A DNA stretch of 64,000 nucleotides, taken from assembly GCA_013289585.1 (NCBI GenBank), contig JABCZR010000003.1, forward strand, positions 248,001 through 312,000, read 5' to 3'. The stretch comes from Acidobacteriota bacterium (lineage in GTDB: Bacteria; Acidobacteriota; Terriglobia; Acidiferrales; UBA7541). This document shows, piece after piece, positions 1-64,000 of this stretch; position 1 is the first letter of the stretch, and every line of letters begins with the position of its first letter. The notes beneath the pieces were generated by a model. It was not told the DNA's origin. It ran no database searches and worked only from the letters and a program-made list of their open reading frames with translations. The translations under genes were made by a program, and so were the position numbers.

Positions 1-2037
1 TCGCTGTTTTATCTTTTCAACCGGCACGCCCATTTTTTTGGCTAAGTCGTTCTGCGCTGAGCCTTCGTGCGGCAGGAACTCGTGCAATGGTGGATCGAGG
101 AACCGGATCGTCGCAGGAAATCCCTTCAACTCTTTGAACATCCCGACGAAATCTTCCCGCTGATAGGGCAGAATCTTGGCAAGCGCCTGTTGTCGGTGTT
201 CCTTGGTGTCCGCCAAAATCATCTCGCGCATGGCGTCAATGCGATTGCCTTTAAAGAACATGTGTTCGGTGCGGCACAAGCCGATGCCCACGGCGCCGAA
301 GGCGATGGCATGGGCGGTTTGTTCAGGCGTATCGGCGTTGGTGCGAACATCGAGCCGCGAGATTTTGGCGCACCAGTCCATAAGCTTCTTGAAGTTCTGG
401 TAAGTCTGGCTCTTCTTGGCGTCGAGGGACTTCTCAATAAGTACTTGAACTATCTCGGACGCGGCCGTGGGAATTTGACCTGGATACACCTCGCCGGCGG
501 TGCCATCGATGGAGAGGAAGTCGCCTTCCTTGTACGTCACGCCATCAACGGCCATGGTTTTGGCGGTGTAATCAATCTGCAGCGCCGCGGCGCCGCAGAC
601 GCAGACCTTCCCCATCTGGCGCGCTACGAGCGCGGCGTGTGAACTGACGCCGCCCTTGGCAGTAAGAATGCCTTCGGCGGCGATCATTCCTCGCAAATCT
701 TCAGGCGAGGTCTCATTCCGGACAAGCAAAACCTTTTCGCCCTTTGCTGCGGCGGCTGCAGCACGATCCGCATTCAAATACATCTTACCGGCGGCGGCTC
801 CGGGGCCGGCGGGCAGACCTTTGGCAATGCACTTGGCGGCTTTGACAGCGTTGCGATCGAACACCGGAGCCAGCACTTGGTCGAGTTGATCGGCGGGAAC
901 GCGCCGGATCGCGGTCTTCCAGTCGATGAGCTTCTCCTTTTCCATCTCAATGGCGAAACGCACAGCAGCGAGGCCGGTGCGCTTGCCGTTGCGCGTCTGC
1001 AGCATGAACACGTTGCCATCCTGGATGGTGAACTCGAAGTCTTGCACGTCCTTAAAGTGTTTCTCGAGGGTCTGGCGGATTTTCTCCAACTCGTGAAAAG
1101 CCTTGGGCATGTAGTTCTTCAGCTGCGCGACCGGTTCAGGCGTGCGCACGCCGGCCACCACGTCTTCGCCCTGGGCGTTGATGAGGAATTCGCCGTAAAA
1201 AACCTTCTCGCCTGTTGCCGGATCACGCGTGAAAGCCACACCGGAGCCGGACTTGTCGCCGGTATTGCCATAAACCATTGCTTGAACATTCACCGCCGTG
1301 CCCCATTCGGAAGGGATGTTGTATTTCCGGCGATACACCACAGCGCGATCGTTCATCCAGGAGCCAAACACCGCGCCCACCGCACCCCAGAGCTGCTTCC
1401 AGGGATCCTGCGGAAACGCACTGCCGGTGCGATCCTTGATGAGTTTCTTGAAGCGAGCAACCAGTTCTTGAAGATCGCTCACCGTGAGCTTCGGGTCGTC
1501 GATGTCCGCTTGATAGCGTTCGTGTTTCAGTTCGTGAATAACCACTTCGAATGGTTCGTGGTCCTCGTTGGCGCGCTTCTGCACATTCATGACGACATCG
1601 CCGTACATTTGAATGAACCGGCGATAGCAATCCCAGGCGAGCCGGTCGTTCTTGGTGGCCGCGGCCAGCGTGAGCACGGTTTGATCATTCAAGCCGAGAT
1701 TCAGAATCGTATCCATCATGCCGGGCATGGAATCGCGCGCGCCGGAGCGGACGGACACCAGCATCGGCATGGCGGTCTTGTCGCCAAACTTCGTGCCCAT
1801 GATTTTCTCGACCCGCGCGGCAGCCCCCTTGACCTCGGCCTCGAGAGATTTTGGATAGGTCTTCTTGTTTCCGTAGTAGTAGGTACAAACCTCCGTCGTG
1901 ATCGTGAAGCCGGGAGGCACTGGCAGGCCAATGCGGCTCATTTCCGCAAGGCCGGCGCCCTTCCCGCCCAAGAGTGCGCGACGACTCCCGTCACCTTCTG
2001 CCTTGCCTGCACCGAAAAAATAAACCCACTTTTTCAC
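1..2037 (-). CDS. ppdK: Pyruvate, phosphate dikinase (C-terminus beyond window)
   Basis: This enzyme interconverts pyruvate, ATP and Pi with PEP, AMP and PPi in the cytoplasm, linking glycolysis and gluconeogenesis. The 679 visible residues start [10 protein letters not shown] and cover the N-terminal ATP-grasp part (about 1-350). The phosphohistidine domain follows, with the motif [11 protein letters not shown] around the catalytic His467, and then the start of the PEP/pyruvate-binding barrel. The family is usually about 880-900 residues, so roughly 200 residues lie outside the window. The start is a GTG preceded by GAGGGA, and no better start is seen. The gene follows glyS on the same strand after 124 bp that contain two palindromes, so it may have its own promoter. 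The identification is firm. Confidence 0.96.
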
Positions 2038-2161
2038 TGGTTCCCTCGCTCTAGATTTTTATTTTTGGAGCATGTATTGCTGCCGCCATTTTTGAAAAGG
2101 CCGCCAAGGAATTTGTCGGCTCGCCGACTTTAAACCGTAGTTCAAGTAATACTTTAAGAAG
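2038..2161 (-). promoter_or_regulatory. glyS-ppdK intergenic region with two palindromes
   Basis: Read on the minus strand, this gap holds an AT-rich near-palindrome at 2141-2157 (TTCAAGTAATACTTTAA on plus). It also holds a small perfect hairpin at 2115-2128 (GTCGGC, TC, GCCGAC). Neither is followed by a convincing T-run, so termination is not supported. They could be operator or leader elements of ppdK. The first one nearly matches 7030-7046. Confidence 0.3.
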
Positions 2162-4306
2162 CTATCGCCGCTCTTCTCCGCCAATCTCGGAGAAGTCCGC
2201 GACCGTTGTGAATTCCCGGAGTAGTTCCGCCAACAGCGTCAGCCGGTTCTTCCGCACTGCTTCGTTCTCAGCCATCACCATGACTCCATCGAAAAACTGA
2301 TCGACGGATTTTCGAAGACCAGCGATGACTTCAAGGGCTTCCTGATATTTCCCGGATCGCTTCAGGGTTTGCACTTTCGACGCCGCTTCACGGACAGCGG
2401 CATGGAGCTCACGCTCGGCTCCGTTTTCGAACAACTCTGGATTGACGCTGCGCACTTCTCCCACGGGTACGTTGGCCTTCTCCAGGATCTTGCGGATGCG
2501 CTTGAAGGAGACGGCCAGCGGCTCGAAATTCTTCGACTTGCGAATGGCCTTGAGCGCCAGCAGGCGTTTCTGTGCATCCACAAGATCGTCCGCGCCCGCG
2601 CGGAAGACGGCGCTCACTTCGTCGTACCCGAAACCCTCACGTTCGCGGAAGACGAACTTGGCGCGATCCAGAATGAACTCGAGAATCTGCGTCTCTTGTG
2701 TGGGCGTCACGCCGCGCTTTGGCTTGTGGGTCAAGAGCGCTTTCGATGCGGCACCAATCGCCAGGGAAAGCGAGATCGGCAGTTTCTTGTCGAGAATGAT
2801 CTTGACGATGCCGAGTGCGGCGCGGCGCAAGGCATAGGGGTCGCTTGATCCGGTCGGCACAACTCCAACGGCAAAACAGCCGACTATGGAATCCAGCTTG
2901 TCCGCTAACGCGACGGCGCAGCCCGTCAGATTGCGCGGGATAGGGTCGTCCAAACCTACGGGGCGATAGTGATCGTAAACAGCGTCGGCCACTTCGTCGG
3001 GTTCGCCTTGCGCGCGAGCGTAGAGTCCGCCGACGATGCCCTGTAGTTCGGTGAACTCGCGAACCATTTCTGTGGCCAGGTCGCACTTGGCAAGTTCCGC
3101 GGCGCGATCGGCTTCGGCGACATGTGCCTGCAGGATGCCAAGGTTAAACCATTGCTCCGTGAGCCAGCGGGCGATGGCGCGGACGCGCTCGACTTTGTCG
3201 CGGTAACTTCCAAGCCGCGATTCATACGTGACCCGTTCAAGCTTCGGCAGATAGTCGGCGAGCCGACACTTCTGATCGGACTCCCAGAAGAATTGTGCAT
3301 CCGCAAAACGCGCACGCAGTACGCGCTCGTGCCCTGCCCTGACGATTCCCTTCGTGTCTTTCGCGATGTTGATCACCGCCAGGAAGTGCGGAGCGAGTTC
3401 TCCGTTTTTCTTTTCCACGGCGAAGTACTTTTGGTGGCCGCGCATCACCGTGACCAGGATCTCGTCCGGCAAGCTGAGGTAAGCAGGATCGAAATTCCCC
3501 TGGATCACGCTTGGAAATTCATTGAGGTACGTAACCAGCTTGCGAAGATCGTCGTCTTCATGGACCCGAAAGGCGCCGCGTTTTGCGTGAGCTTCCAACT
3601 CTTTGGCGATCTTGTCCTCGCGCTCAGAGGGCCGGACAATGACGCCGTTCGAACGGAGTTTCTTTTCATAGTCAGCGAAGCTCTTCACGCGAATGGCGCT
3701 GGAGCCCAGGAAGCGGTGGCCTCTCGTGGTGTCTCCGGCGGGGATTCCCGCGATGGAAAGTTTCACAGGTTTGCCATTCAGGACGGCAACGGTCCAGCGG
3801 ATGGGCCGGATGAACCTCGGGCCCTCGAGGCCCGTCCAGGCCATCGAGCGCGGCCAGGTGAGGTCGTGGACGGCGCGCGGTAGGATGGCTTGCAGAATTT
3901 GCTCCGCGGTGCGGCCGCGCCTAATCTGCTTGGCAGCGAGGTGATCGCCCTTGGCCGTTTGAACGAGATAGAGATCGCTGACATGGACTCCTTGCTTTTC
4001 CGCGAAGCTGAGCGCCGCGCGCGTCGGCGCGCCGACGGCATCGTAGGCGACAGATTTCGGTGGACCGGTTACCTCGTTCTCCACATCGGGCTGTTTCGCC
4101 AGCAGGCCGCGCACCCAGGCGGTCAGCCGCCGTGGAGCGCTGAACGTCTCGACCGTCACGCCTTCCGAAAGGTTCTCTGCCGTCAATAGCTTTTCGATGT
4201 TGGTGCGAAGTTCTTCTTCGGCCTTCGGGAGCATCCCCGCCGGAATTTCTTCGCAGCCAACTTCGAACAGGAGCTCGACGCGCTTCTCTTTTGCGAGGGC
4301 CTTCAT
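2162..4306 (-). CDS. glyS: Glycyl-tRNA synthetase beta subunit
   Basis: This is the large subunit of the alpha2-beta2 bacterial glycyl-tRNA synthetase, which charges tRNA-Gly. The 714-residue product starts [20 protein letters not shown], the typical N-terminus with the E(V/I)GxEE(I/L)P signature. It continues through the HD-like and anticodon-binding regions to the C-terminus, and its length matches the family. The reading frame stays open a further 52 codons upstream into glyQ, but the ATG at 4306 overlaps the glyQ stop as ATGA. That, together with family alignment, fixes the start. It is co-transcribed and translationally coupled with glyQ and recO. Confidence 0.97.
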
Positions 4307-5247
4307 ATTCGCGCCTCGCGTCGAGGAACTGTTCCGCCGATCTGTTCCAGATAAGCGGCTGCGGTACGGCAGGCTACGGTGCGGACCCGTCCCATCAGCG
4401 CGGCGCGCTCGGTGGTGGAAATCACACCACGGGCGTCCATCATATTGAAGAGGTGCGAGCACTTGAGGCAGTGGTCGTACGCCGCTAGAAGCGGATAGCG
4501 GACGCGGTCCTTTCCAGTGGAATCCCTGAATCCTTCAACGATTTCCTTGGCTTGCTTCTCATGGAGCTCGAACTCGGCGCGGATCGCCGAAGCGTCGCTG
4601 CGATTGAAGCTGTACTCGGAGAGTTGCTGCTCCTCCCGCAGTCGAATGTCGCCGTAAGACTTGTCCGCCGACCAGCGCAAATCGTAGACGCTTTCGACTC
4701 CCTGAAGAAATGCGCAGATACGTTCGAGCCCGTAGGTGAGTTCGACCGAGATGGGATCGAGGTCCATGCCGCCGCTCTGCTGGAAGTACGTAAACTGGGT
4801 GATCTCCAAACCATCGAGAAGAATCTGCCACCCGATACCCCAGGCGCCAAGCGTCGGGGATTCCCAGTTGTCCTCTTCGAACCGGATGTCATGCTCCTTC
4901 AGGTTTATGCCGATCGCCCCGAGACTGTCGAGGTAGATGTCCTGCACGTCGGCCGGCGAGGGCTTGAGGATCACTTGAAATTGCGAATGCTTATACAGGC
5001 GATTGGGATTCTCCCCGTAACGCCCGTCGGCGGGCCGACGGCTCGGTTGCACGAATCCAACGCGATAGGGCTCCGGCCCGAGCACGCGAAGAAAGGTTTC
5101 TGGATGCATGGTGCCCGCCCCAACTTCGACGTCGTAGGGTTGCTGCAGGACGCAGCCTTGCTTCACCCAGAACTGCGAGAGCTTTAGAATCAAATCCTGG
5201 AACGTCAGCCCGTGAATTCGTTTCTCAAGTTTTACTTTAGCTTTCAA
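4303..5247 (-). CDS. glyQ: Glycyl-tRNA synthetase alpha subunit
   Basis: This is the catalytic alpha subunit of heterotetrameric glycyl-tRNA synthetase. The sequence [14 protein letters not shown] near the start and the segments [37 protein letters not shown] and GLERI are hallmarks of GlyQ. The frame is open to 5454, but the best start is a TTG at 5247. It overlaps the recO stop as TTGA and is preceded by GGAGACGAC at good spacing. This gives 314 residues, close to the family's usual 290-305. The gene ends in an ATGA overlap with glyS. The identity is certain and the TTG start is probable. Confidence 0.95.
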
Positions 5248-5984
5248 GTCGTCTCCAATAGCGTGCGCGTGGCCAGCCGACGTTCGATGTTGTGTTCGAT
5301 CCATGTGAGTGAAGCTTCGCGCAATTCCCTCGCGCTTGCCTGCATTGCCTTTTCGAATGCCATGTGATCGAGTCGCTCTCCGGTGAATCGCTCTGCCAGA
5401 ATTCGTGCCTCCTGGTGCAGCGGCTTCATTCCAGAGCGCCGGCATTTTTCGCAAAACAGCCCGGGCTGCAGGGGGTCGTAGAATGCCGCCTGCGTACCGA
5501 ACGGCGCATCACACGCCGCGCAGCGGTCGAACCGCGGAAGCCACCCTCCGAGTCGTACGGTCCAGAACGCAAAGTAGCTCAGCGGCAATGCCCAGTCGCC
5601 GGTGCGCTCCACTTCCCTGGCGGTAAGCAGGATCAACCGGAACATCGATTCGGAGACTTCGTGCTCCGGAAGCACCAGCTCTGAGACTTCGCTGACCACC
5701 GCGAGTCCGGTGCTGAGCCCATAGTCGCTCTGCGCCTTGCGAAAGGACTCCAGCGGCTCGGCCTGTTGTATCCGCACCAGGTCTCTGGTCTCCTTCTCGA
5801 CATACCAGAGTTGCACATGCGATAGGAGTTCGAGCGTCGAACCATACCGATTCTTCAGGCGCCTGGCCCCTGCAGCCACCCCGCGCACTCGGCCGGAAGT
5901 TCGTCCGAAAAAACTGACCAGGCGGTCCGCCTCCCCCAATGGAAAAGTCTTCAGGATAATGGCTTCCGTTTCCCGGGCAGGCAT
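5244..5984 (-). CDS. recO: DNA repair protein RecO
   Basis: RecO works with RecF and RecR to load RecA on SSB-coated single-stranded DNA during gap repair. The 246-residue product begins [20 protein letters not shown], the typical OB-fold start of RecO. It contains the zinc-binding pairs CAAC and CEKC at about residues 158-185. The frame extends 29 codons further upstream, but those residues do not match the family, so the ATG at 5984 is chosen; its ribosome site is weak. The gene overlaps glyQ by four bases, making repair and translation genes one unit. Confidence 0.94.
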
Positions 5985-6344
5985 GAGCTGTCGGCGTGCC
6001 GACGCAGCGCCGAACAAACTAGAACACTCCAGTCGAAACGCGCGCACACGCAGAACTATTGTAAATACCATACGTGCCGCCGCCGCGCAATCTTTCCGTC
6101 GAAAAATTCACAATATCCGGCGGGACAGATTTGCTCATGAATCCGGAATCGTTCGAGGCCCGATGACTCCTCGGCACGGAGGGAAGCGTGAGAAATGCAG
6201 CAGTATGGTGCAAATTTCCGCGCGAAAAGATTCTGTTAACCAGCGCCGCTTTCGCGCAAACATTATCGGACGCGCCCCGCCCCGCGCATCCCCTGCCCTT
6301 TTCATTTTCTTTGCGTTTCGCTACTCTGCTCCAGACCTTTTCTC
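5985..6344. other. Divergent intergenic region, recO / rhomboid
   Basis: This 360-bp stretch separates the recO operon (minus) from the rhomboid gene (plus), so it should hold both promoters. I see no convincing coding frame, RNA gene or strong hairpin in it. Short open frames here show no recognisable composition. Confidence 0.4.
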
Positions 6345-7004
6345 ATGTTCATACCCCTCAAGGACAACAATCCTTCCAGAAGTTATCCCGTCGTGAACAT
6401 TTCTCTCATCCTCGCCAACATCGCAGCATTCCTCTATCAGAACACCCTGCCCCTTGGCGATTCCAAATCGTTTGAACTGGCCTACTCTACGATCCCAGCC
6501 CGCATTCCTGCCTTCTTTGACGGGCACATTGGCTTCGTCGCGGCATTTCTCCCCTTGTTTACCAGCATGTTTCTGCATCACGGATTATTGCATCTCGCCG
6601 GAAACATGCTTTTCCTCTGGATCTTCGGCGACAATGTGGAAGACTTCTTCGGGCATGGGACCTATCTGTTTTTCTACCTCACTTGCGGTTTTGGCGCAGG
6701 CCTGATCCATATTCTGTTCAATCTGCGTTCTACGATTCCGGCGCTTGGCGCGAGCGGGGCGATTTCAGGCGTCATGGCCGCGTACATGCTCCTCTACCCT
6801 CGAGCCCGGGTACTCACACTTGTTTTCATCTTCTTTGTTCCTCTCCCAGCTATCCTTTTTCTGGGTGTCTGGTTTCTTTTTCAGTTCTTGGCAGGGATTA
6901 ACACCCTGAACGCGAATGCTTCGGGGGGCGGCGTTGCGGTGTGGGCGCACGTTGGTGGCTTTTTGTTGGGGATGTTTCTGACAGCGCTTGCGCGACGCAG
7001 ATGA
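6345..7004 (+). CDS. Rhomboid family intramembrane serine protease
   Basis: This is a 219-residue polytopic inner-membrane protein with about six hydrophobic segments. The rhomboid signatures are clear: HLAGN (83-87) in the second helix, GASG with the nucleophile Ser137, and AHVGG with the catalytic His202. Rhomboids cut the transmembrane helices of other membrane proteins; the substrate here cannot be read from sequence. The WIFGDNVED loop after HxxxN is typical of the bacterial GlpG-like group. The gene stands alone, convergent with the next gene, with only 33 bp between the stops. Confidence 0.93.
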   Translation: MFIPLKDNNPSRSYPVVNISLILANIAAFLYQNTLPLGDSKSFELAYSTIPARIPAFFDGHIGFVAAFLPLFTSMFLHHGLLHLAGNMLFLWIFGDNVEDFFGHGTYLFFYLTCGFGAGLIHILFNLRSTIPALGASGAISGVMAAYMLLYPRARVLTLVFIFFVPLPAILFLGVWFLFQFLAGINTLNANASGGGVAVWAHVGGFLLGMFLTALARRR

Positions 7005-7029
7005 TGAGAAATTGAAAGGAATTTCGTTC

Positions 7030-7046
7030 TTAAAGTATCACTTTAA
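7030..7046. repeat. AT-rich palindrome between convergent genes
   Basis: The sequence TTAAAGTATCACTTTAA has perfect 7-bp arms around a 3-base centre. It overlaps the last codons of the dehydrogenase gene and lies just after the rhomboid stop. It differs at only two of 17 positions from the element at 2141-2157 (read on minus). It could be a weak bidirectional terminator or a protein-binding site. Confidence 0.4.
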
Positions 7047-8129
7047 CTTACTGCCGAAGCTTTTCGCTGCGTAATTCGCGACCCAATCCCCAACTTCCAC
7101 AGTTCGCTTCTCGCCGCCAAGATCAGGTGTCACAAAGTTCTCGTGAATCGCCGCGCGTACCGCTGTTCGAAGCCAGGCTGCCTCAGACTTCCACCCAAGG
7201 AACTCGACCATCATGGCCGAGGTAAGAACCGCTCCCAGTGGGTTGGCGATTCCCTTTCCGGCGATATTCGGTGCGGACCCATGCACCGGTTCGAACAGCG
7301 AAGTTCTACCCGGATGAATGTTACCGGAGGGTGCAAGGCCCAGTCCGCCGGCGAGCTGCGCTCCCAGGTCGCTGATGATGTCCCCGAAGAGATTGCAGGT
7401 AACAATGACGTCGAACTGGCTTGGATCGCGCACGATCTCCATTGCCAACGTATCAATGTACAGGTGGCGGGAGTCGATCTGCGGGTACTCTTGGCGAACT
7501 TCCTTGAACACCCTCTGCCACAGTCCGTGAGCAAAGGTCATCGCGTTCGATTTGTCGCTCATGCACACGCGCTTCAAGGCGTTCCGCCGGGCATACTCGA
7601 ACGCATAGCGGATAATGCGTTCGACGCCTTTCCGTGAATTGACATCCTCCTGGACGGCGATCTCGTCCGCAGTGCCCTTCTTGAAGAACCCTCCGACTCC
7701 CACATAGAGCCCTTCCGTATTCTCTCGGAAGACCATCAGGCGGATATCTTTTTCTGTACGGTCTCGCAGGGGGGTGAGTCGATCGTGGAGCAGCTCGACG
7801 GGCCGCGCATTAACGTACAGGTCCAGCTTAAAGCGCAGCCCGAGCAGGATATCCGCCGCGTGCTGGTTCGAAGGCACACGCGGATCGCCCAGCGCCCCAA
7901 ACAGGATGGCATCATACTCATCCCGGAGCATTTCGACCGCCCCCGCTGGTAGCGTCACGCCTTCGCGCAGAAACTTGTCGGCGCCCCAGTCAAATTCCAC
8001 GAATTCCATCGACCGCTTGCCGGGCGCCGTCACCGCTCTCAGCGCCTTGACCGCTTGAGGAGTCACTTCCGCGCCGATGCCGTCTCCCGGTATCACGGCG
8101 ATCCGCGCTGCCGTGGCTCCATTTCGCAT
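7038..8129 (-). CDS. Isocitrate/isopropylmalate dehydrogenase family enzyme (3-isopropylmalate dehydrogenase-like)
   Basis: This is an NAD(P)-dependent beta-decarboxylating dehydrogenase of about 363 residues. The nucleotide-binding start IAVIPGDGIG and the C-terminal FEPVHGSAPNIAGKGIANP segment with DLGG are diagnostic of the family. The substrate loop reads FRENTEGLYVGVGG. Classical LeuB proteins usually have REL(T/S)GG(I/V)YFG here, whereas homoisocitrate, tartrate/D-malate and isocitrate enzymes have RENTEG. The specificity is therefore open, although acidobacterial genomes usually label such genes leuB. No other leu genes lie nearby. The ATG at 8129 (AGGGA upstream) is preferred over a TTG at 8144 (GGGAG upstream). 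Confidence 0.88.
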   Translation of the reverse strand: MRNGATAARIAVIPGDGIGAEVTPQAVKALRAVTAPGKRSMEFVEFDWGADKFLREGVTLPAGAVEMLRDEYDAILFGALGDPRVPSNQHAADILLGLRFKLDLYVNARPVELLHDRLTPLRDRTEKDIRLMVFRENTEGLYVGVGGFFKKGTADEIAVQEDVNSRKGVERIIRYAFEYARRNALKRVCMSDKSNAMTFAHGLWQRVFKEVRQEYPQIDSRHLYIDTLAMEIVRDPSQFDVIVTCNLFGDIISDLGAQLAGGLGLAPSGNIHPGRTSLFEPVHGSAPNIAGKGIANPLGAVLTSAMMVEFLGWKSEAAWLRTAVRAAIHENFVTPDLGGEKRTVEVGDWVANYAAKSFGSKLK

Positions 8130-8441
8130 AGGAATCCCTGGCAAAGTCTTGTCTCCCTGGGCGACTACGCGCCCTCTGGTGAACTATGGAATAGGAACAG
8201 TCCGAATTTTGGCGGACGACATTGCGGCCGACACGCTATTCTTCCATCAAAGCGCGGTTCGCGCTACACACTTTGGGGCTGCATTCCTCGAATCAAACTA
8301 ATTCCAGAGAGAAGGTCAGTTTCCAGGCTGTGCCTTTATGCGGCGTCGAAAACGTTTACCGGTCATAAACTCCATTCGCGGCCAGCGTTCCGCGTTCCAA
8401 CATTTCCAACTTTACCGCTCCACGGCACCGCCCATGATGGC
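8130..8441. other. Intergenic region, no gene seen
   Basis: These 312 bp lie between two minus-strand genes. They should contain the promoter of the dehydrogenase gene and the 3' end of the upstream transcript. No convincing gene, hairpin with T-run or repeat was found. Confidence 0.4.
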
Positions 8442-10100
8442 TCATGGACGCTTCACCGTCAGAGGCGGCTCCGTCAGCGGAACATCTATCGTGATCGGAA
8501 AATGATCGGACAACGATTCATCGGGCGCGTTATTTACTTCCTGGAGGGTCCGGGCGAAATGAGGGGCGAACTTATAGCTCCCCCCAGGCTTACCGGCGTC
8601 GCCAGCGTACCCTTTGACGAAGAACCAGTCCAGTTTGTACTCGCCTACGAGTCCACCGTACGTCCGGGCTAATGCGAAAGTGTATCGGAAACCCTTGGTG
8701 GCCCGCTGGTTCGAGTCACTGAGCGTTCCACCCCTATCCTCCGCGCTTCGGGCATTTTCGCCACGGAAGTCAAATGTATAGCCATCATCAAATTTGAAGT
8801 CATCGACATCGCCGAATAGCTTTGCCTCTTTTTTTCGCGAAATCAGCGGAACGTCGAAACCGGTAGGATCGTTCTTGTTTCGCATCAGGTTCACGGGCAT
8901 GAGCAGAATCGTTGGTGCGCCCGTCGACCACCTGATCGCACTGGTCGCCCATTTGTCCGGATCCTTCAGCCGGTTCGTCAACACTTTGGATACTGAAGTG
9001 GGCGATGTGTCCGTCCCGGATGTATTCAGGTCGCCGCCGAGAATCACCGGGTTCTTATCCCCACGGATCCACCCGAGGATTTCCGCCATCTGTTTTCGCC
9101 GGCATTCCGGCTTGCACTTGGTTTCCAGGTGTGGGGCTATCACGGTCACCGCTCCCGTGGGAGATTCCGGCACAGCGAGCTCCACGACTAACGTCATTCT
9201 TCCACCCCGTCGAACCTCGCGGGTAATTCTCTCCATAAATGCAAGGTTGGCGCCCGATCGCTTCGCGGATTCCAATTTCGAGATTTCTTTCTTTTCCCCG
9301 TTGAACCAGTCGTAGCAAACCGGCAGTGAGCGAATCGTCGCCTTCCGGATGGGATATCTGCTCAAGACCGCGGTGCCATGCAAGCCGAGATAGCGGCTCT
9401 TGTCGGGTTCGAAGGACTTCTGTATGTCTGTCTGCGCCGACTTGTCGTCCAACTTCACCTTTTCAAGGCCCAGATTCAGTGGATCGATCTCCAGAAACTC
9501 AACGCCGTACGCGTAATTCATTTTGAGCGCCTGCGCGAGATCCCGCGCAACATTCCGGTAATCCGTGCGCGTAACTCCATAATCCACTTCGTTCAAAATG
9601 AACAGGTCGGTAGGTTTAAGGATGTCCAGTTGGTTCTTGACCACCGTGAGAGCGTCCGCCGTGAGGGGCTTGGATTTCGGGTCCTTCTTGCTCTCGATGT
9701 ACGTCCCGAACTTATCTGGCTCCGTCAGGCTGATTCGGATTCCATCAAACTCGATTCCCCGTTCGATGTTCCACGTCGTCGCTCGGATAAAGGGCCCCAG
9801 CTCTTCGGAAGAGGGGCGATTCGGCTTGGCACCGCCAAAATAGGCTTCATTGCTCACAAACGGCGTAAGGAGAAGTTGATCCAGGCGAGCGGCAAGCTGT
9901 GCCGGCGGCTCGTCCGTCTTCTCCAATTGCACCAGCTCGTCGAAGGTCAGCAGTTTGGGTGTCGAGAGCTTGATGTACTGTTCTTCGCCGGCACTCGCTT
10001 GGCCTAGGGTTCCCGCACACACTAGAAAAATCAGGCAGGCCGCGCCCCATCCAATTCTAGAGGCCCATCGCGTAAACAATGGTTTTCTGACCACTCTCAT
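8442..10100 (-). CDS. Exported endonuclease/exonuclease/phosphatase-fold hydrolase
   Basis: This is a 552-residue protein with a Sec signal peptide (positive MRVVRKPLFTRWASR, a hydrophobic core ending GTLGQASA), so it acts outside the cytoplasm. The mature part carries the EEP (DNase I-like) motifs in order: TWNIERG (about 108-115), NEVDYG, LSRYPI, APHLETKC, GGDLNT and the terminal SDHFPI. These supply the metal-binding Asn, Glu, Asp and His residues. The family includes nucleases, phosphodiesterases and lipid or sugar phosphatases, so the substrate is unknown. The ATG at 10100 is chosen over upstream frame because GGGAG precedes it and the signal peptide begins there. It is divergent from the PAP2 gene. 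Confidence 0.88.
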   Translation of the reverse strand: MRVVRKPLFTRWASRIGWGAACLIFLVCAGTLGQASAGEEQYIKLSTPKLLTFDELVQLEKTDEPPAQLAARLDQLLLTPFVSNEAYFGGAKPNRPSSEELGPFIRATTWNIERGIEFDGIRISLTEPDKFGTYIESKKDPKSKPLTADALTVVKNQLDILKPTDLFILNEVDYGVTRTDYRNVARDLAQALKMNYAYGVEFLEIDPLNLGLEKVKLDDKSAQTDIQKSFEPDKSRYLGLHGTAVLSRYPIRKATIRSLPVCYDWFNGEKKEISKLESAKRSGANLAFMERITREVRRGGRMTLVVELAVPESPTGAVTVIAPHLETKCKPECRRKQMAEILGWIRGDKNPVILGGDLNTSGTDTSPTSVSKVLTNRLKDPDKWATSAIRWSTGAPTILLMPVNLMRNKNDPTGFDVPLISRKKEAKLFGDVDDFKFDDGYTFDFRGENARSAEDRGGTLSDSNQRATKGFRYTFALARTYGGLVGEYKLDWFFVKGYAGDAGKPGGSYKFAPHFARTLQEVNNAPDESLSDHFPITIDVPLTEPPLTVKRP

Positions 10101-10453
10101 TGCTTCAACTCCCGACATCCTGGGCAGCCTCAACACGTTCAAGTACGCACCCTCTTTCAAGGCACCCTTGATTCTCGAATCTCGAATGCAAGGAATTCGA
10201 TCCGCACGAGCATGCAACAGGGAACCTCAAGAAACGCCAGAGTGTCCCACAAGTGCGGCAGGCGCACAACCGAAAGGTCAGTGATGGAGAGCCTCCAATG
10301 ACCATCACGGACTCGACAAGGAGGCCTTCCCCGCCAGCTTGTCGCCTCGAATACCGTGCCGCAAATCGGCAACGGTCACAATACCAAGCTCAGCTTGGAG
10401 TCGATTAACCTGCTGCAAACAGTTAAGATTCCTTGTCGTCGCCGCCGCGCCAC
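10101..10453. other. Divergent promoter region, EEP hydrolase / PAP2
   Basis: This gap of about 350 bp lies between two divergent genes for exported or membrane phosphatase-type enzymes. The only clear structure is the palindrome at 10384-10398, listed separately. No coding sequence is supported. Confidence 0.4.
10384..10398. promoter_or_regulatory. Candidate operator palindrome upstream of PAP2 gene
   Basis: CCAAGCT-C-AGCTTGG is a perfect inverted repeat with 7-bp arms, 56 bp upstream of the PAP2 start codon. Its position fits an operator, but no T-run follows and no family assignment is possible. Confidence 0.25.
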
Positions 10454-11158
10454 ATGGAAAAGTTACTAAAATTAAATTCCGGCCTCTTGCTCCTTGGCGC
10501 TCTTCTCGCCGCCGTTGTGTCTCTCTTCCTCTTCGGATGGTTGGCGGAAGAGATGCTCGAGGGGGACACGCAGAAATTCGATATGTCCGTCCGCAATGCC
10601 GTCCACCAGCACGCCGCTCCCGCGCTAACACGGGTCATGCAGGCATTCTCCTTTCTGGGTTCCGTCGGGACGGTTAGCGTGCTTTGTGTCGTCATCCTCG
10701 GCGCGTTTCTTTATTTTCATCGCTCACGCCTGGCCGCGTTGCTTGGCATTACCATGGTCGGCATGGGCGCTCTCGACGAGGCGCTGAAGCTGGCATTTCG
10801 TCGCCCGCGGCCTGTGGCCTTTTTCGGTCCCACGCCAAACTCCTACAGTTTTCCCAGCGGCCATGCCTTTGGTTCAGTCTGTTTTTATGGAGTCCTCGCC
10901 GCGATTCTTGCAACACGCGTGCGCGGAACCGCCGCCAAATGGTCCGTATGGACCGTCGCGATTCTGCTGATGGCAATGATCGGATTTTCGCGAATTTATT
11001 TGGGGGTGCACTATCCCAGCGACGTAATCGCCGGATATTGCGCGGGCGCTGTGTGGGTCGCCGCCGTCGGACTCCTCGACAGAATTCTCTTGGCCAGGAG
11101 CGACAATGCAATGAATGACAGAAAAAATATTCAACTCGATGACAGCCGCGTCGTGTAA
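10454..11158 (+). CDS. PAP2 superfamily membrane phosphatase
   Basis: This is a 234-residue membrane phosphatase with about five or six transmembrane segments. The three PAP2 motifs are intact: KLAFRRPRP, PSGHA with the proton-donor His, and SRIYLGVHYPSD with the nucleophile His. The best-known roles are dephosphorylation of undecaprenyl pyrophosphate (BacA-independent), phosphatidate or phosphatidylglycerol phosphate at the membrane. Sequence alone does not choose among them. The ATG at 10454 is used; a TTG seven codons upstream is possible, and neither has a clear ribosome site. Its stop is only 15 bp from that of the convergent TPR gene. Confidence 0.9.
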   Translation: MEKLLKLNSGLLLLGALLAAVVSLFLFGWLAEEMLEGDTQKFDMSVRNAVHQHAAPALTRVMQAFSFLGSVGTVSVLCVVILGAFLYFHRSRLAALLGITMVGMGALDEALKLAFRRPRPVAFFGPTPNSYSFPSGHAFGSVCFYGVLAAILATRVRGTAAKWSVWTVAILLMAMIGFSRIYLGVHYPSDVIAGYCAGAVWVAAVGLLDRILLARSDNAMNDRKNIQLDDSRVV

Positions 11159-11173
11159 CGGCCAAACCAGATC

Positions 11174-13096
11174 TTACTTCAATTTGGCAAATTCAGCCCG
11201 CGCTGTTTTCAGAATAGGGACGCCCGCGTCAGCATCCTTCCAAAGCGCAAAAAACTGCTGATACGAGGCGCGTGCCGCGTCCTTGGAACCTGCAAGGGCT
11301 TGCGCGCGACCGCGCCCCAGCAAAGCCAGCGCCCCGGACCAGCAATTGCCCACAACTCCCCGGTCTTCGATTAATTTCTGGAATTCCGCCAGCGCTTGCG
11401 GTCCCTGCCGCGCGCTCAGATAAGCTTCTCCTCGCAAGTACACCGGGATCACGCAGGAATAGCTTAGATTCCCTACAAGCTGCCCGCGCTCGTACGGCCT
11501 GACGACTTCCAGAAACTCCAAAGCTCTGGCGGGTCTCTGTGCCAGCAACTCTGACTGGGCGCGGATCGTCGGCAGCCACGCCGATTGAATAATGGTGTTC
11601 GATACATGCGCTGCTGCCAGATCATCCATCATCGGTTGAGCGCGGCGCGCATCACCGATCCACGCAAACACCAGGGTGGCCAGAATCTGGGCATCGCGGC
11701 TCTTGGGCGCAATCTCCAGGACTTTTTCCGCTCCCCGGCGCGCTTCGTCCACATTGCCGTACGCTGCTTCGCGCAATGCCGCAATCCCCTGCCAGATGGC
11801 GGCAGGTTCAGGAAGCTGGGCGTTTTGCGCGGACTCAACGGCGCGCCGCGATAGTTCGCGCGCCTTTTGCACATGGCCCACGTAGGCTTCCGTGTCGGCC
11901 TGCAGACCCAGCATGTCATCCTCGCCGCCGGGCTTCCCGACCGACCACGCCATCTCGCGTTCCATCCCGGCGGAATCTCCCCGCAAAAACGCCAGGGAAT
12001 AAAGATCACTGTGCATGGATGAATCCTCGAGCTTGCGTGCCATTGCCTGATTCAAAATGTTCTGGGCATCGTCCAGCCGCATTAGCGCGATATAGGCGGT
12101 GGAGAGATTTTCGTACCACGCTGCGCTTCCCGGATCGATGCGCAGCGCTTGCTGGGCGAATACTGCTGCTTGGTTGTAATCCCCGGTGAGAAAGTATTCG
12201 GAGGACAGATTCCCCTTGGCAATGTCATCCCGCGGATAGAGCCGGACCCACTCTTTATAGCTTTCGATGGCTTTCTTTACGTCGCCCGTGCCCAGGTCGT
12301 AGTACAGCGTGGTGATGTGCAGGCGATCGCGAACCGTTTGACGGTCCGCCATCTCAAAGGCCTGCCGGATGCGGTCACTGGCCAGCGCATTCTGGTTAAG
12401 GTTGTAATAGCCCACCGCCAGGTTGGAGTACGCCAGCGCAAATTTCGGGTCTAACTCCGCGGCCTTCTGTAGGGCCGGTACAGCTTCAATGGCGCCTTTT
12501 TCGCGCGCCAGGCGCCGGCCGTCGCAAAACCATTTCAGGGCTTCGGGTGAGGAAGTAGTGGCGCGCTCCAAGGGGAGATCGAATTTCTGGAGTGAAGCGG
12601 GGTCTTCTCCAAGCTTACCGCGAAGCTCCGTGGCGGCTGCGCCGAGCGCATGAACCACCTGGCCCTTCCCTGCTGCCGCGCTCCTTGCGCTGGCAATCAC
12701 ATCTCCAGTCTCACAACGGAAAGCCTGCAGCCGCAACGGGTACTCCGTTCCGTCCTTGGCGATACTCCCGGTGACGAACACCGTCGCGCCGACGCTCTGG
12801 CAGATCGCGCGAACCACTTCTTGCGTGACCGGCGCATCGCTGGAGCGTCCATGGGAACTCAACGCTTCGCTCACCTTTTCCTCGGAGACAAGATTCAGCA
12901 ACGGAGACTGCGCCAGGCTTACGGCCAGGGCTTCCCGGAGTGATGAGTTGAAGATGGGATCACCTGTGGTATTGGCGAACTCCGCGAGTAGCAGGATGTC
13001 GGTGTCGGAAAGCTTGGTTCCTCGAGGTAGAAACCACCAGGTTCCACCAGCAGCCAAGGCGAGCAGGAGTCCGGCGACGGCGAGCTTGGCCCTCAT
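11174..13096 (-). CDS. Membrane-anchored TPR protein, kinase-less form of an acidobacterial kinase output module
   Basis: This is a 640-residue protein with one N-terminal hydrophobic segment (about 4-22, AVAGLLLALAAGGTWWF) that acts as anchor or uncleaved signal. It then has the segment DILLLAEFANTTGDPIFNSSL and a long series of TPR-like helical repeats from about residue 190 to the end. The LLAEFANTTGDPxF opening is, from my knowledge of the family, what follows the transmembrane helix in acidobacterial PknB-type Ser/Thr kinases with TPR tails. Here no kinase domain precedes it: the ATG at 13096 lies 166 bp from the next gene and the upstream bases encode nothing kinase-like. It probably scaffolds periplasmic protein interactions; the partner is unknown. 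Confidence 0.75.
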   Translation of the reverse strand: MRAKLAVAGLLLALAAGGTWWFLPRGTKLSDTDILLLAEFANTTGDPIFNSSLREALAVSLAQSPLLNLVSEEKVSEALSSHGRSSDAPVTQEVVRAICQSVGATVFVTGSIAKDGTEYPLRLQAFRCETGDVIASARSAAAGKGQVVHALGAAATELRGKLGEDPASLQKFDLPLERATTSSPEALKWFCDGRRLAREKGAIEAVPALQKAAELDPKFALAYSNLAVGYYNLNQNALASDRIRQAFEMADRQTVRDRLHITTLYYDLGTGDVKKAIESYKEWVRLYPRDDIAKGNLSSEYFLTGDYNQAAVFAQQALRIDPGSAAWYENLSTAYIALMRLDDAQNILNQAMARKLEDSSMHSDLYSLAFLRGDSAGMEREMAWSVGKPGGEDDMLGLQADTEAYVGHVQKARELSRRAVESAQNAQLPEPAAIWQGIAALREAAYGNVDEARRGAEKVLEIAPKSRDAQILATLVFAWIGDARRAQPMMDDLAAAHVSNTIIQSAWLPTIRAQSELLAQRPARALEFLEVVRPYERGQLVGNLSYSCVIPVYLRGEAYLSARQGPQALAEFQKLIEDRGVVGNCWSGALALLGRGRAQALAGSKDAARASYQQFFALWKDADAGVPILKTARAEFAKLK

Positions 13097-13262
13097 GAAG
13101 GAGACCTCTCCTCAACACTGAGCTGATCCAGATACTGCGTGGGCCGAAAATACCTTGCAGCCCCAAAAACCGCTTTTTTTCAGGGGATTGGGCAGATTAG
13201 GCTGCTTTAGTTCGATATTAGAGTTGGAAAAAAAGTCAGTCAACGAATGTTCTAGTGGAGGT

Positions 13263-14240
13263 TTACGACACGGTATTAGCTTTCACGACCGGCTCGCGGC
13301 CCGCCTCGATCCAGTACAGGCCGCCCAGCGCGAGTGCTCCGCCCAATACTTGGCCCCAGGAGCCTTTCTCTCCGAGCCAGAGAATTCCCAGGACAGTAGC
13401 CAGTATCGGCAGCAAGTAGGAAAACGCGCTCAACTGCGAGGCTTCCAGGTAGCGGAGCAGCCAGAAATAGAAAACGTAGGCGACGGCGGAGCTGAAGATG
13501 GCCATGTAAATCAGTGCCGTCCAACTGGTCCACGGGATAGCACGCCAGTTCTGTGCCGCGCCCAGCGCGCGCGCCTGCCGGATTGCCAGCGGCAGCACAA
13601 TCAACGCGCCCGCAAAATGATTGAAAGCCGTCATCGTCAGCGTGTCGTACTTTTCCGCAACCCGTTTTCCCAGAACCACGTACATCGCGAATCCGATGGA
13701 ACCCGTCATTGTGATGACGTCCCCAAGAAGCGACGGCGAATGGGCGGAGATCCCGTTTTCCGAGGCCATCACCGCGATCCCGGCGAGAGCAATGGCCATT
13801 CCTGTCGCCTTCCGCCAGGTGGCTGTTTCCAATCGAAACAGCACCGCGAGCACCAGCGTGTAAATCGGCCCCATTCCCACGATCAGCGACGCGTGACTCA
13901 CCGGCGTATAACGAAGGCCGATGGTGAAACACATCTGATTCACCGTGACGCCAAAAAAGCCAAGGTAAAGAAACGTCCAGAGGTCGCGACCCGTAAACCC
14001 TCGCCGCCGTGCGTTGGTAGCCTCCGCGAATGCAGGCAAACGCGAACATATCAGGTAGACCGGTAGCATCACTGTGCCTGCGAGGACCACGCGGAAAGAA
14101 GCCAGCGTTAGAACAGGAATGAATCGCAGCCCAATCTTGCCGGCGATAAAGTTCACCGCCCAGACGACGATCAGCAGAGCGCTGGACGCCGCAATCACGC
14201 CGCGGGATGGCGCTCGTCCACTGGAGGCTTGAATCTGCAC
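13263..14240 (-). CDS. EamA/DMT-family transporter
   Basis: This is a 325-residue inner-membrane protein with ten predicted hydrophobic helices arranged as two EamA repeats. The first runs from about residue 16 and the second from about residue 170. DMT transporters of this type export or import amino acids, nucleosides and other metabolites. The start is a GTG three bases after the TAA of the racemase/OSBS gene, so it is the last gene of the mazG-GNAT-racemase operon. That tight linkage suggests its cargo is a substrate or product of those enzymes, such as an amino acid; this is inference. The protein is complete and ordinary for the family. Confidence 0.9.
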   Translation of the reverse strand: MQIQASSGRAPSRGVIAASSALLIVVWAVNFIAGKIGLRFIPVLTLASFRVVLAGTVMLPVYLICSRLPAFAEATNARRRGFTGRDLWTFLYLGFFGVTVNQMCFTIGLRYTPVSHASLIVGMGPIYTLVLAVLFRLETATWRKATGMAIALAGIAVMASENGISAHSPSLLGDVITMTGSIGFAMYVVLGKRVAEKYDTLTMTAFNHFAGALIVLPLAIRQARALGAAQNWRAIPWTSWTALIYMAIFSSAVAYVFYFWLLRYLEASQLSAFSYLLPILATVLGILWLGEKGSWGQVLGGALALGGLYWIEAGREPVVKANTVS

Positions 14241-14243
14241 GGC

Positions 14244-15350
14244 TTAGGTCAACCGCTCTTTGCGCACAGTCAATTTCTCGATGCGCTCCAGCCGCGGCTC
14301 GAAGCCGATGCCCGGCCCTTGCGGCACGCGAATCGTCCCTTGCGGCGAAACCGTGACTTCTGGCTCGATGATGTCTTCTTCCCAATAGCGCTTGCTGGCG
14401 GTTACATCGCCAGGGAGAGTGAACCCCGGCAGCGTCGAAAGCGCAATATTGTGCGCGCGTCCGATTCCCGATTCGAGCATGCCTCCGCACCACACCGGGA
14501 TTCCCCGCTGCAGGCACAGGTCGTGGATGCGCTTCGCCACCGTATAACCTCCGACCCGGCCCAGCTTGATGTTAATAATCTTGCATGCGCCGAGCTCGAT
14601 TGCGGCCCGTGCCTGCTCTTCGGTGTGAATGCACTCATCCAGACAGATTGGCGTCTCTAATTTTTTCTGCAGCTCGATGTGGCTGTAAAGATCGTCCCAG
14701 CCCAGCGGTTGCTCGATCATCATCAGGTAGAAGCCTTCGAGCTGTTTCAGCAGCGGCCAGTCCTCCAGCGTGTAAGCGGAATTGGCGTCCACCATCAGCT
14801 TGATGCGCGGAAAATCCTGACGCAGGCGCTGCACCTGCTGCAAATCCTTCCCCGGCTTGATTTTGATCTTGATGCGCTGATAGCCGGCGGCCAGCTCTTT
14901 TTTAACCGCCGCGACAAGTTCTTCCAGCGACTCCTTGATCCCGACCGAGACGCCGCTGGTGATCTCTTCGCGCGTCCCGCCAAGCAACTTCCAGAGCGGC
15001 ATCTCTTTTTGCAAAGCTTCCGCGTGCCACACAGCGGCTTCGATCGAGGCCTTTGCCATGTTGTGCCCGCGTACGTGCCCCATCAAATCCCAGACTTCCG
15101 CCGCGGAACCAAATTCCCTGCCCTTCACCAGCGGCCACAGATAATCCCGCAGCGAGATCCAAGCCGTATCTGTTGTTTCCGGGCTGTAGAAAGGTGACTC
15201 GCCGGCCACGCACTCGCCCCACCCCGTCGTTCCATCGACCTTTGCCTCGACCAGGATGATGCGGCGACCTTCTGTCCGCTCCATGCTCGTTTCGAACGGA
15301 GCCACCAGCTTCATCCGAATTTCACGCAGTGTGATTTCTCGTATACGCAT
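14244..15350 (-). CDS. Enolase-superfamily OSBS / N-succinylamino acid racemase
   Basis: This is a 368-residue member of the muconate-lactonising subgroup of the enolase superfamily. Visible catalytic elements are the KIKIK motif (161-165) with one general base, metal ligands Asp188 (VDAN), Glu213 (IEQP) and Asp238 (LDEC), and the second base Lys262 (NIKLGRVGG). This set is shared by o-succinylbenzoate synthase (MenC, menaquinone pathway) and N-succinylamino acid racemase, and the two cannot be separated by motif. The upstream GNAT gene (23-bp gap) favours the racemase role, because a GNAT N-succinyltransferase partners such racemases in Geobacillus. No other men genes are present here. The ATG at 15350 follows AGGGA closely. 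Confidence 0.85.
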   Translation of the reverse strand: MRIREITLREIRMKLVAPFETSMERTEGRRIILVEAKVDGTTGWGECVAGESPFYSPETTDTAWISLRDYLWPLVKGREFGSAAEVWDLMGHVRGHNMAKASIEAAVWHAEALQKEMPLWKLLGGTREEITSGVSVGIKESLEELVAAVKKELAAGYQRIKIKIKPGKDLQQVQRLRQDFPRIKLMVDANSAYTLEDWPLLKQLEGFYLMMIEQPLGWDDLYSHIELQKKLETPICLDECIHTEEQARAAIELGACKIINIKLGRVGGYTVAKRIHDLCLQRGIPVWCGGMLESGIGRAHNIALSTLPGFTLPGDVTASKRYWEEDIIEPEVTVSPQGTIRVPQGPGIGFEPRLERIEKLTVRKERLT

Positions 15351-15373
15351 TCTTCCCTGTTCGCCCGGCCTTC

Positions 15374-16156
15374 CTAGAAATCGCTCCAGGGCGCCAGTAG
15401 ATACGCTCTCTTCCCTGGCGAAGTTCGCAATCCCACGGCCGCATAGCCTTTTGCGAACCACTTCGTGAATTCTTCGCGCACGTGAGCCTGAACTTTGCCG
15501 ACCTCCGGAGAATCCTCGTGTTGCCAGCGCTCCAACTCCGCGGGCATTTCGATGACCGCCGGTGCCTCGACGGCTTCTTTAACCAGATCCTCAATCGCTG
15601 CCACCACCCGCGCGGAATCAAGATGCCACTCGGCAACCAGCCGATCGGTCTGCAATCCGCGATGCAGCGGGCTGGTCGTGACGCCATACAAATTCGGTTC
15701 GTATTTCCGGCAGAGGGCGCCTAGCCGGTTTAAATTGAAATGCGCATTGCGCAACTCCAGCGGATCAAAGGTCCATTCGATCAGGCGGATGCCGCGCCCC
15801 AGAGCTTCATCGCGCTGGAAAAGCTTCAACATCCGGCCAACGCCGCGATCGCGATATTCGCTCTGCACTCCAGTCATATGAGAATGGAAATACGGCGTAG
15901 CCCCGCGAAGCCCCACGACCGCAAGTGTATAACCGACTAGTTTGTCACCATCGAACGCACCCAACACCTGTCCCCCGGTGTGCGCGGCAACCACAAACAT
16001 GGTGGCAGGCTCGACTTCCAGTTCGGCCTCTCCCCAGATTTCGCGTTGGAGATCGACGCAACGGTGGTATTCCTCGAGACGCTCACATTTCCGAATAACT
16101 ATGGCTTGATTCATAGCTTGGTTAGGGCTCCGCGTAGTTCCCTCATGGCCCTTCAT
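15374..16156 (-). CDS. GNAT-family acyltransferase (candidate D-amino acid N-succinyltransferase)
   Basis: This 260-residue protein belongs to the 'predicted GNAT acetyltransferase' group (COG3375-like). It shows RKCERLEEYHRCVDLQREIWG at the start, the acyl-CoA loop region SEYRDRGVGRMLK, and LIEWTFDPLELRNAHFNLNRLG, which is characteristic of that group. In Geobacillus a member of this group transfers succinyl-CoA to D-amino acids, and the adjacent enolase-superfamily racemase then makes the L-form. The same adjacency here suggests the same pathway, as inference. The ATG at 16156 overlaps the mazG stop as ATGA; an in-frame ATG at 16114 is an alternative. Confidence 0.82.
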   Translation of the reverse strand: MKGHEGTTRSPNQAMNQAIVIRKCERLEEYHRCVDLQREIWGEAELEVEPATMFVVAAHTGGQVLGAFDGDKLVGYTLAVVGLRGATPYFHSHMTGVQSEYRDRGVGRMLKLFQRDEALGRGIRLIEWTFDPLELRNAHFNLNRLGALCRKYEPNLYGVTTSPLHRGLQTDRLVAEWHLDSARVVAAIEDLVKEAVEAPAVIEMPAELERWQHEDSPEVGKVQAHVREEFTKWFAKGYAAVGLRTSPGKRAYLLAPWSDF

Positions 16157-17055
16157 CGCTCCGCCTGCTTCGTGACGTCCCAGAGTGCCTCCATCTCCTC
16201 ACGCGGGAGTTTCTTGAACTCGCGGCCGCTTTCGCGCGCCAGTTTTTCCATGGCGCGGAATCTTCTCGAGAATTTTGCATTCGCTTTTTTCAGCGCGATC
16301 TCTGGATCCATCTTTAGGAATCGCGCCAGGTTTACTGCCGCAAACAGCAAGTCCCCCATCTCTTCTTCCATTTTTCGCCGGTCTTTCGTTTTCAAGGCGC
16401 TTCGCAGCTCCACCGTCTCTTCACCCATCTTCTCGAAAATGCCCGCGGCCTCCTCCCAGTCGAAGCCAATGCGCGCGGCCTTTCGCGTGAGTTGAAATCC
16501 CTCCAGCGTGGCGGGCAGGGTGTGGGACACTCCATCCAGCAGGGACGCCTCTTTCGCCAGCTTAATTCCGGCGCCGCCATTCTTCTTCCCCGCTTGCCTG
16601 CGTTCTTCCGCCTTGATCTGCTCCCAGTTCCGCAGCACCTCGGCGGAATCCTTCGCTCGCGTCTCTCCGAAAACGTGCGGATGCCGCCGGATCATTTTGT
16701 CGTGGATTTCGCGGATCACCTCCGAAACGGTGAACCGGCCTTCTTCTTCCGCAATTTGGGAATGGAATACAATCTGCAGCAGCAGGTCGCCCATCTCCTC
16801 CGCGAACTTCGCGTCGTTGCCGCTTTCCAGGGCCTCCAATACTTCGTAGGTTTCTTCGATCAAATACGTTCGCAGCGATTCATGCGTCTGCTCGCGGTCC
16901 CAGGGGCATCCGTTCGGAGCGCGTAGCCGCGCCTGGACCGCCACCAGCTTTTCGAACCATTTCCCCGGCGTCAGCTGCTTTGTCTTCGCTCGTTTCCCGC
17001 GGCGTCGCTTCGTTCTCCCAACTCTCTTCTTCTCATTTTTGCGCGGGCGCGTCAT
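16153..17055 (-). CDS. mazG: Nucleoside triphosphate pyrophosphohydrolase MazG
   Basis: MazG hydrolyses NTPs and dNTPs to monophosphates and pyrophosphate and can remove aberrant nucleotides or lower ppGpp. Two MazG domains are visible. The first has EETYEVLEAL followed by EEMGDLL, and the second has EETVELRSAL followed by EEMGDLL. These supply the ExxE and ExxD metal ligands of each domain. The N-terminal stretch before CPWDREQTH is very rich in Lys and Arg and is longer than usual. Starts are possible at 17055 (used), 17079 and further upstream, and none has a strong ribosome site. It is the first gene of the four-gene operon. Confidence 0.92.
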   Translation of the reverse strand: MTRPRKNEKKRVGRTKRRRGKRAKTKQLTPGKWFEKLVAVQARLRAPNGCPWDREQTHESLRTYLIEETYEVLEALESGNDAKFAEEMGDLLLQIVFHSQIAEEEGRFTVSEVIREIHDKMIRRHPHVFGETRAKDSAEVLRNWEQIKAEERRQAGKKNGGAGIKLAKEASLLDGVSHTLPATLEGFQLTRKAARIGFDWEEAAGIFEKMGEETVELRSALKTKDRRKMEEEMGDLLFAAVNLARFLKMDPEIALKKANAKFSRRFRAMEKLARESGREFKKLPREEMEALWDVTKQAER

Positions 17056-17211
17056 AGGTTGATCAATTTTACTTAGCATCAAGCGTTCCACTTTACGGTG
17101 ACGCCGCACCTTTGACAAGCTGGACCCTGGCTCCTTCGGACCGTGCCGCAAGCGACTCTCACCCTCAACCCGTGATAAACTGGGGCGGAATTAATTGTTA
17201 AGGAATGTCCC

Positions 17212-17694
17212 TTGTCCGATCCCAAGCAGGAAGATTCGTTTCGCGTCATCGACCGCCGTCCCTTTACCGCTGAGGGTGAACTCCGCAAAGAAGTAGTGGA
17301 AGAAGAAGAGCGCGAGGCTAAGCGCGAGGCGGCGAAGCATCCGCCCGCGGCCACGGAGCCGGCACAAGTGCCCACTACTTTGCCCGCGGCCGAACCGGCC
17401 AAGCGTTCCCCGGCATTCGAAAACCTCGTCCGCATGCTTGGCAGCAATGCCGCCATGGTGCTCGGCGCCTACGCCGATCCTCGTACCGGCCAGCCGGTGA
17501 TCGATCCCGAAGCCGCGCGCGAACTCATCGACATGCTCGACGCCCTGCATGAAAAGACCAAGGGTAATCTCGCGGCGGAAGAAGACACATTGCTCTTGGA
17601 TCTCCTCGGCAAATTGAAAATGACTTATCTGGAGATCAATCAGGCGTTCGCGGCGCAAGCGGCCACGCAAGCGAAAGCCAAGACTCGCCCGTAG
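17212..17694 (+). CDS. DUF1844 domain protein
   Basis: This is a 160-residue cytoplasmic protein of unknown function. The N-terminal half is charged and low in complexity (EEEEREAKREAA and proline/alanine-rich linker). The C-terminal half is the DUF1844 domain: FENLVRMLGSNAAMVLG, then ARELIDMLDALHEKTKGNL and a leucine-rich helix ending LKMTYLEINQAF. Such proteins are common in Acidobacteriota and Deltaproteobacteria. The start is a TTG preceded by AAGGA at 7-base spacing, and no ATG is available before the domain. It sits 49 bp before the MBL-RibF gene, so the two are likely co-transcribed. Confidence 0.85.
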   Translation: MSDPKQEDSFRVIDRRPFTAEGELRKEVVEEEEREAKREAAKHPPAATEPAQVPTTLPAAEPAKRSPAFENLVRMLGSNAAMVLGAYADPRTGQPVIDPEAARELIDMLDALHEKTKGNLAAEEDTLLLDLLGKLKMTYLEINQAFAAQAATQAKAKTRP

Positions 17695-17743
17695 AAGGCG
17701 GTTTTCCCTTCTCCGTCCATTTCGCGCTAACATCTTTTTGAAG

Positions 17744-19579
17744 ATGCCTCCCGCTCCACTCAAAATAACCGTTCTCGGCTCCGGAACGTCCATGGGCGTG
17801 CCCACGCTTGCTTGCCCCTGCCGCGTTTGCCATTCGAATGATCCCCACGACAATCGCCTTCGCCCTTCTCTTCTGATTTCCCGCAATGGCCAGAACGTCG
17901 TCATCGATACGACGCCGGATTTTCGCCAGCAGGCTCTTCGCGTCGGGCTCGACCGTGTTGACGCCATTTTGCTTACCCACGGCCACGCCGACCACATTCT
18001 CGGGTTCGACGATATTCGCCCGTTCAATATTCGCCAGCGCGCAGCACTCCCCGTCTACAGCAACGAAGAGACCTTTCGAATCATCCGCCGCGTGTTCGCG
18101 TACGTCTTTGACGATAAACCCACGCTCAGCACCGTCCCGAGCGTTGCGCTCAAGCTCGCGGTCGCTCCGGTCCAACTTCTTGGCATTCCGTTCGTGCCCA
18201 TCCCGATGCAGCACGGCGACATGCAGGTTCTGGGTTTCCGTTTCGGCCGCGCCGCTTATCTCACGGATTTCAGCAGCCTGCCCGAATCTTCGATGGCCCT
18301 TCTCCAGGGCCTCGACGAACTCGTCCTGGACGCCCTGCGCGATATTCCTCACCCCATGCATCAGACCGTGGACCAGGCCCTGGCCCTGATCCAGCGTCTC
18401 AAACCGCGCCGCGCATGGTTTACGCACATCGCTCACGACCTTCCGCACGCGGAAACCAACGAGCGCCTTCGCCGCATGGGTTTTCCGCACGTGCAGTTGG
18501 CTTACGACGGCCTGCAGTTCGAAGTGCAAGTGGATTCGAATGAGGATTCCGATAGCGAATCTAGTGATGCAAAGACATTCGGTGCGAGCTCCGGACCACG
18601 CAGGCTGGCAACGTTTACTTCTTCGCAGGCCTGGGCCTCGCGCTATGCCACCTACGCGCACACCAGCGTTCTGGCCATCGGCAATTTCGACGGGATTCAT
18701 CTTGGCCATCAAGCAGTCCTGCGCGCTGCCGTCGATCTCGCAAAGTCCCGCAACGCCGTCTCCACAGCCCTCACTTTCGATCCCTCTCCGCGCAAAGTGC
18801 TCCGCCCGGAGTCCGCTCCGCCCCGTCTTTCCACCAATGCGCAGCGTATGGAATGGTTCAATGCGCTTGGCCTCGAAGCCGCCGTGGTCCTGCCCTTCAC
18901 ACTCGATCTTGCGCGGCTCGCTCCGGAAGAATTCGTCCAGCAGATTCTAGTCCGCGATTTACAGGTGAAAATCGTTCTGGTGGGAGAAAACTTTCACTTC
19001 GGCCACAAGCAAGCCGGCAACGTGAAATTGTTGAAGGAACTTGGGGCAAAATATGGCTTCGAAGTGGTGATCATTCCCCCCGTCGAATACCGCAGCGAAG
19101 TGGTCTCCAGCACGATTATTCGCCGCGAGGTTGCGGAAGGCGACGTCTCGCACGCGGGACGCCTGCTTGGCCGCCCATTTGCTCTCACCGGAGAAGTGGT
19201 TCGCGGCACCGGCACCGGCCGCAAGTTTACTTTTCCTACGCTCAATCTTGCCGCCGAACAGGAACTTCTCGCCGCCCGCGGCGTCTACATCACGCGAACG
19301 CTCTTCGACGGCGAGAAATGCAGCCGCCGTTCCGTCACCAACATCGGCATCCGCCCCACCTTTAATGGCTCTGCGCTCAGCGTGGAAACGCACCTGCTCG
19401 ATTTTCAAGGGAGTGAAACCCCGAAGCGCATCGAAGTCCGTTTCTGGAAGCGCCTGCGCGAAGAAAAAAAATTCAGCGGCCCCGAAGAGTTGCGCGCGCA
19501 GATCGCCCGCGACATCGCCTCCGCGAACAAATTCTTCTCACGCCTGCGCCATTCCCGCGCCATCCGCCAGCTCGCCTGA
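17744..19579 (+). CDS. ribF: Metallo-beta-lactamase-fold hydrolase fused to riboflavin kinase/FAD synthetase (RibF)
   Basis: This single uninterrupted 611-residue frame contains two proteins. Residues about 7-265 are a PhnP-like metallo-beta-lactamase domain with an N-terminal Cys cluster CPCRVC (24-29), the metal motif THGHADH (78-84), a later Asp in YLTDFSS, and FTHIAHD. Residues about 305-605 are a complete RibF: FAD synthetase with AIGNFDGIHLGH (311-322), GENFHFG and SSTIIR, then riboflavin kinase with GTGTGRKFTFPT (488-499) and SVTNIGIRPTF. A serine/aspartate-rich linker (about 264-290) joins them. RibF makes FMN and FAD; the MBL role is unknown. The ATG at 17744 is used; a TTG two codons upstream is possible. 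Confidence 0.92.
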   Translation: MPPAPLKITVLGSGTSMGVPTLACPCRVCHSNDPHDNRLRPSLLISRNGQNVVIDTTPDFRQQALRVGLDRVDAILLTHGHADHILGFDDIRPFNIRQRAALPVYSNEETFRIIRRVFAYVFDDKPTLSTVPSVALKLAVAPVQLLGIPFVPIPMQHGDMQVLGFRFGRAAYLTDFSSLPESSMALLQGLDELVLDALRDIPHPMHQTVDQALALIQRLKPRRAWFTHIAHDLPHAETNERLRRMGFPHVQLAYDGLQFEVQVDSNEDSDSESSDAKTFGASSGPRRLATFTSSQAWASRYATYAHTSVLAIGNFDGIHLGHQAVLRAAVDLAKSRNAVSTALTFDPSPRKVLRPESAPPRLSTNAQRMEWFNALGLEAAVVLPFTLDLARLAPEEFVQQILVRDLQVKIVLVGENFHFGHKQAGNVKLLKELGAKYGFEVVIIPPVEYRSEVVSSTIIRREVAEGDVSHAGRLLGRPFALTGEVVRGTGTGRKFTFPTLNLAAEQELLAARGVYITRTLFDGEKCSRRSVTNIGIRPTFNGSALSVETHLLDFQGSETPKRIEVRFWKRLREEKKFSGPEELRAQIARDIASANKFFSRLRHSRAIRQLA

Positions 19580-19647
19580 GCCCGCGTTCCTCGCCAGAAT
19601 TTCCCCCGCCCGAGACTGCGCAGACAGCGCGCTCTCCGGCGCGACCA

Positions 19648-19678
19648 TTTTGGAGTGCGGCGGCTCGCCGCCGCTTTT
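19648..19678. repeat. GC hairpin repeat, GAGTGCGGCGGC family (copy 1)
   Basis: The core GCGGCGGCTCGCCGCCGC is a near-perfect hairpin flanked by TTTTGGAGT and TTTT. An almost identical copy lies at 27517-27545. T-runs on both sides mean it could terminate transcription from either side; here it would serve the end of the MBL-RibF transcript. Confidence 0.6.
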
Positions 19679-19688
19679 CTTCCACTCG

Positions 19689-19865
19689 CTACATCGTCCG
19701 CAAATCCCAACTGCTGCTTCCTTCATTAGCCTCGGAATTGAGCGCCGGCGACACCACGCCCATCACGTGTTTCAGCACGGGCCAAAGCGCCACCGCGAGG
19801 ATTACCGCTGCCAGGAAAAGCAGTTTGGGCTGTGCAGTTCGTGGAATTTCGAATTGGAGGTCCAT
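19689..19865 (-). CDS. Small single-pass membrane protein (candidate, 58 aa)
   Basis: This short frame starts with ATG at 19865 (MDLQFEIPRTAQ) and ends with TAG at 19689. Residues about 13-38 form one strongly hydrophobic helix (PKLLFLAAVILAVALWPVL) followed by a polar tail rich in serine. Such an alternation of polar N-terminus, one helix and short tail is unlikely to arise from noise. However, there is no clear ribosome site, and the gene lies alone in a repeat-containing gap. I do not recognise a family. Confidence 0.4.
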   Translation of the reverse strand: MDLQFEIPRTAQPKLLFLAAVILAVALWPVLKHVMGVVSPALNSEANEGSSSWDLRTM

Positions 19866-19910
19866 GCGGAATTAGACACCGCAGGACCAGGCGAGTTCCC
19901 AGCGACGAGC

Positions 19911-19952
19911 CAGTCACTAGTCACCAGTCACGAATCACCAGTCACTATTCGT
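19911..19952. repeat. CACCAGTCAC-type direct repeat cluster (copy 1)
   Basis: The segment contains several partly degenerate units of the type AGTCACNAGTCAC in tandem. Similar clusters occur at 21139-21157 (inverted) and 21253-21288. They bracket the RHH-ParE pair and VOC gene. They have no spacer structure. Confidence 0.5.
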
Positions 19953-20005
19953 TTTCTCGGGACTCGCCACTTTCCCCGGCACGCCTCGCGTGCTATCCTG
20001 TGTTC

Positions 20006-20329
20006 ATGGCGAACACACGCAGCGCCACTCTTAGCATACGACTCAAGTCCGAAACCAAGCGCCGCCTCGCCAGGCTGGCGCAAGCCTCGGGCCGCAGCTC
20101 CAATTTTCTGATTTCCGATGCCGTCGAATCCTACGTCGCCGATCAGGAGCGTATACTGGCGGAAATGCGCCACGCCGGCCGCCAGGTGAAGTCCGGCCAC
20201 TTTGTGCGGCACGAAGACATGAAGGACTGGCTCCTTTCCTGGGGCACGGAGCGCGAGTTGCCGCCGCCGAAATGTGTCTGCGGCAAGGTCCATGGTGAGG
20301 AACTGCCGCGTCCACGCTCGCGCGGCTGA
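20006..20329 (+). CDS. Ribbon-helix-helix antitoxin (TA pair 1)
   Basis: This is a 107-residue protein with an N-terminal ribbon-helix-helix DNA-binding domain: SATLSIRLKSETKRRLARLA forms the beta strand and first helix, and SSNFLISDAVESYVADQE the second. The C-terminal half should wrap the toxin. Such antitoxins dimerise, repress their own promoter and neutralise a ParE/RelE-type toxin. The toxin gene follows 21 bp downstream. The ATG at 20006 is chosen because the RHH strand begins directly after it; the frame is open further upstream through repeat DNA. The tail with CVCGKVHGEE is unusual and could bind metal, but nothing confirms this. Confidence 0.82.
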   Translation: MANTRSATLSIRLKSETKRRLARLAQASGRSSNFLISDAVESYVADQERILAEMRHAGRQVKSGHFVRHEDMKDWLLSWGTERELPPPKCVCGKVHGEELPRPRSRG

Positions 20330-20350
20330 GATCGTCCGCAACTAAAAAGC

Positions 20351-20644
20351 ATGCCCAAGAAACATGGCCCGCTAGAGATCGTCTGGTCGCCCCTGGCTTT
20401 GGCCCGCCTTCAGGAAATTCGAGCCTTCGTTGCCTTGGACAAACCGGACGCCGCCGCACGCCTGGCCACCCGCATCGTTTCGGTCGTTGAAGCTCTGCGA
20501 ATTCATCCCTATCTCGGCCGCGTTGGCCCTGAACCCGGCATCCGTGAACTCATCATCGGCGGCACTCCGTATTCCATCCTCTATTGCGTCCGCGCCAACC
20601 GCCTCGTCATCTCCACCATCTCCCACGCCGGGCAATCCAGATAA
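20351..20644 (+). CDS. ParE/RelE-family toxin (TA pair 1)
   Basis: This is a 97-residue protein with the RelE/ParE fold pattern. It has an N-terminal strand IVWSPLALARLQEI, paired helices, then PYLGRVGPEPGIRELIIGGTPYSILYCVR and a final strand LVISTISHAGQSR. The positions of the conserved Arg and Tyr in the RELIIGGTPYSILYCV segment match ParE-type toxins, which act on gyrase or on translating ribosomes. It forms a module with the preceding RHH antitoxin, its expected repressor and inhibitor. The target cannot be told from sequence. Confidence 0.82.
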   Translation: MPKKHGPLEIVWSPLALARLQEIRAFVALDKPDAAARLATRIVSVVEALRIHPYLGRVGPEPGIRELIIGGTPYSILYCVRANRLVISTISHAGQSR

Positions 20645-20684
20645 GCTCCAACCCCACGTGCCTTCGGCAGCTGCAGCGCCCTTG

Positions 20685-21074
20685 TCAGGCCGCGGAGAGC
20701 GCACTGATCGTAACGTAATATCCGTCCCGATCTCGAAGCGAGAACTCCTTGCTTTGAGTGTTCGGATTCACGTGTGGCTCCTCTTCGAGCCGAGTGACGA
20801 GAGAGCGAGCCCTTTGAAGCGCCAGGTCGAAATCATCGACACGGAAGAACAACAGGAGCCCGTTGCCGGGTGTCCCAAGATCGGGGTTCATCAATGAGGG
20901 ATGCTCGTGGGCGCCCCACTCGTGGAGGCAGAGCAAGACAGTTCCATCCGAATCGAGGATTTGCCCAAAGTAATCATGGGCAGGAGGGGTAGCCGGCTGA
21001 CCGAACAGCGTCTGGTACCATTGGAAGCTGCCCGGCACGTCGCCTACCCCTATGATCGTCCACGTGCGCTTCAT
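20685..21074 (-). CDS. VOC (glyoxalase/bleomycin resistance) family protein
   Basis: This is a 129-residue single-unit VOC protein. It starts MKRTWTIIGVGDVPGSFQWYQ, the usual first beta-alpha unit, with the Y-x-x-L-F-G continuation. It ends EFSLRDRDGYYVTISAL, where the D-P/R-D-G-x segment normally carries the metal-binding acid. The family includes glyoxalases, dioxygenases and drug-binding resistance proteins, and no specific role can be assigned. It runs opposite to its neighbours; the ATG at 21074 is the only good start. Confidence 0.8.
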   Translation of the reverse strand: MKRTWTIIGVGDVPGSFQWYQTLFGQPATPPAHDYFGQILDSDGTVLLCLHEWGAHEHPSLMNPDLGTPGNGLLLFFRVDDFDLALQRARSLVTRLEEEPHVNPNTQSKEFSLRDRDGYYVTISALSAA

Positions 21075-21138
21075 CGGGTCCCCCTCTGCGGACTAATTCT
21101 TAACAATATGAGAATACGTTCCGTCTGTCCCTGAGTTT

Positions 21139-21157
21139 CGGTGACTAGTGACTGGTG
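21139..21157. repeat. Inverted copy of the CACCAGTCAC-type repeat
   Basis: GTGACTAGTGACTGGTG is the reverse-orientation version of the short repeats at 19911-19952 and 21253-21288. Confidence 0.4.
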
Positions 21158-21252
21158 GAAGAGCGAAGAATCCAGAAGAAGTTTACAGTCGACAGTTCAC
21201 AGTTGACAGCAAAGACGGCCGATCCGCACCCTTAGCTGGGTTAGCCATTTCC

Positions 21253-21288
21253 ACGAGTCACCAGTCACCAATCACCAGTCACATCTGC
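21253..21288. repeat. CACCAGTCAC-type direct repeat cluster (copy 2)
   Basis: Three adjacent partly degenerate units of the type AGTCACCAGTCAC lie directly before the second VOC gene. They match the cluster at 19911-19952. Confidence 0.5.
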
Positions 21289-21302
21289 GGTACACTTGCC
21301 CC

Positions 21303-21671
21303 ATGCTCCGTCAAATCGCGCCGGTGTTCTTCACGATGGACATTCCCGCAACGCTAGCCTATTACACAGGCAAGCTTGGTTTCGCATGTCTGGGGACGTG
21401 GCTGGATCCGCCGGTCTACGCCATCGTGGCGCGCGACCAGCAGGCGATTCATTTCCGCTGCGCCGAGCCGCCCACCGCCAATCCGGACAAATACGCGGAC
21501 GAATTGCTCGACGCGCACCTGTCCGTTGAAGATGCCGACGCACTTTATGCCGAGTACGCCGCCCAAGGCGTGGAATTCACTCGGGAACTTGGCAACACGC
21601 CATGGCGCGAGCGGGGGTTCGTGGTGAAGGATTGCGATGGCCGTCTGCTGGCTTTCGGCGCGAACCTGTAG
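21303..21671 (+). CDS. VOC (glyoxalase/bleomycin resistance) family protein
   Basis: This is a 122-residue VOC protein of the bleomycin-resistance-like subgroup. It has APVFFTMDIPATLAYYTGKLGF as the first unit, a central QAIHFRC strand, and the closing segment ERGFVVKDCDGRLLAFG. The E-x-G-F-x-x-x-D-x-D-G-x-x-L pattern is typical. It may bind or modify a small hydrophobic or metal-chelated molecule; the substrate is unknown. It is unrelated in detail to the VOC gene at 20685. The upstream 30 bp are repeat DNA, so its promoter probably lies within or before the repeats. Confidence 0.82.
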   Translation: MLRQIAPVFFTMDIPATLAYYTGKLGFACLGTWLDPPVYAIVARDQQAIHFRCAEPPTANPDKYADELLDAHLSVEDADALYAEYAAQGVEFTRELGNTPWRERGFVVKDCDGRLLAFGANL

Positions 21672-21715
21672 AAATTATTAGAAAACATCCCGTCTGTCCC
21701 CAATGTCCAAGGTTT

Positions 21716-21740
21716 TGTAGCGGCCGGGCTTTAGCCCGGT
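21716..21740. repeat. GTAG-GGCCGGGCTT hairpin repeat (copy 1)
   Basis: TGTAGCGGCCGGGCTTTAGC continues to CCGGTG. The core CCGGGCTTTAGCCCGG is a perfect hairpin. It lies 45 bp after the VOC stop and 55 bp beyond the Mrr-like gene's stop, so it could act as a shared terminator. Further copies are at 27406, 28012, 60115 and 61314. Confidence 0.65.
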
Positions 21741-21795
21741 GTTGTCGTCTCAGCGACCTACCCAAAGTGAGTTACTACCGAACCTCAAAGCCACT

Positions 21796-23475
21796 TTATA
21801 GAGGTTCCATCGCCGGCCACTCAAAACTATATTCGCCCACCCGTATTTGCTCTGATGTTTTATTGAATGGAAATTCGGAGACCAAAACCTTGTCCAGTTG
21901 GGAGGCAGCTTGATGGAGTGACCGGAGCCCTGTGAATTTGTTGCAACGTATAAAAGTCCGAAGAAATTCGGCATCCACCGCAGGAATCTCTTTCTCTATT
22001 ACCCATCCGCTTGGAAGAAAATCGCGGTTAGTCAGAAGCCCCCTGATTTCAGACGGCCCTATATGACAGTCCTCCCCGAGGACCTGGGAAATCCAAGGCG
22101 CCCCAAGCTCCCGAACTCTGGCAAGCACGTTAGCCATTGTCTTCAACGCGTTCTCAATTTCTTCGTCCCTTGAACGGACTTCCGTCACATAGTCAGGCCG
22201 GATTAGCCATTTGGCCTGAATAATCATGAGCGAGACTTCGCTTCTATCAAACACAAGTAAGTCTGCGTCGCTCAGCTTGCTGCCGTCCTGTCTCTTTACT
22301 TGCACACATCTCCGCCATAGGAATCTGTGGGCGGGGAACAGCGTTTCAATTTCAGAGAGCTGTTCGGTTTCTTTCTCCAGGGATAGCCGATGGTAAAGCT
22401 CGCGAGTCGCCGGTTTCTTGTTGAGGAGAGTAACCAGATTGCGTTCGGCCGAACTTCCGAGGATCAGGCTCGGCGATATTAGGAAGGCGTTCTCACGCAT
22501 TGGGAATATTGGCTGCCAAATCGGATCCCAATAGCCGGCGCTTGCAAAGGGAGGAGGATCGTACGTTAGTTCACGGATTATCGAACGTCGTACATCGATG
22601 GGAAGTGGAAACCTGTTACACATGGCCTCTGGCTCGTCCGAGGAAAGAAGCATCACAGCACTGCCCGTCATTAAACCCGTGGTACCCGCAGCCTGGTCCC
22701 CCACGGAGTGCGCAAAAACATGAGGAATGGAGGCGCTAAGGAGCGATTTCCAGAATGACCGGAACTGTTCCAAGTTGTAGTCGCCAAACTGCCAAGTCCT
22801 TGGTAGTTCGAATCTCATTTGCCGGGTTTGAAGGCCCGCCCATCGTGCAAAGACCCAGGGAAATGGAATGGGGAGGGAGTACCGAACCGAATGCTCGTCC
22901 ACTTTTTCCACCCAGAGTGGGAAGAGCTCTCGCAGCAGAGGAATCCATTCACTGAGAAAGCTACTCAGTACCGCGGAAGCAGTAATGGTGGCATCGAGCG
23001 TCGTTTCTCGCAGTTGTCGTGCAGCGTCACGTTCCATCTCCGCATCTGAGGGAAAGAAGAACTTGACCTTCTTCTCCGCCTCATCAACACTGACGTCGAA
23101 ATGCTTTGCCCGAGTTAGAACAAAACAGCGATAAAGATGATAGTAGTCAGCAGAATGTAAGTATAAGTCCGCGGCCTCTTCGTAAACCTGCCAGTCGACC
23201 GGTAAGTGTGTTATTTCTTGCTGAGAGCATTCATTCCAAATCCATCTTGTTCCCCAGACCAGACTATCCTGCGTATTTTGCAGTTCGGAGAAGAGTTCGA
23301 CTGGCCCACGTTCGAAGAGTGCTCGTGCGGTCCGGAAACGCTCCCTATCTTCGAAGCAACGGAGGAGATGCACAAGGGCCACATTGCGTGGTCTTTCGAA
23401 CAAGGGGAGTTGTTTATGAAAATTGTCAACGTAGGTTTCGATTTCCGAAAATAAGAGCGCTTCGTCCTTTTGCAT
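21796..23475 (-). CDS. Large unknown protein with C-terminal Mrr-like PD-(D/E)xK nuclease motif
   Basis: This 559-residue protein matches no family I can name. Residues 1-330 are a mixed, helical, Trp- and Phe-rich region without a visible membrane segment. Residues about 385-460 read CVQVKRQDG, SDADLLVFDRSEVSLMIIQAKW and then a helix. This gives Asp405 followed 15 residues later by the triad Gln420-Ala-Lys422. A hydrophobic strand ending in D, then a strand ending in QAK or EAK, is the PD-(D/E)xK core, and QxK is the version used by Mrr-type restriction nucleases. It may be a nuclease of a defence system or a DNA repair enzyme. The start at 23475 is preferred over the open upstream frame, which is repeat DNA. 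Confidence 0.6.
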   Translation of the reverse strand: MQKDEALLFSEIETYVDNFHKQLPLFERPRNVALVHLLRCFEDRERFRTARALFERGPVELFSELQNTQDSLVWGTRWIWNECSQQEITHLPVDWQVYEEAADLYLHSADYYHLYRCFVLTRAKHFDVSVDEAEKKVKFFFPSDAEMERDAARQLRETTLDATITASAVLSSFLSEWIPLLRELFPLWVEKVDEHSVRYSLPIPFPWVFARWAGLQTRQMRFELPRTWQFGDYNLEQFRSFWKSLLSASIPHVFAHSVGDQAAGTTGLMTGSAVMLLSSDEPEAMCNRFPLPIDVRRSIIRELTYDPPPFASAGYWDPIWQPIFPMRENAFLISPSLILGSSAERNLVTLLNKKPATRELYHRLSLEKETEQLSEIETLFPAHRFLWRRCVQVKRQDGSKLSDADLLVFDRSEVSLMIIQAKWLIRPDYVTEVRSRDEEIENALKTMANVLARVRELGAPWISQVLGEDCHIGPSEIRGLLTNRDFLPSGWVIEKEIPAVDAEFLRTFIRCNKFTGLRSLHQAASQLDKVLVSEFPFNKTSEQIRVGEYSFEWPAMEPL

Positions 23476-23540
23476 AGTGTTTAGGTTACCCTCGAACGGA
23501 CGACGGGGACAGACGGGAAAACTGTGGACTCCCCCGGCGG

Positions 23541-23565
23541 GTGGCCGCGCCTTAATTCCGAAAAC
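23541..23565. repeat. CGCCTTAATTCCGAAAA repeat (copy 1)
   Basis: The string GCGCCTTAATTCCGAAAA follows GGTGGCC here; GGCGGCCCCGCCTTAATTCC with GAAAAA occurs at 31591-31615, just after brnA. The two are direct repeats about 8 kb apart. Confidence 0.55.
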
Positions 23566-23590
23566 CGCGGGTGGGGCAGGCTTTTGAATT

Positions 23591-23644
23591 GGGTGGCGCA
23601 CTCTTTGGCATTTGGTTTTCCAAGGAGTGCGGTCTTTGACTCTT
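23591..23644. repeat. GGTGGCGCAC...GGTCTTTGACTCTT repeat (copy 1)
   Basis: GGGTGGCGCACTCTTTGGC and later GAGTGCGGTCTTTGACTCTT enclose an AT-richer centre, with partly complementary arms (GCGCACTCTT / AAGGAGTGCG). A second copy with the same ends but different centre lies at 30881-30932. Confidence 0.6.
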
Positions 23645-23874
23645 AAGCGAAGGCGAGGCGTCCGCGCGCGGCGGGGATGGGCGTCGGGGGACACACGGGG
23701 ACTTTCCTCTCCCAGCGAGAGTCCCTTCGGCATGATTCCTTGTTAGAATGGCGCGCTGATCGGAATAGCGATCATCAGGTAGCGGGACGATCAGCCGGTC
23801 AGGCGCAGGTATTGCCTTCCTGAGATACTGCGCTCCTGGGTTGCCGCCGGGATTTCGGCAAGGAGAGAACGACT

Positions 23875-24768
23875 ATGGCAGGACCATCACAAGCGGTGCA
23901 TTCCGGCGGGCCATCCGTGGTCATTCGCCGAGCTTCTGCCGCGGACGCCGAAGTATGCGGAAGAATTTGTTTCGAGGCGTTTACCGCGCTCGCCAATCGT
24001 CACCATTTTCCTCCTGACTTTCCGGCGCCGGAGGTTTCCATTGGAGTGCTCTCCGCGATGTTCTCGCACCCGGGATTTTATTGCGTGGTGGCTGAACAGG
24101 ACGGGAAAATCATCGGCAGCAACTGTTTGGATGAGAGAACACCGATTGCCGGTGTAGGTCCGATTACGGTGGACGCGTCGGCGCAGAATCGCGCGGCGGG
24201 GCGCGCGTTGATGCAGGCCGTGCTAACACGGGCTGCGGAACGGAAATTTGCAGGAGTAAGGCTATTGCAGGCGGCGTACCACAATCGGTCGCTGTCGCTG
24301 TATGCGAAGCTTGGTTTTGTTGTGCGCGAGCCGCTTTCCTGCATGCAGGGGCCGGCGATGAAGAAAATGCTGCCGGCGTATCGGATTCGGCCTGCAGTGG
24401 CTGGAGACCTCGCTGCTTGCAACGATTTATGTTTGAGAGTCCACGGTCACGATCGTGGCGGCGAGTTGCAGGATGCGATTCAGCATGGAACGGCGACGGT
24501 CGCCGAGCGCGATGGCCGCGTGACGGCGTATGCCTCTTCTATGGCGTTTTCCGGGCACGCGGTTGGCGAGACGAACGAAGATTTGAAGGCTTTGATTGCC
24601 GCGGCGGCGGTTTTTCAAGGGCCGGGCATTCTTGTCCCCAGCCGCAATGCGGAATTGTTTCGTTGGTGCCTCGAGAATGGGCTTCGCGTTGTGCAGCCGT
24701 TAACGTTGATGACGATGGGACTTTACAACGAACCGGCGGGAGCTTATCTGCCTTCCATTCTATTTTGA
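23875..24768 (+). CDS. GNAT acetyltransferase with duplicated GNAT halves
   Basis: This is a 297-residue protein with an N-terminal GNAT domain. VVIRRASAADAEVCGRICF is the first strand and helix, and DASAQNRAAGRALMQAVL is the acyl-CoA pyrophosphate loop region (Q/R-x-x-G-x-A-like); YHNRSLSLYAKLGFVVRE closes it. A second, degenerate GNAT half begins at about residue 165 (YRIRPAVAGDLAACNDLC) and lacks a clear acyl-CoA loop. It is probably an N-acetyltransferase acting on a small molecule or protein N-terminus. The ATG at 23875 has AAGGAGAG upstream. The next gene follows after 10 bp, so the two form an operon. Confidence 0.85.
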   Translation: MAGPSQAVHSGGPSVVIRRASAADAEVCGRICFEAFTALANRHHFPPDFPAPEVSIGVLSAMFSHPGFYCVVAEQDGKIIGSNCLDERTPIAGVGPITVDASAQNRAAGRALMQAVLTRAAERKFAGVRLLQAAYHNRSLSLYAKLGFVVREPLSCMQGPAMKKMLPAYRIRPAVAGDLAACNDLCLRVHGHDRGGELQDAIQHGTATVAERDGRVTAYASSMAFSGHAVGETNEDLKALIAAAAVFQGPGILVPSRNAELFRWCLENGLRVVQPLTLMTMGLYNEPAGAYLPSILF

Positions 24769-24778
24769 AGGAGTGCAA

Positions 24779-25204
24779 ATGAACTATGCAAGTCTCGGGC
24801 TGGCGGCTCTTGGCGGCACGGTGGCGTCGTTTGCCTTTGGTTTCTTAGTGTTTTGGTTGGCGCCAGGTCTTATCAAGGAAGGCCACAAGTACCCGGCCGT
24901 ATTCCGGCCTAAGGAAGAAATGATGAAAGTTATGCCCATTGGATTGGCCGGAACTTTTCTATCGATCCTGGTGGTGGCCATCATTTTCGCAATGAACCAT
25001 CAGGGCGGATCGAGCGCTACGGAAGGCGCGCGCTTCGGCGTCCTCATTGGCATTTTCGTGGTTTGCGGATTTGTGCTGCACAACTACGTGAACCTGAACA
25101 TCGGGCTGAAACTCGCTGTGGGACAGGCTGTGGCGTACTTCGTCCAGTGGACGATCATCGGAATCGTCATCGGTCTAATTTACAAACCTCTCGCTACGCG
25201 ATAA
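24779..25204 (+). CDS. Four-helix membrane protein of unknown function
   Basis: This is a 141-residue protein with four hydrophobic segments (about 6-28, 50-70, 82-104, 110-135) separated by short polar loops. It resembles small DUF1761-like membrane proteins in layout, but I do not claim membership. The motif GFVLHNYVNLNIGLKLAVGQA spans the third to fourth helix. The ATG at 24779 has GAAGGAG at ideal spacing. It lies ten bases behind the GNAT gene and is probably co-translated with it. Confidence 0.75.
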   Translation: MNYASLGLAALGGTVASFAFGFLVFWLAPGLIKEGHKYPAVFRPKEEMMKVMPIGLAGTFLSILVVAIIFAMNHQGGSSATEGARFGVLIGIFVVCGFVLHNYVNLNIGLKLAVGQAVAYFVQWTIIGIVIGLIYKPLATR

Positions 25205-25306
25205 CGGCTGCGGGGGCGGGGCTGCAGCGGGTGTAAGGAAGTGGTGAGTGACGGGTGGCGAGCTAAGCCTTGACAGCGGCGCGGTGTAAACCTAGGCTAG
25301 GAAAAT

Positions 25307-25531
25307 ATGGAAGTGCACCTTTCACCTGAGCTGCAAGCGAAAGTGGAACGGGCCGCTGCCGAGAATAAGAGCGGCGCGGCGGAATACGTCAAGCAGCTTG
25401 TGGAACACTACGTCGATCATGACGCATGGTTCCGCCAGCAGGTGACAAGAAGCCTGGAACAGCTTGACCGCGGGGAGTTCCTGACTCACGAAGAGGTCGG
25501 CGCTCGCATCGATCAAATGTTCCGCAAGTAA
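25307..25531 (+). CDS. Antitoxin, CopG/ParD-like (TA pair 2)
   Basis: This is a 74-residue protein with the short ParD-like pattern. MEVHLSPELQAKVERAAAE gives strand and first helix, SGAAEYVKQLVEHYVDHD the second helix, and a tail with RGEFLTHEEVGARIDQMF, typical of antitoxins that cap ParE toxins. It should bind its own promoter and neutralise the toxin encoded directly downstream. The stop codon TAA abuts the toxin ATG with no gap, which couples translation. Confidence 0.85.
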   Translation: MEVHLSPELQAKVERAAAENKSGAAEYVKQLVEHYVDHDAWFRQQVTRSLEQLDRGEFLTHEEVGARIDQMFRK

Positions 25532-25816
25532 ATGCAGCTTCGCTGGTCACCCGCCGCCGTTGAAGACCTTTTCCGAATTATCGAATACATCCGGCAAGAA
25601 AATGCGCGCGCCGCTCAACGCATAGCCAAGACCATCTACGAAAATGCTGATTCGTTGAAGTCTTTTCCCAACAAGGGTCGAAAGGGCCGTGTGGAAGGGA
25701 CGCGTGAACTTCCTTTGCCGCCGCTTCCTTTCGTGGTTGTGTATCGGATCCGCAAGGACATTGTGGAAATCGCAAACGTCATCCATGGCGCGCAGAAATG
25801 GCCGCCAAAGGATTGA
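25532..25816 (+). CDS. ParE/RelE-family toxin (TA pair 2)
   Basis: This is a 94-residue toxin of the RelE/ParE superfamily. It starts MQLRWSPAAVEDLFRIIEYIRQ, followed by ENADSLKSFPNKGRKGRVEGTRELPL and PFVVVYRIRKDIVEIANVIHGAQKWP. The conserved G-R-x-x-x-T-R-E and VYR(V/I) segments mark the ParE branch, whose known members poison gyrase. It belongs with the antitoxin immediately upstream. The next pair (AbrB/PIN) starts 47 bp further on, so two TA loci sit in tandem. Confidence 0.88.
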   Translation: MQLRWSPAAVEDLFRIIEYIRQENARAAQRIAKTIYENADSLKSFPNKGRKGRVEGTRELPLPPLPFVVVYRIRKDIVEIANVIHGAQKWPPKD

Positions 25817-25863
25817 AGAGAGAAACAGCAGATTGCCATCTACAATGGCATATCACTTATGGT

Positions 25864-26124
25864 ATGAGAATCAAGATCGACAAAGCAGGTCGAATCGTTT
25901 TGCCGAAACCGAACCGCGAACGCTTCCACCTGCGTGCGGGGGCGGAACTGGAACTCGAGCACGGCCCCGAGGGGCTCTCTTTGAAACCAGTCGAGCGAGG
26001 TCCCTCCATGGTTCTGGAGAAGGGGATGTGGGTTCATTTGGGCCAGCTCCCCCGTGAACTCGACTGGGACAAATTGATCGATGAAGTGCGGGAGGAACGG
26101 ATCCAGGACCTCGCCGGCTTATGA
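25864..26124 (+). CDS. AbrB/MazE-like antitoxin VapB (TA pair 3)
   Basis: This is an 86-residue protein starting MRIKIDKAGRIVLPKPNRER, the SpoVT/AbrB swapped-hairpin DNA-binding fold with its IDKAGRIVLPK signature. A tail from about residue 45 (SMVLEKGMWVHLG...WDKLIDEVREER) should bind the PIN toxin. The ATG at 25864 is chosen because the fold begins there; the frame is open upstream across the end of the previous toxin gene. It overlaps the toxin gene by four bases (ATGA). Confidence 0.85.
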   Translation: MRIKIDKAGRIVLPKPNRERFHLRAGAELELEHGPEGLSLKPVERGPSMVLEKGMWVHLGQLPRELDWDKLIDEVREERIQDLAGL

Positions 26125-26555
26125 AAGCCTATTTCGACACAACCGTGCTGGTGGCCGCGTCTATTGCAAGCCATCCTCATCATTCTCAAGCGGTCACGGC
26201 GGTGCGCGCTGTGGCGAACAAGAAAGTCACTGGATACGTCAGCGGGCACGGACTGTGTGAACTTTACGCGGTCCTTACGCGCACTCCATTTCATCCTCCC
26301 GTTCATCCCATGGAGGCGTGGAAAATTATTTCCGAAAACGTGCTTGCTCACTTTCAAATCTTGACGCTCAGCGCGGGGATGTACCGCGCCATCCTTCAGG
26401 AATATGCCGAAAAAGGATGGATCGGAGGCCGCATATACGCTGCCCTCCAACTGCGGTGCGCGAAAAAGGCTGCATGCGAGCGCATCTACACGTTTGATCT
26501 GAAGCATTTTTGCGAGTTGGCGCCACACTTGAGAAACCGGATTTGCGCGCCTTAG
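26121..26555 (+). CDS. PIN-domain toxin VapC-like, third acidic residue replaced (TA pair 3)
   Basis: This is a 144-residue PIN-domain protein. Its N-terminal Asp6 is in YFDTTVLVAA, Glu47 is in CELYAVLTR and Asp126 is in IYTFDLKHF. In related VapC proteins the helix IGGRIYDAL carries another metal-binding Asp; here the residue is Ala107 (GGRIYAAL). The loss of that acid may weaken or abolish RNase activity. The gene overlaps vapB by ATGA. PIN toxins normally cleave tRNA or rRNA at specific sites. Confidence 0.85.
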   Translation: MKAYFDTTVLVAASIASHPHHSQAVTAVRAVANKKVTGYVSGHGLCELYAVLTRTPFHPPVHPMEAWKIISENVLAHFQILTLSAGMYRAILQEYAEKGWIGGRIYAALQLRCAKKAACERIYTFDLKHFCELAPHLRNRICAP

Positions 26556-26628
26556 TTTGACGCCCCGCGTTTACGCCGCGATTCGTGTTTTCAATTCCCT
26601 TTTCTCTTTTCCAATTTCTATTTTCCAA

Positions 26629-27324
26629 CTACAGGGAGGGGCGGAGCTTGCCTGCGGCGAGGTCTTTCAAGGCGCGAAGGCGTCCGTCGAGTTCGGCGGG
26701 CGTGAGGCGGCCCTGGCGGTAGAGCGTGCGCAGAAAATCCGGGGCCGGGCGGTCGCCCTTGCGCGTGTTGCATTCCATACAGGAGGAAACCAGGTTGCGG
26801 TAGGAATTGCGTCCGAAGCGCGCGCGCGGGACGACGTGGTCGAGGCACTGCACGTTAGCGGGGGTGCGGCGGAGACAATAAAAGCAGGCGCTGCGTTCGC
26901 GATCGTGAATGGTTTTGCGGAGCGCCCAGGTTTTGAGGAAATCGGTGGAGTCGAGTTTGGATGCAGACGGCTCACCGGCGGCCCCCGCGGCTCCGGACGC
27001 ACCATTTTTGCCCGGGCGGAGGGCGCGGATCTGCTCGGGCAGGCGCATCTCGACGAGGTGGCCGGTTTTGCTGCGTTCGAGCAACCGTAAAGCGCCTAAC
27101 TCATCGAGGCGGCGGACGGCCTGGCGCACCGGTCCGTTGGACAGACCCAGATCGCGGGCCACGGACATAACCGCAAAGTGCAGGCGGAGTTTGCCTACGA
27201 CGAGGGAATGGCGCAGGAGATACGAGTAGACGGCGCGGTCCCAGACCGTCAGGCCGAGACGCGGCGCGAGAACATCTTCAAACTGCATCCAGAGGAGTTT
27301 GGCGTTCAGGGTTTTGTTTGGCAT
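26629..27324 (-). CDS. Winged-helix plus HNH endonuclease-domain protein
   Basis: This is a 231-residue protein in two parts. Residues about 20-95 form a winged-helix domain (WDRAVYSYLLRHS, MSVARDLGLSNGPVRQAVRRLDELG) like those of MarR/replication-initiator regulators. Residues about 145-195 are an HNH domain with zinc pairs CFYC (147-150) and CMEC (182-185), the catalytic Asp162-His163 and Asn177. An Ala/Gly linker joins the parts. HNH domains cut DNA and occur in restriction enzymes, mobile elements and phages. No transposase or methylase is adjacent, so its function is open. A start at 27324 is the only good one. Confidence 0.82.
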   Translation of the reverse strand: MPNKTLNAKLLWMQFEDVLAPRLGLTVWDRAVYSYLLRHSLVVGKLRLHFAVMSVARDLGLSNGPVRQAVRRLDELGALRLLERSKTGHLVEMRLPEQIRALRPGKNGASGAAGAAGEPSASKLDSTDFLKTWALRKTIHDRERSACFYCLRRTPANVQCLDHVVPRARFGRNSYRNLVSSCMECNTRKGDRPAPDFLRTLYRQGRLTPAELDGRLRALKDLAAGKLRPSL

Positions 27325-27405
27325 CGGTTTGGATCCTGGAAGTGAAGTCTAAGAGTCGAAGAGTCGAAGGGTGCAAGAGTCCGGGGTTCAAATGCCTGGT
27401 GACGT

Positions 27406-27475
27406 TGTAGAGGCGGACTTCAGTCCGGCTCCCGGGCTTCGCTTTAGAAACGCCGGGCTAAAGCCCGGCCTCTAC
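27406..27475. repeat. Inverted pair of GTAG-GGCCGGGCTT repeats (copy 2)
   Basis: The segment begins TGTAGAGGCGGACTTCAGTC and ends CTAAAGCCCGGCCTCTACA. The two ends are inverted copies of the same repeat family, so the whole 70 bp can fold into a cruciform or each half into its own hairpin. Confidence 0.65.
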
Positions 27476-27516
27476 AAAAGTCGGCAAAACAGAGAACACG
27501 GACAAGAGCGAGGCCG

Positions 27517-27545
27517 TTTTGGAGTGCGGCGGCTTGCCGCCGCTT
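27517..27545. repeat. GC hairpin repeat, GAGTGCGGCGGC family (copy 2)
   Basis: GAGTGCGGCGGCTTGCCGC continues CGC and TTT. It differs from 19648-19678 in one loop base. Confidence 0.65.
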
Positions 27546-27610
27546 TCTCTTACCACCTCGGTTGCTACCGGAGGCGGTTTTTCCCTGTAACTGGAGTCAG
27601 CAGTCGCGGG

Positions 27611-27638
27611 AAAAGCGGGAGCGAGCTCCCGCACTCCC
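27611..27638. repeat. GCGGGAGC hairpin repeat (copy 1)
   Basis: GCGGGAGCGAGCTCCCGC is a perfect 8-bp-stem hairpin with a two-base loop followed by ACTCCC. Related copies are at 35041 and 60895. Confidence 0.65.
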
Positions 27639-27640
27639 AA

Positions 27641-27670
27641 AAAACAAAAAGCCCCGACAGGAGTCGGGGC
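27641..27670 (-). terminator. Terminator-like hairpin on the minus strand
   Basis: GCCCCGAC-AGGA-GTCGGGGC (27651-27670) is an 8-bp perfect stem. On the minus strand it is followed by TTTTTGTTTT, giving a classic intrinsic terminator. The only minus-strand transcript that could reach it would come from the genes beyond 28.8 kb. Confidence 0.6.
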
Positions 27671-27680
27671 GCGAAAAACC

Positions 27681-27700
27681 AGCAGGGCTGTCGCCCTGCT
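27681..27700. repeat. AGCAGGGC hairpin
   Basis: AGCAGGGC-TGTC-GCCCTGCT is a perfect 8-bp stem with a 4-base loop, next to two other hairpins. Confidence 0.55.
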
Positions 27701-27701
27701 C

Positions 27702-27734
27702 CACAAAAAAAGCGTCCTCGGCGGAGCCGGGACG
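27702..27734 (-). terminator. Second terminator-like hairpin on the minus strand
   Basis: GCGTCCTCGGC-GGA-GCCGGGACGC forms an almost continuous stem. On the minus strand it runs into TTTTTTTGTGG, so it also looks like an intrinsic terminator. Confidence 0.5.
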
Positions 27735-27826
27735 CATCTTTCTACAGCACTGATAGTACCAGGGTCATATTGCACTTGTCAAGGGAAACATTGGTAATGG
27801 GACAGAATGGCGTAAGTGCTTAGTAG

Positions 27827-27845
27827 CGGCGAGTTTACCTCGCCG
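27827..27845. repeat. CGGCGAG hairpin
   Basis: CGGCGAG-TTTAC-CTCGCCG is a perfect 7-bp stem preceded by TAGTAG, similar in design to the GTAG family but with a different core. Confidence 0.5.
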
Positions 27846-27974
27846 ATCGTCGGCAAAACCTTGACGATGGCCATCCACGCCGCAGGCCGAACGGAGCCGA
27901 ACCTCCTCGTATTTGAACGGCAATAGAACAGCGCGTCGGCCGGCGGTCGCCCGCCTTTCCCCCTGTTTGACTCC

Positions 27975-28006
27975 GTCATTTCGAGCGCAGCGAGAAATCC
28001 CTCTTC
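27975..28006. repeat. TTCGAGCG-AGCGAGAA repeat (copy 1)
   Basis: ATTTCGAGCGCAGCGAGAAA is palindromic at its core and followed by TCCCTCTTC. The same string with one base changed occurs at 31800-31831. Confidence 0.65.
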
Positions 28007-28011
28007 GCCTT

Positions 28012-28035
28012 TGTAGAGGCCGGGCTTCAGCCCGG
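28012..28035. repeat. GTAG-GGCCGGGCTT hairpin repeat (copy 3)
   Basis: TGTAGAGGCCGGGCTTCAGC continues CCGG. The core CCGGGCTTCAGCCCGG folds as a hairpin. Confidence 0.65.
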
Positions 28036-28108
28036 TTCTTCGTCCTCTCTCGCCACCGCTTTTCGTTAACTCGCCACTCGCCACGTCCGGCCTCTCTCCC
28101 GACGTTCC

Positions 28109-28145
28109 GACGTTAAGACGAGCAAACGTTCCGACGATCCTCGCG
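28109..28145. repeat. 37-bp direct repeat GACGTTAAGACG... (copy 1)
   Basis: The segment starts GACGTTAAGACGAGCAAAC and ends GTTCCGACGATCCTCGCG. It is repeated at 31737-31773 with two differences. Confidence 0.6.
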
Positions 28146-28287
28146 TTCGCCACCGCTCTTCCCCTCTGCGGTAGACTTGGCCCATGTCCGTCGAGGGCTG
28201 GTTCCTGAAGATGCCAAGCCGATGGGCTGCGACGACAAGCCTTTGCTCGATTCCAGCCGCAAATAACACCGCATAGGAGGGATCACC

Positions 28288-28695
28288 ATGCATCCTTTAC
28301 GCAAACTACGGGAATCCGGCAAACCTACACCCGCCCAGGTGAGCGAGCTGCTTGCCGAAAACATCGTATTCCACAGCCCCATCCTGGTTCGGCCGATCGA
28401 GGGGCGTGAAGTCATCGCGGCGATTTTCGCTCAGTCGAGCTCTACGCGTGGTTCCGGTACCTATACAGCCGAGTTTAAGCTCGATGAGCGCACCACCTTC
28501 TTGCGCTGGGTCGGGACCATGGATGGCCACAAGTTCGAGAGCTTGGAGGTCATCGTGGACAACGAGCAGGGGCTGATTGTAGAGCGCACCATTGCCCTCC
28601 GGCCGTATCCGGCTCTGAAACTGTTCCGCGACGCCATGTATGCAGCGCTCAAGGACAAGCTGCCGCCCGATCTTTGGGACTACGCAACGCCGTAG
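28288..28695 (+). CDS. NTF2-like (SnoaL-type) protein
   Basis: This is a 135-residue protein with the cone-shaped NTF2 pattern: an N-terminal helix with LLAENIVFHSPILVRPIEGREVIAAIF, then alternating strands (AEFKLDERTTFLRWVGTMDG, LEVIVDNEQGLIVERTIALRPYPALKLFRDAM). The D/E-x-V-F-H-S-P and G-x-x-x-I segments match SnoaL-like members. Such proteins are ketosteroid-isomerase-like enzymes or ligand-binding domains; no substrate can be inferred. The ATG at 28288 follows GGAGGGATCACC, a good ribosome site. The upstream bases are repeats. Confidence 0.78.
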   Translation: MHPLRKLRESGKPTPAQVSELLAENIVFHSPILVRPIEGREVIAAIFAQSSSTRGSGTYTAEFKLDERTTFLRWVGTMDGHKFESLEVIVDNEQGLIVERTIALRPYPALKLFRDAMYAALKDKLPPDLWDYATP

Positions 28696-28834
28696 TGTGA
28701 CCACGACGGTTTGCAAGCGGATTCGGACGAGCACCTAGTCGCGAACTCAGAAGAATCACATCATATGTGCTTCCATTCGGCGTTGCCAGGGACAGCAAAG
28801 CCTTCTTTCTGTCTCCTCATTTGTCCGCAAACAC

Positions 28835-29758
28835 TCAGGCCCCTTTTGCTTTTGCCGACGCGGTGAATGTAGCCGCATTCATCCTGACGAACTCCTGCAC
28901 GCTCAGCGGGCGTTGCCCCGTCAGCGTGAGCACGTCGTCCGACAGCCGGTCGAAGCGCCCCGCGCGATGCAGATCGCCCATCGCCGCCAGGTGGTTCACC
29001 ACATGAACCGGCCAGCCCCGCTTGAGCAGCTCGTCCCGCCACGGTTCGACGGGAATGTCCTGAAAGGTGATTGTGCGGCCCAGCGCCTTCGAATACTCCT
29101 GTGCAAAGAAATGCATGTTCTCGGACTGCGGACCGGTGAGGTGATAGATCTTGCCGATGTGCGGCTGCGGATTGGCGAGCAGCGCGGCGATCACCCGCGC
29201 AACGTCTTCCGCTGCCACGGGCGAAGTCTTGCCCTCGCCGAACGGTAGCCTGATCTGATTGGATTCCCTGACTGAATCCGGAGTCAAAGTCAGGAAGAAG
29301 CCTTCGAGAAACACTGTCGGCCGCACGTGCACAACCGGCAGACCGGACCAGTTCAGCGCCTGCTCGGCGAGCCAGTGCAGCTTGTGCTGGGGGCTCGGAG
29401 TAGTTTCGGTAATGCTCATCTGAGAGACCGTCATCTGCGACATATTGATGAACGCCTTCACGCTGTGATGCTTCGCTACCGCCGCCGCATTGACCGTCGC
29501 GGCCAGGTAGGCATCCGAGACCGACATGCCGAAGTACATGGTCTCGCAGCCGACAATCGCCCTATGCATGGAATCGAGGTCGAGCAGATTGCCGGCCACG
29601 ACTTCCGCACCCAGAGCGCGCAAGGCCTGCGCGCGTTCGTCTTCATTTCGCACCATCGCACGCACCGTTTTGCCTTGCCTCAAGAGCAGTTCGGTGACCG
29701 TGCGCCCTACTGCGCCGACGCGGCCCGCTGCGCCCGTAACCAGAATGGGATTTGCCAT
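28835..29758 (-). CDS. NmrA/atypical SDR NAD(P)-binding protein
   Basis: This is a 307-residue protein with the N-terminal Rossmann fold ILVTGAAGRVGAVGRTVTELLL, a version of TGxxGxxG with an extra residue. It continues RAMVRNEDERAQALRALGAEVVAGNLLD, the usual NmrA/QOR2-like sequence. The catalytic Tyr-x-x-x-Lys of classical SDRs is not visible, as expected for NmrA-type proteins that act as redox sensors or NAD(P)H:quinone oxidoreductases. It is 18 bp upstream of nothing and 18 bp downstream of the TAT-exported MBL gene, so the two are probably co-transcribed. Confidence 0.85.
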   Translation of the reverse strand: MANPILVTGAAGRVGAVGRTVTELLLRQGKTVRAMVRNEDERAQALRALGAEVVAGNLLDLDSMHRAIVGCETMYFGMSVSDAYLAATVNAAAVAKHHSVKAFINMSQMTVSQMSITETTPSPQHKLHWLAEQALNWSGLPVVHVRPTVFLEGFFLTLTPDSVRESNQIRLPFGEGKTSPVAAEDVARVIAALLANPQPHIGKIYHLTGPQSENMHFFAQEYSKALGRTITFQDIPVEPWRDELLKRGWPVHVVNHLAAMGDLHRAGRFDRLSDDVLTLTGQRPLSVQEFVRMNAATFTASAKAKGA

Positions 29759-29776
29759 GTCTTTCCTCCCGGCGTT

Positions 29777-30790
29777 CTACGTTTGCTCACCCTGGTCAAA
29801 TCGTGGTTTGACCGCGCGCGCTGAAGTCCAGAGCGCACCTGGATTGCCCCAGTCAAGGTAGAGCTGGAGCATTTGGTCATAGAGTTCCCGCGCGGTCGTC
29901 GTCTGCATTGCGAGGCGTTCGAAATCGAGGATATATCTCCGCGTTTCGCCGAGTATTTTAGGGCTGTCAACTTTCCCGACGCGCTTATGTCCGGCAATTA
30001 CAGCGCGTGGCTTAAGCGACTCCATTTTGTCGAGAGCAGCAATCCACTCCAGCCGTCTCTGCTGATCAGGCGACTCTGACAGATGTAAGTGAACGCCGTT
30101 GTAGGCGGCATCACCGGCCACGATCAAACCTATCGACGGAACATGAAGGCAGGTTGTACCGGCAGTATCGGTGAAGCCGAGCGGCACACTGACTAAATCC
30201 TGGCCTTCTAACTTAATGACGTTTCCAGTTAACTCTTCGGCGATTGCAAGCTGGCTGGAAATCTGGCCGGGAAAGCGCGGATTCCAATACGTAGCCAGAG
30301 ACTCTGGCGATGCTTGCTGGCGCATGATCTTAATCGCTTCCGGCCGCGCGACGAAACGCGCACTTGGAAATCGCTCCAGAACGGTGGTAGCGCCAAAGAA
30401 ATGATCGCCGTGGCCATGGGTAGCGTAGATCATCGTCAGATTCTTTCCGCTGGTCGCAATCCAATTCGCCAGGGAGCGCGCCTGCTCGAGGGTAATAGGG
30501 GCGTCGACCAGGACAGCGTCCCGCTCCCCAGAAATAAGAGTTGACGAAATAGGCGGCCACGGACGCTGTTTTTGGCCTGGGGGCAGATCGCTGGTGATGA
30601 CGGCTATACTGGGCGCCAGGAACACATCCCACTTCAGTGAGATTTCATTACTTGTACGCTCGGATTTGGAGCTACTGCTGTCGGATTGTCCGTTCATCGA
30701 ACGGGCTTGGCCAGCGCCGATTGGCCAAGGCGATGCCGTTACCACAGCGACGCTGAGAGCATTCGATAGGAAGTCCCGTCTTGAAGTCAT
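29777..30790 (-). CDS. TAT-exported metallo-beta-lactamase-fold hydrolase
   Basis: This is a 337-residue protein whose N-terminus TSRRDFLSNALSVAVVTA is a twin-arginine signal, so it is exported folded. The mature part has the MBL motif THGHGDH, a later His and Asp (VAGDAAY), and AGHKRVG, the normal metal ligands. Substrates in this superfamily range from lactams and lactones to thioesters; none can be inferred. The ATG at 30790 has GAGG five bases upstream and starts exactly at the signal peptide, so it is preferred over the one seven codons upstream. Confidence 0.87.
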   Translation of the reverse strand: MTSRRDFLSNALSVAVVTASPWPIGAGQARSMNGQSDSSSSKSERTSNEISLKWDVFLAPSIAVITSDLPPGQKQRPWPPISSTLISGERDAVLVDAPITLEQARSLANWIATSGKNLTMIYATHGHGDHFFGATTVLERFPSARFVARPEAIKIMRQQASPESLATYWNPRFPGQISSQLAIAEELTGNVIKLEGQDLVSVPLGFTDTAGTTCLHVPSIGLIVAGDAAYNGVHLHLSESPDQQRRLEWIAALDKMESLKPRAVIAGHKRVGKVDSPKILGETRRYILDFERLAMQTTTARELYDQMLQLYLDWGNPGALWTSARAVKPRFDQGEQT

Positions 30791-30880
30791 AATGGCCTCT
30801 TCGCCGCGCATATTTGCTCCGTTTCTAAACCAACAGCCCGCGGGAATGATACACCCAGAGAATCCGCACGGGGCAACGGC

Positions 30881-30932
30881 GGGTGGCGCACCCTCCGCAT
30901 TTTATATTTCAAAGGGTGCGGTCTTTGACTCT
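30881..30932. repeat. GGTGGCGCAC...GGTCTTTGACTCTT repeat (copy 2)
   Basis: GGGTGGCGCACCCTCCGC and AAGGGTGCGGTCTTTGACTC match the two ends of 23591-23644; the centres differ. Confidence 0.6.
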
Positions 30933-30961
30933 TCAGCCTTCTCCGTGTACGTACAATTGTA

Positions 30962-30990
30962 TTGACATCGCTGGCTTTGATCGTTATGCT
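30962..30990 (+). promoter_or_regulatory. Sigma70-type promoter of brnTA
   Basis: TTGACA at 30962-30967 is separated by exactly 17 bases from TATGCT at 30985-30990. The brnT ATG is at 31008, so the leader would be about 10 bases. In known brnTA loci BrnA represses this promoter; no operator is evident here. Confidence 0.6.
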
Positions 30991-31007
30991 GTATTCTCTC
31001 GCGTGCC

Positions 31008-31346
31008 ATGCGATTTACGTGGGACGAGAACAAGAACCGCCAGAACTTGCGCAAGCACGACGTTCGCTTTGAGACTGCCGTTCTCGTTTTCGATGATCCC
31101 TACGCGGTTACGCGACGAGACGACAACTCAGGTGATGAGGAGCGCTGGATAACCGTCGGTGCGCTGGGACCGGGAGCGATCCTGTTGGTCGTCCATACGT
31201 TTTAAGAAAACCACAACGAGGAAGTCATTCGTATCATCTCGGCCCGGGCCGCGGAATCCCACGAAAGGAGGGCCTATGAGGAAGCTCACAAAGGAGCAGA
31301 AGCGCGACCTCCAAGCTATCGCCGCAAAAAGAGACCGGGACATTGA
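31008..31346 (+). pseudogene. brnT: BrnT toxin gene with an in-frame stop
   Basis: BrnT is a RelE-fold RNase toxin of about 90-95 residues, neutralised by BrnA. Here the frame runs 65 codons (MRFTWDENKNRQNLRKHDV ... LLVVHTF) and stops at TAA, 31203-31205. Directly after the stop the same frame reads ENHNEEVIRIISARAAESHERRAYEE, the expected BrnT C-terminus with RIISAR. The stop therefore falls inside a conserved coding region and the toxin is truncated, losing residues normally needed for activity. The frame then stays open to 31344. It overlaps brnA. A sequencing error in one base is the main alternative. Confidence 0.85.
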
Positions 31347-31584
31347 TTTCTCCGATGCGCCCCCGGTTCTCGACTGGAGCGGCGCCGAAATCGGCAAGTT
31401 CTATCGGCCTGCAAAAAAGCCAGTCACCATGCGCTTGGATTCCGACATCATCGACTGGCTCAAAGCCGACGGCCGCGGTTATCAGACTAAAGCAAACTGG
31501 CTCCTGCGCCACGCCATGCTCTATTTCACAAAGCGCAACGGTCTCAACAAGCGCAAACGCGCTCCGCGGGTGGCACATCCGTAA
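31276..31584 (+). CDS. brnA: BrnA antitoxin
   Basis: This is a 102-residue antitoxin. The N-terminal MRKLTKEQKRDLQAIAAK, the central APPVLDWSGAEIGKFYRPAKKPVTMRLD and DIIDWLKADGRGYQTKANW are the diagnostic BrnA ribbon-helix-helix segments. It has an excellent ribosome site (AAAGGAGGG, 5 bases before the ATG), which also lies within the former brnT coding sequence. It would bind the BrnT toxin and the brnTA promoter. The tail after LLRHAMLYF is longer and more basic than usual. Confidence 0.9.
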   Translation: MRKLTKEQKRDLQAIAAKRDRDIDFSDAPPVLDWSGAEIGKFYRPAKKPVTMRLDSDIIDWLKADGRGYQTKANWLLRHAMLYFTKRNGLNKRKRAPRVAHP

Positions 31585-31590
31585 CAGGCG

Positions 31591-31615
31591 GGCGGCCCCG
31601 CCTTAATTCCGAAAA
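31591..31615. repeat. CGCCTTAATTCCGAAAA repeat (copy 2)
   Basis: GGCGGCCCCGCCTTAATTCC followed by GAAAAA matches 23541-23565 in the same orientation. Confidence 0.55.
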
Positions 31616-31736
31616 ACGCCTTTGGGTGACCTACCCTTTCGGGTCTGGTTTATGCGCGGTGTTTGCGTCCCGGGAGCTCCTGCGGGGAAAGGGTGGGGTC
31701 CTTCCCTTTTCCTTCTTCTAGTTTCTATTTTCTGCC

Positions 31737-31773
31737 GACGTTAAGACGTGCAAACGTTCCGACGATCTTCGCG
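31737..31773. repeat. 37-bp direct repeat GACGTTAAGACG... (copy 2)
   Basis: It matches 28109-28145 with two substitutions (GACGTTAAGACGTGCAAAC ... GATCTTCGCG). Confidence 0.6.
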
Positions 31774-31799
31774 CTCGTCACTCGCCACTCCCGCCGCCC

Positions 31800-31831
31800 G
31801 TCATTTCGAGCGAAGCGAGAAATCCCTCTTC
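31800..31831. repeat. TTCGAGCG-AGCGAGAA repeat (copy 2)
   Basis: ATTTCGAGCGAAGCGAGAAA followed by TCCCTCTTC matches 27975-28006 with one changed base. Confidence 0.65.
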
Positions 31832-31882
31832 AGAACCTTCAAACCTTCCAACTTGCAAACGTTCTAACGACTCCTCCACTCC

Positions 31883-32383
31883 TCACTCGCCACTACCCTT
31901 CTTTTGCAAACACTCCGCGCAGTACCCGCCAACTTCCGTCCGCGAGACGGTGACCTTCATGTGAAAATCCCGCGCAATCTGTTCCTTCAATTGCTCGTAC
32001 AAACGGCTTTCGAATTCACGCACCTTGCCGCAACGCAAACAGGCCACATGGATATGATCGCGCGGCCCATGCGTCTCGTAGTAGTGCCGGTCCCCGCGAA
32101 GATGCAGCAAATCCAGCTCGTCAATAAGGCCCTGTTTTTTGAGCAGGTCAATCGTGCGGTAAACCGTGACGAGGTGCACACCCGAATCAATCTTCTGCGC
32201 TCTTTCAAGAATCTGATCGACGTCCAGGTGCTGCTCCGCATCATCCATCACCTGCAGGATGACGCGCCGCTGCCGGGTCATTCGAATTCCCCGCCCGGTC
32301 ATGGCTTGTTGAAGTTTTCCGGTTGTCTCGGCGGTGTTCAGGCGCTCACCGGTGGAGGCTCGGTGGCTCGGCGCAGTACCCAT
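31883..32383 (-). CDS. fur: Fur-family transcriptional regulator
   Basis: This is a 166-residue metal- or peroxide-responsive repressor. The DNA-binding winged helix is at about 30-95 (MTRQRRVILQVM, VHLVTVYRTIDLLKKQGLI). The metal region includes DHIHVACLRCGKVREFES, with a His-rich stretch and a CxxC pair, and a second pair CAEC near the C-terminus, so a structural zinc site is likely. Whether it senses iron, zinc or peroxide cannot be decided. The ATG at 32383 follows GGAGAG. It is 32 bp downstream of rseP and may be co-transcribed with it. Confidence 0.9.
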   Translation of the reverse strand: MGTAPSHRASTGERLNTAETTGKLQQAMTGRGIRMTRQRRVILQVMDDAEQHLDVDQILERAQKIDSGVHLVTVYRTIDLLKKQGLIDELDLLHLRGDRHYYETHGPRDHIHVACLRCGKVREFESRLYEQLKEQIARDFHMKVTVSRTEVGGYCAECLQKKGSGE

Positions 32384-32415
32384 GCTTGGCTCTCCGCTCG
32401 CGCGGCTGCTTCCGC

Positions 32416-33759
32416 CTAGGAATGCGACGGCAGCATCCGCATCACGTCATTGTACATAACGTAAGCGAATAGCACCAAAAGGAACACCAGTCCCACCTGG
32501 ACGAATCGTTCCTTGAACGCCAGGCTGAAATCACGGCGCCGAATTCCCTCGAGCGTAAGCAACAGAATATTTCCGCCGTCCAGGATGGGTATCGGAAGAA
32601 GATTGAGAATCCCCAGGTTTACACTGATCAAAACCATCATGGAAATAACCGCCAGCGGTCCTTTGCGCACCGCCTGCCCGGCAGCGCGCGAGATTCCTAC
32701 GACGCTTTGCAGTTGCTTTACGGAAACGCGCCCGCTGAACAACTTCCCCACGATCCCGATGGTGTCTTCAATTTTATCCAGAGTCACTTGTGCGGAGTAA
32801 CGCACCGTCTCGCCGAAACCCACGCGCCGGTAGGCCGTCTCCAGGTACGGAAGCACGCCGATCTGGTAGATTTTTTCACCCGTTTCCGTGGAAATTTGCT
32901 GCGGAACGATTTCGAGATGGACGGATCGGCCATTCCTGTCCACGTCCAGCGCCACCGGTTTGCCATCCGAGCCGCGCACGTTTTCAACGAACTGCGCCCA
33001 ATACTGAATTTTTTGGCCGTTGATCGCGGTAACCGTATCCCCATCTTTCAGCCCCGCGCGGTCCGCCGGTGAACCTGGTTCGATGAAATCGATGATCGGC
33101 CGCGTCGGCAAATACCCGAGTCCGGGCACGGTAGTATCCGGCAGCAAGGCGCTCTTGACGGGCAATTCAACATTGCGCCGGCCGTCCGCGCTCTCAACTT
33201 CCAGCTTCAGTGTCCCGCCTGGACCTGTTTGCCGAATCAGGCGCTCGGCCACGCTCCAGGTCGGATTGGCCGTGCCGTTGATGGAAACCACTTTGTCGCC
33301 CACGTGGATGGGTCCGGCTGCCGCATCTTGCTTGCCCACAAAACCCACGACTTCAACCGGCTTATCTTCGTATGCCGGATACGGGATCCCCACCGTCGTG
33401 ATGTACCCCGTTAGCAGTAGGATCGGAAACACAAGATTTACGGCCGGTCCCGCGAACGAAATCAGCGCGCGTTGCCAGCGGGGCTTGCTCATCAATTCAT
33501 CCGGCGCGCCCGTCGGAGCCACGTCGTTCGAATCGACTTCAGACAAGTCCTGACCCGCCATGCGCACATATCCGCCCAGCGGAATCGCGCTTATACGGTA
33601 GTCCGTCGGGCCACTCTTCCAGCCAAAAAGGCGCGGCCCAAAACCGATGGAAAAAACGTCCACGCGTACCTTAAAAAGGCGCGCCACGATAAAGTGGCCC
33701 CACTCGTGGATCATGATCATCAAGCCCAGCACCAGGGCCATTCCCACCAATAAACTCAT
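32416..33759 (-). CDS. rseP: Site-2 intramembrane metalloprotease RseP
   Basis: This is a 447-residue inner-membrane zinc protease. The first helix carries HEWGH (the HExxH active site), the last part carries the LLPIPILDGG motif with the third metal ligand, and two PDZ domains lie between (about 130-300, with PIHVGDKVVSINGT and GLKDGDTVTAINGQ). RseP cleaves anti-sigma factors and leftover signal peptides after site-1 cleavage. Its position after dxr and cdsA is the standard arrangement. The ATG at 33759 is followed directly by the first hydrophobic helix. Confidence 0.95.
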   Translation of the reverse strand: MSLLVGMALVLGLMIMIHEWGHFIVARLFKVRVDVFSIGFGPRLFGWKSGPTDYRISAIPLGGYVRMAGQDLSEVDSNDVAPTGAPDELMSKPRWQRALISFAGPAVNLVFPILLLTGYITTVGIPYPAYEDKPVEVVGFVGKQDAAAGPIHVGDKVVSINGTANPTWSVAERLIRQTGPGGTLKLEVESADGRRNVELPVKSALLPDTTVPGLGYLPTRPIIDFIEPGSPADRAGLKDGDTVTAINGQKIQYWAQFVENVRGSDGKPVALDVDRNGRSVHLEIVPQQISTETGEKIYQIGVLPYLETAYRRVGFGETVRYSAQVTLDKIEDTIGIVGKLFSGRVSVKQLQSVVGISRAAGQAVRKGPLAVISMMVLISVNLGILNLLPIPILDGGNILLLTLEGIRRRDFSLAFKERFVQVGLVFLLVLFAYVMYNDVMRMLPSHS

Positions 33760-33807
33760 ACGCTTTGCTTCTCCTGTTGGCCGCTTCGCGGCCGGTTACC
33801 TGCTCGA

Positions 33808-34998
33808 CTAAGACGCCGCGGCCGCAGTTACTGCGAGTTTGGCCACTTCTTCCCTTGCCATTCGACGTGCTTCCGCATCCGCCGTAAGCACATCCTCCAT
33901 CCGTTCGAATCGCACGCGCGGCGTTCGAACGAGCACGCGCTCAATCACTTCCGGAATACCCAGGAACGGCAGTTGCCGCTCCAGAAAAGCCGCCACCGCG
34001 ATTTCGTCGGCGGCGTTCAGCGCGCAGGGAAACGCGCCGCCCTTTTTCATTGCTTCACGCGCCAGACGCAGGCACGGAAACCGCCGAGCGGAAGCCTTCG
34101 CAAAATCCAAGCGCTTTAACCTGGTCCAGTCCAGAGCTAGATCATTAGATGCTAAACGCTCTGGATAGGTTAACGCATATTGGATGGGCATGCGCATATC
34201 CGTGGGGCCCAGTTGCGCTAAAACGGACCCATCGACAAACTCGACCATCGAATGGACCGTGGATTGTGGATGCACCACCACGTCAATCTGGTCCGGCCGC
34301 ACGCCGAAAAGCCACCGGGCCTCGATGATTTCGAAGCCCTTGTTCATCATTGTGGCGGAGTCTATCGTGATGCGGTTGCCCATGCGCCAGTTGGGATGCG
34401 CCAGCGCTTGTTCTGGAGTCGCGCTCGCGAGCGCGACGAGCGGCGTCTTTCGAAAGGGTCCGCCTGACGCCGTCAGCACCAGCCGGCGAATCTCTCCATG
34501 CGTTCCGCCGCGCAAACATTGATGAACGGCGTTGTGTTCACTGTCCACGGGCAGGAGCTCGCGTCCGGCCTTCTTCGCCGCGGCCATCACCAATTCGCCC
34601 GCGGCCACCAGCACTTCTTTGTTCGAAAGCGCGACCGTCTTTCCAAGCTTTACGGCTTCGTAAGTAGCTTCCAGCCCGACGACTCCAACCGCGGCCGAGA
34701 CGACGATGTCGGCTTTCGAATGCGTCCCCACCGCCAGCATTCCTTCGCGTCCATGGTGAATCGCCGGCAGCCTTGCGACACCCTTCTCCCGCAGCATCGC
34801 CACGAGTTCATCCACTCTGTTCGAATCGCCCACGGAAACGACTTCCGGCTTATGTTTCTTGATTTGTCCCGCGAGTTCCACCAGGTTCCCACCCGCTGCC
34901 AGCGCCACCACGCCGAACCGCCCCGCCAGGCTCTCCACCACGGAGAGACACTGCCGCCCAATCGATCCCGTAGATCCCAAGATGGCTAACTGTCTCAC
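33808..34998 (-). CDS. dxr: 1-deoxy-D-xylulose 5-phosphate reductoisomerase
   Basis: This enzyme makes 2-C-methyl-D-erythritol 4-phosphate, the first committed step of the non-mevalonate isoprenoid pathway, using NADPH. The product has 396 residues. It begins with the NADPH-binding AILGSTGSIGRQ and continues with SNKEVLVAAG, PVDSEHNA, TASGGPFR and the metal region VHPQSTVHSMVEF, all diagnostic. The start is a GTG at 34998 preceded by GAGG. The frame is open upstream to 35256, but that part is a hairpin repeat. It follows cdsA by 73 bp in an envelope and isoprenoid operon. Confidence 0.96.
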   Translation of the reverse strand: MRQLAILGSTGSIGRQCLSVVESLAGRFGVVALAAGGNLVELAGQIKKHKPEVVSVGDSNRVDELVAMLREKGVARLPAIHHGREGMLAVGTHSKADIVVSAAVGVVGLEATYEAVKLGKTVALSNKEVLVAAGELVMAAAKKAGRELLPVDSEHNAVHQCLRGGTHGEIRRLVLTASGGPFRKTPLVALASATPEQALAHPNWRMGNRITIDSATMMNKGFEIIEARWLFGVRPDQIDVVVHPQSTVHSMVEFVDGSVLAQLGPTDMRMPIQYALTYPERLASNDLALDWTRLKRLDFAKASARRFPCLRLAREAMKKGGAFPCALNAADEIAVAAFLERQLPFLGIPEVIERVLVRTPRVRFERMEDVLTADAEARRMAREEVAKLAVTAAAAS

Positions 34999-35040
34999 GA
35001 ATCCTCTAGCTGCGATTAGCTGCGATTTAAGATGACGGAA

Positions 35041-35065
35041 AAGCGGGAGCAAGCTCCCGCACTCC
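35041..35065. repeat. GCGGGAGC hairpin repeat (copy 2)
   Basis: GCGGGAGCAAGCTCCCGC is a perfect hairpin followed by ACTCC, situated in the 73-bp gap between cdsA and dxr. It could fold in the transcript and change relative expression of dxr. Confidence 0.65.
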
Positions 35066-35071
35066 ATAGCC

Positions 35072-35947
35072 CTACGACCGAGGAGAGTAGACCAACACCC
35101 AATAATACCAGACAACCGGAATCGCAAGGATAAGCGCATCGATTCGGTCAAGCACGCCGCCATGCCCCGGCAGCAGGCTCCCGGAATCCTTGATCCCCGC
35201 GCTGCGCTTGTACGCCGATTCCAGAAGATCGCCAACCTGACCCGCAACATTGCCAACTGCTGCCATGCCCAGCAGATGCGGAAGCGGCACGGTCATAAAC
35301 CGCGCAAAAATGACCGCCACGATCAGCGACCCCAGGAAACTCGCCCCTGTCCCTTCCCACGTTTTCTTGGGACTTAAATGTGGTGCTAGAGGATGTTTCC
35401 CGATGGAACGACCCACGAAATACGCCGCGCTGTCCCCCACCCATGTAATCACCAGCACAAACAGCAAAAGCACGGGCCCTTGGGCCCCAAGTCCGTGAAG
35501 CCGAATCGTGTAGGACAACGGAAAAGCAACCAGGATAAGAGCGCTGGCGCTTATCCCCGCAGCCGGAAGCGTTTCCACCAGCGGCCGCTTCGTAAAAAGC
35601 GTAATTGCCGCGATCCCCAGAACAAAAAGGAAAAACGCATCCTCAGCGCGCGGAAACATTCTAACCAGCAGCCACGCCAGCCGCGGAGGATATGCCACGC
35701 CGCCAAATTCGCCCCAGCGAATAACCGTCGTTAGCCACTGCAGATACAAGATCAGCAGCGCGCACGTGGCTGTCCAGAACCGGTATCCCCGATGGCCGAT
35801 GGCCTCGCCAAGTGCAAAGTATTCGAACAGCGCAAGGATTGTGACCAACGCCATTGCCAGCGCAACAATCGCCGTCGAGCCCCACAACACCAGGCCTACA
35901 GCAAAAGGAATCAGCACCGCGGCCGTTGCCACACGCTTCCACGTCAT
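35072..35947 (-). CDS. cdsA: Phosphatidate cytidylyltransferase
   Basis: This integral membrane enzyme makes CDP-diacylglycerol from phosphatidate and CTP, the branch point for all phospholipids. The 291-residue product has about eight transmembrane helices. The C-terminal signature is GDLLESAYKR followed by KDSGSLLPGHGGVLDRIDAL, which carries the metal-binding Asp residues. The ATG at 35947 is the natural start. It lies 99 bp behind uppS and 73 bp before dxr, the conserved gene order. Confidence 0.96.
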   Translation of the reverse strand: MTWKRVATAAVLIPFAVGLVLWGSTAIVALAMALVTILALFEYFALGEAIGHRGYRFWTATCALLILYLQWLTTVIRWGEFGGVAYPPRLAWLLVRMFPRAEDAFFLFVLGIAAITLFTKRPLVETLPAAGISASALILVAFPLSYTIRLHGLGAQGPVLLLFVLVITWVGDSAAYFVGRSIGKHPLAPHLSPKKTWEGTGASFLGSLIVAVIFARFMTVPLPHLLGMAAVGNVAGQVGDLLESAYKRSAGIKDSGSLLPGHGGVLDRIDALILAIPVVWYYWVLVYSPRS

Positions 35948-36046
35948 AGAGATGAAGTCCCCTGAGAAATCGCAGGCATCATCTCATCATATCGAGGGAA
36001 ATAAATCACGCGAGAGGTCGATGGAAGGAAGCGCAAAAGCGCGGAA

Positions 36047-36892
36047 TCAATGACCCGCTACACGCGCCGGCTTTTCGTCGGAAGGTTCCCCTTCGCGGAT
36101 CCCGCCGTACCGCCGCTCGCGCTTTTGAAACTCCAGCAAAGCTTCGAGGAGCCGCGCGCGGTTGAAGTCCGGCCAAAGCGTTTCGGTCACGAAAATCTCA
36201 GCGTAGGCGATCTGCCACAGCAGGAAGTTGCTCACGCGCATTTCGCCGCTCGTGCGGATCAAAAGGTCCGGGTCCGGCAAGCCGTCGGTGTACAAGTGCC
36301 GCGAAAGCTGCTCCTCGGTGACCCTATCCGATGTAGCGTGGCCATTGCGTTCTTCCAGAATCGCGTTCATGGCGTCGACAATCTCCGCGCGCCCGCCGTA
36401 ATTCAGCGCCACGCACAACACCATGCCCTTGTTTCCCGCGGTCTTCTCCATCGCGTCCCGCACGTCGTTTTGAACTCCCACGGGAAGTTCATTAATGCGG
36501 CCGAGAAAACGCATGCGAATATTATTTTTTTGGAGCAGGGGCATCTCTTTGCGCAGATACTCGCGCAGCAGTTGCATCAGGAAGTCGATCTCCGCCTTGG
36601 GCCGCCGCCAGTTCTCCACCGAGAACGCATAAAGCGTCAAGGCCTCGAGTTTCAAGCGCGCGCAAGTCTCGATCGTTGTTCGTGCCGACTGCGTTCCCGA
36701 GCGATGCCCGGCAATTCGCGGCAGGTGTCTCTTCTGCGCCCAGCGCCCGTTCCCGTCCATGATGACGGCCACGTGCCTCGGCAGCCGCGACAAGTCCAGC
36801 TTTTCGAGCAATTGCGATTCTTCCGCGGTCACCGGACCAAGCTCAACCGGCGCGGCGAGATGGAGAGTTTTGTGTGATTTATTGTGCAGCAC
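36047..36892 (-). CDS. uppS: Undecaprenyl diphosphate synthase (cis-prenyltransferase)
   Basis: This cytoplasmic enzyme makes C55 undecaprenyl diphosphate, the lipid carrier for peptidoglycan and other envelope glycans. The 281 residues include VIMDGNGRWAQKR with the catalytic Asp, the FSVENWRRP segment, and DLLIRTSGEMRVSNFLLWQ with the conserved Arg-x-Ser-Gly. All are textbook IspU/UppS motifs. The start is a GTG at 36892 because no ATG precedes the catalytic motif; it has no clear ribosome site and gives an N-terminal extension of about 40 residues. It opens the cdsA-dxr-rseP cluster. Confidence 0.95.
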   Translation of the reverse strand: MLHNKSHKTLHLAAPVELGPVTAEESQLLEKLDLSRLPRHVAVIMDGNGRWAQKRHLPRIAGHRSGTQSARTTIETCARLKLEALTLYAFSVENWRRPKAEIDFLMQLLREYLRKEMPLLQKNNIRMRFLGRINELPVGVQNDVRDAMEKTAGNKGMVLCVALNYGGRAEIVDAMNAILEERNGHATSDRVTEEQLSRHLYTDGLPDPDLLIRTSGEMRVSNFLLWQIAYAEIFVTETLWPDFNRARLLEALLEFQKRERRYGGIREGEPSDEKPARVAGH

Positions 36893-36986
36893 GGCGTCTA
36901 TGGGGGCTTCCTGGCATTTCTTCTTTACGCCGCAAAGTTAACACACGCTTTGGCAGCGGCGCAATGGCATGGTGCCGTTTCCAACA

Positions 36987-38309
36987 TCAGGGCGCAGGGG
37001 ATGTTCCAGGTTGGAAAAGAGCTGTGTAGGTCAGAACCAGCGTCAGAGCGATCATCGCGATGGCCGTAACCCAGGCCACGATATTAAACGTCAGCGTATT
37101 CACGTACTCGCCCATCAGGTCGCGGCGGTTCACCAGCAGCAAAATAAAGATCACTACCACCGGCAGCCAGATTCCATTGCCCACCTGCGAGAAAATCAAA
37201 ATCTTCCAAAGCGGTGCGTTGGGCAGCAGCACAATCCCCGCTCCAACGACAATCAGCACGGTATACAGCCAGTAAAAAATCGGCGCTTCCTTGAATTTAT
37301 TGTCGATCCCCGCCTCAAATCCAAGCCCTTCGCAAATCACATGAGCGGTCGAAAGCGGCAGGATCGAGGCCGCGAACAGCGAAGCGTTGAGCAGGCCGAA
37401 AGCAAACAGAATCCCCGCTCCTTTGCCCGCCAGAGGAATGAGCGCTTGGGCGGCTTGCGCCGCGTCGGTGATATCCCGGTGACCCGAGGTGTACAGCGTC
37501 GCTGCCGTGCAAACAATGATGAAAAACACGATCACCATGCAGCTCACGCTGCCGAAGAGCACGTCCGCGCGAGCTTTTGAGTATTGGCTCGGGCCCACTT
37601 TCTTTTCCACGAATCCCGCCTGGAGATAGAAAAATTGCCAAGGCGCAATCGTTGTTCCCACAAGGCCGGTAAGCATCAGCAGATAGCCCGAATCAAAACG
37701 AAGATTGGGAATCACCGTCTGTTTCGCGGCGATGAGCCAGTCCGGCTTCGCGAGAAACGCGGAAAAGACGTACGACAGGTAGAGCACACAGGCGAAAAGA
37801 AAAATGACCTCGACCTGCCTGTACGTTCCCCGCAGCACCAACACCCAGACCAGGATCGCCGCAATGGGCACCGCAATGTACTTGCTGACATGGAAAATCT
37901 GCATCGCGGCGGCCACGCCGGCGAACTCCGCCACTACGTTTGCCAGGTCCACAAAAAACCCCGTCACCATCACAAAAAAAGTTGATCGGAATCCGAATTC
38001 CTCCCGGATGAGATCGGAGAGCCCTTTCCCCGTCACCACGCCCATCCGCGCACACATCTCTTCCGTGACGTAGAGTGCAATCGTCATGGGAATCAGCGAC
38101 CACAGCAAGGCGTACCCATATTGCGCGCCCGCTTGTGTGTAGACGGAAATTCCGCCCGCGTCGTTGTCCACCTTGGAGGTGATCAGCCCCGGGCCCACCA
38201 CGGCCAGCAGCAGCGTCAGCCGCCGTCTAAGGCCACGGATTTTTTTCTGCAAATCCGTGTCGCCGGTCCGCACGCGCTCAAATCTCGTGGATATGGCTTT
38301 CCAGTTCAT
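36987..38309 (-). CDS. Nramp-related metal transporter lacking canonical metal motifs
   Basis: This is a 440-residue inner-membrane protein of the SLC11/Nramp superfamily with about 11 helices. In classical Nramps, helix 1 carries DPGN and helix 6 carries MPH, where the Met selects transition metals. Here helix 1 reads SKVDNDAGGISV (Asp48-Asn-Asp-Ala-Gly) and helix 6 reads TTIAPWQFFYLQ (Ala222-Pro-Trp). The changed site argues against ordinary Mn2+/Fe2+ uptake. The SLC11 family includes a Mg2+-transporting branch without that Met. The gene is 21 bp downstream of an MgtE-N/CBS protein, which supports Mg2+ or other hard-cation transport; this is inference. Confidence 0.85.
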   Translation of the reverse strand: MNWKAISTRFERVRTGDTDLQKKIRGLRRRLTLLLAVVGPGLITSKVDNDAGGISVYTQAGAQYGYALLWSLIPMTIALYVTEEMCARMGVVTGKGLSDLIREEFGFRSTFFVMVTGFFVDLANVVAEFAGVAAAMQIFHVSKYIAVPIAAILVWVLVLRGTYRQVEVIFLFACVLYLSYVFSAFLAKPDWLIAAKQTVIPNLRFDSGYLLMLTGLVGTTIAPWQFFYLQAGFVEKKVGPSQYSKARADVLFGSVSCMVIVFFIIVCTAATLYTSGHRDITDAAQAAQALIPLAGKGAGILFAFGLLNASLFAASILPLSTAHVICEGLGFEAGIDNKFKEAPIFYWLYTVLIVVGAGIVLLPNAPLWKILIFSQVGNGIWLPVVVIFILLLVNRRDLMGEYVNTLTFNIVAWVTAIAMIALTLVLTYTALFQPGTSPAP

Positions 38310-38330
38310 CGCTGCGCTTGCATCCCCTTC

Positions 38331-39572
38331 CTAATATTTCACGAGCCGCGAGACCACGTCGTCCACGGTGATCGCCCCGATGGGCTGATTCTCTTCGTTG
38401 ATCACCGTCAACATCCGCAAATTGTACTTGTCAAAAATCTCGAACACATCCTTGTCGTCCGCATTTGCCGGCAAGCTCAGCAGCGGTTCCATCTTCAACT
38501 CCGTCATGCGCTGATCCCCAGCCGCCAGCAGCAAGCGCGCCAGCGGCACCGTTCCCGAAAACTGCGCGGTGGCATCCAGCAATACGATGGTGTCGAGTTG
38601 ATCGAGGTTCAATTCCTGGCCGCGCATCCAGGCCAGCACTTCGTCCCGCGTGGATGCTTCGCCTACATACAAAAACTCGGGATTCATCATGCCGCCCGCC
38701 GTGGAAGCGTCGAACTCCAGAAGTTCCCGGACTTCATCGGCCTCCTGTCCAGGCATCTCGTCCAGCAATTCTTCGGACGTTTCCTTCGGCAGATCGGCCA
38801 GCAGGTCCGCGGCCGCGTCCGGCGCCATCTCTTCGAGAATATCCGCGGCCTTTTCCGGATCAAGTTTCTCGACGATCTGCGTGGTCAGCCGCTCATCCAA
38901 TTCCGCAAGCACGGCCGCCGCGGTCTCTTCATCCAGGGAAGCGATAATGCCCTGCCGCTCCGCCGCCGAGAGATCTTCCATGATTTCGGCCAGATCGGCT
39001 GGGTGTAGGTCTTCCAGTTTTTCGTGAGTGATCCGCAATTTCACGCGCCGCATGGGGTCCGGTTCAACGAGGTTCACGAACTCCCAGCGAATTGCGCGCT
39101 GCGGCAATTTGCTCTGCAGCTTTCGAACAAGCAAAGCCGGAACTACTCCCTGGAGCAGCCGCCGCACCGCCCCGGGCAGTCCCACGTCCACCTGCGTCAG
39201 CCGCAGCTCGGTATTCCCGTTCCAGCGGAACTCCGTCAGGTCAACATCGTTTACCCGCACTACTTTCCGCCCCCGCGTATCAATGATCTGCTGATCCAGC
39301 AAATCCTTCTGCACCGCAAGCCACGACTCGTTCGGCCGGTAGAGCTCCAGTGCCCGCTCGCTTACGTTCAGCTTCATGTTCCCCGCGGACACCGACGCGA
39401 TCTGGTCGTGTTTTGCCACGAGCGGCTGGTAGCTTCCGCGCGACAGCAGGTAGTGCGAGACCCGGTTTGGCGCTTCCGCCGGTTCAATAAAGAACTCGCG
39501 AACGCGCCCCACAAAATTTCCTTCGGAGTCATACGTCTTTGATCCCATCAATTCCGTTGCGTAAATTTCCAT
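38331..39572 (-). CDS. Soluble PRC-barrel / MgtE-N / CBS regulatory protein
   Basis: This is a 413-residue protein with no transmembrane segment. Residues 1-75 form a PRC-barrel (ATELMGSKTYDSEGNFVGRV), about 85-145 a second barrel-like segment, about 185-290 an MgtE-N helical repeat domain (LHPADLAEIMEDL, LDEETAAAVLAEL), and about 293-413 a pair of CBS domains (STAGGMMNPEF, RMLTVINEENQPIGAITVDD). MgtE channels use such MgtE-N/CBS units as a cytosolic Mg2+ sensor that closes the pore, but the MgtE membrane domain is absent here. The adjacent Nramp-like gene probably supplies the transporter. The ATG at 39572 is chosen because PRC homology starts there. Confidence 0.85.
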   Translation of the reverse strand: MEIYATELMGSKTYDSEGNFVGRVREFFIEPAEAPNRVSHYLLSRGSYQPLVAKHDQIASVSAGNMKLNVSERALELYRPNESWLAVQKDLLDQQIIDTRGRKVVRVNDVDLTEFRWNGNTELRLTQVDVGLPGAVRRLLQGVVPALLVRKLQSKLPQRAIRWEFVNLVEPDPMRRVKLRITHEKLEDLHPADLAEIMEDLSAAERQGIIASLDEETAAAVLAELDERLTTQIVEKLDPEKAADILEEMAPDAAADLLADLPKETSEELLDEMPGQEADEVRELLEFDASTAGGMMNPEFLYVGEASTRDEVLAWMRGQELNLDQLDTIVLLDATAQFSGTVPLARLLLAAGDQRMTELKMEPLLSLPANADDKDVFEIFDKYNLRMLTVINEENQPIGAITVDDVVSRLVKY

Positions 39573-40001
39573 GTCGTTCACCCTGCTCTGCAGTTCCGTC
39601 TCAGCCACTTTCCGTCGCAATCCGGTTCCTGACCCTGGTTCCCCGGGCAACAAAAAACCCGCGTACCGTTCCACCTCGGCCGCGGGCAAGTGCCTCACAC
39701 AAATGGACTTACCGTTAGCCGCCGCTGAGCCCTCCCCACCCGACTGCCCGGACCAGCGCTTGCGCCCCGTGCGACTTCAATTGGGAACCCATCCGATGGA
39801 CCCACTGCCTTCTGGACCAACTAGGGCCAGGTTCGAGTTCGCTGCGCGCACTCATCGAGAGAGAATTCACTCCATTACCGCCAACCGCGTTCGGCGACAC
39901 AAATGAATCGCCAATTGCAGTCACAGCTGAATTCATAAGCCGCGACCGCCGCATTGTCAACAAAGAAATGGCTTTGAATGGAAATTTTTTTATAACAGAG
40001 A
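39573..40001. other. Intergenic region, no gene seen
   Basis: These 429 bp lie between the CYTH gene and the MgtE-N/CBS gene (both minus). The promoter of the metal-transport pair should lie here. I see no convincing hairpin-plus-T terminator, repeat of the dispersed families, or coding frame with sensible composition. Confidence 0.4.
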
Positions 40002-40673
40002 CTACGTCGAGGGACTTTTTCGTTCCGGGAACACCATGTGCCGGGGTTGCTCTCCCTTGCGGCGGCACTCTTCCATGTATAGCACCAGGTAGCTTTTGAG
40101 TACGTAGTCATGGTTCGAAAAGCCCAGTTCTACCGCCACTCGATCAATCGCCTCGGCAGGCCCTTCCAGTTCTACAAACGTCCCAATGGGAGTTTCATCC
40201 AACTCGATCAACAGGTCGCGCGCCCAGGCTTTCGAACCGGGCAGCCGGAATGTCGTGCGGTACTTCTCATAGCGGAACCAGCCGCTCATTCCCAGCCCTT
40301 CGAATATCTTGCTCAGATTCGCGGCATCCGTAACCTGAAGCTCAATTTCCTCGCGAACCTTGTAATGCCCGCGCGCGGCGCCGACGAACTCCCTGCCACC
40401 GGGTTTCGCGATCGGCGGCTGTTTAAAGGTCACCACAACTCGCCGGCGCGATCCCGCCGCCTTCGACTTCCCGCGCGCTTCCGGCGTTTCCGTTCGAATG
40501 CGCAATAGCTGGCCGTGCTTTGCCAGTCCCCCCTGTGGCGTATCGAAAATCACATTTTCTTCGTGGACGCGCCCGGTTCCGCCGCCCACGGGCTTCGCCC
40601 CCATCCGCTTCAGCCTACGATGGAACGCCCGCACGTCATTGATCTTCAATTTGATTTCGGTCTCTTGCGCCAT
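40002..40673 (-). CDS. CYTH-domain protein (class IV adenylate cyclase/thiamine-triphosphatase-like)
   Basis: This is a 223-residue protein beginning with the CYTH signature ETEIKLKI (ExExK) that binds Mg-triphosphate. Further basic strands (LLRIRTET, VVVTFKQPP) and VREEIELQVTD, then LLIELDETPIGTFVELEGP, build the tunnel fold. Members hydrolyse thiamine triphosphate or tripolyphosphate, or cyclise ATP. Bacterial proteins of this length with Glu-rich last strands are usually triphosphatases, but the substrate is open. The ATG at 40673 has AAGGGA just upstream. Confidence 0.85.
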   Translation of the reverse strand: MAQETEIKLKINDVRAFHRRLKRMGAKPVGGGTGRVHEENVIFDTPQGGLAKHGQLLRIRTETPEARGKSKAAGSRRRVVVTFKQPPIAKPGGREFVGAARGHYKVREEIELQVTDAANLSKIFEGLGMSGWFRYEKYRTTFRLPGSKAWARDLLIELDETPIGTFVELEGPAEAIDRVAVELGFSNHDYVLKSYLVLYMEECRRKGEQPRHMVFPERKSPST

Positions 40674-40824
40674 CGACGTCCCTTAGCCCAGTTTACGGCC
40701 TGCTTTGTCCTTCCGCCGACTTCCGTTAGTATAACGAAAGCACGCAGAGTAAACGCCCGGCGCCCCATCCCGCCGCGCACACCCAGAGTGGACCGGTTTA
40801 GGTCCTCGACCAAAAAAGAGACTC

Positions 40825-42969
40825 ATGAATCCGGACGCCAAAATCGCGCCGCCAGCGCCCCCGCATGAACTTGCAACAGTAAACACCGCCCCCCTTCCGC
40901 CAGTGGCCCGGCGCGAGCCGGTCGAACAAGTGTTACACGGGGACCGCCGCGTCGATGACTACGCCTGGCTCCGCCAAAAAGATAATCCCGAAGTCATCGC
41001 CTACCTCCAGGCCGAAAACGCGTACACGGATGCCGTTTTGAAGCCTACAGCAGGCTTACAAGAAGGGCTTTATCAGGAGATGCTCGGCCGGATCCTGCAG
41101 ACGGACCTCTCGGTTCCCTATCGCCTCCGCGGTTATCACTATTTCGCGCGCACCGAAGAGGGCAAACAATACGCCATGCATTGCCGCCGGCGCGATGGGG
41201 ATAACTCCTCCGAGGAACTTTTGTTGGACCTCAATCAGCTGGCGCTTGGACACTCGTTCCTCGGATTGGATTCTTTCGAAGTCAGCGACGACAATCAACT
41301 TCTCGCCTATTCGATAGACACCACCGGCTTCCGCCAGTACACGCTGCAAGTAAAAAATCTGGGCACTGGCGCCACCCTTCCAGAGCGATTCGAACGCGTC
41401 ACCAGCGTTGCCTGGGCTTCCGACAACCGCACGCTCTTCTATACAGTCGAGGACGAAGTCACCAAACGCTCGCACAGGCTTTACCGGCACGTCCTCGGTA
41501 ATTCCGATCCCGACCCGCTCCTCTATGAAGAAACCGACGAGCGCTTCCGCCTCGAGATTGAGCGAACGCGCAGCGGGCACTTTCTTCTGCTCACCAGCGC
41601 GAGCCATACCGCCAGCGAGGTACGCTACCTCCCTGCCGGACAGCCCTCCGGCGAATTTCAGGTGATCGCTCCGCGTGAAGACAATCACGAGTATTACGCG
41701 GATCACCATCCGGGGCCGTCCGGCGGTGCCGCGGAAGGCGTTTTTTATATCCGCACGAATTCCGGCGGCCGCACTTTTCGTCTGGTGACCACGACGGTGC
41801 TGGATCCGCGCCGCGAATCCTGGCGAGAAATTATCCCTAACCGCGCAGAGGTGATGCTTGCGGCGGTCGTAGCTTTCCAAACTCATCTCGTTCTATTCGA
41901 ACGCGAAGGTGGCCTCCCTTATCTTCGGATCGTTGATCTGACTTCCGACGCGCCAACCGCTCTCGCGGCTTCGCACCGCATCGAATTTACCGAGCCCGCT
42001 TACAACGCTTCCATCGGTGAAAATCCGGAGTTCAACGCCGCGCACGTTCGATTTCAATATGAATCCTTTATCACGCCGCGCTCCATCTTCGACTACGACG
42101 TGCACACGCGCGAGCGCACGCTTCGGAAACAGCAACCCGTCCTCGGCGGTTACGATGTCGCTCGATACGTCAGCGAACGGCTGCACGCCACCGCCCCAGA
42201 TGGCACGCGCATTCCGCTCTCCATCGTCTACCAGCGCGACACGCCACGCGATGGTTCCGCTCCCTTGCTCCTCTACGGCTACGGCAGCTATGGCATCTCC
42301 GTACCCGTGAATTTCAGTTCGAATCGCCTCAGCTTGCTGGATCGCGGCGTTATTTACGCTGTCGCTCACATCCGCGGCGGCGGCGAACTCGGTAAACCCT
42401 GGCACGATGCCGGCCGCATGAAGCAGAAGCTCAACACCTTCACCGACTTTATCGCCGCGGCCGAACATCTCATCGCGCAGCGCTATACCGAGCCGCAAAA
42501 ACTCGTCATCGAAGGCGGCAGCGCGGGCGGCCTGCTGATGGGCGCGGTCGTCAACATGCGCCCCGATCTTTTCCGCATCGTCATCAGCCACGTCCCCTTC
42601 GTCGATGTTCTGAACACCATGCTGGACGCGTCGCTTCCACTGACCGTGGGCGAATACGAGGAGTGGGGCAATCCGCAAATCGCCGGCGACTATTTCTACA
42701 TGAAAAGCTATTGCCCCTACACAAACCTGGAGCAAAAGGACTATCCTGCCCTGCTCCTGAAAACCGGTCTGAACGACAGCCAGGTGATGTACTGGGAGCC
42801 GGCAAAATACGTGGCAAAACTGCGCACGCTGAAAACCGATTCGAATGAGCTGCTGCTCAAGACCAACATGGGCGCGGGACATGGCGGCGCTTCCGGGCGC
42901 TACGATTTTTTGCGCGAGATCGCTCTGGATTACGCTTTTCTGCTCACACAGCTCGGAATTCGCGAATGA
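40825..42969 (+). CDS. Oligopeptidase B (S9A prolyl oligopeptidase family)
   Basis: This is a 714-residue serine peptidase. Its N-terminal half is a beta-propeller (from about residue 80 to 430, regular strand pairs) that limits substrates to short peptides. The C-terminal alpha/beta-hydrolase part has Ser566 in GGSAGG, Asp651 in GLNDSQVMYWEP and His686 in GAGHGGASGRYD. The Y-x-x-x-E-(Y/W)G-N-P segment after the serine is typical of oligopeptidase B, which cuts after Arg or Lys. There is no signal peptide, so it is cytoplasmic. It starts a plus-strand run with mutS (10-bp gap), anmK and a peptide-binding lipoprotein. Confidence 0.93.
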   Translation: MNPDAKIAPPAPPHELATVNTAPLPPVARREPVEQVLHGDRRVDDYAWLRQKDNPEVIAYLQAENAYTDAVLKPTAGLQEGLYQEMLGRILQTDLSVPYRLRGYHYFARTEEGKQYAMHCRRRDGDNSSEELLLDLNQLALGHSFLGLDSFEVSDDNQLLAYSIDTTGFRQYTLQVKNLGTGATLPERFERVTSVAWASDNRTLFYTVEDEVTKRSHRLYRHVLGNSDPDPLLYEETDERFRLEIERTRSGHFLLLTSASHTASEVRYLPAGQPSGEFQVIAPREDNHEYYADHHPGPSGGAAEGVFYIRTNSGGRTFRLVTTTVLDPRRESWREIIPNRAEVMLAAVVAFQTHLVLFEREGGLPYLRIVDLTSDAPTALAASHRIEFTEPAYNASIGENPEFNAAHVRFQYESFITPRSIFDYDVHTRERTLRKQQPVLGGYDVARYVSERLHATAPDGTRIPLSIVYQRDTPRDGSAPLLLYGYGSYGISVPVNFSSNRLSLLDRGVIYAVAHIRGGGELGKPWHDAGRMKQKLNTFTDFIAAAEHLIAQRYTEPQKLVIEGGSAGGLLMGAVVNMRPDLFRIVISHVPFVDVLNTMLDASLPLTVGEYEEWGNPQIAGDYFYMKSYCPYTNLEQKDYPALLLKTGLNDSQVMYWEPAKYVAKLRTLKTDSNELLLKTNMGAGHGGASGRYDFLREIALDYAFLLTQLGIRE

Positions 42970-42979
42970 CCGGTAAATC

Positions 42980-45679
42980 ATGAGCGAGCCGACTTCACCT
43001 TTAATGCAGCAGTATCACGCCATTAAGGCGCGCTACCCGCACGCGTTGCTGCTTTTCCGTCTTGGCGATTTCTATGAACTTTTCTACGAAGACGCAATTA
43101 TTGCCGCGCGCGAACTGCAAATCACGCTCACTTCGCGCAACCGCGAGAAGGGCCAGCCCATCCCGATGTGCGGGGTTCCCTATCACGCTGCTGAAGGCTA
43201 TATCGCGCGTTTGATTCGGGCGGGATTCAAGATTGCTATTTGCGACCAGATGGAGCAGCCGGGCCCAGGCAAAAAGCTAGTGCGCCGCGAAGTCGTGCGC
43301 GTCATCACGCCTGGGACGGCCACGGACGTCGCTGTTCTGGACGCTCGCGAAAACAATTTTCTGGCTTCGGTGGCGCGGCATGCCACGGGTTCGCCCGTTG
43401 GACTTGCCTATGTGGATCTTTCCACGGGGGAATTCCAAGCCACCGAATTTTCCGGGCCCCAGGCGGATGAAGCTCTCCGCGATGAGCTGGTGCTGCTTCA
43501 CCCGCGGGAAACTCTGCTGCCGCGGCCTCAGCAGCTTTTCGAAACTGCAAAAACTTCACTCCTCGAAGGCGCAGGCGGCGTCGAGTCTCGCCTGGAAGAC
43601 TGGATTTTTCAGCGCGACTACGCCGAACGCATCCTCCGCGAACAATTCGGCGTCGTGGAACTGACCGGCTTCGGGCTCGACGATCATCCGCAAGCGCTTG
43701 CCGCTGCGGGTGCCATCGTTCACTATCTCCGCGAAAACGCTGCCCGCTCCGCCGATCGCTCGGAGCCGGATGCAGGCAACGCCGCGCCCAGCGTCGAGGC
43801 GCTCCAGCACCTTGACCGCGTCCGCTACTACGAGCAGCACGACGCTCTCATTCTCGATCCCGTCTCCGTTCGGAATCTCGAACTTCTTGCGCCCATCTTC
43901 ACTGAAGAGTCCGGCCGCGGCAGCCCCGCGACGCTCATTGCCGTACTGGACGTCACTGTCACGGGCATGGGCGCGCGGCTGCTGCGCTCGTGGATTCTCC
44001 GGCCGCTCATCGATCGGGAAGCCATCGAAGCCCGGCTCGACGCAGTCACTCACCTTGTCCAGCAAACTGTGGTCCGGGGTGAAATCCGCAAGGAGCTGAA
44101 AGGCATCCTTGATCTTGAGCGGCTCACCAGCCGGATTACCTTGGGGCTGGCTTCGCCGCGCGAACTTGTGGCGCTGCGCAGATCTCTGGTGCAGCTCCCG
44201 GTGCTGAAGAATTTCCTCACGCCGCCACCCGCTGGTGGTAGCGAGCTTCTTCGCCATCTCCACCAGGAAATCGACGAACTCACTGATGTTCGCGAACGCC
44301 TGGAACGCGCCATCGCCGACGAGCCGCCCGCTCTGGCGACCGACCCAGGCATGATCCGCAGCGGCTATCACGGCGAACTGGATGAGCTCCGCAACCTCAG
44401 CCAGCACAGCAAACAGATCATCGCCGCCATGGAAGAGCGGGAACGCAAACGCACCGGCATCGCTTCGCTCAAGATTCGTTTCAATCAGATTTTTGGCTAT
44501 TACATTGAAATTTCCAAACCCAACTTGTCCCTGGCTCCGGCGGATTATGAGCGCAAGCAGACGCTCGTCAACGCTGAACGTTTCACTTCTACGGAGCTCA
44601 AGGAATATGAACGCAAGATTCTGGCCGCCGACGAGCGCATCCTCGAAATCGAGCGCCAACTTTTTGTCGAAGTGCGTTCTTTCGTCGCTGCCAAAGCCGT
44701 GCGCCTGCGTCGGACCGCTGCCGCCGTCGCGCAACTCGACGTGCTCACCGCGTTTGCCAAACTGGGCGCCGATCGCGGCTATGGCCGGCCGGAGTTCAAC
44801 TCAGCCGGAGAACTCCTGATCATTGGTGGCCGTCATCCCGTCATCGAAGAGCTGTTGCGCCAGAAGGGCGAGCGTTTCGTTCCCAACGATCTCTGCTTCG
44901 AACCCGGCAGGCAGCAGCTTCTGCTTATCACCGGACCAAACATGGGCGGGAAATCCACCTACCTACGGCAGTCCGCTTTGATCGTTCTGATGGCCCAGAT
45001 GGGTTCCTTCGTGCCCGCGCGGCAGGCCAAGCTGCCCATCACCGACCGCATCTTCACGCGCATCGGCGCCAGCGACAATCTTGCGCGCGGGCGTTCCACA
45101 TTTCTGGTCGAAATGAGCGAAGTCGCCGCCATTCTCAACCACGCCACACCAGCGAGCCTTGTCCTACTCGATGAAGTCGGACGCGGCACGTCGACCTTCG
45201 ATGGTCTCTCCATCGCCTGGGCCGTGGTCGAGCATCTGCAAAAACACACTCGCGCGCGCACGCTCTTCGCCACGCACTACCATGAGCTCACCGAGCTTGC
45301 CGATTTGTTGCCCGCGGTGAAAAACGTGCATGTGTCCGTGAAAGAAACGCCCAGCGAGATTATTTTTTTGCGTCGCGTCGAACCCGGCAGCGCCGATAAG
45401 AGCTACGGCATCGAAGTCGCGCGCCTCGCCGGCCTTCCGCGCAGCGTCGTCGAGCGCGCGCGCGAAGTCTTGAAAAAACATGAACAGAGCGAGCACGAAC
45501 TCAGCGAAACGCTCTCCCCCGGCGCGTCCGATATCGCCCACAAAAACGGCCATCAGCAGGTGTTGTTCACCACCCTCGACCGCGAAGTGCTCGAAAAACT
45601 GCGCCGCGCCGACCTCGATCAACTGAAGCCGCTCGACGCCCTGAATCTCCTTGCCGAGCTGAAAAAACAAATCTTATGA
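42980..45679 (+). CDS. mutS: DNA mismatch repair protein MutS
   Basis: MutS recognises mismatches and small loops and recruits MutL. The 899-residue protein has the N-terminal mismatch-binding domain with the GDFYELF motif (Phe and Glu stack on the mismatch). The connector, lever and clamp domains follow, then the C-terminal ATPase with Walker A TGPNMGGKST (T651-T660), Walker B DEVGRGTSTFDG and the ABC-like signature STFLVEMSE. The ATG at 42980 lies 10 bp after the peptidase stop. The stop overlaps the anmK ATG (ATGA). Confidence 0.97.
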   Translation: MSEPTSPLMQQYHAIKARYPHALLLFRLGDFYELFYEDAIIAARELQITLTSRNREKGQPIPMCGVPYHAAEGYIARLIRAGFKIAICDQMEQPGPGKKLVRREVVRVITPGTATDVAVLDARENNFLASVARHATGSPVGLAYVDLSTGEFQATEFSGPQADEALRDELVLLHPRETLLPRPQQLFETAKTSLLEGAGGVESRLEDWIFQRDYAERILREQFGVVELTGFGLDDHPQALAAAGAIVHYLRENAARSADRSEPDAGNAAPSVEALQHLDRVRYYEQHDALILDPVSVRNLELLAPIFTEESGRGSPATLIAVLDVTVTGMGARLLRSWILRPLIDREAIEARLDAVTHLVQQTVVRGEIRKELKGILDLERLTSRITLGLASPRELVALRRSLVQLPVLKNFLTPPPAGGSELLRHLHQEIDELTDVRERLERAIADEPPALATDPGMIRSGYHGELDELRNLSQHSKQIIAAMEERERKRTGIASLKIRFNQIFGYYIEISKPNLSLAPADYERKQTLVNAERFTSTELKEYERKILAADERILEIERQLFVEVRSFVAAKAVRLRRTAAAVAQLDVLTAFAKLGADRGYGRPEFNSAGELLIIGGRHPVIEELLRQKGERFVPNDLCFEPGRQQLLLITGPNMGGKSTYLRQSALIVLMAQMGSFVPARQAKLPITDRIFTRIGASDNLARGRSTFLVEMSEVAAILNHATPASLVLLDEVGRGTSTFDGLSIAWAVVEHLQKHTRARTLFATHYHELTELADLLPAVKNVHVSVKETPSEIIFLRRVEPGSADKSYGIEVARLAGLPRSVVERAREVLKKHEQSEHELSETLSPGASDIAHKNGHQQVLFTTLDREVLEKLRRADLDQLKPLDALNLLAELKKQIL

Positions 45680-46857
45680 GCGACAAGCCCATGCTTGTAC
45701 TTGGCGTGATGTCCGGAACCTCCGCCGACGGTATCGACGTCGCTCTCGCGCGCATCTTCGGTGCTCCGCCGAGGCTGAATGCCAAACTCATGGGGCACAC
45801 CTCTGTGAAGCTCACAGCAGCGCTGCGAAAGGAAATCCTTCACGTCGCCGAAGGTCACCTGATCACGGCCAACGAACTGAGCCAGCTTAATTTTCGTCTG
45901 GGAGAAGCTTTTGCTGGCGCGGCTCTGAGCGCGTGCACGCGTTTTCGCCTTTCGCGTTCGCGAGTCGATCTAATCGGCTCTCACGGCCAAACCGTATTCC
46001 ATCAAGGCATCCCCGCGTATTTCTTTGGCAGCAAGGTCGCCTCAACCCTACAAATCGCTGAACCATCCATTATCGCCGCGCGCACAGGCATCACGACGGT
46101 CTGCGATTTTCGCCCCGCAGATATTGCCCTCGGCGGACAAGGCGCCCCACTCGTTCCCTATGCCGATTATCTACTCTATCGCCACGCAAAATTCGGCCGT
46201 GTCTCCCTCAATCTCGGCGGCATCGCCAATATCACCGTTCTTCCAGCAGGGGCGAAGCCACAACAAGTCTTCGCCTTCGACACCGGCCCGGCGAATATGC
46301 TTATTGACGCTCTCGTCTCCCACTTCACCCACGGCCGCAAGCGCTTCGACGCCAACGCGCATCTCGCCTCTCGGGGCCGCAGCATCCCCGCACTCCTCAA
46401 CGAACTCCTGCGCGATCCCTATCTTAAGCTCCGTCCACCCAAGTCTACCGGCCGCGAATACTTCGGCCATGCCTACACAAAAAAGTTACTCGCTCTCGGC
46501 CGCCGCTATCACGCCGAACCTAACGACCTCATCCGCGCCGCCACTATTTTCACCGCACTTTCTGTCGTCGACGCGTTGCATCGCTTCGTTCTCCCGAAAG
46601 AAAAAATCCAGCAGCTTATCGTTTCCGGCGGCGGCGCTCGCAATCCTTTGATTCTTGCCCAGCTTGCCGCGGCACTTCCCAACATAGAAGTTCTGCCCTC
46701 TTCGCGCCTCGGCATCCCCGAGGACGCCAAAGAAGCCTTCGCCTTTGCCCTGCTCGCCTACGAAACCTTTCACCAGCGCCCATCGAACCTGCCATCCGCA
46801 ACGGGCGCCCGCGGCCCGGCCATTCTCGGTAAAATCTCCTATGCCCCGCCGCGCTGA
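45676..46857 (+). CDS. anmK: Anhydro-N-acetylmuramic acid kinase
   Basis: AnmK phosphorylates 1,6-anhydro-MurNAc to MurNAc-6-phosphate in peptidoglycan recycling. The 393-residue protein has the diagnostic GVMSGTSADGIDVAL near the start (phosphate-binding loop and catalytic Asp) and SHGQTV. It also has DTGPANMLIDALV and the C-terminal VSGGGARNPLIL, all AnmK-type ASKHA motifs. It overlaps mutS by four bases and the lipoprotein gene by 17. The context (oligopeptidase upstream, peptide-binding lipoprotein downstream) fits recycling of cell-wall peptides, as inference. Confidence 0.95.
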   Translation: MSDKPMLVLGVMSGTSADGIDVALARIFGAPPRLNAKLMGHTSVKLTAALRKEILHVAEGHLITANELSQLNFRLGEAFAGAALSACTRFRLSRSRVDLIGSHGQTVFHQGIPAYFFGSKVASTLQIAEPSIIAARTGITTVCDFRPADIALGGQGAPLVPYADYLLYRHAKFGRVSLNLGGIANITVLPAGAKPQQVFAFDTGPANMLIDALVSHFTHGRKRFDANAHLASRGRSIPALLNELLRDPYLKLRPPKSTGREYFGHAYTKKLLALGRRYHAEPNDLIRAATIFTALSVVDALHRFVLPKEKIQQLIVSGGGARNPLILAQLAAALPNIEVLPSSRLGIPEDAKEAFAFALLAYETFHQRPSNLPSATGARGPAILGKISYAPPR

Positions 46858-48409
46858 CTGCCGCCACTCAACCCTCCGTCTTTTCTTTACCTCCTTACTT
46901 CCTTACGTCATTACTTCGTTCTGCCTCGCATCCTGTTCGAATTCATCTCGCAACGATCCCGCTGCTCTCACTTTTCTCATCGAATCCAGCCCCACGAATC
47001 TCGACCCGCGCTTCGCCACCGATTCGCAATCCCAGCGCATCGATGGACTGCTCTTCAGCGGCCTGCTCGAGCGCGATAATCAGATGAATCTCCACCCCAG
47101 CCTGGCCGAATCCTGGGATACACCCGACCCGCTCACCTACGTTTTCCATCTTCGCCGCGGTATCCGTTTCCACGACGGTCGGCCGCTGACCTCCGCCGAT
47201 GTGAAAACCACTTTCGAATTCATCCGCAATCCCGCCAACAAATCGCCCAAGCGCGGAGCCCTGCGAATGGTGAGTTCCATCGAAACCCCGGATGAGCTCA
47301 CCGTCATCTTTCATCTCAGCGAACCCTACGCTTCTTTCCCGCTGAATCTCATCTCCTCCGCCATTGGAATCGTTCCCGCAAACGCCGGCCCGGATTTTTC
47401 GCGCCACCCTGTCGGCTCCGGCCCCTTTCGCTTTGTTCAACAATCGCAGGACGAAGAAGTCGTCATCGACCGCAATCCTGAATACGCCCCCTCCGCGCCA
47501 CAGCTCACGCGCATCCGCTTCCGCATCGTTCCCGACGCCATCGTTCGCGCCCTCGAACTTCGCAAAGGTTCCGCTGATCTGGAGATGAGCTCCCTATCTC
47601 CGGATATTATTCCCGTGCTCGCGCGCCAGCCCGATCTTGCGGTCACCGAGCGTTCCGGCACGAATCTGACCTACCTCAGTTTCAATCTCGAAGATCCCGC
47701 CCTCTCCCGTCGCGAACTTCGCCAGGCCCTCGCGCTTGCCACCGATCGCGAATCGCTTATCCGTTTTCTCCTCCACGGTGAAGCCAATATTGCAAATGGC
47801 GTTCTCCCAGCAGAACTCTGGGCCGCCGAATCGGATCTCGCGAAATATCCGTTCGATCCCGCCAAAGCCGGACAACTCCTCGAAGCCGCAGGTTTTCCAC
47901 GCCAGAAATCCGGCGTGCGACTGCATCTCACGCTGAAATGTTCCACGGAGGAACAAGCCCGCCTCATCGGGGCAGCTCTTCAGGAACAGTGGCGGCGCGT
48001 CGGCGTCGAGCTCGAACTTCGCCCGCTCGAACTCGCCACGCTCTTCTCCGACGTTTCGAAAGGAAATTTCCAGATCACTTATCAGCGGTGGGTCGGGGCA
48101 AATACCGATCCGGACTTTCTTGAATACGCTTTCTCGTCAAAGCGTTTCCCACCCGACGGCGCCAATCGCGGACACTACCGCAACCCGCGCGTAGACGTGC
48201 TGACCGACCAGATTCGCGTAGAAATGAATCAGGAAAAACGGAAACTCTTGTGCAGTGAAGTGCAGAAAATCCTGGCGGAAGACCTTCCCTATCTTCCCAT
48301 GTGGTTCAACGACGTTATCTCGGTCCACCGCCGCGCGCTCGGCGCGATCGATCTCTCCCCTACGGGTGACTATAATTTTCTTACCACTCTTCGCCCGAGT
48401 GGCAAATAG
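46841..48409 (+). CDS. Peptide-type ABC transporter substrate-binding lipoprotein (SBP family 5)
   Basis: This is a 522-residue lipoprotein with signal LLPYVITSFCLASC and a lipobox L-A-S-C, so it is anchored in the periplasm. The mature part is a family 5 extracellular binding protein. It shows IESSPTNLDPR at the start, LAESWDTPDPLTYVFHLRRGIRFHDGRPLTSADV (the family signature), and DFLEYAFSS, YRNPRVDVL later. It probably binds oligopeptides or related compounds. No permease or ATPase gene is adjacent, so its transporter is encoded elsewhere. The ATG at 46841 overlaps the end of anmK by 17 bp and is chosen because the signal peptide starts there. Confidence 0.9.
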   Translation: MPRRADCRHSTLRLFFTSLLPYVITSFCLASCSNSSRNDPAALTFLIESSPTNLDPRFATDSQSQRIDGLLFSGLLERDNQMNLHPSLAESWDTPDPLTYVFHLRRGIRFHDGRPLTSADVKTTFEFIRNPANKSPKRGALRMVSSIETPDELTVIFHLSEPYASFPLNLISSAIGIVPANAGPDFSRHPVGSGPFRFVQQSQDEEVVIDRNPEYAPSAPQLTRIRFRIVPDAIVRALELRKGSADLEMSSLSPDIIPVLARQPDLAVTERSGTNLTYLSFNLEDPALSRRELRQALALATDRESLIRFLLHGEANIANGVLPAELWAAESDLAKYPFDPAKAGQLLEAAGFPRQKSGVRLHLTLKCSTEEQARLIGAALQEQWRRVGVELELRPLELATLFSDVSKGNFQITYQRWVGANTDPDFLEYAFSSKRFPPDGANRGHYRNPRVDVLTDQIRVEMNQEKRKLLCSEVQKILAEDLPYLPMWFNDVISVHRRALGAIDLSPTGDYNFLTTLRPSGK

Positions 48410-48421
48410 CGGCCACCAGCT

Positions 48422-49087
48422 TTACTTCAGCGCCTTCTCAATCTCCGCTACGGGAATCGCGCCTTCCCTGCCAATCTTCCATTCATCGCCATTTAACTCC
48501 ACGATCGTCGACGCCAGCGTCGCTCCCGTTTCTCCCGCGTCCATCACCAGCGGCAGCCGCGAACCCAGTTGCTTCATCACCTGCGCCGCGCTCGCACACG
48601 ACGGGAATCCCGAAATGTTCGCACTCGTCCCGGTGATCGGCCCTTCGAACTCCTCGATCAACCCTTCTACAACGGGACTCTTCGGCCAGCGCAGAGCGAC
48701 TCTCCCGGTGTTCGCCGTTACCTTCAGCGGCAAACGGCTGGCCGCCTCCACCACAATCGTCAGCGCCCCGGGCCAGAATTTATGCGCCAGCCGCAAAAAA
48801 TTCCGCGGCATACAATCCGGCACCAGGCTGTCGAATATTTCCGCGCGCGAAAGCAAAATCGCTTGTTCGACGGAATTCACCAGGATTGGCAGCGCCCGCG
48901 CCTCCGGCCGCCCCTTCACGCGGTAAATCTCGTCAACCGCCGCTAAATTGAATGGGTCCGCAGCCAAGCCGTAAAACGTGTCCGTGGGAATCCCGATTAC
49001 GCGGCCACGCGCAAGAAAATCCGCCGCATAGCGCAGCACATCCGCTTCGGGAGTTTGCGCATTCACGCGCAGGAGTTCTGCCGGCAA
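48422..49087 (-). CDS. L-threonylcarbamoyladenylate synthase (TsaC/Sua5/YrdC)
   Basis: This enzyme makes threonylcarbamoyl-AMP for the t6A modification of ANN-decoding tRNAs. The 221 residues include VIGIPTDTFYGLAADP, KGRPEARALPILV with the Lys-x-Arg motif, HKFWPGALTIVV and TGTSANISG, all of the YrdC fold. The absence of the Sua5-specific C-terminal domain gives the short TsaC form. It is convergent with the lipoprotein gene (12-bp gap). Its ATG at 49087 is divergent from the Ldh2 gene. Confidence 0.92.
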   Translation of the reverse strand: MPAELLRVNAQTPEADVLRYAADFLARGRVIGIPTDTFYGLAADPFNLAAVDEIYRVKGRPEARALPILVNSVEQAILLSRAEIFDSLVPDCMPRNFLRLAHKFWPGALTIVVEAASRLPLKVTANTGRVALRWPKSPVVEGLIEEFEGPITGTSANISGFPSCASAAQVMKQLGSRLPLVMDAGETGATLASTIVELNGDEWKIGREGAIPVAEIEKALK

Positions 49088-49283
49088 CTTTTTGGCCCTT
49101 GGCGAAGTCGTGGTGCCACCTCGCAGCGTTCCGCCAACGCTGCCCTTATTTGGGCGACGCTACCATACCCCCGTAACCCGCGCAATAAGAGCCTGTTGGC
49201 GGCGCGAGCGGCATGCGATCCGGCCCCCTCTTCGCATGCTTGACGCCACTTCTCCCCTGGCCTATGTTCTTTTCGGGAAGAAA

Positions 49284-49304
49284 AGATTTGATATCAATAA
49301 ATCT
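49284..49304. promoter_or_regulatory. Candidate operator upstream of the Ldh2 gene
   Basis: AGATTTGATATCAATAAATC plus T has complementary ends (AGATTT/AAATCT) and an inner palindrome TTGATATCAA. It is about 40 bp upstream of the start codon. No T-run follows, and no regulator can be named. Confidence 0.25.
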
Positions 49305-49341
49305 CAACTCTGGGCTGAATCCAGAGAAGGAATAGGTCAGC

Positions 49342-50433
49342 ATGCCCGACGTCCAAGCCAAGATCTTCCCCATCGATGCCTTGCGCGAATTCAGCATTCG
49401 CGTCTTTCTCAAATTTGGAGTCCCCAAAGAGGACGCCACGCAGGCCGCCGAAGTGCTCGCCAGCGCCGACCTCCGCGGCATTGATTCGCACGGCGTAGCC
49501 CGCCTGCACAGCTACTTTGGTCTGCTGAATGAAGGCATGATCAATCCCAAACCGCGCATCAGCACGGTCCGCTCAACGCTAAGCACGGCAACTGTTGACG
49601 GCGATAACGGCCTGGGCCTGGTCGTCGGCCCGCAAGCCAACCGCATGGCCATGGACATGGCGGAGAAGGCGGGTTCCGGCTGGGTCAGCGTCTGCAACAC
49701 CAACCACTTCGGCATCGCGGGCTACTATGTGCTGCAGGCCTTGGAACGCGACCTGATCGGCTGGGCCATGACCAACTCCGCGAAGCTGGTAGCGCCCCTG
49801 TTCGGCGCGGAACGCATGCTCGGCACCAATCCCATCGCCATCGCCTTCCCCGGAAAAGACGAGCCAGCCATCGTCATTGACATGGCCACCTGCGCCGCCG
49901 CATATGGAAAGATCGAAATGGCCCGCCGCCGCGGCGAGCCAATCCCTTCGGGCTGGGCGATTGACAGCCAGGCTCGCGTAACGACCAACCCCGACGACGC
50001 GGTCAACGGCGGCGCACTCTCGCCGCTCGGTTCCGACCGCGAACGCGGCGGCCACAAAGGCTACGCCTTGGCCATGATGGTGGACATGCTGTGCGCCGTT
50101 CTCAGCGGCGCCAACTGGGGGCCATTCGCGCCGCCTTTCGCCCTGCGCCAGGAAATTTCCACGCGCAGCGTCGGCAAAGGCATCGGCCATTTCTTCGGCG
50201 CCATGCGCATTGACGGCTTCATGGAGGTGGATTCTTTCAAGCGCCAGGTGGACGACTACATCCGCGTCTTCCGCGGCACCAAGCCGGCTCCCGGCACGAA
50301 CGGCCCGCTCATTCCCGGTGATCCCGAGCGCGAAGCCGAAAAATTGCGCCGCGAAAAAGGGGTCCCACTAATCCCACCCATCCTCGAAGACCTGCGCGAC
50401 ATTTCCCGCCAAACGGGGATTCCCTTCGACTGA
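49342..50433 (+). CDS. Malate/L-lactate dehydrogenase family (Ldh2) oxidoreductase
   Basis: This is a 363-residue NAD(P)-dependent enzyme of the Ldh2/MDG2 superfamily, unrelated to classical LDH. Characteristic are LASADLRGIDSHGVARL with the catalytic His, NGDNGLGL-like VDGDNGLGLVV, VCNTNHFGIAGYY and GTNPIAIAFP. The C-terminal segment GGHKGYALAMMVDMLCAVLSGA is also typical. Members reduce pyruvate, oxaloacetate, delta-1-piperideine-2-carboxylate or similar 2-oxo or imino acids; the substrate here is undetermined. GAAGGAATAGGTCAGC precedes the ATG. Confidence 0.88.
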   Translation: MPDVQAKIFPIDALREFSIRVFLKFGVPKEDATQAAEVLASADLRGIDSHGVARLHSYFGLLNEGMINPKPRISTVRSTLSTATVDGDNGLGLVVGPQANRMAMDMAEKAGSGWVSVCNTNHFGIAGYYVLQALERDLIGWAMTNSAKLVAPLFGAERMLGTNPIAIAFPGKDEPAIVIDMATCAAAYGKIEMARRRGEPIPSGWAIDSQARVTTNPDDAVNGGALSPLGSDRERGGHKGYALAMMVDMLCAVLSGANWGPFAPPFALRQEISTRSVGKGIGHFFGAMRIDGFMEVDSFKRQVDDYIRVFRGTKPAPGTNGPLIPGDPEREAEKLRREKGVPLIPPILEDLRDISRQTGIPFD

Positions 50434-50498
50434 GAGATTCGTCCGAAGGCTCGCTCGGCGGCAGACATCCTCACCGACAGATCTCTGGTTGGTTTTCT

Positions 50499-51137
50499 TT
50501 AAGACTTCGGCGGGAGCACCGCATTCTTTTCCAGCTCTTTAATCGTGATCTTGACCAGATCCTTGATCGCCTTCATCGCGGAATTGGCGTCAAACGCATT
50601 CGTTGTCCCCGTCCACACCAGTTGTCCATTCGTTTTCGCGGTGGCGTAAAAATTTGTCTCCACTCGCGCAATCTTTTCTTTCTCGAGATAGCCCGGAGTA
50701 TAGATCTCGGGAGTCACGAAGCCGTAAAATGCGGCAAAATTCCCGTACTCCGGAAGCGGCGTGTAGACCTCGCCCGGCACGTAAGTCGTTTTGATTTCCG
50801 CCTTCGTCAATCGCGACACGACGATTGCATCGAAGTTCTGTTCCTGGATCACTTCCTTCAAATCCTTGATGTCGATAGGCGTCGAGTTCGGCCGCGGCAG
50901 GAACACATAGCTTTGCGTAGCCTGAACGCCAGGCCTGGTAATTGCCGCCGTCAGCTCGTCCTCAAACTCCGCCCGGTTCTCCACTTTGCCATTGAGCGCC
51001 AGCACCAGAATATTTTTGAAGACTCCCGCACCCTTATAGTCGGGATTCTTCCAACTCAGCTCCATCTTCGGCGAACTGGCCAGCAAAAGCGCCGGGATAG
51101 CCAGCACAGCCATGAACAAAAGCGATTGTTTTCTCAA
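50499..51137 (-). CDS. Exported protein of unknown function
   Basis: This is a 212-residue protein starting at a TTG with an excellent ribosome site (GGGGAGGAATTATC). It has a signal peptide (RKQSLLFMAVLAIPALLLASS). The mature part, MELSWKNPDYKGAGVFKNILVLALNG followed by a short beta strand series and VETNFYATAKTNGQLVWTGTTNAF, resembles DUF4136-like exported lipoproteins in style, but there is no lipobox and I do not assign a family. The convergent gene before it and divergent gene after it give no hint of role. An internal ATG eight codons downstream (51113) is a weaker start. Confidence 0.7.
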   Translation of the reverse strand: MRKQSLLFMAVLAIPALLLASSPKMELSWKNPDYKGAGVFKNILVLALNGKVENRAEFEDELTAAITRPGVQATQSYVFLPRPNSTPIDIKDLKEVIQEQNFDAIVVSRLTKAEIKTTYVPGEVYTPLPEYGNFAAFYGFVTPEIYTPGYLEKEKIARVETNFYATAKTNGQLVWTGTTNAFDANSAMKAIKDLVKITIKELEKNAVLPPKS

Positions 51138-51388
51138 GATAATTCCTCCCCTTTGCGACCTTCGAATTTCAGTCCTGCCATCTGCGCAATCTCTTTGCCC
51201 AAGATCTCTCAAGCGGTCGATCCTCGTGATGCAATCGTTCAAGTGCTCTGATCCTACAGAGCCTGTGAGAAACCGCATAGTGTCAATAATTACAGACCTC
51301 CTCCTCCTTCCCGGACTTCAAACCGCCTCACGATTCGAACGTGCGAGAATTGGCCTCCGTAGCACCAAATTTGCTACCCTCCACGGTG

Positions 51389-52306
51389 ATGGCCACGCCC
51401 GGAAAAGCCGCTCGCAACGCTCGCGCCGCGGGCGATCCCACGCTCCTCACCAGCCGCGACAATCGTTGGCTCAAGGAGTTCCGCATGGCTCTTCGCGGCG
51501 GCCTGCCCACAGAAGGCGGATTCGTCGGCGTCGAAGGCCCCCGCCTTGTCGAAGAAGCCCTGCGTTCCGGCTGCCGCATTCAGGCCGTGCTCTTCAGCGA
51601 ATCCGGCGAGCGCCATCACGAACGCCTCTCCCCCCTCATCGATCGGCCCGAAATGGCTTTCCCCGTCCTCCGCACTACCGACCGCCTCTTCGAAGGCCTT
51701 GCCGACACGGAGCACCCGCAAGGAGTGGCGGCTTTGGTTCATCCGAAAGAAACTTCTTTTGACGATCTGGTGCGCACCCCCGAATCCGCTTGCGCCTCCC
51801 TAGTCGTAGTTCTCGCCGGCGTCCAGGATCCTGGAAACGTCGGCACCATCCTGCGCACCGCTTCCGCATTCGGCGCGACTGGCGCCGCTACCGCCGCTTC
51901 CGGAATCAGCGGCACCGCGAATCCTTTTTCTCCGAAAGCGCTGCGCGCGTCCGCGGGTGCTGCGCTCCATCTCCCCATCCTGGCCGGAGTCTCGCTCCCC
52001 ATCCTTCTCGCGCAACTCAAAGTCGCCGGCGTCCGCACACTCGCTTCCAGCGTGCACGAGCTGCAGCAAGGTGACCAGCCGCTCCTCGCGCCATGGGAAG
52101 TGGATTGGTGCCAGCCTGTCGCTTTGCTCGTCGGCAACGAAGGCGCTGGCCTGCCCGAAGAAATCGAGCGCAGCGCTGATGCGCGCATTCGAATCCCTAT
52201 GGCCAGCGGCGTAGAATCCCTCAACGCGGCCGCCGCCGCGGCGGTGCTGTTTTACGAAGCCGCGCGCCAACGAAATTCATTGTCGCAGCCTCGAACAACA
52301 CCGTGA
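51389..52306 (+). CDS. TrmH/SpoU-family RNA 2'-O-methyltransferase
   Basis: This is a 305-residue SPOUT methyltransferase. An N-terminal substrate-binding part (RMALRGGLPTEGGFVGVEGPRLVEEAL) precedes the knotted catalytic domain: VLAGVQDPGNVGTILRTA (motif 1 with the catalytic Arg), VALLVGNEGAGLPEEI (motif 2) and RIPMASGVESLNAAAAAAVLFYEA (motif 3, SAM-binding knot). It methylates ribose in rRNA or tRNA; RlmB (23S G2251) and TsnR-like enzymes are the closest types. The ATG at 51389 is used, with a GTG at 51341 possible. It overlaps rarA (GTGA). Confidence 0.9.
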   Translation: MATPGKAARNARAAGDPTLLTSRDNRWLKEFRMALRGGLPTEGGFVGVEGPRLVEEALRSGCRIQAVLFSESGERHHERLSPLIDRPEMAFPVLRTTDRLFEGLADTEHPQGVAALVHPKETSFDDLVRTPESACASLVVVLAGVQDPGNVGTILRTASAFGATGAATAASGISGTANPFSPKALRASAGAALHLPILAGVSLPILLAQLKVAGVRTLASSVHELQQGDQPLLAPWEVDWCQPVALLVGNEGAGLPEEIERSADARIRIPMASGVESLNAAAAAAVLFYEAARQRNSLSQPRTTP

Positions 52307-53655
52307 GCCTCTTCTCCCATTTGCCGAACGCGGCCGAGCCGGACGTCCCAGCGGCCAATCAGCCGCTCGCCGAGCGCATGCGCCCGCGCACGCTTGACGA
52401 ATTCATCGGCCAGGAAAAGCTTCTCGGCCCCAGCAAATCGCTGCGCGTTCAAATCGAAAACGACAATCTCGGCTCCATGCTCTTCTGGGGGCCGCCCGGC
52501 TGCGGCAAGACCACGCTCGCGCGGCTCATTGCGCGCCTGACCAGCTCCGAATTCGTTTCCTTCAGCGCCGTTCTGGCCGGCATCAAGGAAATCAAGGAAG
52601 TCATGGCCGTCGCCGAACAAAAATCCCGTTCGGGCCACAGAACCATTGTTTTCGTCGACGAAGTGCACCGCTTCAACAAAGCCCAGCAGGACGCCTTTCT
52701 CCCACACGTCGAGGCCGGCCACATCATTTTCATCGGCGCCACCACCGAGAACCCGTCGTTCGAAGTGATCTCGCCGCTTCTTTCCCGCACCAAGGTCTAC
52801 GTCCTCGATCCGCTCACCACGCCGCAAATCGCTGAGCTTCTTCGCCGCGCCCTCAACGACAAAGAGCACGGCTTCGGCAACGAGTCCATCGAAGCGTCCG
52901 ACGACATCCTCTTTCGAATCGCTTCCTTCGCTAACGGCGACGCCCGCGCTGCCTACAACACGCTCGAACTCGCCGTTCGAAGTGCAAAACTGAATTCAGC
53001 GGGCGTTCGAACCATCACTCCCGAACTCCTCGAAGACGTCCTGCAAAGAAAACTCCTGCGCTACGACAAAGCCGGCGAAGAGCACTTCAACCTCATCTCC
53101 GCGCTGCACAAATCCGTCCGCAACTCCGATCCTGATGCTGCGCTCTACTGGCTCGCGCGCATGCTCGAATCCGGCGAAGACTCGCTCTATCTCGCGCGCC
53201 GCATGGTGCGCATGGCCAGCGAAGATATCGGCCTCGCCGAGCCCGGCGCGCTCGCCGTCACTCTCGCCGCCAAAGACGCCTTCGATTTCCTCGGCGCGCC
53301 CGAAGGCCATCTCGCCCTTGCACAAGCCGCCGTCTATCTTTCGCTCGCGCCAAAATCCAACGCCCTTTACACCGGCTACGGGGCGGTCTTGGAAGACGTC
53401 CAGAAAACCGAAGCCGATCCCGTGCCCCTTCATCTCCGCAACGCCGTCACCGGCCTCATGAAAAACATCGGCTACGGCGCTGGCTACAAATACGCCCACA
53501 ATTTCGAAGAAAAAGTCACCGACATGTCCTGCCTCCCCGACAATCTCGCCGGTCGCACCTATTACAAGCCCACCGACGAGGGATTCGAGCAGCGCTTACG
53601 CCAACGCCTCGACGAAATTCGTAAGATAAAATCAAAAGTGTCTCGCGAAACCTAA
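52303..53655 (+). CDS. rarA: Replication-associated recombination protein RarA/MgsA
   Basis: RarA is a clamp-loader-like AAA+ ATPase that acts at stalled replication forks. The 450 residues start from GTG overlapping the previous stop. They contain PLAERMRPRTLDEFIGQE, Walker A GPPGCGKTTLARL, Walker B VFVDEVHRFNKAQQDAFLP, and the sensor and arginine-finger segment TTENPSFEV...SR. The C-terminal tetramerisation domain has DPDAALYWLARMLESGEDSLYLARR. All are standard RarA features. The first exported VOC gene follows after 9 bp. Confidence 0.95.
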   Translation: MSLFSHLPNAAEPDVPAANQPLAERMRPRTLDEFIGQEKLLGPSKSLRVQIENDNLGSMLFWGPPGCGKTTLARLIARLTSSEFVSFSAVLAGIKEIKEVMAVAEQKSRSGHRTIVFVDEVHRFNKAQQDAFLPHVEAGHIIFIGATTENPSFEVISPLLSRTKVYVLDPLTTPQIAELLRRALNDKEHGFGNESIEASDDILFRIASFANGDARAAYNTLELAVRSAKLNSAGVRTITPELLEDVLQRKLLRYDKAGEEHFNLISALHKSVRNSDPDAALYWLARMLESGEDSLYLARRMVRMASEDIGLAEPGALAVTLAAKDAFDFLGAPEGHLALAQAAVYLSLAPKSNALYTGYGAVLEDVQKTEADPVPLHLRNAVTGLMKNIGYGAGYKYAHNFEEKVTDMSCLPDNLAGRTYYKPTDEGFEQRLRQRLDEIRKIKSKVSRET

Positions 53656-53664
53656 GGTGACTCA

Positions 53665-54585
53665 ATGAAGCGGCCAGTTCTCCTCTTCGTTTTTCTTTGC
53701 TGCTCCGCAGCATCTGCCGACGATTTTCCCAAGCGTCCGCGCATTTTGGGGATTAGGCACGTCGAGATACACATCTCGGACCTGGCGGCGGCCAAGAAGT
53801 TTTATGGCACACTGGATCCGGGGATCGCGGAATGTGTTGGCTGCAAAGATTCGCAGCAATACCTCTGGCTACAGCTTTCTGGCAGTCAGAGCGTTCTGCT
53901 GTGGAACTCATCATCCCTCCCAAGACCCTCTCTGCCCAAGTCCTCGCTTTTGAAGAGCATAGGATTTGAAATCGACGACATCCAGAGAATGACTGAATTT
54001 CTGCGTGTGAAGGGGATCTCTTTTCAACAGGTATATCCAGTTGACGGAGACCCGAGTCTAATCGTTGCGGACCCTGACGGATATCAAATCGAGTTTATCC
54101 AACCTCAGCCCAGCCCAATGAATCGTCCACGTGTAACGATTCCAAAATCTGTTCGCCTTATTCACGCTGGAATTGTTGTCCGGGATCGCGCCGCGGAAGA
54201 TCACTTTTATAAAGACATTCTCGGCTTCCGCCCTTACTGGCACGGCGGCATGAAGGACGACAAGGACGACTGGATCGACATGCAAGTTCCCGACGGCACC
54301 GACTGGATCGAATTCATGCTCAACGTTCCCGCCAACGCCGACCATCACACTCTAGGCGTGATGAATCACATCGCCCTGGGCGTCACCGACATTCACGCCG
54401 CTGAAGCGCAACTCCGCAAGAATGGCTGGACAGGTAACGAGCAACCCAAAATTGGCCGCGACGGCAAATGGCAGCTGAACCTCTACGATCCTGACGACAC
54501 CCGCGTCGAATTCATGGAATTCACTCCTGCGCAAAAGCCCTGCTGCTCGGAGTATGCCGGCCCGCACCCGGGACCCAAACCGTGA
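53665..54585 (+). CDS. Exported double-VOC-domain protein 1
   Basis: This is a 306-residue protein with a Sec signal peptide (KRPVLLFVFLCCSAASA). Two VOC domains follow: about 27-150 (ILGIRHVEIHISDLAAAKKFYG) and about 163-290 (LIHAGIVVRDRAAEDHFYKDILGF). The second has the likely metal ligands His at its start and Glu in RVEFMEF at its end; the first has His32 and Glu in YQIEFIQ. Glyoxalase, dioxygenase or drug-binding functions are all possible. Export is unusual for this superfamily. AAGGTG precedes the ATG, 9 bp after rarA. Confidence 0.83.
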   Translation: MKRPVLLFVFLCCSAASADDFPKRPRILGIRHVEIHISDLAAAKKFYGTLDPGIAECVGCKDSQQYLWLQLSGSQSVLLWNSSSLPRPSLPKSSLLKSIGFEIDDIQRMTEFLRVKGISFQQVYPVDGDPSLIVADPDGYQIEFIQPQPSPMNRPRVTIPKSVRLIHAGIVVRDRAAEDHFYKDILGFRPYWHGGMKDDKDDWIDMQVPDGTDWIEFMLNVPANADHHTLGVMNHIALGVTDIHAAEAQLRKNGWTGNEQPKIGRDGKWQLNLYDPDDTRVEFMEFTPAQKPCCSEYAGPHPGPKP

Positions 54586-54634
54586 TCCGTTTCCCAAACG
54601 CCATTGCCCCATGTCAAAATGCATTCGTCCGCAA

Positions 54635-55534
54635 ATGAACCGGCTCCTCTTCCTTCTGGCTGCGTGTTTCGCATCTCTCCCGCTCACTGCGGAAGATCAG
54701 CCCGCGCGCCCGCCCGTCACCGGCATCGCACGCGTCCGTATTTATTCCACGGATCTCTACAAATCTCGTGAGTTCTACAATCGTATTCTGGGTCTCGCTC
54801 CCGGGACAGCAGGCTGCACCGGCGTCGTCAATCCATGTTTCACCGTCAATGACCGCCAGCAAATCGAGCTGGTGCAAGTAACTTCCGGCGCCCCGGAAAA
54901 TCTCCTCGCCGAAGTCGCCTTCGCCACCCCCGACGTCGAGCAGATGCGCCGCTACCTCCTCGCGCACCACATCGCTGCCGGCAACATCAAGAAAGAACCC
55001 AACGGGGTCCAGCACTTTGAACTTCTCGATCCCGAAAACCACCCCATTGCCTTCGTCCAGCTTCCCGCTTCGCGCTTCTTCACCGCGCCTACACAGCAGG
55101 TCAGCACCCGCATGGTCCACGCCGGATTCATCGTCAAGGACCACGCCGTCGAAGACCGCTTCTACATGGACCTCCTCGGCTTCCGCATGTACTGGCACGG
55201 CGGCTTCAAGGACGCCGACAACGACTGGTGGGAGATTCAAGTCCCCGAGGGCACCGACTGGATCGAATACATGCTCAACATTGCGCCAAACGCCAACAAA
55301 CAGGAGCGCGGCGTTCAGAATCATTTCTCCTTCGCCGTTGAAAAAATCCAACCCGCCGCCGCGCGCCTGCGTAGCAACGGCCTCAAGTCCACCGACCAGC
55401 CCGAAATCGGCCGCGACGGCAAATGGTCCTACGACATCTACGACCCCGACCTGACCCGCATCGAATTCATGGAATTCAAGCCCGCGCAGGCCCCATGCTG
55501 CAATCCCTACACCGGACTGCAGCCGAAACCATGA
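54635..55534 (+). CDS. Exported double-VOC-domain protein 2 (paralogue of the gene before)
   Basis: This is a 299-residue protein with a signal peptide (NRLLFLLAACFASLPLTA) and two VOC domains with the same layout as its neighbour. The second domains are nearly superimposable: HAGFIVKDHAVEDRFYMDLLGF, YWHGG, PEGTDWIEYMLN and a closing TRIEFMEFKPAQAPCC. The neighbour reads HAGIVVRDRAAEDHFYKD, YWHGG, PDGTDWIEFMLN, TRVEFMEFTPAQKPCC. It is thus a tandem duplicate that has diverged more in the first domain. The ATG at 54635 matches the neighbour's N-terminus; 54611 is an alternative. Its stop overlaps the next gene (ATGA). Confidence 0.82.
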   Translation: MNRLLFLLAACFASLPLTAEDQPARPPVTGIARVRIYSTDLYKSREFYNRILGLAPGTAGCTGVVNPCFTVNDRQQIELVQVTSGAPENLLAEVAFATPDVEQMRRYLLAHHIAAGNIKKEPNGVQHFELLDPENHPIAFVQLPASRFFTAPTQQVSTRMVHAGFIVKDHAVEDRFYMDLLGFRMYWHGGFKDADNDWWEIQVPEGTDWIEYMLNIAPNANKQERGVQNHFSFAVEKIQPAAARLRSNGLKSTDQPEIGRDGKWSYDIYDPDLTRIEFMEFKPAQAPCCNPYTGLQPKP

Positions 55535-56682
55535 TCTGCCCTTGCGCCCGCAGCCGGTTTCGATGGCTCCGCCAATTCTGCGCGATGTTCTGCGTTCTCG
55601 CCGGCTGTTGCTCCATCCCCGCTAGCCGTGCGCAAGATCTCGACAAACCAGTCCAATCCATCGACGAGGAAATCACCGCCTTCGCCTACGCCCCGGACGG
55701 CCGCATCGTCTTTTCCGTCAACCGCAACCTCAAAACCAAACTCTACGACCTCGAGCACGACGACATCTGGATTCAGGACTCCGGCGGCAAACGCCGCCGC
55801 ATTTTCGAAGGGCAGAAATTCACGCGTAGCAACCAGCCGTTCAGTTACATCGTTGATTCCTTTCGCTGGTCGCCCAACGGCCGCATGTTCCTCGCCGAAC
55901 TTTTCACCACCGCCGTCGTTGACGACTCCGGCAAAACGCAGGATTCCTCTCAAACGCTTCTCCTCGAGGACAACGGAAAAGAGATTCGCATCGCCAAAGG
56001 CGACAGCCTCATCCTCGATGCCGCCGATTCTTTCTGGCTTCCCGATGGCGGCACCATCGGCTACCTCTCGGAATCAGTAAAGCCCCGCCAGCTTTTCTCC
56101 CTCAAGTTCACGCGCATCTCGCTCGGCGTCCTTCCCTCCGTTTACGAAGGCCGCACCTTTCGAGACCTTGCGCCGCTTCCTGGGACAAGTTCCACCATTG
56201 CCATCGAGCAGGACCATTCGCAAACCGGTCCCTCACGCCTCCAGCGTCTCGACCTGCTGAGCGACGATGAAATGGAGCTTGCGACTCTCGACGGCTATGG
56301 AGGCGGCCTCAGCGTTTCTCCGTCTGGCAAGAAAGTGGCCTACTTCCTCGACAAGGAAATTCTCGAAGTACGCGACCTCGCTTCCCCCGACCATCTCGCG
56401 CGTCTTCGCGTTGGCCTCGGCGTCATTCGCTGGTCGCCCGACGAATCGCGCATCCTTCTCAAGCGCGCCATCGAGAAGAAATCCGGTGACCTCGTCTGGA
56501 TCGATCTCCCGCCCCTAAGCCCATCCTCGAAGGGCCAGGAAATTCCGATTTCTCAGCCGCAGGCCATACCCATTCTCCACGGCCTCACCTTCCGCGACTT
56601 CGCCATCTCCCCCGACGGCCGCTTCCTCGCCGTAGTAATCACCGGCAAACGCAACCTCCTCGTCTTTCCTCTCCCCCGCTAA
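55531..56682 (+). CDS. Exported beta-propeller (WD40/TolB-like) protein, probable lipoprotein
   Basis: This is a 383-residue protein with a hydrophobic N-terminus and lipobox V-L-A-G-C (FCVLAGCCSIPASRAQ). It is followed by repeated blade-like units: ITAFAYAPDGRIVFSV, VDSFRWSPNGRMFLAEL, GGLSVSPSGKKVAYFL, GVIRWSPDESRILLK and RDFAISPDGRFLAVVI. The S-P-(D/N)-G-(R/K) signature marks TolB-type propellers, usually protein-binding scaffolds. The 4-base overlap with the exported VOC gene implies that they work together in or on the cell envelope; that is inference. Confidence 0.8.
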   Translation: MICPCARSRFRWLRQFCAMFCVLAGCCSIPASRAQDLDKPVQSIDEEITAFAYAPDGRIVFSVNRNLKTKLYDLEHDDIWIQDSGGKRRRIFEGQKFTRSNQPFSYIVDSFRWSPNGRMFLAELFTTAVVDDSGKTQDSSQTLLLEDNGKEIRIAKGDSLILDAADSFWLPDGGTIGYLSESVKPRQLFSLKFTRISLGVLPSVYEGRTFRDLAPLPGTSSTIAIEQDHSQTGPSRLQRLDLLSDDEMELATLDGYGGGLSVSPSGKKVAYFLDKEILEVRDLASPDHLARLRVGLGVIRWSPDESRILLKRAIEKKSGDLVWIDLPPLSPSSKGQEIPISQPQAIPILHGLTFRDFAISPDGRFLAVVITGKRNLLVFPLPR

Positions 56683-56767
56683 TCCGTTTTCGCTTCTTCC
56701 CTTGTAGGGGCGCAGCATTGCTGTGCCCTGCGTCGCCCAGGCGTTACCGCTTCAGGCCTCGGCTCTC

Positions 56768-56808
56768 CAAAATAAAATTGGCCCGCGCCATCATCCCACG
56801 CGGGCCAA
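56768..56808 (-). terminator. Intrinsic terminator of the M28 peptidase gene
   Basis: TTGGCCCGCG (56778-56787) and CGCGGGCCAA (56799-56808) are perfect 10-bp arms around an 11-base loop. On the minus strand they are followed by TTTTATTTT. It lies 24 bp downstream of the peptidase stop and may also hinder the convergent transcript. Confidence 0.85.
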
Positions 56809-56831
56809 TGCCAAACTCCCCATCGCTGTTC

Positions 56832-58430
56832 CTACTGCGCAAATCGCTTGAAAAAACTCTCCGATTTCCACGCCGGCCGCTGCGCTTCGTCCGCCACTCG
56901 CAACGCCAGCTTCTCCAAAATCGCGTTGAACTGCGCCGCTGCCGCCAAATCCACCGGCTGGCTCAAATCATCCGCCGGCCCGTGGTATCGCTCCTTGTAC
57001 CAATCATTGAATTTCTTCTCTTCCGCCGTTCCCGGCACCCATCCAAATTTAAACGCCAGCGCCGGCACGCCCTTTCGAATGAAACTGTATTGATCGCTTC
57101 GAATGAACCGGTTGTGATCCGGCTGCTTGTCCGCTTGCACCTGCACGCCCGCCGCCTCGCAAACAGCGCGCACGTCCTCCCCCAGCGTCGATTCGTTCAG
57201 CCCCTGCACCTCCAGATATTTCAACGGAAACAGCGGCAAAAACATGTCCATATTCAAATCCGCCACAATGTTTTTCCTGTCAACGGTAGGATGTTCCGCG
57301 AAATATCTCGACCCGAGCAGCCCTTTCTCTTCCCCCGTCACTGCCAGAAACAAAATCGACCGCTTCGGCTTCGCTCCCGACTCCTTAATTCCGCGCGCAA
57401 TTTCAATCAACGAAGCGATACCCGACGCGTCGTCCATCGCGCCGTTGTAAATTTTGTCGCCGTTCACCGGCTCGCCGATTCCCAGATGATCCAGGTGCGC
57501 GCTGACCACCACATACTCCTTGCTCAACTTCGCATCGCTCCCCGGCAACACGCCGATAATATTTTCCGACTTCGTCTCCGACGTCTTCACCTTTACTCGC
57601 GCCCGGATCGTTACCGCCAGCGGGAATCGCGGCAACGGCTTGTCGGCGTTCATCGCATCGAGCACTTCCTGAAAAGTGTGCCCGCTTCCCGCGAAAAGGT
57701 TTTCCGCATGCGCCGGATTGAACACCATCGAGATCGGCAAACTTGGTTCTCCCGCAACGCCGAGATCACTCAATTCCATCCGCGGCTCCAGACGCGCGCC
57801 CGCCGTCCGCGACCAGGGGACTTCGGCCGCCTTCGGATTCGGAATTGATCCCGTGCCAATGGCGCCGCTTTTCTTCAGCGCTTTCAGTCGCTCGTCTCGC
57901 GACTGGTAGTGCGCCTTGATCTCCGTCGGCATGCTGGCTGGGCCGCCAGTGATGTAAATCACGAACTTCCCTTTTGTATCCAGTCCGGCAAAATCGTCAT
58001 ACTTCAATTCCGGTACGCTCAAGCCATAACCGGCAAACACCGCCGGCGCCGTGATCGTCGCATCGCCGTCAGCATGCGGATTGAAAAACGCATCCTCTCC
58101 TAGCTTGAGTTGTTGCGTCTTGGTTTCCAGCGTCAGCGCGATCGAGGACTCGCTCTCATCGGTCTGCGCGACCTGGAATCGCACCGGCTGAGCATAACCG
58201 TCCGTCCCCGCCGGTTGCAGTCCGGCGCTCTTGAATTTGTTCGTCACATACGCCGCAGCCATCTCATATCCGGCGCTGCCCGTGTCGCGCCCCTCCCACT
58301 TGTCGTCCGCCAAATACTGCACGTGCGCCCACCAGCGCTTTCCCAGCGCCTCCCAATCCGGCGTTGCCGCCATCGCTGCCGCCGCGCCGAGCACGCTCAA
58401 ACACGCGCACAGCTTTCCGATCCGCTTCAT
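56832..58430 (-). CDS. Exported M28-family zinc peptidase
   Basis: This is a 532-residue protein with a signal peptide (KRIGKLCACLSVLGAAAAMA), a PA domain inserted in the middle and the M28 catalytic core. Visible are HLDHLG (first ligand His), NGAMDDASGIA (bridging Asp), TGEEKGLLGS (general base Glu) and NLNMDMF, with SDQYSF and HGPADD near the end for the remaining ligand. M28 enzymes are aminopeptidases or glutamate carboxypeptidase-like; this one degrades peptides outside the cell. The ATG at 58430 has AGGAG at ideal spacing. Confidence 0.92.
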   Translation of the reverse strand: MKRIGKLCACLSVLGAAAAMAATPDWEALGKRWWAHVQYLADDKWEGRDTGSAGYEMAAAYVTNKFKSAGLQPAGTDGYAQPVRFQVAQTDESESSIALTLETKTQQLKLGEDAFFNPHADGDATITAPAVFAGYGLSVPELKYDDFAGLDTKGKFVIYITGGPASMPTEIKAHYQSRDERLKALKKSGAIGTGSIPNPKAAEVPWSRTAGARLEPRMELSDLGVAGEPSLPISMVFNPAHAENLFAGSGHTFQEVLDAMNADKPLPRFPLAVTIRARVKVKTSETKSENIIGVLPGSDAKLSKEYVVVSAHLDHLGIGEPVNGDKIYNGAMDDASGIASLIEIARGIKESGAKPKRSILFLAVTGEEKGLLGSRYFAEHPTVDRKNIVADLNMDMFLPLFPLKYLEVQGLNESTLGEDVRAVCEAAGVQVQADKQPDHNRFIRSDQYSFIRKGVPALAFKFGWVPGTAEEKKFNDWYKERYHGPADDLSQPVDLAAAAQFNAILEKLALRVADEAQRPAWKSESFFKRFAQ

Positions 58431-58473
58431 CGGTTTCTCCTCAATGAAATAACGATGCAAATGGTATCAAAAC

Positions 58474-58917
58474 TCAGGAATTCAGTTGCCGTAATCTTTT
58501 GCGATGCTCGATGTGAATGCATGCATCTTCAACCACCGTAAGCCCTGCCGCGCGCGCCTTCTCCGCAGCCGCTTCATGCTCAATACCCTGCTGCATCCAC
58601 ACTACTTTGGCGCCGATTCGAATCGCGCTCTCCACCACCGGCGCTACTTCCTCCGCGCGACGGAAAATATTCACGATCTCGATTTTCTCCGGCACGTCTT
58701 CCAGTCGCGCGTAGCTTTTCTCTCCCAGCACTTCTCTCTCGTTCGGATTCACCGGAATAGTCCGGTATCCTTCGCCCTGCATGTATTCTGTCACGCGATA
58801 ACTCGGCCGCATCGGACTTGACGACAATCCGACCACGGCGATGGTTTTGTATTTTTTCAGGAGATAAAGAATCGGGTCAGCGCTGCTCGCCGCGTCATCC
58901 GGCACCAGGACTCTCAT
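58474..58917 (-). CDS. CoA-binding domain protein (YccU-like)
   Basis: This 147-residue protein has a Rossmann-like CoA-binding fold. TIAVVGLSSSPMRPSYRVTEYM is the nucleotide loop, followed by GYRTIPVNPNEREVLG, VNIFRRAEEVAPVVE and VVWMQQGIEHEAAA...VVEDACIHIEH. This pattern is the YccU family, whose biochemical role is not established. The ATG at 58917 overlaps the hisC stop as ATGA, so it is translationally coupled with hisC; whether that is functional is unknown. Confidence 0.88.
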   Translation of the reverse strand: MRVLVPDDAASSADPILYLLKKYKTIAVVGLSSSPMRPSYRVTEYMQGEGYRTIPVNPNEREVLGEKSYARLEDVPEKIEIVNIFRRAEEVAPVVESAIRIGAKVVWMQQGIEHEAAAEKARAAGLTVVEDACIHIEHRKRLRQLNS

Positions 58918-60044
58918 CGGGTGGCGAGTACGCTCTTTCCTGCGCGTTTCGCCAGCACTTCCGCCATCGCTCGCAGGAATTTGCCGTTTTCTTCCGCGGT
59001 TCCGACTGAAACTCGAATCGCTTCCGGAAATCCCATCCACGCCAGCGGCCGCACGATCACGCCCATGTGCAAAAGTTCGTCGCTGATCTTTCCCGCGTCC
59101 GGGCCCACTTCCATGAACACAAAGTTCGCTTCGCTCGTCACTGGCCGCAATCCCATCTCCGTCAATCCCGCGCACAACCGCGCCCGCTCCGTCGCGTTGG
59201 TCTCAATGCACCGCGCCACGTGCTCCGCGTCGTCCAGCGCCGCCAGCGCCGCTGCCTGCGCCACTCCCGATGTATTAAATGGCGTCTTCAGCTTGTTCAT
59301 CGCGGAAAGCAGCGGGGTCGTTCCAATCGCATACCCGATCCGCAATCCCGCCAGTCCATACACTTTCGAAAACGTCCGCAGGATCAGCATGTTCTTCCGC
59401 TTGCGGTAGGCCGCCACCGAATCTCGCAGCCCTACGCTCACCGCATAGTGGATGTATGCTTCATCCAGCACCACCAGCACGCCGTCCGGCACCTTCGCCA
59501 AAAACTCCTCAAACTCTTCTCCTGAGAATGCCGTGCCTGTTGGATTATTCGGATTCGCCAGATAAATCACCCGCGTCTTTGGCGTAATCGCGTTTGCCAT
59601 GGCCTCCAGATCAAACGCAAATTCCCGCTGCCTTACCAGCACCAATTCCGCGCCGCTCGCGCGTATCGCCACCGAAAACGGCGCGTAGCTTCCCTCCGAC
59701 GTCAGCCCTTGCAATCCCGCCCGCAAAAGCACGCGCGCCGCCAAGTCAATAATCTCGCTTGAGCCCAGCCCTATAAATATCTCTTCCGGAGCAACGCCGT
59801 TCAGTTCCGCCAAAGCCTCGCGCAACCGGTGCGTCCCGCCATCCGGATAGCGATTCGCATCCGCCAGCACCGCTCGCGCCGCTGCAATCCCCTTCGGCGA
59901 CGGCCCCAGCGGATTCTCATTCGAAGCGAGCTTTACCGCCTGAATCTTCAGCTCGCGCTCCACTTCTTCAATCGGTTTTCCGGGAATATAAACGGGTAAT
60001 CCGCGAAGGTAATCCGGAATCAGCTCTTCAATCGTGCGTGTCAT
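58914..60044 (-). CDS. hisC: Histidinol-phosphate aminotransferase
   Basis: HisC is a PLP-dependent class I/II aminotransferase that converts imidazole acetol phosphate to histidinol phosphate. The 376 residues include KLASNENPLGPSP, RYPDGGTHRLREALA, YLANPNNPTG, DEAYIHYA and the PLP-lysine motif TFSKVYGLAGLRIGY. These suit HisC, though broad-specificity aromatic or phenylalanine aminotransferases are close. No other his genes lie nearby. The ATG at 60044 is the only good start. Confidence 0.85.
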   Translation of the reverse strand: MTRTIEELIPDYLRGLPVYIPGKPIEEVERELKIQAVKLASNENPLGPSPKGIAAARAVLADANRYPDGGTHRLREALAELNGVAPEEIFIGLGSSEIIDLAARVLLRAGLQGLTSEGSYAPFSVAIRASGAELVLVRQREFAFDLEAMANAITPKTRVIYLANPNNPTGTAFSGEEFEEFLAKVPDGVLVVLDEAYIHYAVSVGLRDSVAAYRKRKNMLILRTFSKVYGLAGLRIGYAIGTTPLLSAMNKLKTPFNTSGVAQAAALAALDDAEHVARCIETNATERARLCAGLTEMGLRPVTSEANFVFMEVGPDAGKISDELLHMGVIVRPLAWMGFPEAIRVSVGTAEENGKFLRAMAEVLAKRAGKSVLATR

Positions 60045-60110
60045 CTCTTCTAGTCTACTTCGCCTCGCGGCCCGCAGCCAATCCTTCGCGGCCGCGTGGT
60101 GGCTATTCTC

Positions 60111-60875
60111 TTACTGTAGTGGCCGGTCTTTAGACCGGTGCTTTTCTTCCTGCAGTTTTTTTAGCTCTTCCACTTCCCGCTTCGTCAGCGCCCGGTATTT
60201 TCCCGGCGGCACATTCAGCACCAGCGGCCCCAGCTGCACCCGCTTGATCTTCTCTACGTTGAATCCCACACGTTGAAACATCCGCCGAATCTGCCGGTTG
60301 CGTCCCTCGATCAGGATCACTTCATACCAGGGATTCGCCGCATCCTCGACGAGCCGAATCTTCGCCGGCGACGTCTTCACCCGCCGCCCATCTTCCAGCT
60401 CAATGGTCACGCCCGCTCGCAATCGTTCGATGTCCCGCTCTTCCGGCTTCCCGCTCACCTTCACCAGATATGTCTTCGGCACATGCGACCCTGCCTTCAT
60501 CAAATTCTGAGCCAGCGCCCCATCATTCGTCATCAACAGCAATCCCTCGCTGGCATAATCCAGCCGCCCCACCGGATAAACCCGCTCCGGACAATTCTTC
60601 ATCAGCTCCATCACCGTCTGTCGCCCCTCCGGATCGCTGACCGTAGTCACATAGCCCTTCGGCTTGTACAGCATGAAATACTGAAGCCGCTCCTTGCTCG
60701 CGAGCGGTTTGCCATCCACGCAAATTACGTCTTTTTCCGGATCAGCCTTCGTGCCTTGTTCCATCACCACCGCGCCGTTGAGAGTCACGCGCCCCGCCGC
60801 AATGATCTCCTCCGCCTTGCGCCGCGATGCAACTCCGCAAGCCGCCATAATCTTCTGCAATCTTTCGGATGCCAT
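60111..60875 (-). CDS. RluB-type 23S rRNA pseudouridine synthase, paralogue 1
   Basis: This is a 254-residue enzyme with an N-terminal S4 RNA-binding domain (RLQKIMAACGVASRRKAEEIIAAGRVTLNG) and an RsuA/RluB/E/F catalytic domain. The motif GRLDYASEGLLLMTNDG carries the catalytic Asp, and RNRQIRRMFQRVG closes the active site. RluB modifies U2605 of 23S rRNA. The C-terminal codons (HRSKDRPLQ) and stop are encoded by a palindromic repeat copy at 60115-60140. The start is ATG at 60875. Confidence 0.92.
   Translation of the reverse strand: MASERLQKIMAACGVASRRKAEEIIAAGRVTLNGAVVMEQGTKADPEKDVICVDGKPLASKERLQYFMLYKPKGYVTTVSDPEGRQTVMELMKNCPERVYPVGRLDYASEGLLLMTNDGALAQNLMKAGSHVPKTYLVKVSGKPEERDIERLRAGVTIELEDGRRVKTSPAKIRLVEDAANPWYEVILIEGRNRQIRRMFQRVGFNVEKIKRVQLGPLVLNVPPGKYRALTKREVEELKKLQEEKHRSKDRPLQ
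60115..60140. repeat. GTAG-GGCCGGNCTT hairpin repeat (copy 4, coding)
   Basis: TGTAGTGGCCGGTCTTTAGAC continues CGGTG; the core CCGGTCTTTAGACCGG is a perfect hairpin. It overlaps the last codons of the first RluB paralogue. Confidence 0.6.
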
Positions 60876-60894
60876 TTACTGTGGATTCTTCCTT

Positions 60895-60923
60895 GGGAGT
60901 GCGGGAGCTTGCTCCCACTTTTC
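60895..60923. repeat. GCGGGAGC hairpin repeat (copy 3)
   Basis: GAGTGCGGGAGCTTGCTCCC lies between the first RluB paralogue and the DUF1330 gene. It is a variant of the copies at 27611 and 35041 with a 7-bp stem. Confidence 0.5.
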
Positions 60924-60977
60924 CGTCAACCCAGCCGCATGGAGCGACAACGCGTAGCTCCAGCTATAAGAAAGCGT

Positions 60978-61298
60978 CTAAGCAGGAATCTGTGCTGCCT
61001 TGGCAACGTCCTCACCCGCCACCAGGAGGAACTCATTCTTCGCCCCAGCAATGCGCTGTTGCCGGTAAGGCCTGTACTCTTCGCTCTCATAAAACGCCAT
61101 CGCCTTCTCCCTCGAAGGCCATTCCAGGATCACCATCATCGCCGGCGCCTTGCGCTCCCCTTCGACCCGCTCCACCAGCGGCGTCCGCGCCAGGTACCGC
61201 CCGCCCCACCGCTCCACCATCCCCGTCACATTCTGAACGTAATCCGGAACCCAACTCTGGTCCGTAACCTCGATTTCCCCAATAAAGTAATACTTCAC
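60978..61298 (-). CDS. DUF1330/NIPSNAP-like protein
   Basis: This is a 106-residue single-domain protein of the dimeric alpha-beta barrel superfamily. It starts MKYYFIGEIEVTDQSWVPDYV and contains GGRYLARTPLVERVEGE, MVILEWPSREKAMAFYESEEYRPYRQQR. That last segment is typical of DUF1330, whose function is unknown. It sits between two RluB-type paralogues with short gaps and may be co-transcribed with them. It looks complete. Confidence 0.82.
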   Translation of the reverse strand: MKYYFIGEIEVTDQSWVPDYVQNVTGMVERWGGRYLARTPLVERVEGERKAPAMMVILEWPSREKAMAFYESEEYRPYRQQRIAGAKNEFLLVAGEDVAKAAQIPA

Positions 61299-61313
61299 CT
61301 GGAATCCCTCCGT

Positions 61314-61340
61314 TGTAATGGCCGGTCTTCAGACTGGTGT
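61314..61340. repeat. GTAG-GGCCGGNCTT hairpin repeat (copy 5, coding)
   Basis: TGTAATGGCCGGTCTTCAGAC continues TGGTG; the arms are imperfect. It contains the stop codon of the second RluB paralogue at 61329-61331. Confidence 0.55.
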
Positions 61341-62129
61341 TTTTCTCTCTTCTCTGCGTCCTCTGCGTCTCCTCTTCTCTTCCTCTGTGTTAAATTCTTT
61401 TTCTTTCTTTTTCTCCCCCTCAACCTTCCCCAACTTCTCCGCCTCCCTCTGCTCAATCAACCGGTATCTCCCCCGTGGTATTCCCTCCACCGACAGCGGC
61501 CCGAGCCCAATCCGCTTCAACTTCTCCACCGGATGGTTCTCTTTCACCAGCACTCGCCGCATCTCTTCCTTCTTTGAATCCCGCATCCGCACCTCATACC
61601 AGAAATTCGCCGGCTGTCCCCGCGAAGCATCCGGCTGCCGTACCGTTTGCATCCGCACGCCAATCTCTTTCCCCAGCCGCTCCAGGTCCGGCAGCGTAAG
61701 CATTCCCTTGATCTTGACGTGATACACCTGCTCCAGTTGCGCCCAGTGCTTCAGCATCTGCGCCGCCAGGTCGCCATCGTTCGTCAAGAACACCAGCCCG
61801 GAAGCCGCATACTCCAGATTTCCCACCGGGTACACTCGCTCGGGCAATCCCCGCAAAAAATTTCGCAGCGTCTTTCGCCCTTCCGGGTCCGCCATCGCCG
61901 ACACTACTTCCGGCGGTTTGTTCAACAAAATGTAAACGCGCCGCCCCAGGTTCGCTTCGACGACTTTCCCCGCCGCCTCAATCCGGTCCTTCGCCGCATC
62001 CGCCTTCGTTCCCAGCTCTTTCACTACCCGCCCGTTTACCTTCACCTGTCCGCTGAGGATCAGCAGCTCCGCATGCCGCCGCGAAGCAATCCCCGCCCGG
62101 GCAATAATCTTCTGCAGTCTTTCCTGCAT
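61329..62129 (-). CDS. RluB-type 23S rRNA pseudouridine synthase, paralogue 2
   Basis: This is a 266-residue S4/RsuA-type enzyme like the paralogue at 60111, with RLQKIIARAGIASRRHAELLIL in the S4 domain. The catalytic loop reads GNLEYAASGLVFLTNDG: the family's catalytic Asp (LDxxxxG) is replaced by Glu and the neighbour is Tyr, so activity is uncertain. The closing RRVLVKENHPVEKLKRIG segment lacks the N-R-x-I-R-R of the paralogue. A Lys/Glu/Arg-rich tail (KKKEKEFN, RRRRGRREERKTPV) follows, partly encoded by a repeat. It may be an RNA-binding paralogue rather than a synthase. Confidence 0.85.
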   Translation of the reverse strand: MQERLQKIIARAGIASRRHAELLILSGQVKVNGRVVKELGTKADAAKDRIEAAGKVVEANLGRRVYILLNKPPEVVSAMADPEGRKTLRNFLRGLPERVYPVGNLEYAASGLVFLTNDGDLAAQMLKHWAQLEQVYHVKIKGMLTLPDLERLGKEIGVRMQTVRQPDASRGQPANFWYEVRMRDSKKEEMRRVLVKENHPVEKLKRIGLGPLSVEGIPRGRYRLIEQREAEKLGKVEGEKKKEKEFNTEEEKRRRRGRREERKTPV

Positions 62130-62156
62130 TGAATGAATTCCTTGCTCCGCTAGCTA

Positions 62157-62390
62157 TTACATGCGATTTCGAAAGTGATACAGGTGTTGCAACCACAAGA
62201 CGACCACAATTGTCCCGGCAGCTAAAAGGAAGCCTCTGCCTAGCCTGGTGGGAGCACGACGCCCACCATGACGTCCCCGATAGAAGTCTTGCCCTAACAG
62301 GCCCACAAGGATGAGCCCGATGCCCAACGCCGTTGGCAGGACGTAGTAGAGGATTCGCGCAATCGTAACGAGGATTGATTCGAGATTCAC
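62157..62390 (-). CDS. Small two-helix membrane protein (candidate)
   Basis: This frame of 77 residues begins at a GTG (NLESILVTIARILYYVLPTALGIGLILVGLLGQDFYRG) after AAGGG and has two hydrophobic segments separated by a basic loop (GRHGGRRAPTRLGRG). It ends FRNRM. The pattern of helix, basic loop and helix is plausible for a small inner-membrane protein. It lies 83 bp after scpB and 27 bp before the second RluB paralogue on the same strand. I know no family; a start further upstream is possible. Confidence 0.45.
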   Translation of the reverse strand: MNLESILVTIARILYYVLPTALGIGLILVGLLGQDFYRGRHGGRRAPTRLGRGFLLAAGTIVVVLWLQHLYHFRNRM

Positions 62391-62473
62391 CGAAATGCCC
62401 TTCAGCGAAAGTAGCCCAACCAACTTGCTGCTCTCTGCGCCTTCTGTGTCAAAACTTTTTCTTCTCTTGGTTC

Positions 62474-63223
62474 TTACTCGCCTGCTGCCGTTGACTTCAC
62501 TGTCGGCGGATCTTCATCCAGCTGTCCTGAAGGCATTCCTTCAGACGTTGCCAAAGCTTCGTGTTCGCGCTGCGCTTCTGCCTCGGCTAGCTCTTCCCCA
62601 ACGTGCGCAATCGCTTCCGAGGGAGTTTCATGTGAATGATCGCCTATCGCTGACTCATCCACCGGCGCAAATCCCTCATCGCTTCCCAGCGCCTCTCGCG
62701 CCAGCGCCTCAAACTCCTTCAAGCTAGGCAACTCTTCTAGATCGCTCAACCCAAACCGCATCAAAAACTCCTTCGACGTCTTATACAGAATCGGCCGCCC
62801 CATCACTTCCTTTCGCCCCGCTGTGGTAATCAAGTGTTTGTCCAGCAGCGTCCCGATCACCCCCGCCGTGTTCACTCCGCGAATCTCCGAAATCTCCGGC
62901 GAAGTCACCGGCTGCTTGTACGCAATCACCGCCAGAGTCTCCAGCGCCGGCATCGACAGCCGCAGCGGCGGCCGCAAACTCTTGATAAATCTCCGCACCA
63001 CGTCATGCTGCTGCGGCTTGGTATAAAGTTTGTACCCGCCTGCCACCGCGCGAATTTCAATCCCGCGCTCTTCTCCCGCATAACTCGCCACCAGCTCATC
63101 CAGCGACGCCTGCACCGCCAGCTTCTCTTCCCCCAGTGCCTTTGCCAATTGTTCAATCGTAGCCGGCTCATCCGCCGCATAAATTATCGCTTCGAGCGCC
63201 GCTCTTCTCTCTTCGTTTGTCAT
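62474..63223 (-). CDS. scpB: Segregation and condensation protein B
   Basis: ScpB forms the Smc-ScpAB condensin with ScpA and Smc and organises the chromosome. The 249 residues contain two winged-helix domains: EAIIYAADEPATIEQLAKAL near the start and LETLAVIAYKQPVTSPEISEIRGVNTAGVIGTLLDKHLI in the middle. These are the ScpB signature. The acidic C-terminal extension (from about 185) is variable in the family. It follows scpA by 153 bp on the same strand. Confidence 0.95.
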   Translation of the reverse strand: MTNEERRAALEAIIYAADEPATIEQLAKALGEEKLAVQASLDELVASYAGEERGIEIRAVAGGYKLYTKPQQHDVVRRFIKSLRPPLRLSMPALETLAVIAYKQPVTSPEISEIRGVNTAGVIGTLLDKHLITTAGRKEVMGRPILYKTSKEFLMRFGLSDLEELPSLKEFEALAREALGSDEGFAPVDESAIGDHSHETPSEAIAHVGEELAEAEAQREHEALATSEGMPSGQLDEDPPTVKSTAAGE

Positions 63224-63376
63224 GAAAAACCCCTGAGGCTAAGGAAATAAAGGATGGTAAGGAAGTAAAGGAGAAACTCAATCCGCGCGCCTCGATTGAG
63301 CCATGTCCGCGTATTCTGCTGGCGGGGATTCTCAATCCTTTACTTCATTTACTTCCTCTACCTCGTTTACCTCCTT
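63224..63376. other. scpA-scpB intergenic region with short repeats
   Basis: This gap holds purine-rich and pyrimidine-rich degenerate repeats (AAGGAAATAAAGG, GGTAAGGAAGTAAAGG; on the other side TTTACTTCATTTACTTCC, TACCTCGTTTACCTCC). They are partly complementary and could pair. No coding sequence is seen. Confidence 0.35.
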
Positions 63377-64000
63377 CTATTTGTATTCTTCGTCTATCTG
63401 CTTAATCCCGCCGCTCTCATCAAACACCAGATCAAACATCTTATGCTTCCGCACCAAAATCTCCCCAAACTGCTTTTCCTGCACCAGCGCGACTGCCTGC
63501 AATTTCACCATTTCCAGCACCGCCAGGAACGCCACAATCATCGCGTGACGCGAAGGGCAAGCCTCAAAAAACTGAATCAAGTTGACCGAATCATCCGCGC
63601 TAGCCAGAATCTGCGCCCGGATCTGTGCGATCATCTGCGCCACCGTAAACTCTTCGTGCCGCAGCTCGATTCGCGAAACTTCCTTCCGCCGCTCTAGCAC
63701 CTGCTGGAAGACTTTCACCAAATCCACCAGCGAAACCACCAGGTCGCCTTCCGTCCCCTCGTCGTTATAAAGCGACTTGTCCGGCTTCGACCACACGTTT
63801 TCTTCAATCTGCTGCTTCTGATACAAAAGTTGAGCTGCGTTCTTAAATTTTTCGTGTTCCACGAGCCGTTGTACCAATTCTGCCCGCGGATCGCCCGCCG
63901 CCTCTTCCGGCCCCGCCAGCGGATCCGGCGGCAGCAGCATCTTCGACTTGATGTAGATTAGCGTCGCCGCCATATAAATAAATTCCGCCGACACATCCAC
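63377..64000 (-). CDS. scpA: Segregation and condensation protein A (N-terminus beyond window)
   Basis: ScpA is the kleisin of the Smc-ScpAB condensin. The visible 207 residues run from the end of the N-terminal domain (MAATLIYIKSKMLLPPDP, which is the conserved ScpA turn) through a variable middle to the C-terminal winged helix (FFEACPSRHAMIVAFLAVLEMVKLQAVALVQ...FGEILV), which binds Smc. The frame runs off the window, so the true start and roughly the first 50-70 residues are missing. It is followed by scpB, the usual order. Confidence 0.93.
   Translation of the reverse strand: MDVSAEFIYMAATLIYIKSKMLLPPDPLAGPEEAAGDPRAELVQRLVEHEKFKNAAQLLYQKQQIEENVWSKPDKSLYNDEGTEGDLVVSLVDLVKVFQQVLERRKEVSRIELRHEEFTVAQMIAQIRAQILASADDSVNLIQFFEACPSRHAMIVAFLAVLEMVKLQAVALVQEKQFGEILVRKHKMFDLVFDESGGIKQIDEEYK

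Follow-up and report, generated by a model that had tools for sequence, protein, structure and literature searches.

How is cation uptake adjusted to supply when the regulatory half of MgtE occurs without a pore, as a soluble protein encoded next to a transporter of the SLC11 family? This question is raised by a locus in the stretch of DNA analysed here (the window, 64,000 nucleotides from the genome of a soil acidobacterium). Previous work by Shin et al. in 2014 named such transporters NrmT, noted that most members adjoin a gene resembling the MgtE N-domain, and suggested that the MgtE-like protein acts in feedback regulation or as a chaperone (PMC4072509). The pair from Acidobacterium capsulatum, which carries no Mg2+ riboswitch, was tested in B. 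subtilis, giving full Mn2+ rescue and Mg2+ rescue only at low millimolar Mg2+; addition of the partner changed nothing, and its role has been left open since 2014 (PMC4072509). The same two genes stand side by side in the window, and since that earlier paper already covers both the gene arrangement and the idea of feedback, the corresponding proposal in the initial annotation of the window was an independent rediscovery. What is new is the leader attenuator preceding the operon, apparently unreported in the literature we searched. Together, our data make it reasonably probable that the locus is a two-gene Mg2+ uptake operon, combining feedback of the partner on the transporter with ribosome-mediated attenuation in the leader.

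Both genes lie on the minus strand, with the soluble partner (38331..39572, 413 aa, ATG start) upstream of the transporter gene nrmT (36987..38309, 440 aa) and separated from it by an intergenic gap of 21 bp, exactly as initially annotated. On the same strand, 3' of the transporter (32416-36892), uppS-, cdsA-, dxr- and rseP-like genes were recognised by eye from their translations. The transporter scores 313.6 bits against the Pfam Nramp family, and its best solved relative is EleNRMT (PDB 7qia; E 3e-99), followed by MntH-type Nramps at 5e-35 or weaker. It clusters with EleNRMT in a phylogenetic tree, and by these comparisons it is a member of the known NRMT/NrmT clade of SLC11.

Alignment with EleNRMT and canonical Nramps placed the ion-site motifs DNDAGG in helix 1 (residues 48-53; 38151..38168, minus strand) and GTTIAPW in helix 6 (residues 218-224; 37638..37658, minus strand). 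DAGG and TTIA fit the DxxG–TxxA/T consensus given for NRMTs in the portion of the EleNRMT report drawn on here (PMC8806188), while the DPGN (helix 1) and MPH (helix 6) of canonical Nramp/MntH proteins are replaced by DAGG and APW. The motifs DNDAGG and APW are therefore present as first noted but, being the normal NRMT site, they do not constitute the anomaly for which they had been taken. The same portion of that report demonstrates transport of Mg2+ as well as Mn2+ by EleNRMT, which shares both clade and DxxG-TxxA ion site with the window transporter; it does not discuss a partner protein (PMC8806188), and the window transporter differs further in being known from sequence alone. Three partnered NRMTs at other loci (L060, L061, L063) have NNEAGG in helix 1, with the ion-site Asp replaced by Glu.

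The partner comprises tandem PRC-like barrels, a MgtE_N domain and a CBS pair, with no membrane part. Pfam matches cover residues 2-32 (PRC), 189-288 (MgtE_N) and 361-411 (CBS), the latter being the second CBS repeat, the only one above the cut-off; the first repeat is backed by an alignment to the whole MgtE cytosolic domain and by the superposition of our AlphaFold model on 2yvy. The alignment between the partner and the cytosolic half of MgtE from Thermus spans about 230 residues, and Foldseek superposes the model on the Mg2+-bound form 2yvy with a TM-score of 0.85 by target length and an rmsd of 2.3 Å. All the domains listed in the initial annotation could thus be recovered, except that the N-terminal part probably contains two PRC-like barrels rather than one, as indicated by model strands at residues 2-68 and 95-129 and by a PRC match at residues 111-173 of a relative (L098). 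The second of these, PRC2 (residues 83-170; 39063..39326, minus strand), is the most conserved part of the protein, with invariant residues D98, D109, R137 and W163, and both conservation and the model mark it as a candidate docking surface.

Using a TtMgtE numbering validated on ten published residues, we compared the Mg2+-binding positions of MgtE across 91 partners. Residues D252 and D256 (codons within 38805..38819, minus strand) correspond to TtMgtE D91 (Mg4) and D95 (Mg6) and are kept in 76 and 88 of the 91, and D405 (38358..38360, minus strand), corresponding to D247 (Mg4), is kept in 79. The Mg5 site is lost (TtMgtE D226 and D250 are N384 and S408), the Mg7 glutamate E59 is A220 in the window partner, the ATP-site residues of MgtE are replaced (T328, A345, R346, L385), and the chain stops where the plug helix would start. 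Partners in Clostridia and Deltaproteobacteria, and those accompanying the more distant carriers described below, retain more of the ATP site. The partner thus resembles the MgtE cytosolic domain (2yvy; PMC5529423, PMC5882242) in its MgtE_N and CBS fold and its Mg4/Mg6 Asp residues, and differs from MgtE in lacking the pore, plug helix, Mg5 and ATP-site residues and in having added N-terminal PRC-like barrels. The loss of the plug helix, Mg5 and ATP site makes the MgtE plug mechanism impossible as a mode of gating here, and the MgtE regulatory unit whose recruitment as a separate subunit had been suggested is only partly intact, with its Mg4/Mg6 aspartates kept.

Among 80 related loci from a single genome scan, 75 carry a homologue of the partner upstream of the transporter and in the same orientation, an adjacency that is not due to chance and that bears out the conservation anticipated when the pair was first annotated. 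The gap between the paired genes is mostly below 100 bp, and stop and start overlap in several of the 80 loci. Among 119 Acidobacteriota genomes, a clear NRMT (>370 bits) is present in 26, all 26 of which also encode a pore-less MgtE_N protein. Orphan MgtE_N genes occur in only nine further genomes, each with a more distant NRMT-like carrier (NRMT2), and in none of the 119 without any NRMT-like carrier. A full MgtE pore was found in 3/26 NRMT genomes versus 68/93 others, and 12/26 versus 5/93 had neither CorA nor MgtE (these 119 genomes share ancestry, and Fisher p-values on the co-occurrence overstate certainty). Complete co-occurrence, even where the genes are unlinked, together with the scarcity of full MgtE in these genomes, makes a functional tie between NRMT and orphan MgtE_N much firmer.

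The NRMT2 clade (L093-L098, for example L095:1620-4482) is more distant (~36% identity) but has the same DNDAGG/TTI(A/T)PW site, forms the sister group of the NRMT clade in our tree, and shows a reversed gene order, in which the carrier comes first and the PRC-MgtE_N-CBS gene follows. In several Acidobacteriaceae (G055, G065, G074, G107 and others; L102-L104), carrier and MgtE_N gene are unlinked, lying on different contigs or far apart, with both retained. We also looked for a natural NRMT–MgtE_N fusion, and the long frames inspected in our phylum searches proved to be separate genes (L093, L099) or an Nramp–Usp fusion (L100). The latter (L100:665-2539, minus strand) joins an Nramp to a C-terminal universal-stress-protein domain and is a third gene beside an NRMT-partner pair; several Nramp open frames of ~640-655 aa in the phylum search may be Nramp–Usp fusions too.

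For a structural view of the pair, we predicted both window genes as one tethered chain, with translation continued past the TAG stop and across the seven in-frame intergenic codons. The tethered chain reached a pTM of 0.66, whereas the partner by itself gave 0.49. The confidence (pLDDT) of partner residues 111-160 rose from ~81 to ~92 once the transporter was included, despite fewer partner sequences in the tethered alignment, though tethering may itself bias the model. The gain within PRC2 is a hint that this segment meets the transporter, and a physical complex, which the initial annotation had suggested predicting, is only hinted at by the model. We propose that the NRMT ion site accepts Mg2+ in hydrated form (as well as Mn2+), and that the PRC region of the partner probably docks on the transporter from the cytoplasmic side. 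At high cytosolic Mg2+, MgtE_N and CBS domains would clamp via the retained Mg4/Mg6 Asp residues, holding the carrier back; this braking would be allosteric or steric, without a plug helix and unlike the MgtE plug.

Alternatively, the partner might buffer Mg2+ by binding it, act as a chaperone or regulate another protein, and be inherited together with the carrier through a shared role in Mg2+ homeostasis. Shin et al. also suggested a chaperone, the partner had no effect on rescue in their assay (PMC4072509), the genes are unlinked in several Acidobacteriaceae, and the helix that gates MgtE is missing. We nevertheless consider such a role rather unlikely, given the 26/26 co-occurrence, the constant company of an NRMT-like carrier wherever an orphan MgtE_N is found among the 119 genomes, the maintenance of the pairing despite differing gene order in the two carrier clades, and the higher pLDDT of PRC2 when the transporter is modelled alongside it.

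In addition to feedback on the transporter, the operon would be under a second layer of control, for which the region upstream of the partner gene provides candidates. Alignment of the upstream regions of close relatives revealed a conserved promoter-like element (TTGACA, 17 nt, TATGAAT; 39931..39960, all leader elements being on the minus strand). It is followed by an upstream open reading frame (uORF; 39715..39855) for a putative leader peptide of 46 aa, MSARSELEPGPSWSRRQWVHRMGSQLKSHGAQALVRAVGWGGLSGG, whose N- and C-terminal blocks, reading frame and stop codon are conserved. The peptide starts with MSARSELEPGP, containing the early acidic and proline residues E6, E8-P9 and P11. Just past the uORF stop, fold and conservation indicate an antiterminator-like hairpin made of GGTAAGT...ACTTGCC and the next bases (39682..39713), which overlaps an intrinsic terminator, GCCCGCGGCCGAGG...CGGTACGCGGG-TTTTTT (39652..39687), recognised by its fold (-18.8 kcal/mol) and its conserved spacing to the uORF stop. 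The GGTAAGT–ACTTGCC pairing would occupy the foot of the 5' arm of the terminator, whose U-run lies 57 nt from the uORF end. A generic promoter/terminator scan detected neither signal, a consequence of its hexamer and loop rules, and neither the M-box (RF00380) nor any other Rfam family matched over its gathering score in the window; two sub-threshold Rfam matches near the operon were dismissed as chance.

The uORF is conserved well beyond the window. A strict [ED]x[ED]PxP motif soon after the start is found in 29 of 63 related loci versus 0.025 in dinucleotide shuffles. Including near variants, 32 loci have an acidic residue 6 in 31 cases, Glu at residue 8 in 29 and Pro at residue 9 in 31, counts that are partly circular because the motif helped to pick those sequences. 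A second sub-family (ME..SSNSEPG...REARPGL) was found by similarity alone, with the motif unused. Counting both sub-families, 50 of the 63 loci have the uORF, mostly with an acidic-Pro pair at residues 8-10. The terminator U-run starts 40-60 nt (mostly 50-58) past the uORF stop in 45 of these 50, while uORF length varies between 45 and 72 codons and the distance from uORF to partner between 89 and 368 nt. TAA, TAG and TGA are all used as the stop beside GGYAAGT, and the conserved N- and C-terminal blocks hold one frame across several lengths around hypervariable middle codons, which show no coding constraint. The C-terminus (39718-39747, minus strand) is also conserved, as GWGGF.GG in one sub-family and REARPGL in the other.

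These elements are specific to the operon. When whole genomes of the family, 61 in number, were searched with a DNA pattern describing the uORF N-terminus, 15 matches in four genera were obtained, all 15 upstream of a partner gene, versus two matches for the reversed control. A covariance model of the 3' part of the leader detected a single copy per genome in 12 genomes; these all belong to the window's genus, and every copy precedes a partner gene. Across loci the hairpin pairing is retained as GGTAAGT/ACTTGCC, GGCAAGT/ACTTGCC or GGTAAGT/GCTTACC, whereas members of the second sub-family tend to have a GGGC/GCCC pairing at this position. As the antiterminator helix is invariant in the close set and covariation in the terminator is weak, our case for the leader is built on its spacing, its reading frame and its specificity for the operon. 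No leader was found outside the window's family, in a search upstream of the partner and transporter genes in Acidobacteriaceae, NRMT2 loci, Clostridia and Deltaproteobacteria.

Previous studies have shown that early acidic and proline codons cause ribosomes to drop off at low Mg2+, by which the leader peptide MgtL (EPDP) switches on mgtA, and that early acidic codons in MgtQ serve the control of mgtB (PMC11282234, PMC8092293). The window shares with these systems a short uORF in front of a Mg2+ transporter gene with acidic residues (acidic-Pro in MgtL) in the first codons, whereas its uORF type, 45-72 codons long, is unrelated in sequence and belongs to another phylum and transporter. Descent from MgtL is not indicated: the leader has an intrinsic terminator with a U-run and the nrmT operon downstream, in contrast to the Rho-dependent terminator of mgtA. 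By analogy, when Mg2+ is ample, ribosomes would finish the leader peptide, stop beside GGTAAGT and mask it, so that no antiterminator forms and transcription terminates. At low Mg2+, ribosomes would drop off at the early E-x-E-P-x-P stretch, allowing the antiterminator to form and the operon to be transcribed. Since completion of the uORF would mask GGTAAGT and early ribosome loss would free it, the predicted sense is ON at low Mg2+, and the leader peptide and terminator probably switch the operon in this way. We infer Mg2+ as the leader signal, and with it the direction of regulation.

On balance, we favour a scenario in which acidobacteria of this family independently evolved a Mg2+-sensing leader, a rapidly evolving uORF in which only an early acidic-Pro stretch stays fixed and, by destabilising ribosomes at low Mg2+, overrides an intrinsic terminator before nrmT, MgtL-like by convergence and placed atop protein feedback by a detached sensor. 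What can be read directly from the DNA is the pair with its conservation and co-occurrence, the transporter family, the residues kept and lost, and the spacing of uORF and terminator. Counting against the joint reading are the A. capsulatum result, the losses of Mg5, the ATP site, the plug helix and the Mg7 Glu, the scant variation and covariation in the leader helices, the confinement of the leader to the window's family, and the CorC/CNNM protein of the genome described below.

The uORF could instead sense another signal, such as amino-acid supply or a ligand arresting the nascent chain, or merely promote translation by reinitiation. The likewise conserved C-terminal blocks GWGGF.GG and REARPGL could carry such a signal, but the acidic-Pro pair at residues 8-10 is common to sub-families with differing C-termini and RNA, the leader stands solely before the NRMT operon, and its acidic-Pro start matches MgtL. 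Reinitiation is a poor fit, since 89-368 nt, including a terminator, separate the uORF stop from the partner gene. We therefore regard these options, taken together, as improbable compared with a Mg2+-sensing leader.

Mg2+ as a substrate agrees with the transporter inventory of the window's genome (97% complete), in which a genome-wide search found no CorA, no MgtE pore (PF01769) and no ATPase up to the MgtA-type cut-off. One CorC/CNNM protein could move Mg2+, and the genome also encodes a canonical Nramp at another locus (helix 1 DPGN, helix 6 MP), which implies a different route for Mn2+ uptake. In Pelotomaculum and relatives, the homologous pairs (L068, L072, L075) are preceded by an M-box, a cis-control at the same place that in the window is replaced by uORF and terminator. 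The window's operon thus differs from published NrmT pairs in having a leader attenuator, where those of Clostridia have an M-box and that of A. capsulatum no riboswitch (PMC4072509), and in residing in a genome that retains no CorA or MgtE. The missing CorA, MgtE and MgtA-type ATPase, the separate canonical Nramp and the M-boxes before homologous pairs lead us to favour Mg2+ in vivo, contrary to the reading of the A. capsulatum test. We infer Mg2+ as the in vivo substrate, and the transporter is probably the main dedicated Mg2+ importer of this genome. The magnesium role initially proposed is hence well backed by co-occurrence, absent CorA/MgtE and M-boxes, and set against a published acidobacterial pair that favoured Mn2+ and whose partner had no effect. 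A main role of the pair in the uptake of Mn2+, with the MgtE-like partner sensing Mn2+ or the general level of divalent cations, would accord with the full rescue of a Mn2+-transport mutant by A. capsulatum NrmT, next to Mg2+ rescue at low millimolar Mg2+ only (PMC4072509), and with the Mn2+ transport of EleNRMT alongside Mg2+ in the cited part of its description (PMC8806188), yet we hold it to be the least likely of the alternatives, in view of the genome's transporter set, the replacement of full MgtE by NRMT across the phylum, the Mg2+ riboswitches before homologous pairs, the resemblance of the leader to Mg2+-sensing leaders and the NRMT-type ion site.

The leader offers a direct handle on what acidobacterial NRMTs really transport, a question left ambiguous by the sole heterologous test, and allows it to be tested cleanly. 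A 2010 survey assigned almost no attenuators in the Acidobacteria; if our reading is true, it would provide a function for one in this phylum, and would point to repeated evolution of Mg2+ sensing through destabilised ribosomes.
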